Positions 1 to 54,482 of a DNA stretch of 54,482 bases are shown one piece after another; within the stretch, counting starts at the first letter, position 1, and every line of letters starts with the position of its first letter. This stretch comes from Candidatus Poribacteria bacterium (GTDB taxonomy: Bacteria; Poribacteria; WGA-4E; PCPOR2b), in the NCBI GenBank assembly GCA_022822785.1, contig JAJEAL010000040.1, positions 1 through 54,482 of the forward strand, given 5' to 3'. The notes beneath the pieces were generated by a model, which saw only the letters and a program-made list of their open reading frames with translations, had not been told where the DNA came from and did no database searches. The position numbers and the translations under genes are program-made.

Positions 1-201
1 CTTCTTACTTTGGCTGTGAAGTTACATTCCTTTACCCGATTAAAAGGGGACTGAAAGTAACCTAATCAACCGTATCACCAACTGGCATGAGAGTTACATT
101 CCTTTACCCGATTAAAAGGGGACTGAAAGACAGGGCAGCAGGCATTGTAACGTGGGAGCGTGGGGTTACATTCCTTTACCCGATTAAAAGGGGACTGAAA
201 G
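1..201 (+). CRISPR. CRISPR array, distal end (3 repeats, cut by window edge)
   Basis: Three identical 37-nt repeats lie at 21-57, 93-129 and 165-201. They begin GTTACATTCCTTTACCC and end GGGGACTGAAAG. Two complete 35-nt spacers (58-92 and 130-164) separate them, and bases 1-20 are the end of another spacer. The GACTGAAAG 3' end resembles the 5' handle of type I and III arrays, which suggests rightward transcription, with the leader and older part of the array to the left. No repeat follows 201. No cas gene is present in the window, so the subtype cannot be assigned. Confidence 0.95.
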
Positions 202-291
202 GTGATAAAAGCGTAGGAGGGCAGATATTTTAACTCCGCCGGACTTACGCAAATGGGGCACATGGGGAATGAACGCGATGCGTCAGTCCTA

Positions 292-740
292 CACCTGTCG
301 CTCTTCTGTGTCCAAAGACGGTTGCCACATGGGGCGCCTCCCCAATAAATCGGGATTCAAAGCAACTGGCGCATGGGGGTTTGGGGGGCGCCGGTCTATA
401 GACATGTCACTCCTCATGACGTTTAAAAAATAATCGGGTAATTCTATATTTTCCCTAGGCCTGGTGGGTGCCGTAGGTTGGGTTGAAACGGCGCAGTTGA
501 AAACAGCGCCTACCAAACAGGAGACCAGACAGCACAGGTGGAAACAGCGCCTACCAAACATAGACCAGATTAATAAATTAATCTTCATCCGGAGCGAAAG
601 GCAGAAACGAACCATCAGTTCGCACGGTTTCCTAACCGCTGGGGATTTCCCTCCGTGTCTGGGACCTTTCACGGTTCACGGATTTTTCACCTGTCGCGCC
701 TCTGTGGCTAAAGACAGTTTCCATATGGTGCTCCGCTCCC
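292..740. repeat. Direct repeat pair in a gene-free region
   Basis: Bases 292-343 and 688-740 are about 80 percent identical; both start CACCTGTCGC and contain AAAGAC and CATATGG-like blocks. The whole 202-1036 stretch holds no convincing gene. It contains this repeat pair, a GGCGCAGTT hairpin (490-510), a partial second copy of that hairpin (532-551), hairpins GGGGCA/TGCCCC (767-781) and GGGGCT/AGCCCC (869-884), and at 907-921 the reverse complement of the TTATGGT end of the window's inverted-repeat elements. ORFs across it only reflect the repeats. Confidence 0.7.
421..590 (+). repeat. Repeat element present in opposite orientation at 17493-17604
   Basis: The 22 bases at 569-590 are the exact reverse complement of 17493-17514. 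Bases 421-454 (with TAATCGGGTAA) are a near-exact reverse complement of 17571-17604. Both copies enclose a GGCGCAGTT or GCGCGGTT hairpin, so this is one dispersed intergenic element found in both orientations. Confidence 0.75.
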
Positions 741-959
741 TGACGAATAGCTCTACGATAGGAATCGGGGCAGGATGCCCCTCCCACACAAGATGGTTAC
801 AATTATTTCCCCGATGGATAGGGAATTATGGTAAATAATAAAAACAGGTAGGCGGTATTGGTATAATCGGGGCTAGGAAGCCCCTCTTACAGTGTACGAA
901 TAATTATAAATTTTACCATAAAAGAAGTAGTGCAGAGTAGGGAATCTGACCCACGATTA

Positions 960-968
960 TGTTATAAT
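960..968 (+). promoter_or_regulatory. Extended -10 promoter for the lipoprotein gene
   Basis: TGT-TATAAT at 960-968 is an extended -10 motif 69 bases before the lipoprotein start at 1037. No good -35 is seen at the usual spacing, as expected for extended -10 promoters. Assigned by pattern only. Confidence 0.45.
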
Positions 969-1036
969 GTATTCTTCGATGAGGGGGAACTGCCCCTTTC
1001 TTGTGACTTTCCAATCCAAACGAACAGGAGGATACT

Positions 1037-1768
1037 ATGACAACCCGACTTCTAATATGCCTGACTCTATGGAGTCTCTACGCCACCGGTTGCCTGACCG
1101 GGACAACCGGGCAAACTGAACCCGCCGCGCCGCCGGAGTCAGCGACCCCGGCATCTCTCGGCGCGCTTCATCTATCATTGGCAAAACCGAGTTACAGCCT
1201 GACCGAACCGATACCCCTTGACCTGACGCTGAATGTCGGGACATTTGACCTGCTTGTGCCGTACGCGGCAGTTTCCGGCAGGGGGGCATTTACCAAATTA
1301 GTGGTCAAAGATCGGCTAGGACAGGTCGTGACGCCCAAACCACCGATCACATTCCCGGCAAAGACCCAAACGGTAATGTGGAAAGACCAAGTGACAACCT
1401 GTATTCAAGGGGCTCAACTCAAGGCAGGTGAAATCCGAAAGGCGAAGTTAAAAGACCTGAAGTCCTACTACAGGCTAGGCCCCGGCGATTATACGTTGCA
1501 GGTGGTTATGGAGTTGAAAGTCTATCGGGAGATTTACGCCCCCGAATCGCCGGAGGTTCTGGAGATAAAGCGCGAGATTCGGATAGTGCAGGGGAACGAG
1601 AGTATGCCCGACGACATGAAGGAGCAAATGATCCACAACTTGGAGAGAGAGATGGAGGGGCTCGAACACCATGAAGCCGCAAAACTGGACGGCCTGTATC
1701 TGCTACTGGATTCGTACCGGGGCTTAGCAACACTTGAATCGAATACCGTTCCGTTGACGATACAGTAG
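1037..1768 (+). CDS. Putative lipoprotein of unknown function
   Basis: A 243-residue protein with a short hydrophobic N-terminus and lipobox-like YATGC (Cys19), so it is probably lipidated and exported. After a Pro/Ala/Thr-rich linker (about 20-42) comes a domain starting LHLSLAKPSYSLTEPIPLDLT, a pattern seen in immunoglobulin-like beta-sandwich domains that describe induced properties of a ligand. The C-terminal third is charged and helical (Glu/Lys/Met-rich) with an unassigned role. The start is supported by AGGAGG at 1026-1031 and an extended -10 at 960-968. The gene converges with the dehydrogenase that ends at 1771, only 2 bases away. I do not recognise a named family with certainty. Confidence 0.75.
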   Translation: MTTRLLICLTLWSLYATGCLTGTTGQTEPAAPPESATPASLGALHLSLAKPSYSLTEPIPLDLTLNVGTFDLLVPYAAVSGRGAFTKLVVKDRLGQVVTPKPPITFPAKTQTVMWKDQVTTCIQGAQLKAGEIRKAKLKDLKSYYRLGPGDYTLQVVMELKVYREIYAPESPEVLEIKREIRIVQGNESMPDDMKEQMIHNLEREMEGLEHHEAAKLDGLYLLLDSYRGLATLESNTVPLTIQ

Positions 1769-1770
1769 TG

Positions 1771-4158
1771 TCAAACCGATATACCACAGCGACTTAATGC
1801 CGCTAACGCCGCCTCAGCGATACCTTCGGCATCGATCCCGAAGTGCCGGTAGAGCTCAGCGCGGTCACCCGATTGACCGAACTCATCCACACCGAGGGGG
1901 ATGACCAACTCGCCGTAGACGCTTCCCAACCAAGACAGAGCGTGGGAGGCGCCATCGTGAACCGTAACAATCGGCGCATGCCGCTCATTGGTAGGGATTA
2001 GCCAATCGAACGGCGTGCCTCCACGTTGTGAACCTTCGGGGTGTTGTTGCATCGACTGCCACGCCTCAAACAGTTGGCGGGAACTGGTCATATTCAGCAC
2101 GTTGGCAGCCACCCGCTGCTGTCGCAGTATCTCCGCTGCTTCGACGGCCTCTGGGATCATGACGCCGGTTGTCGCGATATGCACCAACCGCTCCCTCGGC
2201 ATCACGGGATCGGTGCTGCGCCAATCAACTAAGCGGTATCCACCAGCGAGCACCTGACGCTGCAATTCGTCCACACCCAACCGTTCCACAGCTGGCGTGA
2301 GCAGCGTCTGGTCAATCGGCTTAGTGGACAGTCGTAGATAGGTCGAGCGTCCCTGATCTCGATCACAACATTGGCGGAGCGCTTCCAACAGTATCCACTC
2401 CAGCTCCTGTGCAAAACATGGTTCATAGGCGTTGAGTCGCGGTATCTCCGCGCCGAGTGAGGGGGTAACTGTGGATTGGTGGGCGCCCCCTTCCGGCGCC
2501 AACGAGATTCCGGACGGTGTTCCGGCGAAAATAAACTTCGCGCCCGAATACTGGGCATAGATGAGTGCTTCAAGCCCACGGCACACAAACGGATCGTAGA
2601 CCGTGCCAATCGGGATGATATGTTGACCGCACAGTTCTGCCGACAGACCGAACATCCCCAACAACGTAAAGAGGTTCATCTCCGAAATGCCCAGCTCGAT
2701 GTGCTGTCCCTGCGGTCCGTGTCGCCAGCTGCGGAGTTCATTTGCTTCACTCTCATAGTCAGGCAATTCCTGCTGTGCGAACACCCCTGTCTTGATAATC
2801 CACCCGGATAGGTTGGTAGACACCGATACATCCGGCGACGTGGTAACAATCCGATCCGATAACTTCGGCACACGGGTCAGTCGCATGAGCAGGCGTCCCA
2901 AGGATTGTTGTGTGCTCAGGTCCCCCTGGGTCGGCAGTGAAAGCACTGTCGGTATATCATCGGCGGAGAGGGTTACAGGCGGTTCAGGATCGGGCGGAAA
3001 GAGCCGGTCGGCGACTTCGAGACAAAGTTTGCCCGCAGGCGAGTATGGATCAAATCGATTCCAATCGTCAGGAGGGGATACCTCCAACCGCTCGCGCAAA
3101 TCGGCTATCTGTGCGTCGTTGAGCAGCATCGAATGATTGAGCGGGTGACCGGCGATAGGTAATCCCCACCCTTTAATCGTATAGGCGAAAATAATGGTAG
3201 GACGTTCAGGCTCCGCTTCCGCTTGCGCTAGCACCGCGAGCAGCTCCTCCAAGTCGTGCCCGCCCAAGTTGCTCACCACCGACGGGAGCGTTTCATCTGG
3301 GATAGATTGAATCGATGCGGCAATCTCCGCGCTATCAATCCCTTGACAATCAATGATTCGAGAGCGGAGTTCTGCTCCGGGAAGACGGATTAGGGCCTGA
3401 TACTCCTCGTTGCTCATCTCATCAATCCGCCGGCGCAAAGCGGCGCCGCCCGGCTCTTCAAAGAGCGCCTGAAGCTGCCGACCATACTTCGCTTCAAGCA
3501 CCTGCCAACCGCTCTCCTCAAATAGGCGTGCCAGCTGCCGCGCTCGAATGCCGGGCACAACCCGGTCAAGGCTTTGACGGTTGAGGTCAACAATCCAGAG
3601 CAGATTCTCTAAGCCGGTGAGCGCCTGATCCAGAATCGCTTCCCATACGTTGCCTTCGTCCAACTCAGCGTCACCGATCACCCCCACGAAACGGCGCGAA
3701 CTGACGTGACCGAAGTGGGATAAGGCATAACGATGGGCTAGCGCGCCAAACGCCGGGGCAACGGCCCCCAAACCGACAGAGCCGGTCGAAAAATCGACTG
3801 CATCCGGGTCTTTCGTTCGACTCGGATAAGCCTGCAGCCCTCCAAACGATCGAAACATTGTCAGCTGTTTTTTTGGCAGTTTGCCCAGCAGGTACTGGAT
3901 TGCGTGAAACACCGGCGAGGCGTGTGGCTTAATCGAAACGCGGTCCCCGGCTTGCAGAAAATGGAAGTAGAGTGCCGTCAGGATCGACACCACCGATGCC
4001 GAAGATGCCTGATGCCCGCCCACCTTTGTCTGATCGGCGTTGGGGCGCAGGTTGTTCGCGTAATGAATAATAAGCGTTGCGAGCCACAGTACACGCTCCT
4101 GAACGGTGTTCAGCGTTTCCAACAATTCTTTTGAAACGGACGGATTAGCGTTCTTCAA
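1771..4158 (-). CDS. Pyruvate dehydrogenase E1-like (AceE-type) thiamine enzyme
   Basis: A 795-residue transketolase-superfamily protein most like homodimeric AceE: single-chain, with an N-terminal thiamine diphosphate domain (GGH at 47-49; GDAELDEGNVWEA from 162; VDLNRQSLD from 190), a central pyrimidine domain with the ELGISEMN motif, and a transketolase-type C-terminus. Such enzymes decarboxylate a 2-oxo acid and pass the acyl group to a lipoyl E2. It is shorter than AceE (about 890 residues), the usual GDG reads GDA, and no E2 or E3 gene lies nearby, so the true substrate is uncertain. The start is TTG (4158), preceded by GAGGTGG. An inverted-repeat element (4181-4290) occupies the upstream region. 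Confidence 0.75.
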   Translation of the reverse strand: MKNANPSVSKELLETLNTVQERVLWLATLIIHYANNLRPNADQTKVGGHQASSASVVSILTALYFHFLQAGDRVSIKPHASPVFHAIQYLLGKLPKKQLTMFRSFGGLQAYPSRTKDPDAVDFSTGSVGLGAVAPAFGALAHRYALSHFGHVSSRRFVGVIGDAELDEGNVWEAILDQALTGLENLLWIVDLNRQSLDRVVPGIRARQLARLFEESGWQVLEAKYGRQLQALFEEPGGAALRRRIDEMSNEEYQALIRLPGAELRSRIIDCQGIDSAEIAASIQSIPDETLPSVVSNLGGHDLEELLAVLAQAEAEPERPTIIFAYTIKGWGLPIAGHPLNHSMLLNDAQIADLRERLEVSPPDDWNRFDPYSPAGKLCLEVADRLFPPDPEPPVTLSADDIPTVLSLPTQGDLSTQQSLGRLLMRLTRVPKLSDRIVTTSPDVSVSTNLSGWIIKTGVFAQQELPDYESEANELRSWRHGPQGQHIELGISEMNLFTLLGMFGLSAELCGQHIIPIGTVYDPFVCRGLEALIYAQYSGAKFIFAGTPSGISLAPEGGAHQSTVTPSLGAEIPRLNAYEPCFAQELEWILLEALRQCCDRDQGRSTYLRLSTKPIDQTLLTPAVERLGVDELQRQVLAGGYRLVDWRSTDPVMPRERLVHIATTGVMIPEAVEAAEILRQQRVAANVLNMTSSRQLFEAWQSMQQHPEGSQRGGTPFDWLIPTNERHAPIVTVHDGASHALSWLGSVYGELVIPLGVDEFGQSGDRAELYRHFGIDAEGIAEAALAALSRCGISV

Positions 4159-4180
4159 AACCTACCACCTCGCTTGAGAG

Positions 4181-4290
4181 TTATGGTGAATTTTAGAATT
4201 ATTTGGACACTCTATACCGGCGCAGTTGGAAACAGCGCCTACCAAACATGTGGATCGAAAGTGTCTACATATTTATATTGTTCACCATAA
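4181..4290. repeat. MITE-like element with TTATGGTGAA termini, copy 1
   Basis: The left end (4181-4210) and the reverse complement of the right end (4261-4290) share TTATGGTGAA and then GACAC about 20 bases in. Between them is a GGCGCAGTT-GGA-AACAGCGCC hairpin (4219-4239). No coding capacity. It lies just upstream of the ribosome-binding site of the AceE-like gene. Confidence 0.75.
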
Positions 4291-4350
4291 AATCGTTGTA
4301 CTCCTATGATAGCACGGACGAGAGATTGTATCAACGGTGAAAACTTCTAA

Positions 4351-4379
4351 TTGACAGACAGATTTGAAAAGCATATAAT
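4351..4379 (+). promoter_or_regulatory. Consensus sigma-70-type promoter for the SurA-like gene
   Basis: TTGACA (4351-4356), 17 bases, TATAAT (4374-4379): a perfect match to the housekeeping promoter consensus. It predicts a leader of about 170 bases before the start at 4556. Confidence 0.75.
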
Positions 4380-4555
4380 TAGCTATCATCTATTCCCGCT
4401 TGGGGATTCTTCGCTCTTTTTTGATGCGTCCTATTCACCTTTGGTCTATCAGCTCCATCTGTGAGCGTTAATGTTTATGCTTGACCTTTTATCCGTCCCG
4501 GCTGACGCCTGCCCTGTAACGGTAACTTGACTAGAATAGGAGGAGAAGAACAGAA

Positions 4556-5674
4556 ATGGAAGGCAGGAAGCACACTGAGACTTTGCGTTCCCCGTTTGAC
4601 GCCTTACGCATTGCGCTCTACATTCTGCTCCACCTCTCCCTCATTAGTATCCCATCAAGCGGGCTGCCCCAAGAAAAAATAATTGACTACGTGATCGCGG
4701 TCGTGAACGATGAGCCTATCACCTTACGCGAACTCGAGAACGAACCTATCCTTTTCGTCATCGTCAACTTCGTCAAGGACCAGCCTATCACACTGCGCGA
4801 ACTCGAGCACGAACTGACCGGCCAAGAGATTAAGGACCCGCCGCAGACGGTTAGACGGGCTGCGTTAGAAGGGCTTATCGAACGCAAATTGATGTTACAG
4901 AAGGCGGACGACATCGGAATCCTGCTCGGCAGTTGGGGGAAGAAGGTGAACGTAGAAATTCAAACGTTGAAATACGGCTATACTGACGAGGCGCTTTTCG
5001 CTGAGGATTTGAACCGAATTGGCCTAGAATATCAGGAGCTAGAGGAATGGGTGATGGACGACCTAATCGTCAAAGAATTTACTGTCCGTCAATTTCGCAA
5101 CAGTATAGACACGGATCAAATTAACCAGGCAGCCCCCCAATATTTTGAAAAACATCGGTTACAGTTTGTCGTACCTACACAGATTCAATTTCAGTATATC
5201 TTGGTTCTGTCCAGTCCTGAGGATGCACCAGATTTGCGGTCCGAAGCCAAGACACTCGCCCAGATAATATCCACTCAGTTGAGAACAGGAGTAACACTTC
5301 AGGCAATTCAGCAGGCGTTTCCCGATAACCCGCTCCTTCGGATTGTGACAGACCCGCAGACACTTCCAGCCAACACAGAAACGCGGTTAGCCATTGCTAA
5401 ACTGACAGTCAACGAAGCGAGTCAGCCTATCCCTGTACCTGAAGGATATCTCATCGCTAAGTTGCTTAAAAAAGAACCGTCCCGCCAACAAACATATCCC
5501 GAAGTAAGCGAACGGATTAAGAACAGGCTTACTGCGGAAGCCCTACAAAGACAGAGAGAGGCGTGGCTCGCTACACAGAAGAAAACCTCGGATATTCGTA
5601 TTTTGGACACAGAGTTGGCAAAAACGCCCTTGGTTTTAGGCGCCACGGACGATGCGGCCTATAGTGGACCTTAG
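4556..5674 (+). CDS. SurA-like periplasmic chaperone / peptidyl-prolyl isomerase
   Basis: A 372-residue protein with an N-terminal hydrophobic signal segment (about 17-40), then the SurA N-domain signature (VIAVVNDEPITLRELE, and later ALEGLIERKLMLQKA). The C-terminal half, with QYILV, a QAIQQAFPDNP stretch and PIPVPEGYLIAKLLKKEP, looks like a parvulin-type domain. SurA-family proteins assist folding of outer-membrane proteins in the periplasm. Oddity: the PITLRELE helix start occurs twice, 23 residues apart, suggesting an in-frame duplication of about 69 bases. AGGAGG precedes the start. The last residues (YSGP and stop) are encoded by the end of the repeat element at 5660-5795, so the native C-terminus may have been replaced. 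Confidence 0.75.
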   Translation: MEGRKHTETLRSPFDALRIALYILLHLSLISIPSSGLPQEKIIDYVIAVVNDEPITLRELENEPILFVIVNFVKDQPITLRELEHELTGQEIKDPPQTVRRAALEGLIERKLMLQKADDIGILLGSWGKKVNVEIQTLKYGYTDEALFAEDLNRIGLEYQELEEWVMDDLIVKEFTVRQFRNSIDTDQINQAAPQYFEKHRLQFVVPTQIQFQYILVLSSPEDAPDLRSEAKTLAQIISTQLRTGVTLQAIQQAFPDNPLLRIVTDPQTLPANTETRLAIAKLTVNEASQPIPVPEGYLIAKLLKKEPSRQQTYPEVSERIKNRLTAEALQRQREAWLATQKKTSDIRILDTELAKTPLVLGATDDAAYSGP

Positions 5675-5795
5675 AATTAATGGGACACGCCAAATCCTGA
5701 GCTATTGAGGATGCTCGACGAGTCGGCACCGGTGCGGTTGGAAACCGCACCTACCGGGGAAGGAAGGTGTCTATTTATTTTTAGAATTCACTATA
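5660..5795. repeat. MITE-like element, copy 2, overlapping the end of the SurA-like gene
   Basis: The left end TATAGTGGACCTTAGAATTA (from 5660) matches the reverse complement of the right end (TAGAATTCACTATA, ending 5795). A perfect hairpin GGTGCGGTT-GGA-AACCGCACC (5731-5751) sits inside. The left end contributes the stop codon (5672-5674) of the upstream gene. Confidence 0.75.
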
Positions 5796-5884
5796 AAACG
5801 CTCCAACGCAACAAGCGGGGGATCCCGACCTCTGTCGGTCGATTTTCCAAAATCGCCATTTCGATTGCGACAAGTTAGCTGGGA

Positions 5885-8428
5885 CTATTTCAAAACAGCC
5901 ATCCGGTGTGTGTCGACAAAATCACCCGCTTCCAGACGATAAAAGTAAGTCCCACTAGCAACCCGCTCATTCATCTGATTGCGCCCATCCCAATAGACGG
6001 CACGCTCACGCGTTGTGTAGCAACCGGCTGGTTGCGGTCCCAAGTCGAAGGTCCGAACCTCGTGCCCGAGCACATCGTAAATGGTGATGCGAACATACGC
6101 CTCTGTATGCAGTTGGAAGGGAATCCATGTCTCGGGATTAAACGGATTGGGATAGTTAGGAAACATCCGCGTCCGATCAGGGCGCACCCTATCAATGAAA
6201 AATGGTTCTACGCTGACACCGACGGATCTCCCGTCGACGGAAATTAGATGCGCTGCGTCCACTGAAATCGAGGAGCGTATCGAATTTATCGAGTTATTCG
6301 CCGCCAATTCCAATGTGGCCAGCCTTACGCGCCCGAGCCACGGCTGCCCTGTGCCAAGTTTAGCAGCGACCAACGTTCCCGCTTGAACCCCCTCGTCCAA
6401 ACGGAAGACACTATCCACACTTCTATCGAAATCAACCTTCAAAATATCTTCCGGCGCTATCCGGATATGGTAACCCACCAAAGGTACATCTGTGTCAGCC
6501 ATCAAATCAAGCAGCAGGTTATTCCCTAAAAACCGGGGATTCTCGAATCTGATTGTTGCCGATATAACGGTAGGGGAACGCTCAGGCGCTGCTGGAGCGC
6601 CGGTAGTCTCTCCAAAGTGAGTGCCGACTGCAACAAGGTCAAGGGTGTTCACCACGCCATCCCGATTTACGTCGGGGTTTTGACCGAAAATAACGTCATC
6701 AATCACACGCCCGAACTCAGCCCCGACGATGATTAGGTCCAAAACATTTACAATCCCATCACCATTCACATCCCACGGGTGCAGATAAACCTCAAGCACT
6801 GGGCTCTGTTTAAGCAGCGTCAAAGTGCCGTCCGACGTCGAGGCAAGGCTAACAATGAAGGTAGAAATCTGATCTGCCGGCGCGTTTACTCCTGAATTGC
6901 CGCCACCTGCCCCATAAACAAGCGTGATGGTGTCGCCTGGCATGAGATGTTGAATATCGACCTGAATTCTCTGGTTGGTGAAGGTAATATCGCCGATGAT
7001 GCCGGCAGAAGTTACGGTTGTATATCCGGGAAACCCTCGGACGTTCCGCGGCGGTGTCCACCCCGCTGGCACGTGAACGGCAAGGGTGCCGCCGCGTATT
7101 AGCCCTTCAGTGGTATATGTGATTACAATTTCATTGCCACGACTATATGCAGGCACAGCGTACGGTGAAACAGCAGCGGTGCCAGAACCGTCCGAAGTCG
7201 TCGGCGGGGGTTCAAAGGCAAGATGTTTCGCCATAAACTGTAGCGCCTCCTCTGCGATAAATGTGTGTCCACCGCCATGTGTTACAAACTCGTGCTCGAT
7301 GCCAAGCGCTGTCAACTTCCGGTCCAGTGCTTCCGCTTGTCTGGGCAATGCCGTCTCATCCTCAAGTCCATGGACCAACTTAATCCCATTCAACCGCACC
7401 GGCTGTTGAGGATTCTGCTTCAATCTGTTAGCGTATCGGTCTAACTCACGAATGATGTCATTCTCAATAATCCGATCCCACACCTCTTCATTACGCTCCC
7501 AAGGCGGAATCCCCGCTTTTAATCTGTACGGCAAATCGAGATAACAGGGCGGGTTGTCCGGATTCGGGGCGACCGCTGCCAGATACGCCAGACCGTTACG
7601 AAACGGCAAGCTAATGCGTCGTAAGGTATCAGAATTGGCGAGGCTATTCAGCGCGTTCCAAAATTCGTTTCCTGATTTGTGTTTAAGTGGCTCCATCAAG
7701 GTAATGACAACGCCGCCCTGCGCTGTAAAAGCTTGTATCAAATCATCGTCAAATTTATAAGTGCCCGCTTGGGGAACGACCACCCCAAATACTTCTGGAT
7801 ATTTAAGCGAGAGGTGCATTGAACCGTATGCCCCCATCGAAAATCCGGTAATGCCCCGACTGTCCCGGTGGGGTATTGTTCGGTACTGCCTATCAATGAA
7901 ATTGACCAGATCCCGCCTGATATACGTTTCATAATCACCGATAGTTGGAGAGCTGAGATACTGACTTCCACCAAACCGATTTGAGCCATCAACAAACACA
8001 GCGATAGCTTCCTGAATCTCCTCGCTGAGGATCATACGGTCCATCGCGGATTGCATCTTTCGAGTTAGGCTATTTGAACTCCCATTAAATCCATGTAGCA
8101 CATAGATAACAGGATAGCGTTTTTCGGTAAAATCGTAGCTCGGTGGCAGATATATCCTAATGACCTTACTTCCATCCTCACCGATCAGGTTTTCCGTCAG
8201 CGTGGGCCAAATAATTGGGGGCCAACGTATCAGCTGACTCTCCGCCGCAAAGAGGACAGGTTGTGACACTACAATCATCAACAACCAGAGCATAAAGCGA
8301 AGGCTAATATTACGAGATCGCACAACAGACATCGCAGGGAACAACGCTCGGTTTCTCTTTGCGCCGTGTATCCTCTTTCTGTTTGTATCACAGCAAAAAG
8401 GAGATTTTTGAGATAGCAATTTGAACAT
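5885..8428 (-). CDS. Secreted esterase with dockerin repeats and C-terminal sorting-type domain
   Basis: About 847 residues from the chosen ATG at 8428, which has GGGGAG ten bases upstream; the frame stays open to 8473. A signal-like segment (MLWLLMIVVSQPVLFAAES) is followed by an esterase-D-type alpha/beta hydrolase domain with nucleophile motif GFSMGAYGS and a later GGGHTF histidine. Then come a cohesin-like or beta-sandwich region, two dockerin-like calcium repeats (DVNGDGIVNVLDLIIVG and DVNRDGVVNTLDLVAVG), a second sandwich domain, and a C-terminal FPNYPNPFNPETWIPFQL / YWDGRN / SGTYFYRLEAGDF domain of the FlgD-like/type-IX-sorting kind. Likely exported and surface-bound, hydrolysing esters on polysaccharides or similar; the substrate is unknown. 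Confidence 0.85.
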   Translation of the reverse strand: MFKLLSQKSPFCCDTNRKRIHGAKRNRALFPAMSVVRSRNISLRFMLWLLMIVVSQPVLFAAESQLIRWPPIIWPTLTENLIGEDGSKVIRIYLPPSYDFTEKRYPVIYVLHGFNGSSNSLTRKMQSAMDRMILSEEIQEAIAVFVDGSNRFGGSQYLSSPTIGDYETYIRRDLVNFIDRQYRTIPHRDSRGITGFSMGAYGSMHLSLKYPEVFGVVVPQAGTYKFDDDLIQAFTAQGGVVITLMEPLKHKSGNEFWNALNSLANSDTLRRISLPFRNGLAYLAAVAPNPDNPPCYLDLPYRLKAGIPPWERNEEVWDRIIENDIIRELDRYANRLKQNPQQPVRLNGIKLVHGLEDETALPRQAEALDRKLTALGIEHEFVTHGGGHTFIAEEALQFMAKHLAFEPPPTTSDGSGTAAVSPYAVPAYSRGNEIVITYTTEGLIRGGTLAVHVPAGWTPPRNVRGFPGYTTVTSAGIIGDITFTNQRIQVDIQHLMPGDTITLVYGAGGGNSGVNAPADQISTFIVSLASTSDGTLTLLKQSPVLEVYLHPWDVNGDGIVNVLDLIIVGAEFGRVIDDVIFGQNPDVNRDGVVNTLDLVAVGTHFGETTGAPAAPERSPTVISATIRFENPRFLGNNLLLDLMADTDVPLVGYHIRIAPEDILKVDFDRSVDSVFRLDEGVQAGTLVAAKLGTGQPWLGRVRLATLELAANNSINSIRSSISVDAAHLISVDGRSVGVSVEPFFIDRVRPDRTRMFPNYPNPFNPETWIPFQLHTEAYVRITIYDVLGHEVRTFDLGPQPAGCYTTRERAVYWDGRNQMNERVASGTYFYRLEAGDFVDTHRMAVLK

Positions 8429-8735
8429 AATGTTTAACTCCCCCATCGGCTTTGTATCTGCATTATAACGCATCTCCGATTGTTAATTCAACAGATAGCC
8501 TCCGTTTTGCAGTACCGCCTAGGGGCCCTGGAGATATTTGACGAATGAAATCAATCGCTTCCAAAGTCCTCTTGTGCAGGGGGGTTGGGGGATTTAGGGA
8601 GTTGACGACACATTTTTGCTCGTTCCAACCTGCGCTCAGTCTAATGATACCTGTAGGTCGAGATTCACACCTCGACACAGGGCACTGATAGGGTCATTTA
8701 ATTTTCCCGTATCTCGATCCCCCAGTCAAGGCGAC

Positions 8736-8756
8736 GGCGGGGCAAGATGCCCCGCC
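8736..8756. repeat. REP-like hairpin GGCGGGGCA/TGCCCCGCC
   Basis: Perfect 9-bp arms around a 3-base loop, followed by TACGG, the same architecture as the GGTGCGGTT hairpins elsewhere in the window. A second stem, GTCGAG/CTCGAC (8657-8676), lies just upstream. The 8429-9092 region holds these, the element at 8863-9037, and no gene. Confidence 0.75.
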
Positions 8757-8862
8757 TACGGATTTGGGTCATTCCGAAATCAGTCAAAAAACCGAAAACT
8801 GAATAGCCCTAGGGCACTGATTTCAATCTTGTAATCCCACGAGGCGTGTGATACGATAAGAG

Positions 8863-9037
8863 CTAGGTTCTGTTGACATTTCATTGTGGCCAGATAATAG
8901 AGAGACATAAATCGGTGCACTGACGTAACACCCCAGACAAGAAACCGAGTTTTGAAAAAAAACTCGGTTTCTGGCATCTTCTCCAATGATTTGAGGGTTT
9001 CTCGCGACAGCAAAAGCCAAATGTCAACACGCCCTAG
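8863..9037. repeat. Inverted-repeat element carrying an AGAAACCGAG hairpin
   Basis: Bases 8863-8881 and 9019-9037 form a 19-bp inverted repeat with three mismatches; TGTTGACATTT/AAATGTCAACA is exact. At its centre, AGAAACCGAGTTTT (8940-8953) and AAAACTCGGTTTCT (8959-8972) form a perfect 14-bp hairpin with a 5-base loop. It ends 56 bases before the acyl-CoA dehydrogenase start. Confidence 0.65.
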
Positions 9038-9092
9038 TAACGTTAGGGCCGTCAAAATGTTGACAACTCCTCAACTAGAGAATGGATACACG

Positions 9093-10262
9093 ATGAATTT
9101 TCGACCTTCCCCCGAACACGAAGCACTCCGCGGACGTATCCGTGACTTCTGCACACAATTCCCCGATACCTACTGGCGCGACACCGATCGCCATCGGGCG
9201 TATCCGCAAGCCTTTGTCGACGCATTGACAGCGGCTGGGTTCCTTTCTATTCTAATTCCGGAAGAATACGGTGGGCTCGGCTTGGGCGTAACAGAGGCGA
9301 GCATCGTCTTGGAGGAGATTAACCGCTCTGGTGGGAACTCCGCAGCGTTTCACGCACAAATGTATCTCATGGGCGCCCTCCTTCGCCACGGGAGTGATGC
9401 TCAGAAGGAGCGTTGGCTGCCCGCTATCGCGAGTGGAAAGCTCAGGCTACAGGCGTTCTCGGTCACCGAAGCGGAGTCCGGATCCGATACCCCCAGTATC
9501 CGTACCTTCGCTCGGCGAGAGGGTTCGGCATACATCGTCAACGGTCACAAAAACTGGACTAGCCGTATCGAGCAATCAGATCTACTTCTGCTGTTAGCCC
9601 GTACGACACCCCCTGAAGCGGTCGAAAAACGGACGGAGGGGCTCAGTCTCTTCCTGATTGATTTACGCGATGCCCGCAGACAGAATGAGGCACTAGAGGT
9701 GCAGCCTGTTCGCACCATGTTTAACTACGCAACCTATCAAGTCTGGTTCCGTAATTTACAGCTGCCACTCGATAGCCTAATTGGTGAGGAGGGAAGTGGG
9801 TTCCGTTACGTTATTGACGGCTGGAATGCGGAGCGAATCCTGTTGGCAGCTGAAGCCATCGGGGACGGATACTGGTTTATCGATCGGGGGAGCGCCTATG
9901 CCCGCGAGCGTGAGGTTTTTGGGGCTCCGATTGGTAGCAACCAAGGTGTGCAGTTCCCTATCGTCCGCGCTTATGCTGCAACGACTGCAGCCGATCTGGT
10001 CCGCTATAAAGCGGCCTGGCTCTTCGATGCGAATGCGCCCTGCGGAGCAGAAGCGAATATGGCAAAACTGCTCGCTTCCGAAGCAAGTTGGCAGGCAGCC
10101 AATATCTGCCTTGACATCCACGGCGGTTACGGTTTCGTCGATGAATACGATGTGGAGCGCAAGTTTCGGGAAACGCGGCTCTTTCAGGTCGCACCGGTCA
10201 ACAATAATCTCGTGCTCGCCTATCTTGCCACTCATGTACTGGATCTGCCCCGGTCATATTAA
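9093..10262 (+). CDS. Acyl-CoA dehydrogenase
   Basis: A 389-residue flavoenzyme that introduces the 2,3-double bond into an acyl-CoA, passing electrons to an electron-transfer flavoprotein. Visible family features: N-terminal helical domain; LIPEEYGGLGLG; FSVTEAESGSDTPSI, the flavin-binding core; NWTSRI; and C-terminal HGGYGFVDEYDVERKFRETR. The usual C-terminal YEGT catalytic motif is replaced by VAPVNNN, as in a subfamily whose base is likely the Glu in WNAERILLAAEAIG, the isovaleryl-CoA dehydrogenase position. The frame is open back to 8952, but that part crosses a repeat hairpin, so ATG 9093, giving normal family length, is preferred. No strong ribosome-binding site is seen. Confidence 0.88.
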   Translation: MNFRPSPEHEALRGRIRDFCTQFPDTYWRDTDRHRAYPQAFVDALTAAGFLSILIPEEYGGLGLGVTEASIVLEEINRSGGNSAAFHAQMYLMGALLRHGSDAQKERWLPAIASGKLRLQAFSVTEAESGSDTPSIRTFARREGSAYIVNGHKNWTSRIEQSDLLLLLARTTPPEAVEKRTEGLSLFLIDLRDARRQNEALEVQPVRTMFNYATYQVWFRNLQLPLDSLIGEEGSGFRYVIDGWNAERILLAAEAIGDGYWFIDRGSAYAREREVFGAPIGSNQGVQFPIVRAYAATTAADLVRYKAAWLFDANAPCGAEANMAKLLASEASWQAANICLDIHGGYGFVDEYDVERKFRETRLFQVAPVNNNLVLAYLATHVLDLPRSY

Positions 10263-10312
10263 CTTTGTTCAAGAGTTCATTAATGAACCCCTGATCGTTT
10301 ACGCATCACGTT

Positions 10313-11275
10313 TCAGTGGTGGGGTGCGTTACACAGCAGGTGCCCTTCGTGGGGACAACCAAACTGTTCAATCTGAATGGTCGTGTGGAAAATACCGAAT
10401 TGCGTTTGTAGCTTGTCGTTAATCTCCTGCCGCAACTCGTGCGAAGACTTACTTGCGTCTTCAGTAAGCGACACGTGGGTGCTCAACGCGAGATAGTTAG
10501 AACATAACGACCAGATGTGCATGTCATGGACATCCTTGACCGACTCAATGGCGCTGATGCAGGCTGCCACTTGGTGGGCATCCGCATGCTTCGGGGAAGC
10601 CTCTAACAAGATGTGAACTGCCTCTTTGGTGACCCTGAACGCCCCCACCAAGATTATTAAACCAATTCCACAGCTCAGAATGGGATCGACAATGAACCAG
10701 CCGGTCCAATATATTATCAACCCACCCACGATGACGCCGACGGACGCGAGTGCATCTCCAATGACGTGCAGCACCGCACTCCGCACATTGAGGCTCTTAT
10801 GCCCTTCTCCGTGAAAGAGCCAGACAATGACCATATTCGCGATAAAGCCGATAGTCGCCACGACAAGCATCTCTCTACTTTTGACGGGTTCAGGTTCCAT
10901 AAACCGGTGGACAGCCTCGTAAAAGATCCACCCAGAGATTGCAATCAGAGAAACGCCGTTGATGAAGGCAGCAAAGACCTCTGTCCGGTGATAGCCGTAG
11001 GTGCGTGAGCTTGTTGCCGGACGGGTTGATAGATAGATTGCTAACCAACTCATAATCAGTGACAAGGAATCCGAGAAGACATGCGCCGCATCGCTCAACA
11101 GTGCCAAGCTATTCGATAAAATGCCGCCTACTACCTCAATAACAAGTACAACCGTTGTCAATAGGACTGCGAAGCGGAACTTGCCCTGCAAGCGATGTTG
11201 ATGGGTATGTTGATCCCCACCTTTCTCTCCATCGTGGTGATGTTCGTGGTCATGATGATGATGCGTGTGGTCCAT
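10313..11275 (-). CDS. Cation diffusion facilitator (Zn2+/Cd2+ exporter, CzcD/ZitB-like)
   Basis: A 320-residue inner-membrane antiporter with a very His-rich N-terminus (about 1-28, many His/Asp), six predicted membrane segments and a cytoplasmic C-terminal domain. The metal site is visible as HxxxD in segment 2 (His65, Asp69 in SDAAHVFSD) and HxxxD in segment 5 (LHVIGDALAS), the arrangement of zinc exporters. It ends with a His/Cys-containing tail (FGCPHEGHLLC). AAGGGGA upstream of the ATG supports the start. It converges with the acyl-CoA dehydrogenase. Functionally it complements the zinc-uptake and zinc-chaperone genes 10 kb downstream, but I see no Zur-type palindrome before it. Confidence 0.92.
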   Translation of the reverse strand: MDHTHHHHDHEHHHDGEKGGDQHTHQHRLQGKFRFAVLLTTVVLVIEVVGGILSNSLALLSDAAHVFSDSLSLIMSWLAIYLSTRPATSSRTYGYHRTEVFAAFINGVSLIAISGWIFYEAVHRFMEPEPVKSREMLVVATIGFIANMVIVWLFHGEGHKSLNVRSAVLHVIGDALASVGVIVGGLIIYWTGWFIVDPILSCGIGLIILVGAFRVTKEAVHILLEASPKHADAHQVAACISAIESVKDVHDMHIWSLCSNYLALSTHVSLTEDASKSSHELRQEINDKLQTQFGIFHTTIQIEQFGCPHEGHLLCNAPHH

Positions 11276-11384
11276 GCCTTCCCCTTTCGGCTAATGAACA
11301 CGGTCAAGTGGTCTGAAAATGGTCTATAGCGCAGGCATCAATACGGCGGAAGACCGAACTGGGGCAGTTGTTATCAAACATCTT

Positions 11385-11717
11385 TCAAGCGCTGGTATCT
11401 GAAGTCGATTTGGAAGTATCAGTGTTCTCTGTCTTGCTCGGTTTAGAATCGCTGCTTTTACTATCGCCGCTTTTGCTATCTCCGTCACCGCTTGATGACG
11501 ATTCATTGTCTTTTTTCGCACTCTCTTTGTACCCTTCACTGCGATAGTCCGTGATGTAGAAACCCGAACCCTTGAAAATCAGTCCGGCACCAGCACCAAT
11601 TAACCGCTTAGTCTGGCCCGCACATTCAGGGCATTGCTTGATGGGATCTTCGGTGATACTTTGGAACCGATCGAATTGGATACCACAATCTAGGCATTTA
11701 TATTCGTATGTCGGCAT
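11385..11717 (-). CDS. FmdB-family zinc-ribbon protein
   Basis: A 110-residue protein with the FmdB N-terminus: MPTYEYKCLDCG followed by CPECAG, giving a CxxC...CxxC zinc ribbon within the first 40 residues. A conserved GLIFKGSGFYITDY stretch follows, then a low-complexity Ser/Asp/Lys tail of about 45 residues. The name comes from a putative regulator of formamidase genes; the actual role of the family is unsettled. GAGGAG lies upstream of the start. A second FmdB-like gene is at 22444. Confidence 0.88.
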   Translation of the reverse strand: MPTYEYKCLDCGIQFDRFQSITEDPIKQCPECAGQTKRLIGAGAGLIFKGSGFYITDYRSEGYKESAKKDNESSSSGDGDSKSGDSKSSDSKPSKTENTDTSKSTSDTSA

Positions 11718-11948
11718 ATAATGAGACTCCTCTGACTCGGTTATTGTTAACAGGCATTGCGAAAAATGTAAGGATTTGATATATTTTAACGACTGGTAAG
11801 TGGCATGTCAAGCAGATTTCCGAAAATCTCAAACCTCGTTTCTCAATCAACATACCCTCACAAATGAACCAATTAACGAACATAGCCCTAGCAGGGCGAT
11901 CGGCATATAACAGGTATACCGACAAGCAAATCAAGGAGGCGTACGCTC

Positions 11949-12752
11949 ATGGCAGATCAGATTCCCCAAACGACACTTGGCAGAACAGGATTGGCAGTCA
12001 CCCGACTGGGAACCGGCGGTGCGTATTGCGAGTCCGCCGATGGATATCGAACCGCACTAGACAGCGGCGTTAATTATATGGACACGGCACGAGCGTATCG
12101 GGATGGAGATGACGAAAAGGTTATCGGAGAAGCCATCCAAGGACGGCGACACGAATTGATTCTGGCAACCAAGACCGCACAGCGTGACGCCGAGGGTGCA
12201 CGCCGAGACCTTGAAACATCGCTCCGCCTGCTGAAAACAGATTACATTGATATCTACCAACTCCACCACCTACATACCGAAGAGGAACGAAATCGCGCTT
12301 TGGCAGCCGATGGCGCACTAGAAGCGGTTCAGAAAGCGCGAGAGGAAGGGTTAATCCGTTTCATCGGGGTAACGGGTCACGATTGGGAACAGATCCAACA
12401 CGCAGTCGCGACCGGATTTTTCGATACCGTACTCTGTTGGTACAATTGCGCCATGAAGGAGCCGGAGAGTACCGTGTTCCCGGAGGCACGCAAACATAAC
12501 ACCGGCGTGGTAATTATGAATGCGTCGCGCAATGATAAATTGTTCGATGGTGAAGGCGCCCCGGCAGAAGAACAGTTCTACCGCTACGTCCTCAGCCATG
12601 AATCTGTCGGCCTGACAATCATGGGATTGCGAAACGTGCCACGTTTCCGCCGAATCGCAGCGGCACTGTCCGATCGCTACACACTCACACCGGAGGAACA
12701 AGCCGAGATCGAAGCCTACGGTGCGCGAATGCGAGCGGACGGAAAACTGTGA
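11949..12752 (+). CDS. Aldo/keto reductase
   Basis: A 267-residue NADPH-dependent oxidoreductase with a TIM-barrel fold. The catalytic tetrad is visible: Asp45 and Tyr50 (MDTARAY), Lys75 (LATKTA) and His106 (YQLHH). N-terminal TTLGRTGLAVTRLGTGG is typical of the YhdN/oxidoreductase branch, as is IMGLRNV near the end. It is somewhat short because the C-terminal loops are reduced. AAGGAGG at 11934-11940 fixes the start. It stands alone and converges with the MFS transporter; the substrate is unknown. Confidence 0.9.
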   Translation: MADQIPQTTLGRTGLAVTRLGTGGAYCESADGYRTALDSGVNYMDTARAYRDGDDEKVIGEAIQGRRHELILATKTAQRDAEGARRDLETSLRLLKTDYIDIYQLHHLHTEEERNRALAADGALEAVQKAREEGLIRFIGVTGHDWEQIQHAVATGFFDTVLCWYNCAMKEPESTVFPEARKHNTGVVIMNASRNDKLFDGEGAPAEEQFYRYVLSHESVGLTIMGLRNVPRFRRIAAALSDRYTLTPEEQAEIEAYGARMRADGKL

Positions 12753-12779
12753 TGTGTGCTGATTGAGCCTTATGTCCCT

Positions 12780-13961
12780 TCACGTTTTGACAGGTCGTTT
12801 ATCCGTCCCAAGTAGGATTAATGCTGCCACCGCTGCAATCACCGATACTGCACCTGCAATAATGAACGCCCCGGATAGTCCCACCGCATCGGCGACAGCG
12901 CCGGCGGTCGCTGGTCCCAAAAACATGCCGATCGCGTATATTGCCTGAAACACGCCCATTGCGGTCGCTCGATCTTCACCGGATATCTCCCGGATACTCA
13001 GTCCCATTAACAAAGGGTAAACGAGACCTCGCCCAAACCCACTTGTGCCTTGGGCAATGGTCAGGAGTGGTATATTGTGGATCAGTGGGACAACAAACAT
13101 CGTCACGCCCATCACCAGAACGCCTACAAAGACGGCCCGATTTTCGCCTAAGCGAACAGCGAAATGATGGTTCATCGGGGCGGTTAACGTATAGGGTACC
13201 AAAGCGGCTACCCCAATGATGCCGAGGGTGAATTTGTTTGCACCGAGATTCGCCGCATGAACCGGAATAAAGCCAAACGTGGTCGCCCAGAATGTGTAGT
13301 GGTTGAGCGCGGTGATGGAGGCCACGAGCATTAGGGAAGGGTGCGTCATAATGCGCCATATCTGTCGAAAGGTGGGAGGTTGACGCGTCATCCGATGTTC
13401 CTTGATCGGCACTGTTGCTATCAGTCCCATGGCCGCTAGAACGGCACCCGCATAGAATGTAGTACCCATCTCCCACATCTGCGCGATTTGGCCACCTAAC
13501 CCGTTGACAACAATAAGCGAGATACCATTGATGGCTGTAACAACGCCCATCGCCTTGGGGCTCTGATCCGGTGGGAAGTAGCTAGCAAAAAGGACGGTGA
13601 ACGCGACCCATGTGGCAGCACTGATACCGAGCACACCGCGAAAGATTATCAGGTAAATCGGTGTCGGTGCCAGCGCGAGCCCCAAACATCCAACGAGATT
13701 AAAAAAATGTCCGGCATAGAGAAAGGGCAGCCGGCGTCCCAACCGATCCGACCAAATCCCCAACGGAACTCGCAGCCACATCTGTACAAAGCCGTACGCC
13801 CCGACAACCATTCCCACAGTCGTGAACGAGGCGCCCAATGACTGAGCGTATACCGACAGAATTGGCGAGTAGATATACAGCGCCCCCCAATAGAGAAACA
13901 TACTGACATAGTACGCCCGGATGGTAGTTTTCTCAGGAAAATTAGGCTGCGTCCTATTCAT
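12780..13961 (-). CDS. Major facilitator superfamily transporter
   Basis: A 393-residue protein with twelve hydrophobic segments and the MFS loop 2-3 signature (GIWSDRLGRRLPFLYAG). A shorter equivalent follows segment 8. The repeated GxxxAxxxGP and GFGRGLVYPLLMGLSIRE patterns fit the drug/sugar-type branch. A small-molecule exporter or importer of the inner membrane; the substrate cannot be told. It lies 29 bases downstream of the paralogue pair 13991-16286 on the same strand and may be co-transcribed with it. Confidence 0.88.
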   Translation of the reverse strand: MNRTQPNFPEKTTIRAYYVSMFLYWGALYIYSPILSVYAQSLGASFTTVGMVVGAYGFVQMWLRVPLGIWSDRLGRRLPFLYAGHFFNLVGCLGLALAPTPIYLIIFRGVLGISAATWVAFTVLFASYFPPDQSPKAMGVVTAINGISLIVVNGLGGQIAQMWEMGTTFYAGAVLAAMGLIATVPIKEHRMTRQPPTFRQIWRIMTHPSLMLVASITALNHYTFWATTFGFIPVHAANLGANKFTLGIIGVAALVPYTLTAPMNHHFAVRLGENRAVFVGVLVMGVTMFVVPLIHNIPLLTIAQGTSGFGRGLVYPLLMGLSIREISGEDRATAMGVFQAIYAIGMFLGPATAGAVADAVGLSGAFIIAGAVSVIAAVAALILLGTDKRPVKT

Positions 13962-13990
13962 TGCGCCTATCTTGCGCTGCTCCTCTCCAA

Positions 13991-15139
13991 TTAGAACCGG
14001 ACCTGAACCAACGATGTCCGCACTTCAATATCGGGGATCCGCGCATCTCCACCGCCAACAGGATAAACTGTAATGGATGGGAAAGACAGATTCCATCGTT
14101 TCTCAACGGGTTCAAGATTGAGCAGCCCCACCCCACTTTCAGTGAAATAACTCGCCTGCGTATCGTAGTTCCGGGTAAAATAGGCACCCGCTGTTAATCC
14201 GACCGCACCACCAAGCCCCATGAGTGACCAGAACGTCTTGTCAGCCGGCTCAATATCGAGCAGGATACTCGTGCCTAAACCGTAGAGTGTACCTACGATG
14301 CCCCCAATGTTAATAAGACGGGCGCGAGCACGACTCATGCTTAGTTTTGTCGACCACGCCGCCATGGTCAACAGCCCAACGTTGCCGCCCGTCATTGCAC
14401 TGCCTAGAATAAAGTTCCTGTTATCCCGGCTCCTGTCGCGCAGAGCCATCGCCCCGCAAATCGAAAACCATGTCCCCCAGATTCCACCGAAATTAATCAG
14501 CGTTGCATCGCCGGGACTGATGTCTCTACCGCTGACAATACTGCTAGCCAACGCCAATCCAATGGCACCACCCGCCATGCTCGCGCCCACGGTCGGTTTA
14601 TCATCCACACCGGCGAGGTTTGCCGCCCCGACCGCCTGCCAGATGCCCCAAATGCCTCCAAGATTAATCAATGAAGCCTGCCCATCGCTTAATTCACTGT
14701 CCCGCGTCAGCCTTAAAGAACCGGCTAATCCGCTCAAGGGGCCCGCGATTAAAACGAGACCGTAAGGGACCGGATCCTCGGCGTCCGCAAGAATCAGTGT
14801 ACCAATGCCTAGCCATGTGGTGTAGAACGTACCGAATCCAACCAATCCCGCTCTGCTCATCCCACTAATTGGCTCAGGTTGCTGTAACAGGATAGCGACC
14901 TCGCCCTTTTTGTCGGTTGCCAATCGTCCGTGCAGCGTTTTAGGATACGCAGAGATGACCCAATTCAGTCCATTGAGGGCTTTATCATACTCCCCATCGA
15001 CAACCTGCTCAACCGCTGCTTCATAGATTAATTGTGCTTCCAGCGCCTTGATTTCCGATTCAATCTCATCCGCCCACAACGGGTGTGTGACGGTAAGAAA
15101 GAGGGAAATGATAATAATTCGGATAAGTTGACTTGTCAT
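13991..15139 (-). CDS. Unrecognised exported protein with TPR-like start and Gly-rich repeats (paralogue B)
   Basis: 382 residues from ATG 15139; the frame is open to 15274, but that part would overlap the upstream paralogue. A signal peptide (IIIISLFLTVTHPLWA) is followed by a tetratricopeptide-like segment (YDKALNGLNWVISAYPKTLHGRLA). The rest is built from about four repeats of roughly 55 residues, each with LINxGGxWGTW or similar, then a GG-rich hydrophobic stretch and a hydrophilic Asp-rich turn. The C-terminal residue is Phe (VRTSLVQVRF), as in outer-membrane barrels. It is clearly homologous to its upstream neighbour, from which it is separated by 46 bases. I do not recognise the family; an envelope location is inferred. 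Confidence 0.75.
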   Translation of the reverse strand: MTSQLIRIIIISLFLTVTHPLWADEIESEIKALEAQLIYEAAVEQVVDGEYDKALNGLNWVISAYPKTLHGRLATDKKGEVAILLQQPEPISGMSRAGLVGFGTFYTTWLGIGTLILADAEDPVPYGLVLIAGPLSGLAGSLRLTRDSELSDGQASLINLGGIWGIWQAVGAANLAGVDDKPTVGASMAGGAIGLALASSIVSGRDISPGDATLINFGGIWGTWFSICGAMALRDRSRDNRNFILGSAMTGGNVGLLTMAAWSTKLSMSRARARLINIGGIVGTLYGLGTSILLDIEPADKTFWSLMGLGGAVGLTAGAYFTRNYDTQASYFTESGVGLLNLEPVEKRWNLSFPSITVYPVGGGDARIPDIEVRTSLVQVRF

Positions 15140-15185
15140 GGTTTCAACCCCTTTAATTGCTGGCTCAATGGATAAAAATCCGTGA

Positions 15186-16286
15186 TTAGAATCGGACACT
15201 GAGTAAATTGGCGCGTACCCCATCAGGACGCAACTGTAGCTGGTGAGGACGTAGTTTCCAAGTCGTCCAATCATTCCGACGACTTAACCTTTCACGCGCC
15301 TCCGGGGGCGGAAGATGATGGGTAGTGTAGGTGCCCGTAATAAGCCCAGCAATGCCGCCAACTATCAGTAAGGTCAATCCAGCTTCCTCACTCATATTGG
15401 CGTCAGCAATCACCACCATCCCGCTAGCAACGATAGTGCCGATAACCCCTCCCAGATTAATCCAATTTGCTCGCGCCAAGGTAATGTCAATTTTTGGGGT
15501 CAGCAGTGCCATTGCAGCCAGCCCTATATTGCCCCCAATGAGCGTCCAGGCGAGTAGCTCATCACCATCTGCCAAGCCTCCAACCCTTCCTGCGGTCATC
15601 GATAGCCATGTTCCCCACAGCGCACCGTAATTGATAATCCCGATATCTCCCAAGCTCGGATCAATTCTTCTTGTGAGGGCAGCGGTCGCTAGAATACCTG
15701 ATAGCCCCCCGATCATGGCACCACCAATCAACGGCTTTTCACCATCATCTTCATCGATTAGAATTGCCCAACCGAATCCCTGCCATGTTCCCCAAGAACC
15801 ACTGGAATTGATTAAAGCGGATTGTCCACGAGTCAATTTAGCGTTGCGGGTAGCAATCAGAGAGGCCAAAAGCCCCGTCGGCGCCCCTATCATCATACCC
15901 CCAGCGATAGTTTTTGCGTTGTCCGTTTCATCAATAAGTCGCGCAGTGCCAATTCCCAACCATGTCGAATATAAGGTGCTGAACACCACCGTCCCAACTC
16001 GCCCGCTCTGGTCAATTTTTTTTCGCCGGATGCTTGGCAGGTTTAGCTGTTCCAACTGTTGCCTCCGATTTTCAGCAAACCGCGCATAGACAGTGTCGGG
16101 GTATCTGTCAATGACTTCATTGAGCCGATCATATGCTTCACCGTAATCCCCTTCAACTATCAGCCTGAAAGCGGTCTCGTATAGCTGGGCGGCTTCGCTC
16201 GATTCAGCGAAAATCGCAGTTGACTGAGACAATAACGTGCATACAAGAACTGTGATTAGCGCTATTCTACTGTGTTTATGAATCAT
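15186..16286 (-). CDS. Unrecognised exported protein with TPR-like start and Gly-rich repeats (paralogue A)
   Basis: 366 residues. Signal peptide (IALITVLVCTLLSQSTAIFA), then a TPR-like helix pair (GDYGEAYDRLNEVIDRYPDTVYARFA), a basic linker, and about four glycine-rich repeats centred on LINSSGSWGTW, IINYGALWGTW and WINLGGVIGT. It ends VRANLLSVRF with terminal Phe. The layout is the same as the following gene (13991-15139), so the two arose by tandem duplication. AAGGGATGAG upstream supports the start. The alternation of Gly-rich hydrophobic and Asp/Glu-rich segments could be membrane hairpins or barrel strands. Function unknown. Confidence 0.75.
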   Translation of the reverse strand: MIHKHSRIALITVLVCTLLSQSTAIFAESSEAAQLYETAFRLIVEGDYGEAYDRLNEVIDRYPDTVYARFAENRRQQLEQLNLPSIRRKKIDQSGRVGTVVFSTLYSTWLGIGTARLIDETDNAKTIAGGMMIGAPTGLLASLIATRNAKLTRGQSALINSSGSWGTWQGFGWAILIDEDDGEKPLIGGAMIGGLSGILATAALTRRIDPSLGDIGIINYGALWGTWLSMTAGRVGGLADGDELLAWTLIGGNIGLAAMALLTPKIDITLARANWINLGGVIGTIVASGMVVIADANMSEEAGLTLLIVGGIAGLITGTYTTHHLPPPEARERLSRRNDWTTWKLRPHQLQLRPDGVRANLLSVRF

Positions 16287-16621
16287 TATCTCATCCCTTC
16301 CGCCTCCGCCCGATGATAAACTTCATTGAGTTAGCTTTTTCCGCAAGGCGAGAATGCTCGGAACGGCACTGGCTTTCATATCCTTCTCATAGGCGTGTGG
16401 GAGATCCCAACGGGTGTTAGGGGTGAAACTCCCACGAAAGCCACCATAACTATAGCATGTTTTACCGCCAATGTGAAAAAAAACGAGGCTAAAGCAAGTC
16501 TGTATCCCAAGCCCCGATGAATCGGGATTAAAAAACATAAAACTGTAGGGGCAATCCCGTAGGGTCGCCCTTTTGGGCAGGTAGAAGACCTTCCCTACGA
16601 TTTCTTTTGCACTCATTCTCT

Positions 16622-16728
16622 ACATAAGCCTTGTTTTTTGTCGACATAATTACAAAGAGAGGCTTATGTCAAAAGAGAGTGCAGAGCGACTTGGAGAAAC
16701 CGAGTTTTGAAGAAAAAACTCGGTTTCT
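16622..16728. repeat. AGAAACCGAG hairpin, copy 2, with flanking inverted repeat
   Basis: AGAAACCGAGTTTT (16695-16708) pairs with AAAACTCGGTTTCT (16715-16728). Just upstream, ACATAAGCC (16622-16630) and GGCTTATGT (16661-16669) form another perfect inverted repeat. The surrounding 16287-16762 has no gene; it also carries CCCGAT-GA-ATCGGG (16513-16526) and an ATCGGGATTNAAA motif also present near 350 and 17635. Confidence 0.75.
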
Positions 16729-16762
16729 TTGCACGATTTCTTTACATGAGCGAAAAGAGAAT

Positions 16763-17323
16763 CTAAAAATAGGCGTGTATACCGGTTCCCACGTAAACGC
16801 CAGCACGCCCCTTGGATTGAGTATCAACGGTTTCCCTGCCAAACCCTTGACCGACTTTCAGGTTCAAACCGAGAGGAATCCCTCCCAATGAAAACACAAG
16901 TTCCCCTCCAAAAGCGAGTCCAACGCCGAGAGTCGTGGTTTTGACCATCTCTTGACTGAGCGCCTGCTTTTTTTGATACCGCCCACCACCCTCCAACGCG
17001 AAATAAAGGCGGGCTATATTCCATTGACCTTGGTGCTCGAAGATAGCATATGAAACACCACCACCGAGTATATGGTCGCTATCCTGATCATTGAGTACAA
17101 AATGTCCAACGGTTTGAAAATAGACGGGTGCCAGTCCGTTATAGCGAAAACTGAGTCCACCAAGAATCGGCTCCGACTGTTCTTGAACAAGGCCGTACGC
17201 AGCTGTTGCTCCCTGAAGCCCAATACCGAAATTTCTGGTGAGGTCAGCTGCTTGGACTTGAGTTGAGAAACTAAAGGTTACTCCCAAAAGCATAGCCATT
17301 AAGCAAAAAATTGAACGTATCAC
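16763..17323 (-). CDS. Small outer-membrane beta-barrel-like protein
   Basis: 186 residues from a GTG start at 17323, chosen because AAAGGAG lies eight bases upstream; the frame is open to 17407, but that region is not protein-like. A clear signal peptide (about 1-26, ending STQVQA before ADL) precedes a mature part of alternating Gly/aromatic and hydrophobic strands (NFGIGLQGATAAYG, GGVSYAIFE, ARLYFALEGGGRYQ, GVGLAFGGELVFSLGG) and a terminal Phe. This is the pattern of an eight-stranded outer-membrane barrel. No named family recognised. Confidence 0.72.
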   Translation of the reverse strand: MIRSIFCLMAMLLGVTFSFSTQVQAADLTRNFGIGLQGATAAYGLVQEQSEPILGGLSFRYNGLAPVYFQTVGHFVLNDQDSDHILGGGVSYAIFEHQGQWNIARLYFALEGGGRYQKKQALSQEMVKTTTLGVGLAFGGELVFSLGGIPLGLNLKVGQGFGRETVDTQSKGRAGVYVGTGIHAYF

Positions 17324-17373
17324 TGTTTCTCTCCTTTTTGAGGTGTGAAATTGAAATGTGAAACGCAACGATA

Positions 17374-17690
17374 TATAGTGGCTCTTAGAATTAATGAGAC
17401 GCTCCAAACCGGTGCGGTTGGAAACCGCACCTACCGGGGAGGTACAGCGTCGCCATCAACGACGCAGCCCCTATCGAAACACCGGCGCGGTTGGATGAAG
17501 ATTAATTTATTAATTGGGTAATTTGCTATTGACACCAGCGCGGTTGCAAACCGCGCCTACCGGGTCTTGGGGAAATATAGAGTTACCCGATTATTTTCTG
17601 AAACTTCATCCAACCGCACCTACCGGCGCCGATAAATCGGGATTGAAACCGAGGAGCGAAGGTATCTATTTATTTTTGGAATTCACCATA
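17374..17690. repeat. MITE-like element, copy 3, compound
   Basis: The left end TATAGTGGCTCTTAGAATTA (from 17374) matches the reverse complement of the right end (GGAATTCACCATA, ending 17690). Inside are hairpins GGTGCGGTT-GGA-AACCGCACC (17411-17431) and GCGCGGTT-GCA-AACCGCGC (17538-17556), and the inverted copy of the 421-590 element (17493-17604), suggesting one element inserted into another. It accounts for most of the gene-free 17324-17705 stretch. Confidence 0.7.
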
Positions 17691-17705
17691 AATCACCGAT
17701 TTCGT

Positions 17706-19367
17706 TTATTGAGCGATGAGTATGGTTACCCGATTTGGCTCGGCGGTGGACGGGTGATGCATGAGGAGGTCCTGCATTCCGTCCTTATTGAGGTCTACCA
17801 ACTGTGTGTATTCCTCGTAGGGCATGGTGACCGCTACCTTTTGAGGTTTCCGGGCGAACAGATTCGGTCCCGGCACACCGTTAAAAACGCGTAGTTCTTT
17901 CTGTCCATGCTGTACCAATAGGTCAGCACGTCCGTCGCCGTTCACATCTCCAAACAGCAACGACGGAAAGTGCATGGCTTTCTCCCCTGAATCGCCGGGG
18001 GTGTATGTCTTGATCTTGTACGCGGCGTCATGTTTGTCGGGATACGAGTTTCCCTCCATGCGGTAGAGATGGAAATCCAGCAATGCGGAATGCGTCACGA
18101 GCCCCCTTGCCAACATACCAATGATTTTGAAGATGCTCGGATCGATAACCGCAAACATTATATCAACCCGATCATCGTGGTCGAAGTCACGCGCGCCAAT
18201 CTCGAACGGGATACCGTCCGACCGAATCAGCGTATCAACCTTTTTCCCGAATACGGTGCCGCCGGGCGTCGGTGCGCCGAAGTGCACCTCGTAAGTCGAG
18301 CGCATATTCCACATCTCTGAGGTCTGCCCTAGGAAACGGCTGCTCCCTGCCTGCAACGAGAAGACCGCTAGATCGGCGATACCATCGTGGTTGACATCAG
18401 TCAACGCGTGCAGCACCCTCCCTGTCATGGCACCGGGCGCTCCGTGATCGAAACGCCGGCCGCGAACCCCATCCGGAGCAACAAGTGAGGCGAGGTCGTC
18501 GGAGTCGAAGGTTACCTCGGTTGTGAAGGTCTCAGCCACCGGAGAAAACAGTCCGCGCTCATCTTGATGATGAACGACGAAATGATCTTCGTTCCAGAAC
18601 ACGAGATCGCTGCGTCCATCTCGATTGTAATCTACCTCATGGATACGTCCTTGGTCCCACGGGGTGTATCGGTATCCGTCGGCTGCGTAGATTCTGCCCG
18701 TCTCAACGGGAGGACCAATCTTCACTGGGTCAGCGAACGCGCCGTCCTCCATCTGAATAAATATCCAGAAGCCATCGGCGTCCGGCACGACCAGATCATC
18801 GCGATTGTCGCCGTTGAGGTCCCGTGTAACGTCAACATGAGGGATTTCGTCTTCAGGAGGTAAGGTGTTAGAAACCACCGTCACCAGTGGGTGTTCCGCT
18901 GCGGAATCAAGATCGAACCAATTCAGGAAACCGTTCCTGTAAGTAATCAAGCGGTCACGTCCACCGATGTTTCCCACATCGACAAATAGCACTTCGGGGC
19001 CCAGCGTTGTCTCCAGTCTTAGGTCCCAACTGTCCTCACTGAACGTGTAGATGTGCAAGTAGCGGCTGTCGTCTGCGTCGATGTTCACCACGACAAGTTC
19101 TGCGGTAGTGTCATCGAGCAGAAACCCCGTCAAAACGGTCTGACGTTTCGCGGTGCCGGTGCCGACCTCATACCGCTCAAACCTAAATTCCGTGGGGACG
19201 GGCGACATCGGATCCGCTTCTTGACCGAACAACCCTGAACAGCCCGCCAAGAAAGCTCCAAAAATCAGCGTAAAGAACCGGCTGAATTCATAGTACTTCA
19301 TGTGATTAGTGGTTAGGTTAAGTTTTGTGAAAAGGAAGTGTTTGTAGACTAGGTTTCGCTTTTTCAT
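17706..19367 (-). CDS. FG-GAP/VCBS-repeat lipoprotein
   Basis: A 553-residue exported protein. The hydrophobic segment FFTLIFGAFLAGC carries a lipobox (LAGC), so it is probably a lipoprotein. The mature part has repeated calcium-binding FG-GAP-like motifs DxNGDxxxDL (DLNGDNRDDLVV, DYNRDGRSDLVF, DVNHDGIADLAV, DFDHDDRVDIMF, DVNGDGRADLLV, DLNKDGMQDLLM), consistent with a seven-bladed integrin-like propeller on the cell surface. The ATG at 19367 has AAAGGA upstream; the ATG at 19301 would place the signal peptide closer to the N-terminus but has no ribosome-binding site. A palindrome matching the TetR gene's operator lies 49 bases upstream, so it is the likely regulatory target. Confidence 0.85.
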   Translation of the reverse strand: MKKRNLVYKHFLFTKLNLTTNHMKYYEFSRFFTLIFGAFLAGCSGLFGQEADPMSPVPTEFRFERYEVGTGTAKRQTVLTGFLLDDTTAELVVVNIDADDSRYLHIYTFSEDSWDLRLETTLGPEVLFVDVGNIGGRDRLITYRNGFLNWFDLDSAAEHPLVTVVSNTLPPEDEIPHVDVTRDLNGDNRDDLVVPDADGFWIFIQMEDGAFADPVKIGPPVETGRIYAADGYRYTPWDQGRIHEVDYNRDGRSDLVFWNEDHFVVHHQDERGLFSPVAETFTTEVTFDSDDLASLVAPDGVRGRRFDHGAPGAMTGRVLHALTDVNHDGIADLAVFSLQAGSSRFLGQTSEMWNMRSTYEVHFGAPTPGGTVFGKKVDTLIRSDGIPFEIGARDFDHDDRVDIMFAVIDPSIFKIIGMLARGLVTHSALLDFHLYRMEGNSYPDKHDAAYKIKTYTPGDSGEKAMHFPSLLFGDVNGDGRADLLVQHGQKELRVFNGVPGPNLFARKPQKVAVTMPYEEYTQLVDLNKDGMQDLLMHHPSTAEPNRVTILIAQ

Positions 19368-19390
19368 CCCTGTTTTCCTTTCAGGATTCT

Positions 19391-19428
19391 CTATGTATTA
19401 ACATAGATAAATAACTTAACAGTGTTAA
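19391..19428 (-). promoter_or_regulatory. Operator palindromes upstream of the FG-GAP lipoprotein
   Basis: TTAACA-G-TGTTAA (19416-19428) is the same palindrome as that at 20239-20251 before the TetR gene. A second palindrome, CTATGT-ATTA-ACATAG (19391-19406), sits closer to the start codon. The rest of 19429-19600 contains only a decayed repeat end (ATGGTGAATTTTAAG, 19493-19507). Confidence 0.65.
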
Positions 19429-19600
19429 CATAGAAGCAAAAAAAATACGGCGACCTTCGCCATATAACTGAGGGGTGCTCATACATCGAATTGATGGTGA
19501 ATTTTAAGTCCATTTGTTTAAGGCACTACTGCAATGGTAACATACCGACGCAGTTTTCCGTTCCAAATAAACCGCGTACGCTCCTGAAATAGCTTAAAAT

Positions 19601-20206
19601 CTATGCCTTCAAACCCTCGATCATTGTGTCAATCACTGTGTCGATTAATTTGTCTTTTTCTGTCCAGGGGAAATCGGGAAAATCAATCAGGAGCAATGTG
19701 ACGCCGTGAACCGCAGACCACAGTGCCTGCCCGGTGGTTTCGACATCCACTTGGCGGAATGCCTGTTGTCGGACACACTCGGAAACCATCGCGCGCAGGT
19801 AATTAAACACCCTTTCGCCAACCGATCCTTCCCCTAGACCTAGCCCCTGCTGGAACTGGGGCCGGATGACAAACGTCAGCTTGTAATCTTGTGGATACTG
19901 TAGCCCAAATTCGACATAGGCTCTCCCACTTTTTCTTAGCGTCTCAATGGGGTTGCTTTTATCCCTGTTTAGCAGCTCCAGCGTATTTAACAGGCTCAAG
20001 AGGGTTTCTTTGCAAACAGAATCTAAAAGATCTGCCTTATCTTTGAAATAAAGGTAGATCGCTGTCGGTGAATACTCAATCTTATCAGCAATCTTCCGCA
20101 TAGAGACATTCTCGTAGCCTTCATTGACGAATAACTCTCGCGCTGCCGAAAGAATTTGCCGCTGTAACTGCTCTTTTTCTCTCGCTCTGCGTTCTTTAGT
20201 ACCCAT
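19601..20206 (-). CDS. TetR-family transcriptional regulator
   Basis: A 201-residue protein with an N-terminal TetR helix-turn-helix (ILSAARELFVNEGYENVSMRKIADKIEYSPTAIYLYFKDKADLLD, about 17-65) and a helical ligand/dimer domain ending FPWTEKDKLIDTVIDTMIEGL, like the TetR_C/WHG group. It most likely represses its own gene and the FG-GAP lipoprotein: the palindrome TTAACA-N-TGTTAA occurs at both promoters, and in its own promoter the operator abuts the -10. The ligand is unknown. Confidence 0.9.
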   Translation of the reverse strand: MGTKERRAREKEQLQRQILSAARELFVNEGYENVSMRKIADKIEYSPTAIYLYFKDKADLLDSVCKETLLSLLNTLELLNRDKSNPIETLRKSGRAYVEFGLQYPQDYKLTFVIRPQFQQGLGLGEGSVGERVFNYLRAMVSECVRQQAFRQVDVETTGQALWSAVHGVTLLLIDFPDFPWTEKDKLIDTVIDTMIEGLKA

Positions 20207-20238
20207 TGTTTTGCCCCCGATTTACACAGTAACTTTAC

Positions 20239-20279
20239 TTAACACTGTTAATTATACAGAATGTTTCCTCCCCTGTCAA
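20239..20279 (-). promoter_or_regulatory. TetR gene promoter with operator
   Basis: On the minus strand: TTGACA (20279-20274), 17 bases, TATAAT (20256-20251), a perfect consensus promoter. The palindrome TTAACA-C-TGTTAA (20239-20251) directly follows the -10, an ideal repressor position. Beyond it, 20280-20530 holds nothing I can identify. Confidence 0.78.
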
Positions 20280-20530
20280 GATTTTTTTTGTATCCGTAGC
20301 ATTTTTTATGTTTTCAAAGAACGATGCTCACAATAAACATCTATCAGCATCGAGTTTAGGGAAGGGAGATGGTATTCCATGTTCGACAATCTACTATTGG
20401 ACTGCCCGGTATAAAACCCACCAGACTAATCAGCCTGTGGTGTCCATTACACGGCGAACTACTCGCAAAGCGACCGATGCGGTGAAAGCCACCGTGCTTT
20501 TGTGCTTGCGAATAAACCGTCTCGAAATAC

Positions 20531-21028
20531 TCATTGGCAGGCCGAGCAGATACCAAGAATCTCGATCACTCTGGATTGAACCTGAAAGTCAAGTTTCTCG
20601 GCGGCGCTAGCAATACACTTCTCGATCGTGTGACTGACAAGCTCAGTAGCCTCGCCACACAATTTGCAGATGACAAACTGGCCGCGATGCGGTTCCTGTG
20701 GGAAGTCACACCCGATATAGGCGTTTAACGAGGCGATCCGATGAATCAAACCTTGCTCAAGCAGAAAGTCGAGGGCGCGGTAGATGGTTGGCGGTGCGGT
20801 TTTCCGGCCGCGTTTTTGAAAGGTGTCAAGAATATCGTAGGCGCCGATTGGCTTGTGGCTGGCGCACACGAGTTCAAAAACCTGTTTGCGTAGCTCGGTA
20901 AATCGCGCGCCTCGCCCCTGACAGATCGCCAAAGCCTTTGCCAATGCGTCTTTGACGCACTGAGAATGGTCATGAGTTGGTTTGGGAAAGGCGTCAAATG
21001 TTGTGTTTTCGGCATCCGTAAAAGACAT
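20531..21028 (-). CDS. zur: Fur-family zinc uptake regulator (Zur)
   Basis: A 165-residue metal-sensing repressor. Winged-helix DNA-binding domain (about 25-100, with TAPPTIYRALDFLLEQGLIHRI), then the metal/dimer domain with HRGQFVICKLCGE (CxxC 121-124) and C-terminal CSACQ (CxxC 161-164), the structural zinc site of Fur/Zur proteins. The Zur assignment rather than Fur rests on the operators: palindromes closely matching the proteobacterial Zur-box core ATGTTATA-N-TATAACAT lie over its own promoter and that of the divergent znuA-like gene. AAGGAG precedes the start. Confidence 0.88.
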   Translation of the reverse strand: MSFTDAENTTFDAFPKPTHDHSQCVKDALAKALAICQGRGARFTELRKQVFELVCASHKPIGAYDILDTFQKRGRKTAPPTIYRALDFLLEQGLIHRIASLNAYIGCDFPQEPHRGQFVICKLCGEATELVSHTIEKCIASAAEKLDFQVQSRVIEILGICSACQ

Positions 21029-21056
21029 ATCCCTAGCTCCTTATAAATGAAGGTGT

Positions 21057-21090
21057 ATGTTATATTATGACATAACGCTGTTTTTGTCAA
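21057..21090 (-). promoter_or_regulatory. zur promoter with Zur box
   Basis: ATGTTATA-T-TATGACAT (21057-21073) is a 17-bp palindrome with one mismatch. On the minus strand TTGACA (21090-21085), 17 bases, TAATAT (21067-21062) forms the promoter, so the box covers the -10. This predicts autoregulation of zur. Confidence 0.8.
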
Positions 21091-21192
21091 TGGATTCAAA
21101 ACGTCTTTTCCTTAGTGGAAAAGAACGATAGCGCCATCTTGTTTTCTTCGTTAAAGATTCAGTCAACTCCTCCTACCTAGAAGATTCCATTT

Positions 21193-21232
21193 TTGACTTG
21201 ACTTCTGATTTTGTTATGTTATAATATAACAT
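21193..21232 (+). promoter_or_regulatory. znuA promoter with perfect Zur box
   Basis: ATGTTATA-A-TATAACAT (21216-21232) has perfect 8-bp arms. TTGACT (21198-21203), 16 bases, TATAAT (21220-21225) places the -10 inside the box, so a bound repressor would block transcription when zinc is sufficient. Confidence 0.85.
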
Positions 21233-21236
21233 TATG

Positions 21237-21356
21237 ACTTACACAGTACATTCATAAGTCCCCCTGAGCACCCCTTTCACGGGGGAAATTCTTGTCAGGG
21301 GATTTAGGGGGTTAAAAATAAGAAAATCTACCCCCGTGTGCTAAGTTTGTGTAAGT
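21237..21356. repeat. Inverted-repeat element in the znuA leader
   Basis: ACTTACACA (21237-21245) and TGTGTAAGT (21348-21356) are perfect 9-bp inverted ends of a 120-bp element with C-rich then G-rich internal blocks (CCCCCTGA, GGGGATTTAGGGGG). It begins 5 bases after the Zur box and would be transcribed as part of the leader. Confidence 0.6.
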
Positions 21357-21389
21357 CCTGACATAACAAATTCAGAAGGAGTTGACAGA

Positions 21390-22370
21390 ATGGCTCGACA
21401 ATTTCTCAAGACGAATTTATGTTTGTTGGTGTTACTGCTGATGGTTACTGGTGGATGTCAAAAGGATAACACAGAAGCCCCCACAAATGCAAACCCTACA
21501 ACAGAAAAAAAACTTTACGTCGTCGCAACAACCAGCATGATTACTGACATTTTGAAAAATATTGGCAGAGATAGGATTGATGTCACCGGGATTGTCGGTG
21601 AAGGAGTTGACCCGCATCTCTATAAACCGACGGCGGGAGACGTCGAACGGCTAAAGGACGCTGAGATTATCTTCTACAACGGCTTGAATCTCGAAGTGAA
21701 AATTATGGGCGTTGTCCTCGATAAGATAGCGGATAAAACGAAGGCTGTCGCTGTCACGGCTGGGATCCTACGCTCACAATTTCGGACATCATCTGAATTT
21801 CAGGGCGGTTACGACCCACATGTCTGGCACGATGTGTCGCTCTGGATGAAAGCAGCTGAAAAGGTTCGAGACACCTTGGCTCAAGCGGACCCTAATAATG
21901 CCGAATATTATCGTTCTAACGCGAAGAATTACCTAGCAGCGTTGAAAATATTGCATGACGACCTACAAAATCTCGCGGCACAGATACCCGCTCAGCGTCG
22001 CGTTCTCGTCACGACGCACGATGCGTTCGGTTACCTCGGACGCGCTTACGGTTTCGAGGTGCGTGGGCTTCAAGGGTTGAACACAGAAACGGAAGCGGGC
22101 GTCGCCGATGTCAGAGACCTCGCGGCGTTTATTATTGAACATCGAATCCCGGCGATGTTCGTCGAAACCTCAACCCCGCCGCAGGGCATCGAGGCTGTTC
22201 AAGCCGCTGTGCAGGCGCAGGGGTTCGAGGTCGAAATCGGCGGTGGTCTTTTCGCCGATACGATGGGCACGCCCGGAACGCCTGAAGGGACGTATATCGG
22301 GTCCATGCGTCACAATATGGATACCATCATGAACGCCTTGAGAGCTGAGTTAGCTTATCAGAGGCAATGA
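21390..22370 (+). CDS. Zinc/manganese ABC transporter substrate-binding lipoprotein (ZnuA/TroA-like)
   Basis: A 326-residue periplasmic lipoprotein: hydrophobic start with lipobox TGGC (Cys23), then the cluster A-I metal-binding fold. Metal ligands are visible as His76 (GVDPHLYKP), His144 (YDPHVWHD) and later acidic residues; VETSTPPQGIEAV and DTMGTPGTPEGTYIG are typical of the TroA/MntA branch. It would capture Zn2+ (or Mn2+) for an ABC importer. No ATPase or permease gene lies in the window, so the partners must be elsewhere. A perfect Zur box covers its promoter, favouring zinc. AGAAGGAG lies upstream of ATG 21390. Confidence 0.9.
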   Translation: MARQFLKTNLCLLVLLLMVTGGCQKDNTEAPTNANPTTEKKLYVVATTSMITDILKNIGRDRIDVTGIVGEGVDPHLYKPTAGDVERLKDAEIIFYNGLNLEVKIMGVVLDKIADKTKAVAVTAGILRSQFRTSSEFQGGYDPHVWHDVSLWMKAAEKVRDTLAQADPNNAEYYRSNAKNYLAALKILHDDLQNLAAQIPAQRRVLVTTHDAFGYLGRAYGFEVRGLQGLNTETEAGVADVRDLAAFIIEHRIPAMFVETSTPPQGIEAVQAAVQAQGFEVEIGGGLFADTMGTPGTPEGTYIGSMRHNMDTIMNALRAELAYQRQ

Positions 22371-22443
22371 AGACGTGAAGCGTGAGACGTTATCGGCGAT
22401 TGAACCGGACGTTTAAGTGCCCCGATCAATCAGGAAACACGCA

Positions 22444-22782
22444 ATGCCGATTTATGAATTTGAATGTCCTGACTGTGATATTCTCTTTGAGGAACAGCTT
22501 CCCCTTGCACAGCTGGACGAAGTGGTTGTAGAGTGCCCCATCTGCTATACGCCTCGTGTCAAAAAGGTCATTAGTGCTCCCACCTTTCTCATCAGCCGGG
22601 GGCGCTCCAATCCATCCGGCGCTGAAGTAGATTTCGACGAGTCGGGTGACGAAGAGCCCGCTGGCCCTGGAGCGTTTGAGACCCCGGAGGCGCCCAGCCT
22701 CAGTCATCCGGTCGGTTGTGCATGCTGCTGGAATATTGGGGAGAATAGGCGTTCACCCGGCCGGATTTTAGAGGATGAGTGA
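22444..22782 (+). CDS. FmdB-like zinc-ribbon protein
   Basis: 112 residues from ATG 22444 (AGGAAA upstream; the frame is open to 22417). It begins MPIYEFECPDC and has a second CPIC, forming the zinc ribbon of the FmdB family, then an acidic, Pro-rich segment and an unusual C-terminal HPVGCACCWN cysteine cluster that could bind metal. It lies 73 bases after the znuA-like gene and upstream of the first COG0523 GTPase, on the same strand, so it is probably part of the Zur-controlled transcript. Confidence 0.8.
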   Translation: MPIYEFECPDCDILFEEQLPLAQLDEVVVECPICYTPRVKKVISAPTFLISRGRSNPSGAEVDFDESGDEEPAGPGAFETPEAPSLSHPVGCACCWNIGENRRSPGRILEDE

Positions 22783-22929
22783 TGAAGACAGTTCTCGATT
22801 CGGAGACTCAAGACGCTCAGTCAGATAGCAGTTTCTATACTTAAAATCAACATAAAAATATGCTAAAGCAGTCTGTGTCCTAAGTATAAATGCTTAGGCT
22901 TTAGACCTAAAGGAGTTTTCGGTAAGAAG

Positions 22930-24045
22930 ATGACTGAAATTCAAGACCTCACAGAACCGATTCCGGTGACCATCATCAGCGGCTTTTTAGGCGCGGGCAA
23001 AACCTCCCTGCTCAACCACATTCTCAACGCCGATCACGGATTGCGCGTGGCGGTATTGGTCAACGATTTTGGAGAGGTTAACATTGACGCCGAGTTGATC
23101 TCTGGCGTCTCTGGGGAATCCACCATTAACCTTTCCAACGGGTGTATCTGCTGCTCAATTCGCGACGACCTGCTTGAGGCCATGGTACAATTGGTTCAAC
23201 GTCCAGACCCGCCGGAGTATATCGTGGTTGAGACCAGCGGCGTATCTGACCCTCTGGCGGTTTCATTGACCTTCATGGCGCGCGAATTGCGGTCGGGTGC
23301 GCGAGTGGACAGTATGCTGACCGTGGTTGATTCCGATCAGATTGATCACGTAGACGGCAAGCATCGGGTGCTCGCGTTAGACCAAATCGCTATGGCAGAC
23401 ATTGTGGTACTGAACAAGGTTGACTTGGTCAATGATGAAAAACGGGAGAAATTGGCAGCCTTTGTCAAAAAGCTTGTTCCGAGGGCGCGTATCCTCGAAA
23501 CCACACACGGTAAGGTTCCGCTCGATTTGGTGCTCGGCGTCGGGACATACGACCTCCGCCGCTTTTCGGGGAAATCGGGCTTGGATGTTCACGTCCATGC
23601 CGATGGCGAGGCGCATGACCACGACCATGCACATGGCCGCGAGGATGACCACCATCACGAACACAGTCACGCGCACGACCATACGTTGGTTTTTAATACG
23701 TGGAGTTATACGACCGACAAACCGCTATCACATCAGGCAGTGCGTCAAGCAGTGAAGACCTTACCGGCGACGATTTACCGCGCCAAAGGCTTTGTCTATC
23801 TTGATGAGACTCCGGATCGGAAGGGAATCGTCCACGTTGTCGGCCAACGGGCGCGTTTGATTATTGGTGAGCCATGGGCCGACGAGAAACCGGGCACGCA
23901 GTTGGTTTTTATTGGTGAGTATGGCGGTATGGACGATTGCGAGTTGCAGTCACGTTTTGATGCGTGTCAAGCTACAGAGAAAACACGCCAAGATGCAGTT
24001 CTTGAGGACGCTTTTGAATTGCTTCGGGACCTTGTGGAGAGGTAG
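22930..24045 (+). CDS. COG0523 (CobW/ZNG1-type) GTPase metallochaperone 1
   Basis: A 371-residue G3E-family GTPase. Walker A SGFLGAGKTS (17-26), the diagnostic metal motif GCICC (71-75), ETSG switch region and NKVD base-recognition motif (162-165) are present. A His/Asp-rich stretch (221-251) follows, then the CobW C-terminal domain (KGFVYLDETP ... VFIGEYGG). These proteins deliver metal, often zinc, to client enzymes at the cost of GTP. AAAGGAG precedes the start. Context (znuA, zur, FmdB) supports a zinc-limitation role. No Zur box is seen directly upstream. Confidence 0.92.
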   Translation: MTEIQDLTEPIPVTIISGFLGAGKTSLLNHILNADHGLRVAVLVNDFGEVNIDAELISGVSGESTINLSNGCICCSIRDDLLEAMVQLVQRPDPPEYIVVETSGVSDPLAVSLTFMARELRSGARVDSMLTVVDSDQIDHVDGKHRVLALDQIAMADIVVLNKVDLVNDEKREKLAAFVKKLVPRARILETTHGKVPLDLVLGVGTYDLRRFSGKSGLDVHVHADGEAHDHDHAHGREDDHHHEHSHAHDHTLVFNTWSYTTDKPLSHQAVRQAVKTLPATIYRAKGFVYLDETPDRKGIVHVVGQRARLIIGEPWADEKPGTQLVFIGEYGGMDDCELQSRFDACQATEKTRQDAVLEDAFELLRDLVER

Positions 24046-24057
24046 AAGCGGCTTCTT

Positions 24058-24666
24058 ATGGGGAAATCAGTCATGTCTGGCAGAACTGGGGACGAATCTG
24101 CGCGTTGGTTAGGTACATTGAACAAGATCAGAAAGATCGGGACGATGCTGTTGGACCAACAGTTGTGGTGTTGGGGACAGGACATTCGCCGGGCAGAGGG
24201 AAATGCTTTGCTCGCCTACGGTTTTACCAAACATCGACCGCCGGAAGGCAAGCACGGAAGTACCGCTTATGAGTGGCGTAGCTCTGGCAGCAGTCGAGTT
24301 GTTTTATGGGGATTCGGGTTTTTCTACGGCGATAGGGACCGAGGAGGACTTTTCATGCAGCGTTACAAATTCGCGCCCAAACAGATAGCAGCGGTCGATT
24401 TTTCGTTGCCCATATGGAAGCCGGAGCAACTCCCTGAACTTACGCAGCCATGTGATGTGGAAGCGTGGCGTCACGTTTTCAGCTTGCTCACTCAAGGTTT
24501 CGCATGGATGGGCGCCTACGAACGGTGGATTATTTCTGAATACGGGCTTGACTATCGCCAACGGTGTACTGACGCATGGAAGAAGAAACGTGTTCCTGCA
24601 CACGAGATGGCTGCAAAGTGGTATGAACTCGTCGAATACTTACTTTCACAGCCTGGAAGCGATTGA
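24058..24666 (+). CDS. Conserved protein of unknown function linked to the COG0523 GTPase
   Basis: Up to 202 residues; the core starts at MLLDQQLWCWGQDIR (ATG 24145), and it is unclear whether translation starts there or at 24058. Conserved-looking features are LWCWGQD, RRVVLWGFGFFYG-like (SSRVVLWGFGFF), LPIWKPEQLPEL, and a helical C-terminus with WMGAYERWI. No signal peptide or metal motif. It follows the GTPase by 12 bases and ends before a terminator at 24755, so it closes that operon. Function unknown; a client of or partner for the GTPase is only a guess. Confidence 0.75.
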   Translation: MGKSVMSGRTGDESARWLGTLNKIRKIGTMLLDQQLWCWGQDIRRAEGNALLAYGFTKHRPPEGKHGSTAYEWRSSGSSRVVLWGFGFFYGDRDRGGLFMQRYKFAPKQIAAVDFSLPIWKPEQLPELTQPCDVEAWRHVFSLLTQGFAWMGAYERWIISEYGLDYRQRCTDAWKKKRVPAHEMAAKWYELVEYLLSQPGSD

Positions 24667-24704
24667 TAACCATCAAGCTCAGATAATAATTGTGCCGAAC
24701 AACC

Positions 24705-24782
24705 GCCCGACGATGTACGTCGTCGGGCTATCAAACCACGATGTAAAACCAAAAACCCGATTTTCATCGGGTGCCATTTTTT
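24705..24782 (+). terminator. Terminator region after the first GTPase operon
   Basis: Hairpin GCCCGACGA-TGTACG-TCGTCGGGC (24705-24728), then ACCCGAT-TTTC-ATCGGGT (24755-24772) followed after five bases by a run of six Ts (GCCATTTTTT). The second hairpin fits an intrinsic terminator. Confidence 0.7.
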
Positions 24783-24866
24783 AGGTTGGTGATGAAGTCA
24801 CCGGCCAAATCTTAACTTCATCAAACAATTTCAGCGGATGGTTATTTTGAAATAAGCACCGAGAAA

Positions 24867-24906
24867 ATTCATCACTACCCTTGAATGTCATTGGGTAGTG
24901 ATGAAT
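24867..24906 (+). promoter_or_regulatory. 14-bp hairpin enclosing the putative start of the [2Fe-2S] gene
   Basis: ATTCATCACTACCC (24867-24880) pairs perfectly with GGGTAGTGATGAAT (24893-24906) around a 12-base loop. The right arm contains the GTG/ATG candidate start codons (24898, 24901), so the stem could hide them, or the true start may lie further downstream. Confidence 0.55.
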
Positions 24907-25344
24907 CGCTATATTCGCAGGAGTATAACACACAGACAAAATATGAGAACAGATGGAATCGAATCGTCGCCCACGCTGGCATCAAGGCGGCGTGTCTTAG
25001 CACATACGCTGGTTTGTAAGGGATGTTGTTGTGGCGTGACAGAGAAACGAAAGCCGCCTGTACCGGTTGAGTGGCTCAAACAGGAGTGGCGGAATAGGCG
25101 GCTGTCCCCTTCAATAATATTGACAATCAGTGAAGGCTGCCTTGGGCCGTGCGATCTCGCAAATGTCGTCTGTATCACATCACCGCACGACGTCGTGTGG
25201 TTAGGACAGATAGACTCCCATCTACACTATGCGCGACTCGTGGATTGGGCGGAAGCCGTGGCACGAACAGATGCGCTACTTCCGTTGCCTTCAGCCTTTG
25301 ATATTCACCGTTTTGATCGGTTTCGATCTCCCTCGTTCAGTTAA
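24901..25344 (+). CDS. Thioredoxin-like [2Fe-2S] ferredoxin-domain protein
   Basis: About 147 residues from ATG 24901. A thioredoxin-like [2Fe-2S] fold is suggested by LVCKGCCCG followed about 45 residues later by EGCLGPCDLANVV and then VWLGQID ... YARLVDWAEA. Four or more Cys could ligate a cluster or metal. Similar ferredoxin-like proteins occur near metal-chelatase and CobW genes. The first 30 residues look poorly conserved, and a GTG just before LAHTLVCKG could be the real start. The gene lies upstream of the second GTPase operon. The following 25345-25619 has no identifiable feature. Confidence 0.68.
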   Translation: MNRYIRRSITHRQNMRTDGIESSPTLASRRRVLAHTLVCKGCCCGVTEKRKPPVPVEWLKQEWRNRRLSPSIILTISEGCLGPCDLANVVCITSPHDVVWLGQIDSHLHYARLVDWAEAVARTDALLPLPSAFDIHRFDRFRSPSFS

Positions 25345-25619
25345 AAAAAACAAGCGATCCGTGAATTACAAGGCTTCACCGTGGCAAGCGTTCGCCGGGC
25401 AGGTTCCTGTCGTACAGAGCTGCTGCATTGATACAAGCTTGATGACAGACAGTGTAGAGAGTTGTGCAACTGGTTGGCGTAGTTCCGTACACGCCTCCCG
25501 CAGAATAGAGACCGCGGACTTGAGAAAAATCTGGTCAGAATCGTGTGCGATGACCGATTCGTGGCGAGATTTTAGGTATTAAAACAGCATCATATACGAG
25601 GAAAGGAGGCCATACAACA

Positions 25620-25880
25620 GTGCTGAATTTTTTCAATTCGCAAAAAGAGAGTGACCCACAGCAACTCGGCCAAGTCAAATCGTGGGTCTCCCAAGCCTTT
25701 GACCTATCAGAAGACGTCTCCGTGATGGTTACTCAGTTGCAATGCACTGAAGAAGGCTGCCCGCCTGTTGAAACGGTCATTGCAATTATGAAGACGCCCG
25801 GGAAGCCCCGGCAATACAAGATTCACAAACCGCTGGCGGAGGTGGAGCAGACGGACATCGTTAGCTTGACCGCTGGCTAA
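25620..25880 (+). CDS. Small conserved protein preceding the second COG0523 GTPase
   Basis: 86 residues from a GTG start, with AAAGGAGG at 25600-25607. The compact sequence has the motif LQCTEEGCPPVETVIAI and the C-terminal YKIHKPLAEVEQTDI. The CxxxxC pair and frequent neighbourhood with CobW-type GTPases suggest a metal-linked accessory, but I cannot name a function. It is followed after 19 bases by the GTPase, so translation is probably co-ordinated. Confidence 0.78.
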   Translation: MLNFFNSQKESDPQQLGQVKSWVSQAFDLSEDVSVMVTQLQCTEEGCPPVETVIAIMKTPGKPRQYKIHKPLAEVEQTDIVSLTAG

Positions 25881-25899
25881 ATTCAACAAGGAGAGAAAG

Positions 25900-27252
25900 A
25901 TGAACACAGCCATGCTAAACAATCAGGTCCCCGTCACCGTGTTGACGGGCTTTTTGGGATCTGGTAAAACCACGCTTCTCAATCGCATTCTCACCGAAAA
26001 CCACGGCAAACGTATCGCTGTCATCGAAAACGAGTTTGGCGAGATCGGCGTCGATAATGATTTGGTCATCGGTGCCGAAGAAGAGATTTTTGAGATGAAC
26101 AATGGTTGCATCTGCTGCACGGTGCGCGGCGATCTTATCCGTATTTTGGGAAATCTGATGAAGCGTCGCGATAAGTTCGACTACATCATGGTCGAAACCA
26201 CAGGGCTTGCGGACCCCGGGCCGGTTGCTCAGACGTTCTTCATGGACGCCGAAATGCAGGAGAAACTGCAACTAGATTCGGTCACGACGGTGGTTGATGC
26301 CAAACACATCTGGCAGCACATCGACGACAGCGACGAGGCGCGTGAACAGATTGCCTTTGCCGATGTCATTTTGTTGAACAAGATTGATCTTGTGACCGAG
26401 GAAGAGTTGAATCAACTGGAAGCCAGAATTCGCAGCATGAACGCTGCAGCAAAGATTTATCGAACGAAAGACGCCGCGGTCGAAATGGATAAAATTCTCG
26501 ATGTCGGCGGATTCGATCTGGACCGGGCGATGGAGGTTGACCCACAGTTTATGGAACCGGAGTATCCCTTTGAATGGGCTGGTGTTTACAACCTTTCGGC
26601 AGGTACGCATGAACTGATTCTCCAAGACGGTCCTGACCCGACGATGAAAGTCGCGTTGGTGCCCGTAAATGAGTTAACCGATGAAGCTTTGCAGGCCGCT
26701 GTTGAGCCAGTCGTTATAGTTTTCTCCGATGATGAGCATGAACTTTCGGCGGGTGGCACCGTTCAACCGAGTGGACAACTCATTGAGTTGAATCTCACAG
26801 CGGACGAATTACGCTTTGACGTGCAGATTGACCACCCTGGCGCTTACGCGCTGTTTACCGAGCATCACCCCGACGAATTTCAAGCACAACTTTTTGGCAG
26901 CGGCACCCTTGTCAAGCCGGTTGTTGAACGCGAATTTAAGCCAGACCACGAACATGATGACGAAGTCACATCGGTCGGCATTACAACCCCCGGCGACCTC
27001 GACCCCGATCGGCTGAACGATTGGATTGGCAATCTGCTTCGGACAAAAGGTCTCGACATCTTCCGCATGAAAGGTATTCTGAGCATCAAGGGTCAGCCGA
27101 ACCGATTTGTCTTCCAAGGTGTTCATATGCTTTTCGATGGTCGTCCAGACCGCCCGTGGGGTGGTGAACGACGCTACAATAGTCTCATCTTCATCGGGCG
27201 CAACCTCGACCGGGCCGAATTGACTGGGGGGTTTGAAGCATGTCTCGCTTGA
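25900..27252 (+). CDS. COG0523 (CobW-type) GTPase metallochaperone 2
   Basis: A 450-residue G3E GTPase with Walker A TGFLGSGKTT (about 16-25), metal motif NNGCICC (ending 73), VETTGLADP and NKID. Compared with the first GTPase it has an insert of about 100 residues (PVVIVFSDDEHELSAGGTVQPSG and following) between the G domain and the CobW C-terminal domain, and a shorter metal-rich segment (KPDHEHDDE). The C-terminus has RMKGILSIKGQPNRFVFQGVHML, the long-form COG0523 signature. AAGGAGAG lies upstream. The last 13 bases overlap the WD40 gene. Confidence 0.92.
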   Translation: MNTAMLNNQVPVTVLTGFLGSGKTTLLNRILTENHGKRIAVIENEFGEIGVDNDLVIGAEEEIFEMNNGCICCTVRGDLIRILGNLMKRRDKFDYIMVETTGLADPGPVAQTFFMDAEMQEKLQLDSVTTVVDAKHIWQHIDDSDEAREQIAFADVILLNKIDLVTEEELNQLEARIRSMNAAAKIYRTKDAAVEMDKILDVGGFDLDRAMEVDPQFMEPEYPFEWAGVYNLSAGTHELILQDGPDPTMKVALVPVNELTDEALQAAVEPVVIVFSDDEHELSAGGTVQPSGQLIELNLTADELRFDVQIDHPGAYALFTEHHPDEFQAQLFGSGTLVKPVVEREFKPDHEHDDEVTSVGITTPGDLDPDRLNDWIGNLLRTKGLDIFRMKGILSIKGQPNRFVFQGVHMLFDGRPDRPWGGERRYNSLIFIGRNLDRAELTGGFEACLA

Positions 27253-28295
27253 ACAACCGGAGCAACCGCTTTGTCCGGTCCTCTCAACGGCGCGAAAATT
27301 GGACCGCAACCATCAGCGACCACGTCATTGATCTGGCGTGGTCACCTGATGGGAGATACATCGCTGCTGCGTCGGTTCTCGGTCCGGTGACAATTTTTGA
27401 AGGTCGCCGTCGAGCGGTTATCCATGCCTTTGAAGGGCATGAATTCGGCACAATGTCAATCGCGTGGCGTCCAGACAGTAAGGTGCTTGCAAGCGCAGGA
27501 CAAGATGGGAAAATTCGGTTGTGGGATATGACAAGTGGCGAGGCGACCCATTCGCTTGACGGGGGTGCAGCATGGGTTGAGCACCTGGCTTGGAGTGGCG
27601 GTAACAAACCGATACTCGCCTCTGCCGCTGGCCGTAAGCTGAAACTCTGGAACGCTGTCGGCGATCTTGTTCGCGACTATCCCGACCATCAGAGCACGAT
27701 TTCTGGTTTCCAGTGGAAACCGCGTGTAAGACAACTTGCCTCGACTGCCTACGGCGGCGTGACGCTGTGGGACCCGCAACAGTCGGAAGCCATCCGCCGA
27801 TTGGAATGGAAAGGCTCATCACTGGTGATTGCGTGGAGCCCTGACGGCAAATACATTGCCACCGGAGATCAGGATTCGACCGTACATTTCTGGATTATGT
27901 CTACCGGTGACGACTTGCAAATGTCCGGCTATCCGACGAAAGTGCGAGAGCTCTCGTGGGATGCCACGGGTCGATACTTGGCGACGGGAGGCGGTCAGGA
28001 AGTTGTGGTGTGGGATTGTTCCGGTCGTGGACCGGCCAATACTGACCCCATTATGCTTTCCGGGCATCAGGATTTTCTCAGCGTTGTGCGTTTTCAACAT
28101 CGCGGAAAACTGCTGGCTTCAGGCGGCGTCGACGGTCTGGTCTACGTTTGGCAATTGCGCGGCCGCCTCCGTTCTCTGGCGGTTCATGAAGTCACTCTGA
28201 CAACGGGGGTCACAAGCCTCGTTTGGTCACCGAATGACCAGCATATTGCTGTTGGTGACGAGTCGGGTGGGGTGAGCGTTTTTTCGATAAGTTAA
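27240..28295 (+). CDS. WD40-repeat beta-propeller protein
   Basis: A 351-residue cytoplasmic protein (no signal peptide) composed of about seven WD40 blades: IDLAWSPDGRYIAAAS, MSIAWRPDSKVLASAGQDGKIRLWD, LAWSGGNKPILASAAGRKLKLWN, FQWKPRVRQLASTAYGGVTLWD, IAWSPDGKYIATGDQDSTVHFW, LSWDATGRYLATGGGQEVVVWD, VRFQHRGKLLASGGVDGLVYVW and a last VWSPNDQHIAVGD. Such propellers are binding platforms. It overlaps the GTPase gene by 13 bases, so they are translationally coupled and the proteins probably act together. No catalytic residues are expected. Confidence 0.93.
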   Translation: MSRLNNRSNRFVRSSQRRENWTATISDHVIDLAWSPDGRYIAAASVLGPVTIFEGRRRAVIHAFEGHEFGTMSIAWRPDSKVLASAGQDGKIRLWDMTSGEATHSLDGGAAWVEHLAWSGGNKPILASAAGRKLKLWNAVGDLVRDYPDHQSTISGFQWKPRVRQLASTAYGGVTLWDPQQSEAIRRLEWKGSSLVIAWSPDGKYIATGDQDSTVHFWIMSTGDDLQMSGYPTKVRELSWDATGRYLATGGGQEVVVWDCSGRGPANTDPIMLSGHQDFLSVVRFQHRGKLLASGGVDGLVYVWQLRGRLRSLAVHEVTLTTGVTSLVWSPNDQHIAVGDESGGVSVFSIS

Positions 28296-28427
28296 AGTTC
28301 AACATTCAAACGGAGTCAGTTGCCCGAATTCTTACTTCGGTCAGTATGCGGTCGATTTGTCTGAGCAGTTTACCTTAACCGATTTGGTAGTAGACAAAAG
28401 TTTGTTTAAGAACCTGTTTGAAAAGTA

Positions 28428-28558
28428 CATTTGTAGGGTGTGCACTGTGCACCAGCCTCTAACAGCCCCAGCGGGGATCAAACGAGCGAATAGCGAGTGC
28501 GATAGAGATCCCACAGGTATGTAGCAGACAACACTTAATACATGACTTCCTACAAATG
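28428..28558. repeat. Inverted-repeat element upstream of the MetH-like gene
   Basis: CATTTGTAGG (28428-28437) and CCTACAAATG (28549-28558) are perfect inverted ends of a 131-bp segment, with GTGCAC repeated inside. The 28296-28646 region otherwise has no gene, and I see no cobalamin or SAM riboswitch motif in it. Confidence 0.5.
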
Positions 28559-28646
28559 ACCTTGCTACCAATTATTCAAGCAGGCTTTCATCTACAAAGT
28601 TTCCAAAAGAGGAAATCTACAGTTTGACAGACAGGAGGTAATGTGC

Positions 28647-30329
28647 ATGAGTCTAACGCTCAAATTAACAACTGAACAGGTTATTGATCTAATCCAGCAA
28701 ATGCCGCTGGAAGAAAAATTAACAGTACTCAAGACAGTTGCAAAGGAAGCACGCGCTATGAACCGTGTCGGTGAACTTTTTGGCGACGGTAAGATGTTTC
28801 TACCACAAGTTGTCAAAAGCGCGCGGGTCATGAAAAAATCGGTTGCACATCTCATTTCGGACATCGAGAAGGAACAAGCGGAAGGTGATGTCCAATCGAG
28901 AGGCAAAATCGTAATAGCAACGGTGAAGGGTGATGTGCACGACCTCGGAAAGAAGATCGTCGGAGTTGTGCTTGGGTGTGACAACTATGAAGTCATTGAT
29001 CTCGGTGTGATGGTGCCTGCAGACGAGATTCTTGAAGCCGCGCGGAAAGAAAACGCCGATATGATCGGATTAAGTGGACTCATCACGCCTTCGTTAGATG
29101 AGATGGTGTATGTTGCTGAAGAGATGGAACGTGAAGGATTCCGTATCCCACTACTCATCGGCGGTGCTACCACTTCAAAAGTACATACGGCTGCCCAAAT
29201 TGAACCTGTTTATAGCGGTCCAACGGTCTATGTGAGGGATGCATCCCAAAGCGTCGGTGTTGTCAGCAACTTGATGAGCGACGAAAGGCAGGAGACGTTC
29301 ATGACCCAGACGCGTGAAGAATACGCCAATGTCCGCGAGCGGCGTACGAAGAACCGAAAGCGGGTGAACTTGCTACCGTTCAGTGTCGCACAAGAGCGGA
29401 AATTCACACCGGCTTGGCAGAATTATCAGCCCCCTGAACCGTCTATGATAGGGATTAAGGTCTTTGACGACTACCCTCTGTCGGAACTCATTGATTACAT
29501 CAACTGGAGTCCGTTTTTCACGATCTGGGGACTCCGGGGTAAGTATCCAAATATATTGCAAAATCCGGAGGTCGGTGAGGAGGCGCGCAAACTCCTCAAA
29601 GATGCGGAAGCACTTTTGCGTATCATTATCGAAGAGAAAAGATTTCAAGCACGCGCTGTCGTTGGGCTTTTCCCTGCCAACGGTGTCGGTGAAGACACCG
29701 AAATCTATGCCGACGCAGCGCGGACGGAACCCATCGCTACACTACACCACCTACGTCAACAGACGGAACAGCCGTTTAACAGACCGAACTTCAGTCTCGG
29801 TGATTTCATCGCGCCGAAAGCGACAGCATTGCCAGATTATATCGGTGCCTTCGCGGTGACGACGGGATACGGTGTCCCCGAATTCTGTGCTGAATTCGAG
29901 CGGGAACAGGACGATTATAACAGTATTATGGCGCAGGCGTTGGCTGACATGTTAGCAGAGGCGTTAGAGGAGAAGATGCACGAAACGCTTTCGGGGTATG
30001 CCGTCGATGAGGCGTTGGATAACGATGCCCTGACCGCCAGAAGGTACCCAGGCATCCGTCCGTTACCGGGGTATCCTGCCTGCCCGGATCACAACCAAAA
30101 ACGGACGCTGTTTGATTTGTTGAAAGTAACAGAGAACACGGGAATTACGCTTACGGAGAATCTGGCGACGTTCCCAACAGCGTCTGTGAGTGGATGGTAT
30201 TACGCGCATCCAGAGTCTCGATATTTCAGTATCGCCAGGATCGGGGAGGATCAGAGTGCAGATTATGCAGAACGCACCGGTATGGACATCGAAACGGCGA
30301 GGCGATGGCTAAAACCGTTGCTTACCTAA
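28647..30329 (+). CDS. MetH-like protein: B12-binding and AdoMet-activation domains only, with replaced N-terminus
   Basis: 560 residues from ATG 28647 (AGGAGG at 28633-28638; the ATG at 28641 is too close). Residues 38-75 match the end of the MetH cap domain ([23 protein letters not shown]). GDVHDLG (His98, the cobalt ligand), [11 protein letters not shown] and [10 protein letters not shown] form the B12 domain. The rest matches the MetH reactivation domain ([15 protein letters not shown] from about 468; [14 protein letters not shown]). The homocysteine- and folate-binding half of methionine synthase is absent. Residues 1-36 ([23 protein letters not shown]) instead resemble the small helical module found in DUF2281/antitoxin-like proteins. 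Either a split methionine synthase subunit or a remnant fused to a foreign start. Confidence 0.85.
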
Positions 30330-30401
30330 GATTGTCCCACAACTAAAAAAACAAGTCGGAACGAAACCGCTTTAGATCGAGTTGGCCAATCTGTTTCCGT
30401 G

Positions 30402-30635
30402 TTAATCTTCCGATTTCTTATTCGGAGGAACGCCGTGTGGTTCGTGAGGCACACTTTGTCCAGGCGCGTATAAACCGATGCAATTACCGCTCGGGTCAAG
30501 GAACATCGCGAAGGATCCCATTCTGCTCGGGATCGCCCGAGGCGGTACAAGCGTCTCTCCGCCAAGGCTCTCTGCCTTCTCAAGTGTTGCCTGAAGATCA
30601 TCAACCTGAATATAAGATGTTGCGACAAGGCTTTT
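30402..30635 (-). pseudogene. Glyoxalase/VOC protein, 5'-truncated remnant
   Basis: Read on the minus strand, this stretch encodes SLVATSYIQVDDLQATLEKA, then ESLGGETLVPPRAIPS and FAMFLDPSGNCIGLYAP, ending in TAA at 30402-30404. That is the C-terminal half of a VOC-fold glyoxalase/dioxygenase-like protein. Upstream the similarity stops at the perfect palindrome 30636-30663, and no N-terminal half follows, so the gene has been cut off there. No start codon in a sensible position. Confidence 0.75.
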
Positions 30636-30663
30636 GTAGGGAATAACGATCGTTATTCCCTAC
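30636..30663. repeat. Perfect 28-bp palindrome
   Basis: GTAGGGAATAACGA (30636-30649) followed directly by its exact reverse complement, with no loop. It marks the break of the VOC pseudogene. GCGTAAGTCC at 30700-30709 recalls GGACTTACGC at 241-250 in the opposite orientation. A short CGGTTA-TT-TAACCG stem (30743-30756) lies after cydB. Confidence 0.85.
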
Positions 30664-30797
30664 TGTCGGATTAGGCAGATTTGAGTGATCGACTGCGTAA
30701 GTCCTAAGTTAATTTCATTTTCCACACTTAACTCTGAAGAGCCGGTTATTTAACCGATGCCGAGTGGAATCGGAATGGCGTTTTCATCCCATTCACG

Positions 30798-31838
30798 TTA
30801 AGGACCAATCTCTTCTTTGGTTTGCCCCGCCTTCCGAGCTGCCCCCTTAAACACAGCGTAAAGATACCAGAAAGCAGGCACCAACAGCACCCCCCCCGCA
30901 ATCAGTACAATCAACAACGGACGCAACACTGTATCCGGTGCAGCCGTATTTGAAAAGGTTAAGTCCGGTGTGACAAGATACGGGTACTGTGCCAGCCCCC
31001 AACCGAAAACGATGAGCGTAACCTGTATCGGAACGAGGATACGCGCGAGGCGAAATTGACGCTTCCAAATTGTCCAGATCACCCACAGTGCCATCGCGCC
31101 CGTTAACATATGAAACGGGATCGACCAATACGCGCTACCGAGTCCGCGTCGAATTGCTGGCGCACCCTCCGCAGCCAAGATAAAGCTCAGTCCTGCCATC
31201 GCACCGACACTCACTGCCGAGATGAGAGCACGTCGCCGAAAATCCTCCTGCAATTCTGTGTCCTCAGTCTCAAGGGTGAGATACACCGCCGCAAGCAACG
31301 CACAAAGCGTCAAGGTAAAGAACCCGATTGCAAACGGAAACGGCGCAAACCATGCCGAGATGAAATCTGTGTCCACCTGTCCACTCTCCACGTCAACGTG
31401 TATCGTGCTGGACGCGACCGCGCCCAACGTAACCCCTAACATCACAGGCGTAATAACACTTGCAACAGCGAATACTCGGCTCCAACGGCGGTGTATTAGA
31501 TCCGATTGAACATCATAGGTTCGAAACACAAACGCCGTGCCGCGAAGCACAATACCGATGAGCATAAATGTCAATGGAATATGTAAAGCCGTGCTAATTG
31601 CAGCGAATGCAACAGGAAACGCCACGAAAAGTAGAACGACAATCACAATCAACCAGACATGGTTCGCTTCCCAGATGGGTCCAATCGCGTGTGCGATAAG
31701 CGAGCGCTGTGCGTTCGCACGGCGACCTGTTGCAAACAGATCCCAGATGCCCCCGCCAAAATCAGCACCACCTGTCAACATATAGATAATCAGGGAAATA
31801 AGCATTACACATGCAATGCAGAATTCAAGACTCAACAT
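30798..31838 (-). CDS. cydB: Cytochrome bd-type quinol oxidase subunit II
   Basis: A 346-residue inner-membrane protein with eight to nine membrane segments and the CydB signatures GGADFGGGIWDL, IGPIWEANHVWLI and LRGTAFVFR. With subunit I it oxidises quinol and reduces O2 to water. The gene follows cydA by 146 bases on the same strand, forming an operon. Length fits the CIO-like branch. No cydX-like gene is seen. Confidence 0.95.
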   Translation of the reverse strand: MLSLEFCIACVMLISLIIYMLTGGADFGGGIWDLFATGRRANAQRSLIAHAIGPIWEANHVWLIVIVVLLFVAFPVAFAAISTALHIPLTFMLIGIVLRGTAFVFRTYDVQSDLIHRRWSRVFAVASVITPVMLGVTLGAVASSTIHVDVESGQVDTDFISAWFAPFPFAIGFFTLTLCALLAAVYLTLETEDTELQEDFRRRALISAVSVGAMAGLSFILAAEGAPAIRRGLGSAYWSIPFHMLTGAMALWVIWTIWKRQFRLARILVPIQVTLIVFGWGLAQYPYLVTPDLTFSNTAAPDTVLRPLLIVLIAGGVLLVPAFWYLYAVFKGAARKAGQTKEEIGP

Positions 31839-31984
31839 GAAAGTTCTCTCGACGTGTCGGTGGGTGCCTGGCAGTAGGTTCGTCGCAACAATCTATTGGA
31901 GTGCAGCAGGAGGACAACATCGGAGTCCTGCGGAACTTATCCGAGAAATATTGTTTAACCAATAATCGTGTTTAACGCTTGGCG

Positions 31985-33274
31985 TTAGCTTAAAAATATC
32001 TGACGACGTAATAGTATAACAACGATAATAGAGAGGAAAATATAAAGTACCGTAAAACCGAGAAAAGGAACGACGAGGTTCGGCATTGAGGTTACCGCCT
32101 CGGCGGTTCGCATGTAATTATAAATAATCCACGGTTGCCGTCCAACCTCTGTGACCGTCCAACCTGCCTCAATAGCGATAAACCCAAGCGGTGTACAGAA
32201 CGTAACGAACCGAAGATACCAACGTTGATCCGGTAGTCTTTTATGTTTCCACGCGAGCCAACCACCGATAACACCAGCAGCAATCAGCACTATCCCGCAC
32301 GCTACCATAATTTGAAATGCGAAATGCACAATCGCCACAGGCGGACGGTCTTCCGGTGGCACCGCCTTAAGCCCCATAACCTCAGCGTTGAAGTCAGAGT
32401 ACGCAAGAAAACTAAGTGCCTTCGGAATTTCAAGCGCATATCGAGTCTCTTCAGTGTCCTCGTTAGGAATACCACCGATACGTAAAGGTGCCCCGCGTTC
32501 GGTCTCCCACTGCGCCTCCATCGCTGCAAGCTTGATAGGTTGGTGTTTCGCAAGCTTCTTGGCACTGATGTCACCCGAAATCGGTTGCAGGAGTGCGAAC
32601 ACACCACCAACACTCAAGGCAATCGCAAACGCCCGGCGATGGAAAAGGTTGTCGGGATCACGTCGCAGAAAATAGGCGTGAATGCCCGCCACCGCAAATC
32701 CGACCGTCAGAAAAGCAGCGATAGTCATGTGAAGTGTTTGGCTAAACGAGGAGGGATTCAACATTGCCGCAATCGGATCGACATCCGTCACCTCTCCATT
32801 GACAATAGAGAATCCGGTAGGCGTGTTCATCCAAGCGTTCGCGGTGACAACAAAAATACCGGACAAGGTGCCGCCGAGCAGCACCATCATCCCAGCAAAC
32901 CAGTGGGCATATTTTGGAATGCGGTCCCAGCCATAGAGGTAAAGCCCTAAGAAGATCGCTTCTAGGAAGAATGCAAACCCTTCCAATGAAAACGGCATGC
33001 CGATGATCGGCCCAGCGTAAGCCATAAAATTGGGCCACAACAAACCGAGTTCAAAAGACAAAACGGTGCCAGAGACCGCACCGACAGCAAACATAATCGC
33101 AGTCCCTTTTGCCCACCGCTTCGCAAGCGTCAGGTAAACCTCTTCTCGCGTTTTGAGCCATAGCCCTTCCGCAATCACCATTAGCAGCGGCATCGCTATA
33201 CCGATCACCGCAAAAATAATGTGAAATGCGAGCGACATCGCCATCTGTGCGCGTGCTGCCAATAAATCTGTCAT
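31985..33274 (-). CDS. cydA: Cytochrome bd-type quinol oxidase subunit I
   Basis: A 429-residue membrane protein. His18 (SLAFHIIFA) is the expected haem ligand position; FELGLLWPNFM, GMPFSLEGFAFFLEAIFLG and GWTVTEVGRQPWIIYNYMRT are CydA signatures. It is much shorter than the E. coli subunit (about 520) because the quinol loop is short, as in cyanide-insensitive (CIO) oxidases. Expected to confer high-affinity or stress-tolerant respiration. A dead PhyH gene ends 13 bases upstream. Confidence 0.95.
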   Translation of the reverse strand: MTDLLAARAQMAMSLAFHIIFAVIGIAMPLLMVIAEGLWLKTREEVYLTLAKRWAKGTAIMFAVGAVSGTVLSFELGLLWPNFMAYAGPIIGMPFSLEGFAFFLEAIFLGLYLYGWDRIPKYAHWFAGMMVLLGGTLSGIFVVTANAWMNTPTGFSIVNGEVTDVDPIAAMLNPSSFSQTLHMTIAAFLTVGFAVAGIHAYFLRRDPDNLFHRRAFAIALSVGGVFALLQPISGDISAKKLAKHQPIKLAAMEAQWETERGAPLRIGGIPNEDTEETRYALEIPKALSFLAYSDFNAEVMGLKAVPPEDRPPVAIVHFAFQIMVACGIVLIAAGVIGGWLAWKHKRLPDQRWYLRFVTFCTPLGFIAIEAGWTVTEVGRQPWIIYNYMRTAEAVTSMPNLVVPFLGFTVLYIFLSIIVVILLRRQIFLS

Positions 33275-33287
33275 GAGGCGACTCTCC

Positions 33288-33719
33288 TTACACTATTTCT
33301 GGCGCATCCACCAGATACAAAACGCCTTGCACCTTCAAACGTACCGGCATATCCTCCAACGACATATCCCAATGTAAATAAGCACGGGTGAACTTCCAAT
33401 CCGGACGTTCAGGCGGATTCATACTCGCACGATCAAAACTAACCCAGAGTTTCTCCGTCTCCCAAATCTCTGAAAACGCCTGATGTACGCGCGGATATTG
33501 GCGGTTGTCCCACAACGCTTGGTGTTGATAAATCTCCACCATGATGCTCCCGCGCGGTGGATCGGGATACTAACTGTCTGGGTTGTCCCGGTCCATTTCA
33601 AGAAAATATCAGACAGCTTGTTCGGCGGCGCGGCAATTTTCAAGTGGTACCGCCTCCGGTACAACGACGTAACCGTTCTCTTCCCAAAATTCTAAGGCTT
33701 CTGCGTCAAAAACTGGCAT
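33288..33719 (-). pseudogene. Phytanoyl-CoA dioxygenase (PhyH) pseudogene
   Basis: From ATG 33719 (AGGAG upstream) a single frame reads FWEENGYVVVPEAVPLENCR, then a TGA at codon 37 (33611-33609), YFLEMDRDNPDS, a TAG at codon 50 (33572-33570), YPDPPRGSI, then VEIYQHQALWDNRQYPRVHQ, LWVSFDRASMNPP, LHWDM and VQGVLYLVDAPEIV before stopping at 33288. Both stops stand where PhyH relatives have Trp, one change from TGG. The C-terminal half after VLYL is missing. The distal 84 codons alone could still be translated but lack the full iron site. Confidence 0.85.
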
Positions 33720-33990
33720 AGGTCTCTCCTGACTAATCGATTCAGCTTCGGCCTCCTCTGTAAACAGAAAAATGCTTTAACTGCTTGAAGATTAATGTGG
33801 TATTAAGAATATCATACAAGATTGAGAGAATCAAACTTTTCGATTTATAACCGTCCCTGAGCCTTTCCAAATTTTCGCAAGGCTCTCCGATACCCGAAAA
33901 ATTTCTTGCAATCAATAAGGTACTATACTATGGTAGTTGATGCAGTGAAAAGATGCTCTTATATCCCAACTGCACCGAAAGGAGATACAG

Positions 33991-34713
33991 ATGAATTGTC
34001 TTGATTACGGACTCTCTTTTATCAACTCTGTCGGCAATGGAAATGCACCTCGCTTTTGGGTCGAATCCCGATGTCGGATGATAGATGACACAGATGGAAG
34101 CTTCAGCGACTATTATCAGTGTGGTTCGTGTAAGAGTGAGCACACCTTCGCGAAGAAGGATCTCTTCGTAAATCCAAACTACGATTTTCTCCCGGTTTTT
34201 GGAGAAGAACACTCAGCAGTATTCAGAAGGCATGCCTACCGCAACGATAACTACGTCGAGTATAGACCGGCGGAGGAGTGGTGGGGAGGTCCTCTGTTTG
34301 ACCTTCAAGAGGCATCACCGGTGCAAGTCCTTGATAGCAATGCAGCTATTTTTGAGGCGACGCAAAAAAGTCTACCCCTCGTGACGCACACAGAGATATG
34401 GGATGCGGATACAAATCAACGGGCAATTATCGAATGTCCAGTTAAAACGATGAATATTGATGAAAAAGCAGACATCTACCAAGTGGATACAGGAATAGTC
34501 CTATTTCCAGATCTGTCAAAGCGTTACGATCGACAGATTGAGACGTTCAACCTCGCTTATGTTGCGTTCAACGCCCCGCATTTCGCTGATTTCGTTATCG
34601 AGAAACCCACTCCAATTATTGAAGATGGGGCAGAGGTCACTCAAGTGTACCACTATTCCGAAATTGTTAGCTTGGAAGCAAAGAACACGGTATTCTGCAT
34701 CGGTGAACTTTGA
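33991..34713 (+). CDS. Hypothetical protein, not recognised
   Basis: A 240-residue soluble protein with no signal peptide. Near the N-terminus it has RFWVESRCRM and YQCGSCKSEHTFAKKDLF (a CxxC pair that may bind zinc), then NYDFLPVFGEEHSAVFRR. The C-terminal half is predicted beta-rich (THTEIWD, RAIIECPVKTMNI, YQVDTGIVLFPDL). AAAGGAG eight bases before the ATG is a strong ribosome-binding site, so it is very probably real. It stands alone and converges with the Nudix gene (13 bases). I see no family assignment. Confidence 0.72.
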   Translation: MNCLDYGLSFINSVGNGNAPRFWVESRCRMIDDTDGSFSDYYQCGSCKSEHTFAKKDLFVNPNYDFLPVFGEEHSAVFRRHAYRNDNYVEYRPAEEWWGGPLFDLQEASPVQVLDSNAAIFEATQKSLPLVTHTEIWDADTNQRAIIECPVKTMNIDEKADIYQVDTGIVLFPDLSKRYDRQIETFNLAYVAFNAPHFADFVIEKPTPIIEDGAEVTQVYHYSEIVSLEAKNTVFCIGEL

Positions 34714-34726
34714 CAGATACACCTCA

Positions 34727-35311
34727 TCAGATAATCCCTAGTTTTTTTAGAAAATATTCGGTCGGAATTGTTAGATCAAGCTCCCTTATCTCATCAGGGG
34801 CGTACCACCCGATGATATCCGCTTCGTCGGATAGGGTTGCTGTGTTCTGATCCACCGTCGCCCGGTATAATCGCCACTCGTGGAAATCCGCGCCGCGACG
34901 ACACGGCTCCTCTAATGTTTCTACAAACACCGGTTTTTCAGGACGGATCTCAATTCCCGCCTCTTCCGCTATCTCGCGAGCAACCGCAATCTCCGGTGTC
35001 TCATCGTCCAAGTCCCAATGCCCGGCAACGATTGTGTAATGAAACGGGAACAATCTTCGGTGAAATAAGAGAAACTTCCCCTCCCATTCGATGACCGCAC
35101 CGACGGAGTAGTGTAGCAATTCACCGTCGGGTAAAATGCGGTAACGCATCTGCGGATAGAACATGATGAGGCGGCTATCATCATACCCACAACGCTCGCA
35201 TCGGTAGTATTCCCTACCTTCAGCCGCATAAGGTTGGATGCCTTCACTCCAGCACTTGGGGCAGTAGCTATGGGTCCCACTATCTTGAGAGATTTTTCCT
35301 TTGACCTTCAC
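34727..35311 (-). CDS. Nudix hydrolase with zinc ribbon
   Basis: A 194-residue protein from a GTG start (GAGGG upstream). An N-terminal zinc ribbon (Cys17, Cys20, Cys38, Cys41) as in NudC-type enzymes is followed by a Nudix domain: box G97 to I120 with AREIAEEAGI (Arg112, Glu113, Glu116, Glu117). The box has one extra residue between the first Gly and the first Glu (GHWDLDDE). It probably hydrolyses a nucleoside diphosphate-linked substrate; zinc-ribbon Nudix proteins include NADH pyrophosphatases, but the substrate here is not determined. Confidence 0.88.
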   Translation of the reverse strand: MKVKGKISQDSGTHSYCPKCWSEGIQPYAAEGREYYRCERCGYDDSRLIMFYPQMRYRILPDGELLHYSVGAVIEWEGKFLLFHRRLFPFHYTIVAGHWDLDDETPEIAVAREIAEEAGIEIRPEKPVFVETLEEPCRRGADFHEWRLYRATVDQNTATLSDEADIIGWYAPDEIRELDLTIPTEYFLKKLGII

Positions 35312-35512
35312 GGTTTGGCCCTCACTGAGTATTATAATTCTCCACGTGTTCCCCCGATTGTCTTTCCAAACTCCGGTTATTATATCACAATGAATATGTC
35401 AAAACGATACCGTGTCTGGTTCTTAGAAAGTTTATTTTTTTCCTTTCAATTTATCTAGCGATCGCCTAAAATAGGGTGGTCATGTTAGCGCGTATAGAAA
35501 GGAAACAGAAGT

Positions 35513-36448
35513 ATGACACGAGATATTATTCCGGACCGGATCAAGCAGGTTGACCCAGAGCAGTTGAGGCGCAATCTGTTCTATCTGTCGAAAGCGCCTC
35601 TGCCTTTTCGGAAGTTGAATTATACTATCCCCGGTCACGCTATGAATACTTTGTATGAAGCCGACGATTTTATCCAAGGAAACCTAGAATCGTGGGGCTA
35701 TCCGGTGGAGAAAGAAGGTGTTCAGGTTCAGCCATTTGGTTGCGATACGTCCAAGCCGAAAGCACATCAATATGCTCCGCCGGAAGCTGATGCGCCCTGG
35801 TATACCGCCTACAACCTTTATGCGAAAAAGCAGGGATCCGTTTATCCCGAAGAGATTGTCCTGTTCCTTTCGCATAAGGACTCCCAAAGCTGGGTGGATT
35901 CCCCTGGCGCTTATGACAACGCGGCTGGCACAGTGGGCACGATGGAAATAGCGCGTGTTTTGAAAGATTACCGTTCACAGCGCTCCATCTGGTTTCTGTT
36001 CTGTAATGAAGAACATAAGCCATGGACCAGCGTGACAGCGGCGCAAAATGCGAAAGCACGAGGAGACAATCTGGTCGCTATCTTCAATCTGGATTCTCTA
36101 GGGGGCAAGTCGCAGGCGGATGCTGATGCGGGGCGCCGGACAAATGTAACCCTCTACACGAACCCTGAAGGTGAGCGTTTTGCCGATCTGATGGTTGATG
36201 TGAACAAAATTTACGACATCGGATTAATACAAGAAAAATTTCAGCGACAATCCCCCGGTGACGATGACGGCTCTTACATCAACGCAGGCTATCCGATAGC
36301 GGTGGCAAATTTGGGGTCATTTCCTTACGTCGATCCAAATTACCACAGAGAAACGGACATCCCTGAACATGTCGATATCCCCAATGTGTGTATGGCAACG
36401 CAGGCAAGTCTCGCCGCCGGATTGAGGGTAGACCTCGGCGAAATATAG
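35513..36448 (+). CDS. M28-family zinc peptidase
   Basis: A 311-residue metallopeptidase. The di-zinc site is visible in family order: His121 (SHKDS), Asp135 (GAYDNAAGT), Glu166-Glu167 (CNEEHK), Asp194 (NLDSLGG) and a C-terminal His (YHRETD). M28 enzymes release N-terminal amino acids or related groups. No signal peptide, so cytoplasmic unless exported otherwise. AAAGGAAAC upstream. It is followed after about 96 bases by a sugar-acid enzyme, so possibly part of a nutrient-use cluster. Confidence 0.88.
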   Translation: MTRDIIPDRIKQVDPEQLRRNLFYLSKAPLPFRKLNYTIPGHAMNTLYEADDFIQGNLESWGYPVEKEGVQVQPFGCDTSKPKAHQYAPPEADAPWYTAYNLYAKKQGSVYPEEIVLFLSHKDSQSWVDSPGAYDNAAGTVGTMEIARVLKDYRSQRSIWFLFCNEEHKPWTSVTAAQNAKARGDNLVAIFNLDSLGGKSQADADAGRRTNVTLYTNPEGERFADLMVDVNKIYDIGLIQEKFQRQSPGDDDGSYINAGYPIAVANLGSFPYVDPNYHRETDIPEHVDIPNVCMATQASLAAGLRVDLGEI

Positions 36449-36544
36449 CTGGAACAGCGCTGTATCGGAAGTCAAGGGTTCAGGATTCCATTCGTTCATG
36501 AGTGTCAATTATTTCTTACGTTTCGTAAATTGGAGGCAAAAACA

Positions 36545-37489
36545 ATGATGAAAATATCCGTCTGGGACGGCGGTCTCTCGGACAGTTATCTGAGACAGGT
36601 TACGCAGTTAGGCGCAGATTGCATCGACTTCGGTAGTGGCACTTCTTTCCCCGGCGTTGAAGAACAGGGTTATCCGGATCTGGATGAAGTTATCAAAATC
36701 AGGAAGCGAATCCGTTCTTGGGGGCTCGACATCAACCGCGTGACCCTACCCGACATCACGGAAACGTTTATGAAGGGGCTACCGGGGGCAGAAAAAGAGC
36801 TGGAAAACACCTGCAATGCCTTAAAGGTGTTCGCAGAAGCGGGCGTCCCCATCGCAAGGCAGCGATTCTGGGGAGATACCTTTAACGAAATAATGACCCG
36901 CTACAATTCTGAGCATCGCGGCGGCTACCTATCGCGCGGAGAGAGCCGTGGATTGACAGTGAACCCGCCTGAAACACCAAACTTTGAGGAACTCGAAGAG
37001 TGGTGGAAACGGTTCTGCGAGGTTTACGGACACCTTGTGCCCATCGCTGAAGATAACGATATTAAGCTCGCCATCCACCCCTCTGACACCCCCAACCCCG
37101 ATACACCTTTGGGAAGTCTCGGATTCCATCGCGTGATTGACGCCTTTCCTAGCAGCAGTGTTGGATATCTCTACTGTTGCGGTACGAGAGGCGAAGCAGG
37201 TAGCACTCCCCTCGTTCTCGACGAGATCAACAACTACGGTCGTAAAGGTAAGATTTTTATGGTTCACCTGCGCAACGTCAGGGGGAGTCTTGCGACTGCC
37301 GGCGCCTTTGAGGAGGTCCTCTTAGATGACGGCGACATGAATATGTTCAAAATCGTCCTCGCACTGGATAAAATTGGATTTGAGGGTTGTCTAAACCCCG
37401 ACCACATCCCCCGTATGGAGGGCGACGACGGATTGGCATATTCGGTTGGGTATATCAAAGCGTTGTTCGCTGCGCTGTCAGTCATCTAG
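36545..37489 (+). CDS. Mannonate dehydratase-like TIM-barrel enzyme (UxuA family)
   Basis: 314 residues from ATG 36545, eight bases after GGAGG (the TTG at 36530 would include the ribosome-binding site). Mannonate dehydratase turns D-mannonate into 2-keto-3-deoxygluconate in hexuronate breakdown. Family features are NRVTLPDI, LAIHPSDTP, YLYCCGTRGEAG, MVHLRNVRG and CLNPDHIPRMEGD, the last containing metal and active-site residues. Shorter than E. coli UxuA (394). Downstream, a stem GAGGGAAGA/TCTTCCCTC (37541-37569) may end the transcript. Confidence 0.82.
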   Translation: MMKISVWDGGLSDSYLRQVTQLGADCIDFGSGTSFPGVEEQGYPDLDEVIKIRKRIRSWGLDINRVTLPDITETFMKGLPGAEKELENTCNALKVFAEAGVPIARQRFWGDTFNEIMTRYNSEHRGGYLSRGESRGLTVNPPETPNFEELEEWWKRFCEVYGHLVPIAEDNDIKLAIHPSDTPNPDTPLGSLGFHRVIDAFPSSSVGYLYCCGTRGEAGSTPLVLDEINNYGRKGKIFMVHLRNVRGSLATAGAFEEVLLDDGDMNMFKIVLALDKIGFEGCLNPDHIPRMEGDDGLAYSVGYIKALFAALSVI

Positions 37490-37673
37490 GATGCGCTACA
37501 GCAATTATGGGTCCCTTCCAACTTGACCCCGATATCTATGGAGGGAAGAGAAATCAATCTTCTTCCCTCGCCTTGTAGCACTGTACTTCACGAGCGGTCG
37601 CTAGGCTAGAGCCTCGTTCAGATGCATTGAAGAGAGATAGGCACAACGTTTTGCAGAATAGGAAGATAGTGGT

Positions 37674-38783
37674 ATGAGTATATATTATCATGGCACGACA
37701 CGAAAGAATGCTAGACAGATTATCCGAACAGGCTTCAAACCGAAGGCTCCATCACGAGCGGTCTGGTTCACAAGAAGCTGGCGCCGTGCGATGAATCGTG
37801 CGAACCGCAAGGCGGACAAGTCCAAAGATGAAGCGGTTGTGCTGAAATGCGACCTCAATGTCCAGCAATTCCACAAACAGGTTAGCAGTCATCAGATAGC
37901 TGCCAAAGGGAGCATTATTGCAATTCGGGCGCCCGTACCGTCCGCCGTGATAATCTCACACCTTTCTGCTCAGAATCCGTTAGCGTTGCCCTTACCCTCA
38001 CGGACCACTCCCAAACACCTCGTTGAATGGGTATCTGGACAACTTACCGAACGGCTCAACAACTTACTTAGGCTTAAACCCTACAAGGGCGTGCAAAAGC
38101 GCGATCCGGGGATTGAGAGGTTGGCACAATGGGTGATTAAGCATTACGATGCAAATCCCGCTAGTGTAGCTCCCGGAGCACTCTTACAGATAGCGAGTCA
38201 GTGGCTGCCGGAATATTTCGATGGAGTCGAAATTGAACCCAAAACCCTTCGTGTCCATCGTACTAAGCCCGTCAAACTTGAGCCAGAGCCAGTGGAGGAA
38301 GTCGACCCACGTGAGGAAGAAGCGTTCGACTGTCTAGATGCCTCCACCTCCAAACGACGGATTCGGGGGCTCAAGTTGTTGGAAGCGCTTGGAGATGCAG
38401 ACCTGTTCAACTGGTGTACGATGTATCTCGAAGACGAGTCCAGGGAGGTAACTATCGCGGCGTTGAGGATCATTCTCAGTTGCGACGCCGGCGATTCCGA
38501 CGTCATTAAGCCTCTCGCTAACGCCGCAGATAAAAGAATTCGTGCTGCCGCAATAGCAGCACTTGCGAAGCATTCAGGGCCGGAAGTACTGTACTGGATT
38601 GAACGCGGGCTCAAAGATTGTGAAGCATGTATGCGTCTTGAAACAGCGGCAATGCTTCCACAGCTAGATGCGACTGAACATCGCGATCTTTTTGAACTCG
38701 TACGCTACGATCCAAATCCAGAGATGAAACGTCTAGCGCGGAAAATGACCGATGGGAAAGGTTTTCACGAAATACAGTGGTAA
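37674..38783 (+). CDS. ART-fold (KptA/PARP-like) plus HEAT-repeat protein, paralogue 1
   Basis: 369 residues. The N-terminus MSIYYHGTTRKNARQIIRTG with AVWFTRS and VVLKCDLNV ... AIRAPVPSAVI follows the layout of KptA/Tpt1 and PARP ADP-ribosyltransferase folds: an HGT motif, a short aromatic strand (VWFT in place of YF), and late VPP-like strand. A middle domain (HPGI-like DPGIERLAQWV, WLPEYFDGVEIEPKTLRV) is shared with paralogues 2 and 3. The C-terminal 150 residues are HEAT repeats (LDASTSKRRIRGLKLLEAL ... RIRAAAIAALAKHSG ... MKRLARKM). Catalytic activity is unproven. It abuts the GNAT gene. Upstream ribosome-binding site is weak. Confidence 0.8.
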   Translation: MSIYYHGTTRKNARQIIRTGFKPKAPSRAVWFTRSWRRAMNRANRKADKSKDEAVVLKCDLNVQQFHKQVSSHQIAAKGSIIAIRAPVPSAVIISHLSAQNPLALPLPSRTTPKHLVEWVSGQLTERLNNLLRLKPYKGVQKRDPGIERLAQWVIKHYDANPASVAPGALLQIASQWLPEYFDGVEIEPKTLRVHRTKPVKLEPEPVEEVDPREEEAFDCLDASTSKRRIRGLKLLEALGDADLFNWCTMYLEDESREVTIAALRIILSCDAGDSDVIKPLANAADKRIRAAAIAALAKHSGPEVLYWIERGLKDCEACMRLETAAMLPQLDATEHRDLFELVRYDPNPEMKRLARKMTDGKGFHEIQW

Positions 38784-38851
38784 AGCGTTATTGGTTGATT
38801 CCCTCGAACCCACCAATAACGTGCATTCCCAAAGGAAAGGGAAATAATAGA

Positions 38852-39325
38852 ATGCCCGATTCTAAAAGCCCCGTTAGGCTTGAGGCTACGGTTAGTTTAC
38901 GTGAGATTACACGGGAAACGGTCAACTCCATTCTGAATCTTCGTGTAACCGAGGCGCAGGAACAGTTTGTTGCTTCAAACGCGGTTTCTATTGCACAAGC
39001 TCACTTTTCGGAGGAGGCATGGTTTCGCGCAATCTATGCGGATGAGACACCCGTCGGTTTCCTGATGCTATCTGACCAACCGGACACAGGGGAGTATTTC
39101 TTATGGCGCTTCATGGTTGATGCCCAGTATCAAGGAAGCGGTTACGGCCGTCGCGCCCTTGAACTTCTGATTGAGCATGTGAAGACACGACCGAATGCAA
39201 AAGAACTTTTCTTGAGCCACGTTCCCGGTCCCGGCAGTCCCCAAGATTTTTATCGCAAGTTAGGTTTTAAACATACGGGTGAGCAGGCGGGTGAGGAATT
39301 AGTGATGAAATTGATACTTCAGTGA
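38852..39325 (+). CDS. GNAT-family N-acetyltransferase
   Basis: 157 residues from ATG 38852 (AAAGGAAAGG upstream; the frame is open to 38777, overlapping the previous gene). Acetyl-CoA-binding signature YQGSGYGRRALELLIEHV (the QGxGxG/A loop) follows the FMVDAQ strand; C-terminal FYRKLGFKHTGEQ is typical. It resembles spermidine/SpeG-like or antibiotic acetyltransferases, but the substrate is unknown. It lies between ART-HEAT paralogues 1 and 2; its last 11 codons recur as a scar before paralogue 3, so it belonged to the duplicated unit. Confidence 0.9.
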   Translation: MPDSKSPVRLEATVSLREITRETVNSILNLRVTEAQEQFVASNAVSIAQAHFSEEAWFRAIYADETPVGFLMLSDQPDTGEYFLWRFMVDAQYQGSGYGRRALELLIEHVKTRPNAKELFLSHVPGPGSPQDFYRKLGFKHTGEQAGEELVMKLILQ

Positions 39326-39360
39326 AAGGATTTTATCTGAATCCTATACAGGAGGGCGTT

Positions 39361-40395
39361 ATGAAGTTCTATCACGGCACCACCTTACGGAGTGCGATTA
39401 GAATTGCCGACATGGGGTTTCTGCCACGGAAGGGCGCGGTGTGGTTCACGACAAGTAAAAACCGTGCCCAACGTCGCGCCAAGCAAAAAGCGCGTAAAAC
39501 CGCTAGTCCGCCGTTTGTCTTCGTCTGCGAAATCAATGTCCGGGAACTGTCCAACCGGCTTGGAAAACACCTCGTTATGCGCAGCAGGGGATTTCTTGCC
39601 GTTCGCAGGCGTGTCCCACCAACGGTGATACTGAACTCGTCGGAGCTAATTGCCCGGTGGGTAAGCCAGATACTCCACGGCGAATCCTATGAGAGCATTA
39701 GTCCGGATCACCCCGGAATAAATCGGTTGTCGCGCTGGGTGGAAACTCGCATGAACGCCGGCACGGCTCGTGCCATTCGTCCAAAGGAGCTATCACAGAA
39801 GCTCCAGCAGTGGCTGCCTAATTTTTTTCGAGGGGTCAAGATAGTTCCTAGAGAATTACGCTTCGACTATTCTCCCGAACTCGTTGAATTTGAAACAGAG
39901 CCTTCGCTAGAAACAACCGATACGCGCGAGGAAAACGCCCTTAATGCCCTCGCCGATCCGAAACCGCAACGACGCATCCGCGGTCTTGAACTGCTAGTCC
40001 AGCTTGAACATGAGGATCTCTATGAATGGTGCACACTATTGCTCTCGGATGAGTCAGTAGAGGTACGGATCGCTGCCTTACAAACGCTAGTCCATTGCGA
40101 CGAGGGCGATTCACAGGTCATCCTGCCGCTCGCCGAATCTCAAAACAAACGGGTTCGGGGGGCAGCGATTGCCGCGCTAGCCAAGCATTCCACCGAAGAC
40201 GCGTCCCATTGGTTTGAACGGGGGTTGAAAGACCGTGAACCGTGCGTCCGCCTTGAAACTGCCGCCCTGCTTTCAACGCTAGATGCCACCGAACACCGGG
40301 GGATTTTTGAACTTGCACTCTATGACCCCAACCCTGAGATCAAACGCCTCGCAGAGAAGCTCACCACGGGAAAAGGTTATGCAGATGCGAGGTAA
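39361..40395 (+). CDS. ART-fold plus HEAT-repeat protein, paralogue 2
   Basis: 344 residues from ATG 39361, with AGGAGGG upstream. His5-Gly6-Thr7 (MKFYHGTT), VWFTTS (27-32), a Lys/Arg-rich helix, FVFVCEINV and RRRVPPTVI form the proposed ADP-ribosyltransferase-like domain (about 1-90). The middle module is HPGINRLSRWVETR ... LSQKLQQWLPNFFRGVKI. HEAT repeats run from about 195 to the end (KPQRRIRGLELLVQL, RVRGAAIAALAKHS, IKRLAEKL). It is much closer to paralogue 3 than to paralogue 1. No signal peptide; cytoplasmic. It follows GNAT by 35 bases. Confidence 0.8.
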   Translation: MKFYHGTTLRSAIRIADMGFLPRKGAVWFTTSKNRAQRRAKQKARKTASPPFVFVCEINVRELSNRLGKHLVMRSRGFLAVRRRVPPTVILNSSELIARWVSQILHGESYESISPDHPGINRLSRWVETRMNAGTARAIRPKELSQKLQQWLPNFFRGVKIVPRELRFDYSPELVEFETEPSLETTDTREENALNALADPKPQRRIRGLELLVQLEHEDLYEWCTLLLSDESVEVRIAALQTLVHCDEGDSQVILPLAESQNKRVRGAAIAALAKHSTEDASHWFERGLKDREPCVRLETAALLSTLDATEHRGIFELALYDPNPEIKRLAEKLTTGKGYADAR

Positions 40396-40463
40396 AAGTG
40401 TTGTCCGCAATCAGGCGGGGCAAAAACGTTCTTCTTCACCTCTAATGCAGCAGTTGGGTAGAT

Positions 40464-40496
40464 GAGGAATTGGTCATGAGATTGACGCCTCAGTGA
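40464..40496 (+). pseudogene. Remnant of a second GNAT gene (3' end)
   Basis: These 33 bases encode EELVMRLTPQ and stop, matching the GNAT C-terminus EELVMKLILQ. The following bases to the ATG of paralogue 3 also match the GNAT-paralogue 2 junction, showing that a GNAT plus ART-HEAT unit was duplicated and the second GNAT then lost. Confidence 0.8.
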
Positions 40497-40538
40497 AGGG
40501 CTTCTGCCTAAATCTCAAGTATAGTAGAGGGCTGCGTT

Positions 40539-41585
40539 ATGAATTTCTATCACGGTACAACCTTACGGAGTGCAATAAAAATCGCCGAGATAGGCTTTCT
40601 TCCGAGAAAGGGGGCGGTCTGGTTCACCACGAGTAAGCAATATGCTCAAGGTCGTGCCAAACAAAAAGCGCGTAGAACAGGCAGTACACCGTTTGTGCTT
40701 ACCTGTGAGATTAATGTCTCAGAATTGTATAACCGCCTTGGAAAAAGTCTAGTTATGCGTGGTGGGGGAGTTCTTGCTATCCGTGGGCGTGTCCCGCCGA
40801 CCGTGATCCGCTCGCATTTTACGTTGGAGCTACTCAATTCACCTGAACACCTTGCCAAATGGGTGAACCATAGACTTGGACGCAAATCCTATGAAGGTAT
40901 TAGTCCCCGGCACCCCGGAATAGATCGCCTGTCGCGTTGGATGGAAAATCGTATTTCCTCTGGCACGGGCAGCACTATCCGTCCAGATGAATTGTCGCAG
41001 AAATTGCAGCAATGGCTGCCCGACTTTTTCCAAGAGGTCGAGATCACGCCCGAAGATTTGCGTTTCGAGTGTTTTCCCGAACCAGCTGAATTTGAAACTC
41101 CCCCTCCGTCAGAGCCCGTCAATTCACGGGAAGAAAATGCCCTTGATGACCTCGCTGCGGCGAAGCCGAAACGACGGGTTCGCGGTCTCAAACGATTGGC
41201 ACGGCTTGGAAACGAAGATCTCTACGACTGGTGTACGTTGCTGCTCTCGGATGAATCACTGGACGTTCGCATCGCCGCTTTACAAGCGATGGCGCACTGC
41301 GACGACGGAGATCCGGAGGCTATCCTGCCGTTCGCCGGGTCTCAAAACAAACGGGTTCGGGGGGCAGCGATCGCCGCACTTGCTAAGCATTCCGTCGAAG
41401 ACGCTCCTCGCTGGTTTGAGCGAGGATTGAAAGACCGTGAAGCGTGTGTACGCCTTGAAACTGCAGCCGTGCTTCCATCACTAAATGTAGCAAAACACAG
41501 GGGGATTCTTGAACTTGCGCTCTATGACCCCAATCCAGAGGTTAAGCGCCTGGCACAGAAGCTCACCACAAACAAAATTAGGTAG
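40539..41585 (+). CDS. ART-fold plus HEAT-repeat protein, paralogue 3
   Basis: 348 residues; ATG with AGAGGG upstream. N-terminal MNFYHGTTLRSAIKIAEIGF, VWFTTSKQYAQ and IRGRVPPTVI keep the proposed ART-like strands, including a Tyr at 35 in the helix after VWFT. The middle module HPGIDRLSRWMENR ... LSQKLQQWLPDFFQEVEI and the HEAT repeats (KPKRRVRGLKRLARLG ... RVRGAAIAALAKHSV ... VKRLAQKL) are near-copies of paralogue 2, with divergence concentrated in the loops and acidic linker. It ends the tandem cluster; the 180 bases after it hold nothing identified. Confidence 0.8.
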   Translation: MNFYHGTTLRSAIKIAEIGFLPRKGAVWFTTSKQYAQGRAKQKARRTGSTPFVLTCEINVSELYNRLGKSLVMRGGGVLAIRGRVPPTVIRSHFTLELLNSPEHLAKWVNHRLGRKSYEGISPRHPGIDRLSRWMENRISSGTGSTIRPDELSQKLQQWLPDFFQEVEITPEDLRFECFPEPAEFETPPPSEPVNSREENALDDLAAAKPKRRVRGLKRLARLGNEDLYDWCTLLLSDESLDVRIAALQAMAHCDDGDPEAILPFAGSQNKRVRGAAIAALAKHSVEDAPRWFERGLKDREACVRLETAAVLPSLNVAKHRGILELALYDPNPEVKRLAQKLTTNKIR

Positions 41586-41766
41586 ATGCTAGGTAACCGC
41601 AAAAACCGAACCGTAACTTCACTGTTGTGACACAGCACATTATCAAAGCACATTGATTTTCCGATACAGAAAGCAATCACAATCTTCCCTTGAATATATT
41701 AATCCGCAATTCAGATATTCATTCTACAATCCCCATACCAACTAACAACAATAAGGAGTATAAAAT

Positions 41767-42519
41767 ATGAAACTTAGACCGAATCGAATTAAGCACAAAC
41801 TCGCTGATGGGGGCACCGTCTATGTGGCTGGTGGCATGACCCACCCGGATGACATCGATGCCTTCGGACCTAATGGCTTCGACGGCGTTTGGCTGGAAGG
41901 CGAACACGGTCCCGTAGATGCCGCCGAAATCGGCAATCTCACCCGTGCCTGCGATATCTGGGGGATGACCTCCATCGTTCGCATTAACAAAAACGATCAG
42001 GGGCTGATTTATCGCACCCTCGATCGAGGCGCTCAAGGCATTGTGGTCCCGCATGTGAACACGAAGGAGGAGGCACAAAACGTCGTGGATGGTGGCAAAT
42101 TTGCGCCGATCGGCTATCGGGGTATGTACACTAGTCGTCAAGGATTTGGCGTCCCCGATTACTTTGAAGTTTCCAACGATGAGACACTGCTTATCGTCTT
42201 GATTGAGGACATCGTTGCTGTGAGGAACCTTGACGAGATTTTGACGGTAGACCACATTGATGTGTTCTTTGTTGCGCCGTCAGATCTGGCGACCTCAATG
42301 GGGCACATCGGTAATCTTCAGCACCCCGATGTCCAGCGTACAATCGACGACACATTAGCGCGCATCCAAGCCGCGGGCCGTGTCGCTGGTACACTCGCGA
42401 ATAACGACAATGTGGCGAAGTACGCTGCGGCAGGAATCCGCTTCCTATTCACGAGCGTTGGTGGCTGGATCGCTGCCGGTGCTGCCGAGTTTAAAAGCCG
42501 CGCTGAAGCAGCAAAATAA
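41767..42519 (+). CDS. HpcH/HpaI-family class II aldolase
   Basis: A 250-residue TIM-barrel aldolase. Substrate-binding Arg (SIVRINKND), metal-binding Glu/Asp (LIVLIEDI and VAPSDLATSMG) and WLEGEHGPVD match 2-keto-3-deoxy-sugar-acid and 4-hydroxy-2-oxoacid aldolases, which split off pyruvate using a divalent metal. AAGGAG lies upstream. It is followed after 27 bases by an enolase-superfamily dehydratase, suggesting a dehydration-then-cleavage pathway for a sugar acid. Confidence 0.88.
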   Translation: MKLRPNRIKHKLADGGTVYVAGGMTHPDDIDAFGPNGFDGVWLEGEHGPVDAAEIGNLTRACDIWGMTSIVRINKNDQGLIYRTLDRGAQGIVVPHVNTKEEAQNVVDGGKFAPIGYRGMYTSRQGFGVPDYFEVSNDETLLIVLIEDIVAVRNLDEILTVDHIDVFFVAPSDLATSMGHIGNLQHPDVQRTIDDTLARIQAAGRVAGTLANNDNVAKYAAAGIRFLFTSVGGWIAAGAAEFKSRAEAAK

Positions 42520-42546
42520 CATAAACCCAGAAAAAGGAGTGAAACG

Positions 42547-43719
42547 ATGAAGATAACAGGTGTTACACCGTGGCTTGTGAGATCGGAGTCACCTTATCTA
42601 GATACCGCCGGTGAAACCTCTGGCAGAGAACGCGAGTATGTTTTCGTTCAGGTTTCAACAGACGAAGGACTTACGGGCTGGGGCGAAATTACCGGCACCT
42701 CCCCAGTAGCTAATAGGGCAGTCTGTGCCATGCTTGCACAAACTAGCAGTCTCATTGAGGGCGACGATGCAACGCGCATCGAAAAGATATGGAATAAAGT
42801 TTTCCGAGCGTTCACATACATGGGAACCCGCGGCGCCACATCAAATATCGTCAGCGCCATTGATATTGCGTTATGGGATATGCGCGGTAAGCAGTTAGGA
42901 TTACCAATCTATGAGTTGGTTGGAGGGGGACCGGTTCGGGACTCGATATCGCTTTACACGCACCCTGGGGGCGGGAGAGAGCCAGAGACTGCAGCAGCGC
43001 ACTGCAAAGCGATTGCGGAAACCGGTCACACCGCCTTAAAGACCGATCCGTTCCCTCATCATCCGGAAGAAGCCAACGGCTATTTGAGCGGGCAGATGGA
43101 TGCCGCGGGAGAAGAACATGGTGCGAATGTGATCGCTGCAATTCGAGAGGCAGTCGGCCCTCACATTCAGATTCTCATTGACTGCCACGGTCGGTTCGAT
43201 GTGGCGACGGCGATTCGGCTCGCAAAACGACTGGAGCCTTATAACATCGGTTGGTTTGAGGAGCCGGTACCTGTCGAGAGCTACCACGCATTGAAGCAGG
43301 TCAGACAGAACGTCAGCGTGCCAATCTGTGTCGGTGAACGGCTCCAGACCCGCTATGAGTTCGTGGCAGTCCTTGAAAACGAGCTCGCGGACTATATTAT
43401 GCCAGATGTGACGTGGGCGGGTGGTATCTCAGAGTTGAAGAAGATCGCAACGCAGGCGGAAGCTTACTACGTACCAATCTCCCCACACGATGCAAGCGGC
43501 CCCATCAACGTGCTGGCTGGTGCACATACGATGATGACCGTCCCGAATTTCTACAAATTGGAGACCAGTCGCGCCAAGCTCAATGCCTATGATGTGTTAA
43601 TCGATCATCCGTTGGACGTTAGAGACGGTTGTTTGCATCTGTCCAACCGTCCCGGTTTAGGAATTGAGATGAATGTCGATTATCTGCGGAGCAAAGCGAT
43701 CGCGCCGTTTTCCGGCTAA
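42547..43719 (+). CDS. Mandelate racemase/muconate lactonizing-type sugar acid dehydratase
   Basis: A 390-residue enolase-superfamily enzyme. Metal ligands Asp212 (IDCHGRFD), Glu238 (FEEPVP) and Glu264 (VGERLQ) and the base His314 (SPHDASGP) are visible; His214 next to the first ligand is typical of D-galactonate dehydratase and relatives. It would dehydrate an acid sugar to a 2-keto-3-deoxy acid, the kind of substrate its upstream aldolase neighbour cleaves. AAAAAGGAG precedes the start. Exact sugar not determined. Confidence 0.9.
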   Translation: MKITGVTPWLVRSESPYLDTAGETSGREREYVFVQVSTDEGLTGWGEITGTSPVANRAVCAMLAQTSSLIEGDDATRIEKIWNKVFRAFTYMGTRGATSNIVSAIDIALWDMRGKQLGLPIYELVGGGPVRDSISLYTHPGGGREPETAAAHCKAIAETGHTALKTDPFPHHPEEANGYLSGQMDAAGEEHGANVIAAIREAVGPHIQILIDCHGRFDVATAIRLAKRLEPYNIGWFEEPVPVESYHALKQVRQNVSVPICVGERLQTRYEFVAVLENELADYIMPDVTWAGGISELKKIATQAEAYYVPISPHDASGPINVLAGAHTMMTVPNFYKLETSRAKLNAYDVLIDHPLDVRDGCLHLSNRPGLGIEMNVDYLRSKAIAPFSG

Positions 43720-43740
43720 GTTAGGGAACCTGCGTACAAC

Positions 43741-43773
43741 AGAAACCGAGTTTTTGACAAAAACTCGGTTTCT
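43741..43773. repeat. AGAAACCGAG hairpin, copy 3
   Basis: AGAAACCGAGTTTTT (43741-43755), loop GAC, AAAAACTCGGTTTCT (43759-43773): perfect 15-bp arms. It lies between two convergent genes, where it could end transcription in both directions. Confidence 0.85.
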
Positions 43774-43808
43774 CTGATTTCTTTTACCAGAATCGAACTA
43801 ACTTTCCG

Positions 43809-44555
43809 TTACATCATGGATTCGCCGCCGTCAATGTCAATACTGACGCCGCTAATCCATGCGGATTCATCCGACCCCAGAAAGACTGCCGCCATCGCGA
43901 TGTCAGCCGGATGTCCCCCACGAACCAGATCAGGCGGTGGCAGTCCCGCATCCTCCTCGCCACGCGTGTCACCGATACCGCCAGGACAGATACAGTTCAC
44001 CCGAATCCCATCATCGCGGTATTGACGAGCAAGATTACGGGTGAGTCCTATGAGTCCCCATTTCGCTGCACCATAACCAGCGTTGGCACGTTGCCGAGTT
44101 TCGCCGGCAGCCGAAACAAAGATAATCGATCCCTGTTTCTGCTCTTGCATCTTTGGGAGCACCGCCTGTGCACACATGTAACCGGTGTGGAGGTTGATGT
44201 CCACCAAGTATTTCCACGCCTCCTCATCGGTCTCATGCAACCGTAACCCACTCGCAGCGGCGTCTCCCAAATTGTCGAATAGCACATCAACTTGTCCCCA
44301 CCGCTCAACAGTAGCGTCCACCATCTTGACACCACCTTGGACGGTGGTGAGATCGGCGGTCACATAGTCCGCCTCACCGCCCCTTGCCTCGATATCCGAA
44401 ACCATCGCTGCCAACGGCTCTGCTCTACGCGCCACAAGCATCAGTTTTGCCCCTTCTGCCGCAAACCACAGGGGTGTAGATCGTCCCATACCTCCGCCTG
44501 CACCGGCTATAATGGCAACCTTGCCGGCGAGTCGCCCTTCGCTATTCCCGCTCAT
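43809..44555 (-). CDS. Short-chain dehydrogenase/reductase
   Basis: A 248-residue NAD(P)-dependent oxidoreductase. The cofactor motif GAGGGMG (18-24), DNLGDAA in place of NNAG, VSAAGE (catalytic Ser) and GYGAAKWG (YxxxK) are seen, with CPGGIGDT and a C-terminal SGVSIDIDGG. These enzymes interconvert alcohols and ketones; the substrate is unknown. It is convergent with the dehydratase and may serve the same sugar-acid pathway. The 44556-44696 gap holds nothing identified. Confidence 0.92.
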   Translation of the reverse strand: MSGNSEGRLAGKVAIIAGAGGGMGRSTPLWFAAEGAKLMLVARRAEPLAAMVSDIEARGGEADYVTADLTTVQGGVKMVDATVERWGQVDVLFDNLGDAAASGLRLHETDEEAWKYLVDINLHTGYMCAQAVLPKMQEQKQGSIIFVSAAGETRQRANAGYGAAKWGLIGLTRNLARQYRDDGIRVNCICPGGIGDTRGEEDAGLPPPDLVRGGHPADIAMAAVFLGSDESAWISGVSIDIDGGESMM

Positions 44556-44696
44556 GATAACTCCTCTCTCATTCTCAAGAAATGCTGTTTGTTACTCCAT
44601 CAACCCGGTGCCTATACAGCGGTTTCACGTCCTCCGGAAACGCCTCGTAAACGTGCCGTGGGACGATTGCATTGTTACGTCCGCCAAACTCCACGC

Positions 44697-46334
44697 TTAA
44701 AATTGCCTATCCGCTGTGATAGATTCATCCCAGCGTTGGGCTTCTAGGTACGCCATAACCGCTTGCCGAGCGGCGGGCGAATCCAGGCGCCTCAAGGCAT
44801 CCATGGCAAAAGCACCTACATGGCCGCACGGATCATCCAGTGCGTGGAACAGGACCTCCTCGGCACCCGCAGCGTCCTTTCCGAGACGTGTAAATGCCAT
44901 CGCCGCGTTCATCCGAACCTGATCTTGGATTGTCCATCCACGACGCTCCTCCTCGTACCAGTCCGCCCGATCGTCTGTCAGTAAGTGGCTAATGTGTGGA
45001 ATAAACGTCTGGATATTTTGACGGATGCTTCCTAGCGCGTCCGTCGCCGTGCGAACAACGCGATGAGAATCAACACTCAGGCGCTCCGTCAGTTTTGGTA
45101 CAGCACTCGCGGCGTGAGAATCCAGTTCCCCAAGGGCAAAACTGGCATTAATGCGTACCCATTCGCTCGGAGACTCAAGCGCTTCGGTCAGCGCAGGAAC
45201 CGCCGGCTGCCCGATAGCAGTCAAAGCGTGCGCTGCGTCTTCCATTGAGATAGCCCCTTCGTTCCAAGGTTCCGGGACTGGATGTGCGTCTTCTCGGCGC
45301 CCCGCTGCGTCCAAGCTGTCCATCAACGGCGCAACGGCGGGTTCTCCAATCGCGCCAAGTGTATAGATCGCAGCGACCCGCGCGGCTTGATGGTCATTCT
45401 CTAACATAGCGATCAGGGTGGGGATAGCTTCAGCGGCGTCGGACCCAAGCCCCGCTAAATTATAAGTCGCTCTCAATCGGTCAGTTAGATCCCGATCCCT
45501 CCCCAAAGTAGTGATATATTGAGATAAACGGTTTTTCGTCGATTGGATGCCATTGTTTCGGAAACTTCCGTAACGGTCACGCTTGCCACACAACCAATCC
45601 CACATGTGAGACCATACCAGCTCCAGATTATGTGGTGTTTCGATAGCAGCTGGATTCTGCCACTGAAGTTTCTGACAATCCCACGATGGGGCAGTAGGCT
45701 CCGACCCCCGGACATAAATAAACTTTATCATATCGCGCGGTTGATTGAGGAGATTGACACCCGCGGCATGACCCACGTCGAAATGTGTCAGCGACACGGT
45801 GCCCGCTTTCCCCACCATTGGAATGGCTTGCGCCCGATCTTCATCGGTCAAGGTTTTATGGAATTGTGTACCGGGGATGGCATGGGTCGGTCCCAGTTCA
45901 ATTGGCGTGTCCTGTGGATAGTACATAATCCGAGCGAAACGGGAATAGTGCTGCCGGGGCCTGCCGAGGGGTGTATATGAATCTTGATGGCAGTTCGCGG
46001 CTAACTTGACCTCCGGTTCCGGATCTGGGTCAGTGACCGGTGCTATGTGATGACAGTATCGGTGGGGATGTTCGATATATCCCTCACCCAAGGTGCTAAT
46101 CAACGCACCGCGTACCTCAGGGCTATTGAGGATGTGGCGCATCTCTGGCACCCGTGGTAGCACATTGTTCCCCGGATTACTACCTACCTCCAGAACGTCT
46201 GCAAGTTTTCGGCGGATGGTCTCATGTAGTTCATCGGGAACGACTGGTTCCAGCATGATATAACCATCAACAATGTATTGACGCATCTGTTCATCGGTGA
46301 GCAGGACAGGGGAACTGTTAAACGAAACGTTCAT
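44697..46334 (-). CDS. PhyH-type dioxygenase fused to HEAT repeats
   Basis: 545 residues. Residues 1-215 are a phytanoyl-CoA dioxygenase (Fe2+/2-oxoglutarate) domain: His116-x-Asp118 (CHQDSYTP), distal His184 or His189 (THFDVGHAAG) and Arg200 (NQPRDMIKF). A linker follows, then from about 280 to 530 HEAT/PBS-lyase-like repeats (AAEAIPTLIAMLENDHQAARV, GEPAVAPLMDSL, GQPAVPALTEALES, RINASFALGELD, and so on). The enzyme part would hydroxylate an unknown substrate; the HEAT part suggests protein binding. AAAGGAG precedes the ATG. The fusion is unusual. Confidence 0.88.
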   Translation of the reverse strand: MNVSFNSSPVLLTDEQMRQYIVDGYIMLEPVVPDELHETIRRKLADVLEVGSNPGNNVLPRVPEMRHILNSPEVRGALISTLGEGYIEHPHRYCHHIAPVTDPDPEPEVKLAANCHQDSYTPLGRPRQHYSRFARIMYYPQDTPIELGPTHAIPGTQFHKTLTDEDRAQAIPMVGKAGTVSLTHFDVGHAAGVNLLNQPRDMIKFIYVRGSEPTAPSWDCQKLQWQNPAAIETPHNLELVWSHMWDWLCGKRDRYGSFRNNGIQSTKNRLSQYITTLGRDRDLTDRLRATYNLAGLGSDAAEAIPTLIAMLENDHQAARVAAIYTLGAIGEPAVAPLMDSLDAAGRREDAHPVPEPWNEGAISMEDAAHALTAIGQPAVPALTEALESPSEWVRINASFALGELDSHAASAVPKLTERLSVDSHRVVRTATDALGSIRQNIQTFIPHISHLLTDDRADWYEEERRGWTIQDQVRMNAAMAFTRLGKDAAGAEEVLFHALDDPCGHVGAFAMDALRRLDSPAARQAVMAYLEAQRWDESITADRQF

Positions 46335-46462
46335 AGGTTTGACTCCTTTCTAACGGTTTTACAAGACTTTGAGAATATGCAAACAAACTGATAAGTTGGC
46401 TTCCTTAACTATTACGCAAATTTCTAAGATGTCATCGAAAATATGCCTTGTCATTTTGGAAC

Positions 46463-46477
46463 AATAATAGTATTATT
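46463..46477 (+). promoter_or_regulatory. Putative operator of the toxin-antitoxin pair
   Basis: AATAATA-G-TATTATT is a perfect palindrome 71 bases before the HTH gene, a likely binding site for its product. It is A/T-only in the arms, so chance similarity is possible. Confidence 0.4.
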
Positions 46478-46548
46478 ATAGACAATAGTAGACATATAGC
46501 TGCTGATTCCTTTTTATTTAGATTCTACAATTTTAGGAGGCAATAAAC

Positions 46549-46884
46549 ATGAATGGCGAATATCTGACAGTATCCGACGTAGCAGAACTGTTCCAAGTAA
46601 ATCCCCAAACCGTTCGTCGTTGGATCTGGAAGGGAAAATTGCCTCACATCAAAGTGGGTGGTACAGTAAGGGTCCCAAAAAGTGGACTTGATAGCATGAT
46701 GACCTTCAAATCAGATCATATTAAAACCAGTAAGTCGTCCCAAGTAAACCGCCAAACCTCAGTAACGAGTATTATCACTCAGTTAGAGGCAGCACGCAAT
46801 CAAATTCGTACTCACTCCGGCGAGGTTGAGAATAGTGCTAATGTGTTAGCCCAACTCCGTGAAAGTAATCCAGATAATGAGTAA
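46549..46884 (+). CDS. HTH (excisionase/MerR-like) antitoxin
   Basis: A 111-residue DNA-binding protein: YLTVSDVAELFQVNPQTVRRWIWKGKLPHIKVGG followed by RVPKSGLD is a DNA-binding helix-turn-helix 17/excisionase domain. The C-terminal 50 residues form a probable toxin-binding tail. Its gene overlaps the PIN gene by eight bases (ATGAGTAA), as in translationally coupled toxin-antitoxin operons. TAGGAGG is the ribosome-binding site. Confidence 0.85.
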   Translation: MNGEYLTVSDVAELFQVNPQTVRRWIWKGKLPHIKVGGTVRVPKSGLDSMMTFKSDHIKTSKSSQVNRQTSVTSIITQLEAARNQIRTHSGEVENSANVLAQLRESNPDNE

Positions 46885-47317
46885 AGTTATATCCGATGCG
46901 TGCTTATCTGCCAAGTGGGTATTGCCTGAAAAATTCAGTGACATTGCACAAGAACTTCTCAACGAGTGGTTGAGTACAGGAATTGAGATTTGTGCACCAC
47001 CATTGTGGGAGAGTGAACTTGATGGCATTTTGCGTTATCATGTTTGGGCGGGTCGAATATCCCAAGCCGATGCGGATATTGCTGAAGTGGCGCTCGATAG
47101 CGTGCCCGTAACAGTAAAACAGATCTCAGGTGTTCGTCAACTAGCACGTCAAATTGCGAGACAAGCAAACCAACGGCGTGTATATGATAGTGTTTACGCT
47201 GCACTTGCCGATATCGAAGGATGCGAATTGTGGACAGCGGACTATGCCTTTTATCAAGCCGTGCACAATTTTCTTCCTTTTGTGAAATATTTGGGTAACT
47301 ACCAGCCACGACCATAG
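46877..47317 (+). CDS. PIN-domain ribonuclease toxin (VapC-like)
   Basis: 146 residues from ATG 46877 inside the end of the antitoxin gene. PIN-domain acidic residues are visible: SDACLSAKWVL (Asp near N-terminus), WESELDG, YDSVYAALAD and LWTADYAF (C-terminal Asp). VapC-type toxins cut specific RNAs when released from the antitoxin. The N-terminal ISDACLSAKWV differs from the usual DTSV/DASV but keeps the first Asp. Confidence 0.85.
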   Translation: MSKVISDACLSAKWVLPEKFSDIAQELLNEWLSTGIEICAPPLWESELDGILRYHVWAGRISQADADIAEVALDSVPVTVKQISGVRQLARQIARQANQRRVYDSVYAALADIEGCELWTADYAFYQAVHNFLPFVKYLGNYQPRP

Positions 47318-47363
47318 CTTAAAAAACTATCCTATCTCTCCACCCACGACTTCCATTTCTCGC

Positions 47364-48605
47364 TTAAATTTGAACTTCAACAACCGGTTGGCGCTGCGTT
47401 GGGTTGAACGCAACAAAGGTTGTGTTGTTCTCGGCAAAGAAAGTGTTGCTTTTGAACGCAGCGCGACTTCCAGCACGGGTGAGGTCTTTCCCATCCGCAG
47501 AGACGCCTCGCACATCAACGTCGGTTAAACGGAGTGTCAAATCGGGGACAATCACCGGTAGATCAAGCCGTATCGTGTTATCCTCCACCATAATTTCAGC
47601 CATCTCTTTAGCACAGGCGTAGTTCGTGATTTCGCTGCATTTGCGCCACTGCGTCCGCTCACCATTCGGGTCGCGTTCTTTCAAACGATGGACGACGGTC
47701 TTGAAGGCGTTAAACCCGCGGCGGTCGTCGTTGTGCAGACCGTAAAATCCCTGCCAGTGACTAATCAGTACACCTGGATCCCCGGCATCAATGACAGCGG
47801 GGAGGCGCCCGCCCTGTAAGTCTACGGAGATATATTTATCGACATTGACCTCACCGTAGCCAGTCCATGACCCAGTCCAATCACCGGTGGAAGCAATAAT
47901 CTCACCGACGGCTGTGCCGGTCTCCCGGTCTGCATACCAAACGGGTATTTCAACGGGCCCCTCCGCCGATACCCGCTTGAAAAAGTAGGGCGTGGGGTTG
48001 CCTGTTACCTGCCGTGCTGCGATACCGACAACCTTCGCGTAGAAATCGATCGGGTTGCCGAAGCCTCCGGGAGAAGTCACCCCCTCAGGACTTAATCCGA
48101 CGTTCTCCAGAATCTGGCAGGCAGTTGTAATATAATCGACTACCAATTCCTCCTGATCGACGGGTAGATTGTTCCAATCGTACTGTTCCCAGATCCCCGA
48201 CTCTACAGGTTGGCAGGTTTTAGGATCGACCACAACGGTATGCGTAATCATCTCAGGGGTGATGTCGTAGGCCGGGGTGATAACTTCTCGACACATCTGC
48301 AACCAACTCTCTTGCTGCGCCTTGCTGAAGAGTGGCAATCCCTCGTCAATGCGCCCCAAGGCAGCGGGGCACGGAACAACGCTAAACTTGCCTCGGACAT
48401 CGTGTTCAAGGCACCACTCGGCAAATTCACGAACAAACGATTCCGGGTGAACAACGGGTACATCCTGCCATCGACGATTCTCCCCGTCCACAAGATTGCG
48501 ATCTCGCATAAAAAAGTAATTCAGATTGACTAACACCGTTGAGTCATCAAAGATGATTGACAACGGTACACGATCAAGAGCATGTCGGGCAATTTCAACT
48601 TGCAT
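47364..48605 (-). CDS. Deacetylase-like protein of unknown function
   Basis: 413 residues from ATG 48605 (CAGGAG upstream). The N-terminus PLSIIFDDSTVLVNLNYFFM, then KFSVVPCPAALGRID, and later TSPGGFGNPIDFY and ISHWQGFYG resemble the glycoside hydrolase/polysaccharide deacetylase barrel, with the FDD acidic pair where deacetylases bind metal. No signal peptide. It is followed downstream by nothing on this strand, and is 51 bases after the VOC gene. Substrate not known; the fold assignment is moderate. Confidence 0.7.
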   Translation of the reverse strand: MQVEIARHALDRVPLSIIFDDSTVLVNLNYFFMRDRNLVDGENRRWQDVPVVHPESFVREFAEWCLEHDVRGKFSVVPCPAALGRIDEGLPLFSKAQQESWLQMCREVITPAYDITPEMITHTVVVDPKTCQPVESGIWEQYDWNNLPVDQEELVVDYITTACQILENVGLSPEGVTSPGGFGNPIDFYAKVVGIAARQVTGNPTPYFFKRVSAEGPVEIPVWYADRETGTAVGEIIASTGDWTGSWTGYGEVNVDKYISVDLQGGRLPAVIDAGDPGVLISHWQGFYGLHNDDRRGFNAFKTVVHRLKERDPNGERTQWRKCSEITNYACAKEMAEIMVEDNTIRLDLPVIVPDLTLRLTDVDVRGVSADGKDLTRAGSRAAFKSNTFFAENNTTFVAFNPTQRQPVVEVQI

Positions 48606-48656
48606 GAAAACAACTCCTGTAAGAATCGGCCACTGCAAACGTTCATGTGTCACGTT

Positions 48657-49079
48657 TCAATTCGTTTGAAAGAACTCGACACTTTCGCCATTAGGGCCTC
48701 TGAAAAAAGCAATGGTCACCTGTAACCCCGCAATGTTTACATCACGCGGTTCAACCGTAATCTCATAGCCCGCCTCACGGATATGTTCCACCGCCGCATG
48801 GATATCGGTCGTCGTCAATGCAAAATGATTCACTGGGTTGTTCGGCGCGGGATCTCCCGGTTTGGGTCCATCCGCAGTTGGCTGGAAAAGTTCCATGTGA
48901 CTTCCATCCCCGATATCTAGCAAAAGAATCTTGCGCTCCGGCGATCCAAATTCTGCGACAATCTCCATACCTAGCACATCGCGATAAAGTCGCAGTGATT
49001 CTTCCCAATCGCGTGTATGCACAGCAATATGGTGTGCACCACATCCTTTGATTACTTTGTTTTTCGTTCCGATAGCCAT
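48657..49079 (-). CDS. VOC-family (glyoxalase/dioxygenase-like) protein
   Basis: 140 residues from ATG 49079 (AAAGGA upstream; the TTG six bases earlier is less likely). Two beta-alpha-beta units: GAHHIAVHTRDWEESLRLYRDVLGM with HMELFQP, then NHFALTTTDIHAAVEHI with ESVEFFQTN. The metal-binding pattern His, Glu, His, Glu is intact, as in glyoxalase I or methylmalonyl-CoA epimerase. Substrate unknown. Confidence 0.9.
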   Translation of the reverse strand: MAIGTKNKVIKGCGAHHIAVHTRDWEESLRLYRDVLGMEIVAEFGSPERKILLLDIGDGSHMELFQPTADGPKPGDPAPNNPVNHFALTTTDIHAAVEHIREAGYEITVEPRDVNIAGLQVTIAFFRGPNGESVEFFQTN

Positions 49080-49099
49080 ATTCAAATCCTTTCTTTTAT

Positions 49100-49903
49100 C
49101 TACTGATTTTTCGACGTTTCCCGTCCTGTTTGGAGGCCTTCTCCAACCAGAAATTTCCGCCGTTTTCCATTCCTATCCCTAAGTAGCAACCCGCCATCCT
49201 GATCAATCGCCTCGGCATGACCTCGAAAGCTCCCTTCTGCTGTCTCAATGGTCAGCCAATCGTCGGAGCGGTATAATAGCCCGTTTGCGACTGCGATGAT
49301 TGGATCCGTTTCATCGTGTTTCAAGTGTAGATAGTCCTCCTCGAGCCGATGTAGGATAGCTTGGAGGAGTGAGACGCGTGAGGTTTCCCGATCGATTTCT
49401 ATCTGCAAAGAGGTGGCGGAAGCACGAAGTTCCTCCGGCAAATCTGTCTTTGTCATATTAACGTTGAGCCCAAATCCCATGACGAAAAACGGCTGTCGCC
49501 CTCGGTCGTATTCCAATTCTGTCAAAACACCGCTCACCTTTTTGCCTTGAATCAGCACATCGTTGGGCCACTTAATCTGTGTCGAAAGTTTTGTCAGTTC
49601 GTTAATTGCAGTTGCAATGGAAACTGCCCCGATGAGATTGGGCAAACCGACCTGGCTCGCCCGGAGCCGGTGTCGCAGGATGATTGATGCAAGGATGCTC
49701 GATTTAGAGGGAGCCTGCCACCTTCTGCCGTGTCGTCCCCGTCCTTGGGTTTGGCTCTCCGCTAAGATAAGTGTGCCCTCCTGTGCACCATCAATGCCGC
49801 ATTGGAGAGCCAAATCGTTAGTTGACCCCACCTGATCGTAGATTTGGATTTGCTGCCCGATGGTTCGGTTTCGCAGGCCGGATAGAATGTCGTTGGCTGT
49901 CAT
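49100..49903 (-). CDS. birA: Biotin-[acetyl-CoA carboxylase] ligase, single-domain
   Basis: A 267-residue enzyme that attaches biotin to acetyl-CoA carboxylase. GRGRHGRRW (54-62) binds the biotinyl-AMP, and IKWPNDVLIQGKKVSGVL is the catalytic/biotin segment, with MGFGLNVN following. It has no N-terminal DNA-binding domain (class I), so it does not act as the repressor. The C-terminal domain (LTIETAEGSFRGHAEAIDQDGGLLL) is present. It is 20 bases from the VOC gene, same strand. Confidence 0.93.
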   Translation of the reverse strand: MTANDILSGLRNRTIGQQIQIYDQVGSTNDLALQCGIDGAQEGTLILAESQTQGRGRHGRRWQAPSKSSILASIILRHRLRASQVGLPNLIGAVSIATAINELTKLSTQIKWPNDVLIQGKKVSGVLTELEYDRGRQPFFVMGFGLNVNMTKTDLPEELRASATSLQIEIDRETSRVSLLQAILHRLEEDYLHLKHDETDPIIAVANGLLYRSDDWLTIETAEGSFRGHAEAIDQDGGLLLRDRNGKRRKFLVGEGLQTGRETSKNQ

Positions 49904-50110
49904 TGTGAACAGTCATAATATCACGCCTAGACATACAGTGTCAACGCCTAACTTTGACAGGATATTTTCACTTGACTTTGCCCTTTCGTTACCCTACAAT
50001 GGGCCTAACAAAATTTCAGATTTTCAAGAAGCCAACCACATTCACAGACAGGGGCTAGGTGCAGTTGACATCTAACCTCCCGTAGATTAGGCACCTTACC
50101 CTACATTGTG

Positions 50111-50197
50111 CTAATTCGTATTGGTTGAGTTAGGAAACTCAGCTTACGAATTGTTAGTATTTTACAAAATGCTGATTGACGAGAACAAAATGTCAAT
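50111..50197 (+). promoter_or_regulatory. Stem-loop and ATTGAC palindrome before the Rieske gene
   Basis: CTAATTCGTA (50111-50120) and TACGAATTGTTAG (50145-50157) pair, with an inner GAGTT-AGGA-AACTC stem. ATTGAC (50175-50180) and GTCAAT (50192-50197) form a palindrome with an 11-base spacer. The 49904-50281 gap has no gene; the role of these is unknown. Confidence 0.45.
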
Positions 50198-50281
50198 ATC
50201 TCCTATCGGAAACTAGTGAACAGTTCGTCTGGCTTAAAAGTTATAACTAACAACTTCCCCAAGGATGAAGGAGTGTTCAAG

Positions 50282-52051
50282 ATGGCTGGAATAACTGCTG
50301 ATTTCGTACAGTGTGCTCATGTTGACGATATCCCCGAAGGGGCGATTACCGCTGTTAACGTTGGGGGCCAGTCAGTTGCCCTGACAAATAGCGAAGGAAA
50401 GATTCGCGCCGTGGATAATCGTTGTCCGCACATGGGGTACCCTTTGAGTCAAGGAACAATTCATAACGGCATTCTCATCTGTCATTGGCATCACGCTCGG
50501 TTCGATTTGGAGAGTGGATGCACATTCGATCCGTTCGCAGATGATGTGCAATCATATCCGGTTAAGGTCGAGGACGGGCGGATTTATGTCAACGTTCATA
50601 CAAACGGGGATGACCCTACCGCCCGTTGGATACGACGCTTGAATGAAGGACTTGAGCAGAACATCAACCTGATTATCGCTAAAGCAGTCATTGCACTTCG
50701 CGCTTATCGTTGCGAAGCGGACGATATCGTCGAGGCTGGTGCCCTGTATGGTGCACATGGGCGTCGTGCCGGTTGGGGTCCCGGTCTGACCATCCTCACA
50801 GCGATGGCAAATGTTGTCCCGCAACTCACAGAAGAGGATAGGGTACTTGCACTCTATCAGGGGTTACTCCATGTGTCACAAGAGGTAGCGGCTTCTCCGC
50901 CGCGTATAGAGCTTACACCTCTGGAAACAGATAAGCACTCAATCGAACGTCTGAAAGAGTGGTTCCGATATTTCATCGAAGTCCGCAACGCTGACGGGGC
51001 AGAACGGACGCTGCTTACCGCAATTTCGTCTGGAGGAACGGCGGCAGAAGTTTGCGATATGATGGTTGCCGCGGCGACCGATCACTTCTACCGGGATGGC
51101 GGACATATCCTCGACTTCATCAACAAGAGTTTTGAATTACTGGACCGCATCGGTTGGGATAAGGCAAGTGAGATTCTGCCAACGCTCGCCAGTGGTCTCG
51201 CGGCTTCATCGCGGGCAGAAGAACAGAATCGATGGCGCAGTCCAATAGATTTTGTTCCCCTACTCAACGATTCGTTTGAAGAATTGGGAGCACTTATAGC
51301 AGAAGGTGAAGATAAACAGTGGGATGGTAATGAACAGCTTGTCGAAGTTTTGCTGGGCGATGATCCCTTTGCCACTGTGGATGCACTTAAGGCGGCGTTC
51401 AAGGCGGGGGCAACACTGACGGAATTGACACAGACACTTGCCTACGCGGCAGCCATGCGGATAGCTCGTTTTCACACAAAAAATGAGTTTGGCGATTGGA
51501 TCGCGGTGCTACACACTTACACCTACGCCAATGCTCTTCATCAGTGTGCAAAGCGTGCCCCATCGCTTGAGCTTGCTCGCGGCATTTTTCATGGCGCAGT
51601 GGCAATCTACTTCGATCGCTGGTTTAACATGCCCGCAGCACGGCTGCCACAACATCGGCGGGAAACCGATACGCTCCCAACAGATGCAGATGCGTTGATC
51701 GATGGCTTTGTGACCCTCCTCAACACACAAGCACAGGCGGATGAGGCGGGTATGTACGTCTACCGCTACCTCTCGCTTGGTCATCCGTGCGCTGCGATCA
51801 TCCAGAAGCTAGGTCACATCCTATTACGGGAGGACGCGGAGTTCCACTCCTTCCAAATGCTTGAAGCCGCACTCCATCAGATGGAGGAGTTGGATGAAGC
51901 GCAAGCGCAGATGACACTCGTCGCAGCTGCCAGGTATTTAGCAGCACATGCACCGACCGCCCGGGCACTACGGCAGACGGCGAATCTAGCCCTGCGCCTC
52001 CATCGAGGCGAAGACCTCTCCGCTGATGATCCCGATGAAGCGGTCGAGTAA
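50282..52051 (+). CDS. Rieske [2Fe-2S] domain fused to a large helical domain
   Basis: 589 residues from ATG 50282 (AAGGAG upstream; GTG 50216 is in frame but poor). The N-terminal 110 residues are a Rieske ferredoxin: Cys48-Pro-His50 (RCPHMGYPLSQG) and Cys67-His-Trp-His70 (CHWHHARF). The remaining about 470 residues are helical with no motif I recognise; short patterns such as YGAHGRRAGWGPGL, RIARFHTKNEFGDW and LTPLETDKHS with scattered His/Glu hint at a metal site. It could be an oxygenase or reductase that receives electrons via the Rieske domain. Confidence 0.8.
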   Translation: MAGITADFVQCAHVDDIPEGAITAVNVGGQSVALTNSEGKIRAVDNRCPHMGYPLSQGTIHNGILICHWHHARFDLESGCTFDPFADDVQSYPVKVEDGRIYVNVHTNGDDPTARWIRRLNEGLEQNINLIIAKAVIALRAYRCEADDIVEAGALYGAHGRRAGWGPGLTILTAMANVVPQLTEEDRVLALYQGLLHVSQEVAASPPRIELTPLETDKHSIERLKEWFRYFIEVRNADGAERTLLTAISSGGTAAEVCDMMVAAATDHFYRDGGHILDFINKSFELLDRIGWDKASEILPTLASGLAASSRAEEQNRWRSPIDFVPLLNDSFEELGALIAEGEDKQWDGNEQLVEVLLGDDPFATVDALKAAFKAGATLTELTQTLAYAAAMRIARFHTKNEFGDWIAVLHTYTYANALHQCAKRAPSLELARGIFHGAVAIYFDRWFNMPAARLPQHRRETDTLPTDADALIDGFVTLLNTQAQADEAGMYVYRYLSLGHPCAAIIQKLGHILLREDAEFHSFQMLEAALHQMEELDEAQAQMTLVAAARYLAAHAPTARALRQTANLALRLHRGEDLSADDPDEAVE

Positions 52052-52126
52052 GGATAACAGAATCACTCGGTGCTTCAGACCCTTTGAGCGGTTCAGCAAT
52101 TCATCGCCCATTGTATAGGATGCCTC

Positions 52127-53326
52127 ATGCCTATAATACTCACAATCAATGCCGGCAGTTCCTCTGTCAAGTACCAATGTTTTGAGATGACGGACGAAGT
52201 ATGTCTGGCAAAGGGTCAGGTTGACCGTCTAGGTTCTCCGTCTCCGAATCTGTTCTATGAGAGGCATGATAATCTCACATATCAGACCGACATTCCGCCA
52301 ATGGAATACGAATCGGTTTTTCATTCAATTTTCGCAACACTTCTCGACACAGAAAAGGGTATTCTTCAAAATCTCCATGACATCGTCGCCGTCGGACATC
52401 GCGTCGTCCACGGCGGGAGTCGCTTTGCCGAATCCGCATTAATTACCGCCGAAGTCGAAACAGCGATTAATCAGTGTGTTCCCCTTGCCCCACTGCACAA
52501 CCCATATAACTTAGGTGGCATCAGTGCCTGTCGTCACGCGCTGCCAAATGCTGCACACGTCGCCGTATTCGATACAGCGTTCCATCAAACAATGCCGGAT
52601 TACGCCTACATGTACGCGCTCCCTCACTCGCTTTATGAACGGTACGGTATTCGGCGCTACGGCTTTCACGGCACCTCACACCGATATGTCTCGATGCGAG
52701 CAGCGGAAATCCTCGGACGGCCACTGACATCACTTAAGCTGATTACCTGTCATCTCGGAAATGGGTGTAGTATCACCGCAGTCAATCAGGGGAAATCAGT
52801 TGATACCAGTATGGGACTCACTCCACTCGAAGGCTTAATGATGGGAACACGCTGCGGCGACATTGACCCTGCAATCATTTTCCACCTGATGGAGGAAGGG
52901 CAGATGTCGGCAGACACAATCAATCAAATACTCAACCGTGAGAGCGGTTTGCTGGGCGTTTCAGCAGTCGCGTCAGATGTTCGAGACCTGCTCCGGGCAG
53001 TTTCGGAGGGCAATCCACAGGCGGTACTCGCGCTAAAAATGTTCTCCTATCGTGTGAGACAGTATATTGGAAAATATGCAGCTGTTCTCGGCGGTTTGGA
53101 CGCCCTAATTTTTACCGCAGGGATCGGTGAAAACGCTTCATCTATCCGTGCTGCTATCTGCAAGAATCTCGGATTTCTCGGTATCCACCTAGACGCGGAA
53201 AAGAATCAGTCGAAAGAGATGGAAAAGGTAATCCATCGGAAAGGCGCTCGTGTCAAGCTCCTTGTCGTTCCGACCAACGAAGAGTTGATGATTGCTCGCG
53301 ACACTTTGGCGCTGATTGAAGGATAG
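52127..53326 (+). CDS. ackA: Acetate kinase
   Basis: A 399-residue enzyme of the normal family length that interconverts acetate and acetyl phosphate using ATP/ADP. Signatures: LTINAGSSSVKY at the N-terminus, VGHRVVHGG, FDTAFHQTMP, YGFHGTSHRYVS, CHLGNGCSI, TPLEGLMMGTRCGDIDPAI and FTAGIGENAS. No pta gene adjoins it, so the phosphotransacetylase must be elsewhere. It is preceded by the Rieske gene (75 bases). Confidence 0.97.
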   Translation: MPIILTINAGSSSVKYQCFEMTDEVCLAKGQVDRLGSPSPNLFYERHDNLTYQTDIPPMEYESVFHSIFATLLDTEKGILQNLHDIVAVGHRVVHGGSRFAESALITAEVETAINQCVPLAPLHNPYNLGGISACRHALPNAAHVAVFDTAFHQTMPDYAYMYALPHSLYERYGIRRYGFHGTSHRYVSMRAAEILGRPLTSLKLITCHLGNGCSITAVNQGKSVDTSMGLTPLEGLMMGTRCGDIDPAIIFHLMEEGQMSADTINQILNRESGLLGVSAVASDVRDLLRAVSEGNPQAVLALKMFSYRVRQYIGKYAAVLGGLDALIFTAGIGENASSIRAAICKNLGFLGIHLDAEKNQSKEMEKVIHRKGARVKLLVVPTNEELMIARDTLALIEG

Positions 53327-53397
53327 GCTTCTGCACGAAGGAAAATTTTGATAAAATGACTGGATAATCGAATATCCATACAACAAAGGAGATATCT

Positions 53398-54258
53398 ATG
53401 AAAATTGGTTTACGGATACCGGGTACAGCGCGTGAGCTGCCCTTTGACGAGTTCTGCCGTTGGTGTGCAGATAACGGCTTTGACGCTGTCGATATCAGCA
53501 GTGTCACACCCGAAATTGTGGGGACAGCGAGGGACGCAGGATTGGCAATTGGCACGGCAGACATGCCGGGCACTGGCGACCTATTAAGCGTTGATAAAAC
53601 GCAACAAGCAGCTGGGGCAGCAGCCGCAAAAGCCGCTATCCAAGCCGCAGCCGATAACGATGTTCATCTCATGTTTTGCGTTTTTTCCCCGGCAGATCCA
53701 ACTATTGGACGAGCCAAAGCCTTCGACCTGTGGAAGAGGACCGTTCCCCCAATCGCAGAGTTTGCTGCGGATAACGGCGTGACCATTTCCGTTGAAGGTT
53801 ACCCAGGTCCCTCGCCCCACTGTCCCGCGCTCGGATGCACCCCCGAAACGCTGCGCGCGATGTTCGCGGAGTGCCCAAGAGGACTTGGCGTGAACTATGA
53901 TCCGTCGCATTTGGTCCGTATCGGCATCAATTACATACGGATGCTCAACGAATTTGCCGCTCATGTCGTGCATGTCCACGGCAAAGACACCGATTTCGAT
54001 CAGGAAGCACTCTACCTCCACGGTAATCTGGGACCGACCTTCCATTCCTCACGTGGTTTCGGTGAGGACTGGTGGCGGTATACGATCCCTGGCGATGGGG
54101 TTGTCAATTGGCTTAAAGTCGTCCAGCGGCTTGAAGACGAAGGGTTCGACGGGATTGTCAGTGTTGAGCTCGAAGACTATCGTTACTGGAAGACGTGGGA
54201 GGCAGAATCCGACGGGCTCAAGCGTTCGCGGGACTATCTTGCACAGTATGTACGATAA
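53398..54258 (+). CDS. Sugar phosphate isomerase/epimerase-type TIM-barrel protein
   Basis: A 286-residue AP-endonuclease-2-type barrel (xylose-isomerase-like fold). Metal-binding Glu/His/Asp are visible in ISVEGYPGP, NYDPSHLVRIG, VVHVHGKDT, and the final VSVELEDYRYWK. Such proteins isomerise or epimerise sugars and inositol derivatives. AAAGGAG upstream. It starts 71 bases after ackA. Confidence 0.9.
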   Translation: MKIGLRIPGTARELPFDEFCRWCADNGFDAVDISSVTPEIVGTARDAGLAIGTADMPGTGDLLSVDKTQQAAGAAAAKAAIQAAADNDVHLMFCVFSPADPTIGRAKAFDLWKRTVPPIAEFAADNGVTISVEGYPGPSPHCPALGCTPETLRAMFAECPRGLGVNYDPSHLVRIGINYIRMLNEFAAHVVHVHGKDTDFDQEALYLHGNLGPTFHSSRGFGEDWWRYTIPGDGVVNWLKVVQRLEDEGFDGIVSVELEDYRYWKTWEAESDGLKRSRDYLAQYVR

Positions 54259-54293
54259 CACTCTACTGTGTCCTCAAGTCTCTGCGGCTGAAT

Positions 54294-54360
54294 TTATGGT
54301 AGATTTTAGAATTAATGAGACACCTCGGTAGGTGCGGTTGGAAACCGCACCATAGGTGTC
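54294..54360. repeat. MITE-like element, copy 4, left end
   Basis: TTATGGTAGATTTTAGAATT (from 54294) then a GGTGCGGTT-GGA-AACCGCACC hairpin (54331-54351) and GTGTC (54356-54360). The right inverted end is not intact. Confidence 0.65.
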
Positions 54361-54402
54361 AATTTAGTAGAAATATAAGAGTATTCTTGTGAGAAAAATG
54401 CC

Positions 54403-54482
54403 ATGAAATGGAAATACCTCTTGTATAATGTAGAAAGGATTTTATTGGAAAATCCGGAGGCAAGTTATCAGCAACTGACCGA
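54403..54482 (+). CDS. Possible start of a gene cut by the window end
   Basis: ATG 54403 opens a frame reading MKWKYLLYNVERILLENPEA with no stop before the window ends. No clear ribosome-binding site, and only 26 residues are visible, so this is tentative. Confidence 0.3.
   Translation, partial: MKWKYLLYNVERILLENPEASYQQLT

Follow-up and report, generated by a model that had tools for sequence, protein, structure and literature searches.

The tetR-Lipoprotein Locus

The Poribacteria are a group known from marine sponges. The stretch of DNA analysed here, called the window below, comprises 54,482 nucleotides of a Candidatus Poribacteria contig (JAJEAL010000040.1, assembly GCA_022822785.1), and the genes of interest lie on its minus strand. 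An open reading frame at 19601-20206, here called tetR, encodes a 201-aa regulator that Pfam, alignment and a structural model assign to the TetR family. The protein combines a TetR_N domain (PF00440; E 7e-16, 58.2 bits against a cut-off of 24), with the helix-turn-helix segment RKIADKIEYS, and a C-terminal TetR_C_33 domain (PF13305; 41.2 bits, cut-off 26.8). Its model has a mean pLDDT of 92 and nine helices, and the best hits of the fold search are TetR-family structures.

Which known regulator is closest? Twenty families of named NCBIfam TetR equivalogs (e.g., FadR, AcrR, KstR and ScbR-like) appear among the matches listed, all of them below cut-off (best 43.9 against 150 bits). FadR of B. 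subtilis and B. halodurans, PfmR, EthR2, and Rv0078 are among the nearest solved structures and have the TetR fold in common with the poribacterial protein (Foldseek E of about 1e-7 to 1e-6), but identity is only 17-26% and the best phmmer E-value over the PDB is 8e-9. Their ligand class is not transferable to the poribacterial TetR.

Downstream of tetR lies the gene of a putative FG-GAP beta-propeller-like lipoprotein (17706-19367, minus strand). Translation probably starts at 19367, giving 553 aa, rather than at 19301, giving the 531-aa form that was used for the family searches and the fold. The longer form is favoured because the stretch around AAAGGA...ATGAAAAAGCGA recurs, by eye, in many aligned upstream regions, and because a remnant of the gene in a relative (G001, described below) aligns with the longer form from residue 1 on (53% over 49 aa). 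FG-GAP repeats are recognised by PF01839 (58.4 bits, cut-off 22.1) and PF13517 (56.3 bits, cut-off 26.9). The signal peptide of bacterial lipoproteins ends in the lipobox cysteine, and a lipobox-like FGAFLAGC can be seen by eye in the translation. The predicted structure (pLDDT 80) consists mainly of beta structure, and the first places in the fold search go to propeller proteins, at low TM-scores (at most 0.36 of the query); the nearest folds are FG-GAP/VCBS propellers such as ITFG2 of KICSTOR and the PLL lectins, at about 7-12% identity. The VCBS domain PF13517 is reported to be very abundant in single-cell genomes of Poribacteria (PMC3909097). Lysozyme inhibition, brought up by weak PliI/XAC2610 matches, was rejected as a function of the lipoprotein, as these matches cover only short stretches at the Asp-rich repeat.

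The following gene (16763-17323, minus strand) is the probable operon partner of the lipoprotein gene. It has a GTG start and encodes a protein of 186 aa whose N-terminus resembles a secretion signal and whose last residue is Phe. The match to the outer-membrane beta-barrel domain OMP_b-brl (PF13505) is weak (E 0.0053, 17.4 bits, under the cut-off of 28.7), and two of 18 member sequences match at E of 1 or less; taken with the terminal Phe, this match makes an outer-membrane barrel a likely prediction. Of 52 stretches, that of the window among them, 46 encode this protein next to the lipoprotein gene or close to it, and relatives show 50-89% identity by tblastn. The gap between the two genes measures 386 bp in the window, compared with 21-214 bp in relatives of the same gene order, one exception (L094) having 1,319 bp. 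No terminator was found in the gap of the window. It does hold a 9/12 promoter-like site (17602-17574, minus strand), one of five such sites in 1.5 kb, where shuffles give 1.3. The barrel gene may therefore be transcribed from its own promoter as well. REP-like repeated palindromic units around GGTAGGTGCGGTT...AACCGC are visible by eye at 17420-17640, within this unusually long gap.

A promoter scan of positions 19200-20500, with a minimum score of 9/12, returned only two promoter-like sites, both on the minus strand. The tetR promoter, TTGACA-17-TATAAT (20251-20279), scores 12/12, while the lipoprotein promoter, TTAACA-17-TATGTT (19400-19428), scores the minimum of 9/12. A terminator-like hairpin with a T-tract (19445-19465, minus strand) was detected between tetR and the lipoprotein promoter. 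Both promoters and the terminator are consensus matches, and as chance alone gives 2.0 promoters and 1.3 terminators in shuffles, the scan of this region by itself proves nothing. The lipoprotein gene was also considered as a plain read-through partner of tetR; this was rejected in view of the hairpin between the genes and the promoter-like site of the lipoprotein gene itself.

A Palindrome Shared by Two Promoters

The two promoters share a palindrome. The 13-mer TTAACANTGTTAA is found exactly at 19416-19428 and at 20239-20251, upstream of the lipoprotein gene and of tetR, respectively, as the preliminary description had it; these are its sole copies in the window, and 100 dinucleotide shuffles of the window contain none. 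In the promoter of tetR the palindrome, here called O1, reads TTAACA-G-TGTTAA on the minus strand and covers the final base of the -10 box as well as the expected transcription start. It had been described as directly abutting a perfect promoter. The promoter is indeed perfect, but the two do more than abut: they overlap by one base, the T at 20251. In the lipoprotein promoter, the first half of O1, TTAACA, is also the -35 box.

The 5.6-Mb genome contains four exact copies of the 13-mer, two of them being those of the window. Of the other two, one falls within a predicted ORF (C134), and the second straddles the start codon (ATG) of such an ORF (C63). Both were rejected as members of a regulon on account of these positions, and because neither comes within three mismatches of the 31-bp site described below.

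Conservation in Poribacteria

Is the arrangement kept in related genomes? Both proteins were searched for in 58 genomes, including that of the window, and 51 stretches around the matches were retrieved. With an E-value below 1e-60 as the criterion, 33 genomes have a tetR ortholog, and all 33 also have the lipoprotein gene. Among the 25 genomes that lack tetR, 15 retain the lipoprotein gene and 10 have neither. When 320 bp upstream were searched, O1 with at most one mismatch was present at 29 of 32 testable tetR genes, window included, always between 31 and 40 bp ahead of the ATG. Two mismatches were counted in each of L068 and L096, and three in L090, which makes these genes the exceptions. 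These counts include a 5'-fragment (L100) and leave out two genes cut by contig ends (L072, L075) and a piece without a start (L087).

At the lipoprotein gene, O1 (again with at most one mismatch) precedes 44 of the 47 copies that have tetR in the same stretch, window included, and the three copies without it (L071, L073, L074) are later members of tandem arrays. By contrast, it is found within 320 bp of none of the 15 copies without tetR in the stretch, a count that rests on few independent losses because 13 of the 15 share one genus. The gene order is reversed, the barrel gene coming before the lipoprotein gene, in 12 of the 15 tetR-less stretches with a barrel gene; together with the origin in one genus, this means that a Fisher test on the contrast overstates the independence of the cases. 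In one of the 15 (L097, genome G054), tetR is on another contig and a site lies farther upstream, before a deacetylase gene. A copy in G039 (L085) was left out because it has less than 150 bp upstream, as were rows without an N-terminus (e.g., L101); in G039 the contig extends only 100 bp upstream of this gene, and tetR may therefore be absent from the assembly only.

Two exceptions among the relatives are informative. In G044 and G054 (L090 and L096), the order is lipoprotein, barrel, tetR, with tetR last; here the site of tetR itself has decayed, and the lipoprotein gene is preceded by two sites, one of the tetR type and one of the lipoprotein type. The protein search found neither a tetR ortholog nor a lipoprotein match in G001. 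However, its genome has a site one mismatch from the 31-bp pattern, followed by an ORF of 101 aa (site and ORF at L232:4116-4455) whose similarity to the lipoprotein covers residues 1-49, after which it ends. This locus corresponds to that of the window, since the adjoining MFS gene is 85% identical to the window's gene at 12780-13961. To judge from its sequence, the site with its truncated ORF is a fossil of the circuit.

A Probable Bipartite Operator

When the promoters of both genes are aligned on O1, a second element, O2, is apparent 18 bp downstream: TTATCTATGTTAA at the lipoprotein gene and, in its usual form, ATnACTATGTAAA at tetR. In the window, the O2 of the lipoprotein gene (19398-19410, minus strand) overlaps the -10 box TATGTT, and that of tetR (20221-20233, minus strand), identified by upstream alignment and offset scoring, is weak, with a conserved right half. 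Second sites were scored against TNAACANTGTTNA, with a maximum of 10, at 66 offsets. Offset +18 ranks first of the 66 at the lipoprotein promoters of Poribacteria (7.73 of 10; 44 sites), where the coincidence of O2 with the -10 position partly explains its conservation otherwise, and also at their tetR promoters (6.24, runner-up 5.62; 29 sites), although none of these 29 sites scores 8 or more. The same offset ranks first at distant tetR homologs (5.71; 41 sites, from loci among the best 80 of 194).

The distant homologs allow a test with less redundancy. Forty of the 47 distant loci (the 41 with O1 minus L153, a near-duplicate) were reduced to 36, still drawn from the best 80 of 194; in these, +18 scores 5.67, compared with a maximum of 3.83 over offsets 13-33 in 500 shuffles. 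A good second site is not universal, as 16 of the 36 score at least 7. Among the 41 sites scored before this reduction, O2 scores are as low as 0 in L152 and L153 and 2 in L150, L157, and L176, and the last of these has a strong partner on the opposite side of O1. Both palindromes reach the full score, at a distance of 18 bp, in Clostridium (L183) and Paenibacillus (L189). The real operator is thus probably a 31-bp pair of palindromes with an 18-bp spacing and not the single 13-mer, a reading based on alignment and scoring.

A genome search for further sites, as the preliminary description had proposed, was made with the longer pattern. When three mismatches are allowed, the 31-bp site has exactly two matches in the 5.6 Mb of the genome, those at the tetR and lipoprotein promoters already known, and the reversed pattern, as a control, has none. 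Over all 58 genomes there are 86 matches in the 33 that bear tetR (one site being counted on both strands) and six in the other 25; the reversed control gives 13 matches in the whole set.

In some relatives the regulon appears to be larger. The 31-bp site, with at most two mismatches, precedes a polysaccharide deacetylase gene in six of them (G040, G042, G032, G015, G054, G035). These are six of 30 upstream regions, which cover 30 of 36 deacetylase matches, one with only 99 bp (L262); the remaining 24 have at least seven mismatches. A close copy of the deacetylase in G037 is without the site, and in the genome of the window the sole copy (L251) is diverged and likewise lacks it. In G026 the deacetylase gene is located between two lipoprotein genes.

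Related Regulators in Other Phyla

Genome contigs were scanned with short peptide patterns, including KIADKIEY, and the best 80 of 194 loci were kept, 47 of them from outside Poribacteria; the operator played no part in this selection. The segment RKIADKIEYS is near-invariant across 33 aligned sequences, which is partly built in because KIADKIEY was among the search peptides. In a tree, the poribacterial TetRs form a supported clade (100/100) that groups moderately with Acidobacteriota (93/84, 87/87).

Among the 47 non-poribacterial homologs (best 80 of 194), 41 have an O1-type palindrome within 120 bp upstream, with at most two mismatches in the 10 specified bases. In 27 of the 47 (best 80 of 194), no more than 2% of windows drawn at random from the locus match equally well; in the other 20, six of which lack a site, the share is higher, so single matches there are not individually significant. 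The distant palindromes are symmetric variants (TTAACA/TGTTAA, TAAACA/TGTTTA, TGAACA/TGTTCA) or mixed, and symmetric half-site changes are as expected for a dimer. As a control, the 250 bp upstream of eight other TetR-type genes contain no exact palindrome, one with one mismatch and two with two mismatches. These eight come from nine weak TetR matches, that of G007 being left out, and the start of one (L270) is poorly called. That tetR and the lipoprotein gene have one operator type in common, as first proposed, agrees with all of these comparisons: the type is kept at both promoters in relatives, gone where tetR is missing, and present at distant tetR homologs. In several Bacteroidota (L181, L185-L187, L191-L195), the operator abuts a TTTGC/TTTTGC element, which we take to be the -7 promoter motif of that phylum; in Poribacteria, O1 stands next to TATAAT in a comparable manner.

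What do these regulators control? Exporter genes were recognised by eye next to 11 of 16 distant loci inspected (from the best 80 of 194), seven of RND type, three of ABC type, and one MFS; at the other five (L154, L162, L175, L183, L189) none was recognised by eye. A Pfam check of nine neighbouring proteins from five loci identified a MacB-like permease, an ABC ATPase, and HlyD in Acidobacteriota (L146, L149), OEP, HlyD, and an AcrB-type RND protein in Rhodocytophaga (L158), and an MFS protein in Salsuginibacillus (L165). The regulators beside RND genes (Bacteroidota, Ignavibacteriota) or MacB/HlyD ABC genes (Acidobacteriota) share with Poribacteria a homologous TetR, the same type of palindrome and, as a set, the +18 partner. 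In contrast to these loci, the genes downstream of tetR in Poribacteria encode the lipoprotein and the predicted outer-membrane barrel in place of pump components. In Clostridium (L183) and Paenibacillus (L189), tetR is followed, by eye, by a gene for a membrane-like protein of about 293 aa and a flavodoxin-like gene; the Clostridium protein of this pair has no Pfam match.

A Model of the Circuit and Its Alternatives

The reading that we hold with high, though not complete, confidence is that TetR acts as a ligand-releasable repressor of the tetR and lipoprotein promoters through 31-bp bipartite operators. Regulators of this family bind palindromes, commonly within the promoter of their own gene, and a small-molecule ligand releases them. 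Here, one TetR dimer would bind the strong O1 and another the weaker O2, centred 18 bp downstream. At the tetR promoter, occupation of O1 over the edge of the -10 box and the expected transcription start would result in negative autoregulation; at the lipoprotein promoter, dimers on the -35 (O1) and -10 (O2) boxes would block the polymerase. A small, perhaps amphiphilic molecule binding in the C-terminal pocket would release the dimers and allow the lipoprotein/barrel operon to be made, and in some relatives the polysaccharide deacetylase would have been added to the regulon. From the sites, their conservation, their joint loss with tetR and the cross-phylum link, we infer binding, the two dimers, repression, the ligand, co-transcription, and surface location. 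The small circuit for a surface protein that was initially envisaged holds, on comparative grounds, in so far as it is a circuit with a shared operator. Its target is probably wider, an operon of the lipoprotein gene and the predicted barrel gene whose co-transcription is presumed from their arrangement, and the word "surface" is suggested by the lipobox-like signal and the neighbouring gene.

The long double site suggests two dimers by comparison with known TetR-family proteins. In PMC4150764, QacR, CgmR, Ms6564, and CprB are reported to bind in pairs of dimers to cognate sites of 28, 32, 31, and 22 bp, respectively, and cooperative binding is given for QacR and CprB. The poribacterial operator shares its length with these sites, its 31 bp falling within their range of 22-32 bp, and its two dimers are proposed by analogy. 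It differs in being made up of a strong and a weak 13-bp palindrome that are separable and spaced by 18 bp; the two CprB dimers occupy opposite sides of a 22-bp site.

Could one TetR dimer bind the 13-bp palindrome alone, O2 being no operator but a -10 box or part of the leader? O2 is degenerate in Poribacteria, and at the lipoprotein gene it coincides with the -10 TATGTT of the 9/12 promoter. At the tetR promoter, however, O2 lies downstream of the -10 box and cannot be one, yet it keeps the same 18-bp offset, and both the full-score pairs of L183 and L189 and the prominence of +18 in the 36 de-duplicated distant loci speak for a genuine second site. Binding by a single dimer thus appears unlikely, although it is the most credible of the alternatives to a bipartite operator bound by TetR. 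It is very unlikely that TetR activates the lipoprotein promoter instead of repressing it. Some TetR-family proteins are activators, and a weak 9/12 promoter would suit one, but the geometry at both promoters is that of blocking, with O1 on the -35 and O2 on the -10 box in one case and O1 over the expected transcription start in the other.

The two remaining alternatives question the link between TetR and the palindromes. TetR genes are common next to unrelated operons, and as the binding of TetR is deduced from sequence, another regulator might bind the palindromes with tetR nearby by accident. This we regard as very unlikely, because the site precedes homologous tetR genes with different neighbours in other phyla and the lipoprotein genes of stretches that lack tetR have none within 320 bp. 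Chance palindromes in A+T-rich intergenic DNA have a negligible probability. The 25 relatives without a TetR ortholog do contain a mean of 0.84 exact 13-mers per genome, a figure in which the fossil site of G001 is counted; against this stand the constant position of O1 before 29 of 32 testable tetR genes, the restriction of the 31-bp form to two promoters in 5.6 Mb and the lack of exact 13-mers in the shuffled windows.

Why would a repressor of this type control a lipoprotein? The export-pump neighbours in other phyla suggest a membrane-active or amphiphilic ligand for the poribacterial repressor. It is possible, and put forward here tentatively as somewhat less than an even chance, that a cross-phylum group of TetRs (with the KIADKIEY-type helix and the 18-bp tandem operator, often encoded next to pumps) was retargeted in Poribacteria to a surface module of propeller lipoprotein, barrel and sometimes deacetylase, so that an amphiphile from the host or the environment would remodel the surface rather than trigger export. 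That signals of the sponge host are the trigger is speculation.

Implications for Uncultured Bacteria

The type of circuit is familiar, whereas its regulon (lipoprotein, barrel, and sometimes deacetylase) is unusual. Among the literature matches listed, which cover titles and abstract openings and thus the field in part, none deals with this operator or its double form with 18-bp spacing, or with an FG-GAP lipoprotein under the control of a TetR; such silence is weak evidence of novelty. The poribacterial genomes used are MAGs, so that gene control must be deduced. Since the operator is precise, the predicted regulon is compact and relatives without the regulator and its sites provide a natural contrast, the circuit is suitable for testing in E. 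coli without culturing the organism. The helix type and the 18-bp double operator also provide a lead for recognising related TetRs across phyla and mapping their targets, and the Poribacteria suggest that an envelope module can be served by a type of repressor that often accompanies export genes.

Neighbouring Genes

Upstream of tetR, a Zur-like gene of the Fur family (20531-21028, minus strand) and a ZnuA-like gene (from 21390, plus strand) are separated by palindromes of the TGTTATANTATAACA type at 21058-21072 and 21212-21231, one exact and others with one or two mismatches, which presumably are Zur boxes. With up to three mismatches, TGTTATANTATAACA has seven matches in the window, where 1.07 are expected. 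The Zur-like gene was considered as part of the tetR system because it is adjacent and was rejected, as the adjacency recurs in only one of the 51 retrieved stretches (L067). Two genes near the ZnuA-like gene (22930-24045 and 25900-27252) resemble, by eye, GTPases of the CobW/COG0523 type, with GFLGAGKT/GFLGSGKT and CICC motifs; together with the ZnuA-like gene they suggest a zinc-homeostasis cluster. On the other side of the lipoprotein and barrel genes, two adjoining genes (13991-15274 and 15186-16286) encode predicted membrane proteins that, by eye, look similar to each other.

What the first reader, a model, noticed from the sequence alone, without database searches (positions are those of the whole stretch)
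37674..41585. Tandem locus of ART-like/HEAT fusion proteins with a GNAT acetyltransferase
Three neighbouring genes share an N-terminal HGT...VWFT...VPPTVI layout resembling KptA/PARP-type NAD-using folds, a middle HPGI/WLPxFF module, and C-terminal HEAT repeats. I know of no described system with this build. A GNAT gene is embedded. Local duplication suggests selection for copies with different targets, as in toxin, defence or RNA-repair families.
Basis: partly seen in the sequence, partly recalled or inferred. Interest (0 to 1): 0.75.

Follow-up and report, generated by a model that had tools for sequence, protein, structure and literature searches.

The report
Poribacterial KptA-like ADP-ribosyltransferase–HEAT gene cluster
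Three neighbouring genes in a Poribacteria genome encode proteins that join an NAD-binding ADP-ribosyltransferase-type domain, a piece borrowed from the end of a leucine/lysine-pathway enzyme, and a HEAT-repeat scaffold; I found no earlier description of this combination, it is conserved across the lineage but repeatedly lost, and it most likely modifies phosphates on nucleic acids.

Summary
Three genes (37674-38783, 39361-40395, 40539-41585) share one build. (1) A 93-residue N-terminal domain is an ADP-ribosyltransferase (ART) fold closest to the NAD lobe of Tpt1/KptA: AlphaFold pLDDT 95.6, all 18 best PDB matches are Tpt1/KptA, and profile searches agree. (2) The 'HPGI/WLPxFF' middle module is homologous to the C-terminal subdomain of isopropylmalate/homocitrate-synthase-like enzymes. 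(3) The C-terminal part is about five HEAT repeats. They are not KptA: the RNA lobe and the catalytic Arg-His-Arg-Arg tetrad are missing and the second histidine is tryptophan, although the residues that hold NAD's adenosine (HGT...I...G) are nearly invariant. The family occurs in about half of the sampled Poribacteria, plus one Armatimonadota and two Planctomycetota genomes. It is single-copy in a housekeeping neighbourhood in one genus, tandem in the window's genus, and lost by deletion or decay elsewhere. dN/dS is 0.11-0.25: functional, faster than its neighbours, no sign of diversifying selection. Sister architectures join the same ART domain to helix-turn-helix segments or to a primase-like domain plus HEAT. 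Best guess: NAD-dependent ADP-ribosylation of a nucleic-acid phosphate. The chemistry is untested.

The parts
37674..38783 (+). ART1: KptA-like ART domain + HMGL-C-like module + HEAT repeats (369 aa)
   Evidence: ORF; HEAT_2 7.3e-8; PRK00819 KptA C-lobe 1.7e-4 over residues 3-92; upstream AGGAAG at 37660
37674..37964 (+). ART domain of ART1
38001..38264 (+). middle (HMGL-C-like) module of ART1
38310..38747 (+). HEAT repeats of ART1 (approximate limits)
38852..39325 (+). GNAT acetyltransferase (open frame from GTG 38777; ATG 38852 preferred)
   Evidence: Acetyltransf_1 4e-14; sequence; syntenic in three other species
39350..39355 (+). AGGAGG ribosome-binding site of ART2
   Evidence: sequence
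39361..40395 (+). ART2: KptA-like ART domain + HMGL-C-like module + HEAT repeats (344 aa)
39361..39639 (+). ART domain of ART2
39631..39870 (+). middle (HMGL-C-like) module of ART2
39937..40350 (+). HEAT repeats of ART2 (approximate limits)
   Evidence: HEAT_2 5.9e-11
40539..41585 (+). ART3: KptA-like ART domain + HMGL-C-like module + HEAT repeats (348 aa)
   Evidence: full-length AlphaFold model pLDDT 85
40539..40817 (+). ART domain of ART3 (residues 1-93)
   Evidence: AlphaFold pLDDT 95.6; Foldseek best 18 hits all Tpt1/KptA
40830..41069 (+). middle (HMGL-C-like) module of ART3
41124..41570 (+). five HEAT-like helix pairs of ART3 (residues 196-344)

Best explanation
A family of cytoplasmic, NAD-binding enzymes that join the NAD lobe of a KptA/Tpt1-like ADP-ribosyltransferase to a scavenged C-terminal subdomain of an isopropylmalate/homocitrate-synthase-type enzyme and to a HEAT-repeat solenoid. 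Most likely mechanism: the ART domain binds NAD+ and transfers ADP-ribose to a phosphate group. The likely acceptor is a terminal or internal phosphate on RNA or DNA, because the domain, like KptA, has no conserved catalytic glutamate and is strongly basic. The lost KptA RNA lobe is replaced by the middle module and HEAT repeats, which choose the substrate or partner. Shown: domain composition, fold, homology, conservation of the NAD adenosine-pocket residues, purifying selection, conservation and repeated loss. Inferred: NAD binding, catalysis, nucleic-acid substrate, role of HEAT.
For: ART domain model pLDDT 95.6; the 18 best Foldseek PDB hits are all Tpt1/KptA, TM up to 0.71 on the query, followed by other ARTs. 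The profile of 18 homologues finds KptA chains at E 1.5e-4, and all nine best hits are KptA. Homologues from other lineages independently hit KptA, PARP and ART-PolyVal models. CthTpt1 residues that hold the adenosine (His101, Thr103, Ile111, Gly115; PMC6333775) correspond to H5 45/47, T7 47/47, I15 47/47, G19 47/47. No fully conserved acidic residue in the domain, which has pI 11.5-12 and net charge +13 to +18. Tpt1 family members ADP-ribosylate 5'-phosphates of DNA and RNA (PMC8385414). The same ART domain is fused to a primase-like domain with HEAT and to HTH segments. dN/dS 0.11-0.25.
Against: No biochemistry exists. The KptA tetrad (Arg18, His19, Arg68, Arg121) is absent or not alignable and the second motif His is Trp, so KptA's own reaction is unlikely and an inactive NAD/ADP-ribose sensor is possible. 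Scores against KptA are below curated cut-offs. Primase-like assignments are weak by profile (E 0.002-0.04). The gene is dispensable: lost or decayed in many genomes.
Confidence: 0.45

Rival explanations
1. Catalytically inactive NAD+ or ADP-ribose sensor: the ART domain binds the nucleotide and the HEAT scaffold relays the state to a partner, possibly with the acetyltransferase.
For: Adenosine-pocket residues are conserved while the KptA catalytic tetrad and the H-Y-E type residues are not; a HEAT solenoid suits a regulatory adaptor role.
Against: The conserved Trp28 and conserved basic residues R39 and K43 suggest retained active-site chemistry; the domain is under purifying selection throughout.
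Confidence: 0.25
2. ADP-ribosylating conflict protein (toxin, abortive defence or counter-phage system) diversified by tandem duplication.
For: ART folds are common in conflict systems (PMC9503650); genes evolve about three to four times faster in dN/dS than their neighbours; patchy presence, a deletion scar in a sister species and distribution over three phyla.
Against: No defence profile apart from HEAT matches, no adjacent antitoxin or macrodomain (single macrodomain gene on another contig), no phage, plasmid or viral-contig relatives; single copy between housekeeping genes in about 22 sister-genus loci; no diversifying selection.
Confidence: 0.15
3. Mono-ADP-ribosyltransferase acting on a protein, with HEAT repeats binding the target.
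For: HEAT repeats usually bind proteins; the ART superfamily mostly modifies proteins; Foldseek also finds toxin ARTs, DarT and PARP10.
Against: Protein ARTs generally need a catalytic Glu/Gln, and no such residue is invariant here; the closest acidic/Gln column (57) is 83% D/E/Q and absent from some members.
Confidence: 0.1
4. Effector delivered to the sponge host, since HEAT and other eukaryote-like repeats are enriched in sponge symbionts (PMC8163846).
For: Host lineage is Candidatus Poribacteria; HEAT repeats are reported as enriched in sponge-associated Poribacteria.
Against: Proteins begin directly with the ART strand (M-N-F-Y-H-G), leaving no room for an N-terminal signal peptide; no secretion genes nearby; relatives occur in Armatimonadota and Planctomycetota genomes.
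Confidence: 0.05

Closest known systems
Tpt1/KptA RNA 2'-phosphotransferase (PF01885, NF002013)
   Same: Fold of the NAD lobe, HGT motif, adenosine-pocket residues, no conserved catalytic glutamate
   Different: No N-terminal RNA lobe, catalytic Arg-His-Arg-Arg tetrad missing, HVH replaced by VW, fused to HMGL-C-like module and HEAT; below all curated cut-offs
PARP / DarT / ART-PolyVal and toxin ARTs
   Same: Same superfamily fold; weak profile hits of homologues to PF00644 and PF18760
   Different: No Tyr/Glu active-site pair; no macrodomain antitoxin, no viral or toxin context
2-isopropylmalate / homocitrate synthase-like enzymes (HMGL, PF00682 + PF22617)
   Same: The middle module is homologous to their C-terminal subdomain after the catalytic barrel
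   Different: The TIM-barrel catalytic domain is absent here
HEAT-repeat proteins (PF13646)
   Same: About five HEAT repeats, above cut-off
   Different: Fused to an ART domain; no HEAT-ART fusion found in the literature searched

Membership tests
Tpt1/KptA | ART-type NAD lobe with HGT motif | tested here: met
   Foldseek top 18 hits; H 45/47, G 47/47, T 47/47
Tpt1/KptA | N-terminal RNA lobe carrying tetrad residues Arg18, His19, Arg68 | tested here: not met
   Proteins start at the first strand of the NAD lobe; tetrad definition from PMC6333775
Tpt1/KptA | Fourth tetrad residue Arg121 (RxxVH) | tested here: not met
   No Arg conserved at the aligned position; loop varies in length
Tpt1/KptA | Score above curated cut-off of PF01885 or NF002013 | tested here: not met
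   Best NF002013 21 bits vs cut-off 231; best PF01885 among relatives 21.3 vs 26
Tpt1/KptA | NAD+-dependent removal of RNA 2'-phosphate | not testable with these tools
   needs biochemistry
ART superfamily | ART fold by structure comparison | tested here: met
PARP/DarT-type protein or base ARTs | H-Y-E (or catalytic Glu) triad | tested here: not met
   second position Trp 45/47; no invariant Glu
DarTG-type toxin-antitoxin | Adjacent macrodomain antitoxin gene | tested here: not met
   Macro domain gene only on another contig, G000:C129
HEAT repeat (PF13646) | Score above cut-off | tested here: met
   33-43.9 bits vs 27.7
HMGL synthase (IPMS/homocitrate synthase) | C-terminal subdomain homology | tested here: met
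   A1 profile vs L110 E 5.6e-16; A5 module profile finds 450-640 aa HMGL enzymes in several genomes
HMGL synthase (IPMS/homocitrate synthase) | HMGL catalytic barrel | tested here: not met
   No PF00682 match in the window proteins
Known anti-phage defence system (PADLOC) | Specific profile match | tested here: not met
   Only HEAT-ARM type and other marginal matches
GNAT acetyltransferase | Acetyltransf_1 above cut-off | tested here: met
   53.3 bits vs 20.7

The most novel reading that the evidence does not exclude
A new clade of KptA-like ARTs that has swapped the RNA lobe for an enzyme-derived module plus a HEAT scaffold, or for primase-like or HTH domains, and uses NAD+ to cap or mark phosphorylated RNA or DNA ends in bacteria: a nucleic-acid ADP-ribosylation pathway outside PARP, DarT and canonical Tpt1.
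Probability: 0.3. Interest if true: 0.75.

Novelty: new variant of a known kind. Interest (0 to 1): 0.5.

Why it matters
Tpt1/KptA is widespread in bacteria whose need for it is unclear, and its family can put ADP-ribose caps on RNA and DNA ends (PMC8385414). No KptA was found in the nine genomes of the window's bacterial family that were searched, yet eight of those nine carry this relative of its NAD lobe in one or more fusions. It gives a testable natural experiment: what the NAD lobe does without the RNA lobe, and how a HEAT or primase partner redirects it. It also shows an enzyme subdomain from amino-acid biosynthesis reused as a building block.

Tried and rejected
Canonical KptA: rejected, RNA lobe and tetrad absent, and PF01885 has no match in the nine genomes of the family. 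Toxin-antitoxin: rejected as main reading, no antitoxin or macrodomain beside the genes. Phage, plasmid or viral origin: no relative in phage or plasmid records or viral contigs. Diversifying selection: dN/dS 0.11-0.25 overall. Inserted cassette with a clean empty site: the sister species G001 has the flanking genes 174 bp apart, but its spacer keeps a 45-bp GNAT remnant and the ART3 downstream region, so this is a deletion and not an unoccupied site. The NUDIX gene at 34727-35311 as an ADP-ribose-processing partner: opposite strand, separated by two metabolic genes, and not seen among the conserved neighbours of the gene in the sister genus, so not claimed. RNA elements near the locus: none. 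Searching phyla of the Armatimonadota and Planctomycetota members was not possible. The full-length Foldseek search returned only HEAT or armadillo solenoids among its best rows, which is why the ART domain was modelled alone.

Full report
Observation. The window lies in a 5.6-Mb genome (G000, contig 127) whose closest named relatives are Candidatus Poribacteria. Genes 2 and 3 are 70% identical, and genes 1 and 3 are 47% identical.

N-terminal domain. Direct scans are suggestive: gene 1 matches the C-terminal lobe of KptA (NF002013) at 1.7e-4 over residues 3-92, and genes 2 and 3 match ART-PolyVal weakly. Relatives strengthen this. Proteins of the second architecture match PF01885 at 3e-4 and PARP at 7e-4, and the Armatimonadota and Planctomycetota members match NF002013 at 1.7e-3 and 4e-4. 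A profile of 18 N-domains searched against PDB sequences returns Tpt1/KptA as its nine best hits, best E 1.5e-4. AlphaFold gives pLDDT 95.6 for the domain alone and 85 for the full protein. Foldseek of the domain against the PDB gives Tpt1/KptA for the first 18 rows, then other ARTs including DarT1, Arr and PARP10; the viral library gives KptA, DarT and other ARTs. The fold is therefore settled as ART, nearest KptA.

Active site. The CthTpt1 structure paper (PMC6333775) defines the adenosine contacts (His101, Thr103, Ile111, Gly115) and an essential tetrad Arg18, His19, Arg68, Arg121. Across 47 homologues the HGT histidine is kept in 45, the threonine, isoleucine and glycine in all 47. The position of CthTpt1 His125 is Trp in 45. 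The first three tetrad residues lie in a lobe these proteins lack, and no Arg is fixed at the Arg121 position. Basic residues R39 (79% basic) and K43 (81% basic) sit near CthTpt1 Arg139/Arg140 in the alignment. No acidic residue is invariant. The ART domains have pI 11.5-12. I infer that NAD binding is kept and that KptA's own 2'-phosphate chemistry is not.

Middle module. The family profile matches, at 5.6e-16 and 3.6e-12, two proteins of 639 and 613 residues. These are HMGL enzymes related to homocitrate and isopropylmalate synthases. A profile of the module alone finds further 450-500-residue enzymes; four were read and all carry the HMGL sequence followed by this module. The second architecture preserves the whole stretch, from the strand before the SG motif to the HP-x-V/I...W-V/I-E helix. 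The module was thus exchanged between an amino-acid-pathway enzyme type and ART proteins.

C-terminal region. HEAT_2 passes its cut-off in all three genes, and the model shows five helix pairs from residue 196 to 344.

Distribution and history. The family profile matches 42 of 85 sampled genomes of the phylum, and this count includes the second architecture and relics. One copy is the rule in genus g8, where it sits between a DUF1844-like gene and an ion-channel-like gene upstream of a ComM-like gene (assigned by eye) in about 22 loci. In the window's genus the GNAT-ART2-ART3 order is shared by four species, and ART1 is only here. In G001 of the same genus the flanking orthologues (93% identical) are 174 bp apart, and the spacer holds a 45-bp GNAT relic, so the block was deleted. 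Relics with stops or truncations occur in g8. In the tree the Armatimonadota and Planctomycetota sequences nest inside one poribacterial clade and ART1 groups with genes of two other genera, which indicates transfer between phyla, or mis-binned contigs for those two short contigs.

Selection. Between species ART2 and ART3 have dN/dS 0.11-0.25, against 0.03-0.08 for the flanking genes at similar dS; the GNAT is higher still at 0.18-0.50. The genes are functional, with relaxed but clear constraint. There is no sign of positive selection outside a short linker, whose ratios rest on 20 codons.

Other architectures with the same ART domain. (i) N-terminal HTH-like segment + ART + HMGL-C module without HEAT, present in all six genomes of the genus, next to a different GNAT and, in most loci, a NUDIX gene. 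(ii) An ART inserted into a primase-like domain followed by HEAT repeats (L178 1334-3589), and a similar split pair (L114), with motifs GFD-x-x-FE-x-D, KYSG-x-x-SLH and R-L-A-Y-SLNE; profile support is weak (PF01896 0.002 and PF21686 0.03). These contexts favour a nucleic-acid role.

Mechanism. Tpt1-family enzymes ADP-ribosylate 5'-phosphates of RNA and DNA (PMC8385414). An ART without a conserved glutamate, strongly basic and repeatedly fused to nucleic-acid-type domains most plausibly transfers ADP-ribose to a phosphate. This is inference, and an inactive sensor is the main rival. A toxin or defence role is less likely: no antitoxin, no defence or mobile context, single-copy housekeeping synteny.

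Novelty. Pfam, NCBIfam, PADLOC and PHROGs have no family for the whole, and full-text searches found no such fusion. The parts are known; the combination and the lobe swap appear undescribed. The searched library holds open-access papers only, so absence is not proof.

Noticed in passing
L178 1334-3589; L114 145-1107 and 1089-3452 (genome G007): A 752-residue protein with a primase-like domain split by a KptA-like ART insert and followed by HEAT repeats, plus a related gene pair in which one partner has the ART and the other has HEAT.
   Followed up: partly
L110 949-2865 and L111 3589-5427 (genomes G059, G060): Isopropylmalate/homocitrate-synthase-like enzymes carrying the middle module and then a PDC/Cache-type sensor domain at the C-terminus (Pfam match shown for L110), an odd enzyme-sensor fusion.
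   Followed up: no
G001:C1:1221823-1221996: Deletion scar of the ART block in a sister species that keeps a 45-bp GNAT relic between the conserved flanking genes.
   Followed up: yes
window 44697-46334 (-): PhyH (phytanoyl-CoA dioxygenase) domain fused to HEAT repeats; HEAT seems to be attached to unrelated enzymes in this lineage.
   Followed up: partly
L049 8994-16217 and L050-L055: Second ART locus of the genus: HTH-like + ART + HMGL-C proteins beside a 440-residue GNAT and, in most loci, a NUDIX hydrolase; GNAT adjacency recurs at both ART loci.
   Followed up: partly
L112 4157-7956 (genome G060): ART+HMGL-C gene, a gene that looks like an RsgA-type GTPase, and a primase-like gene in a row on the same strand.
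   Followed up: no
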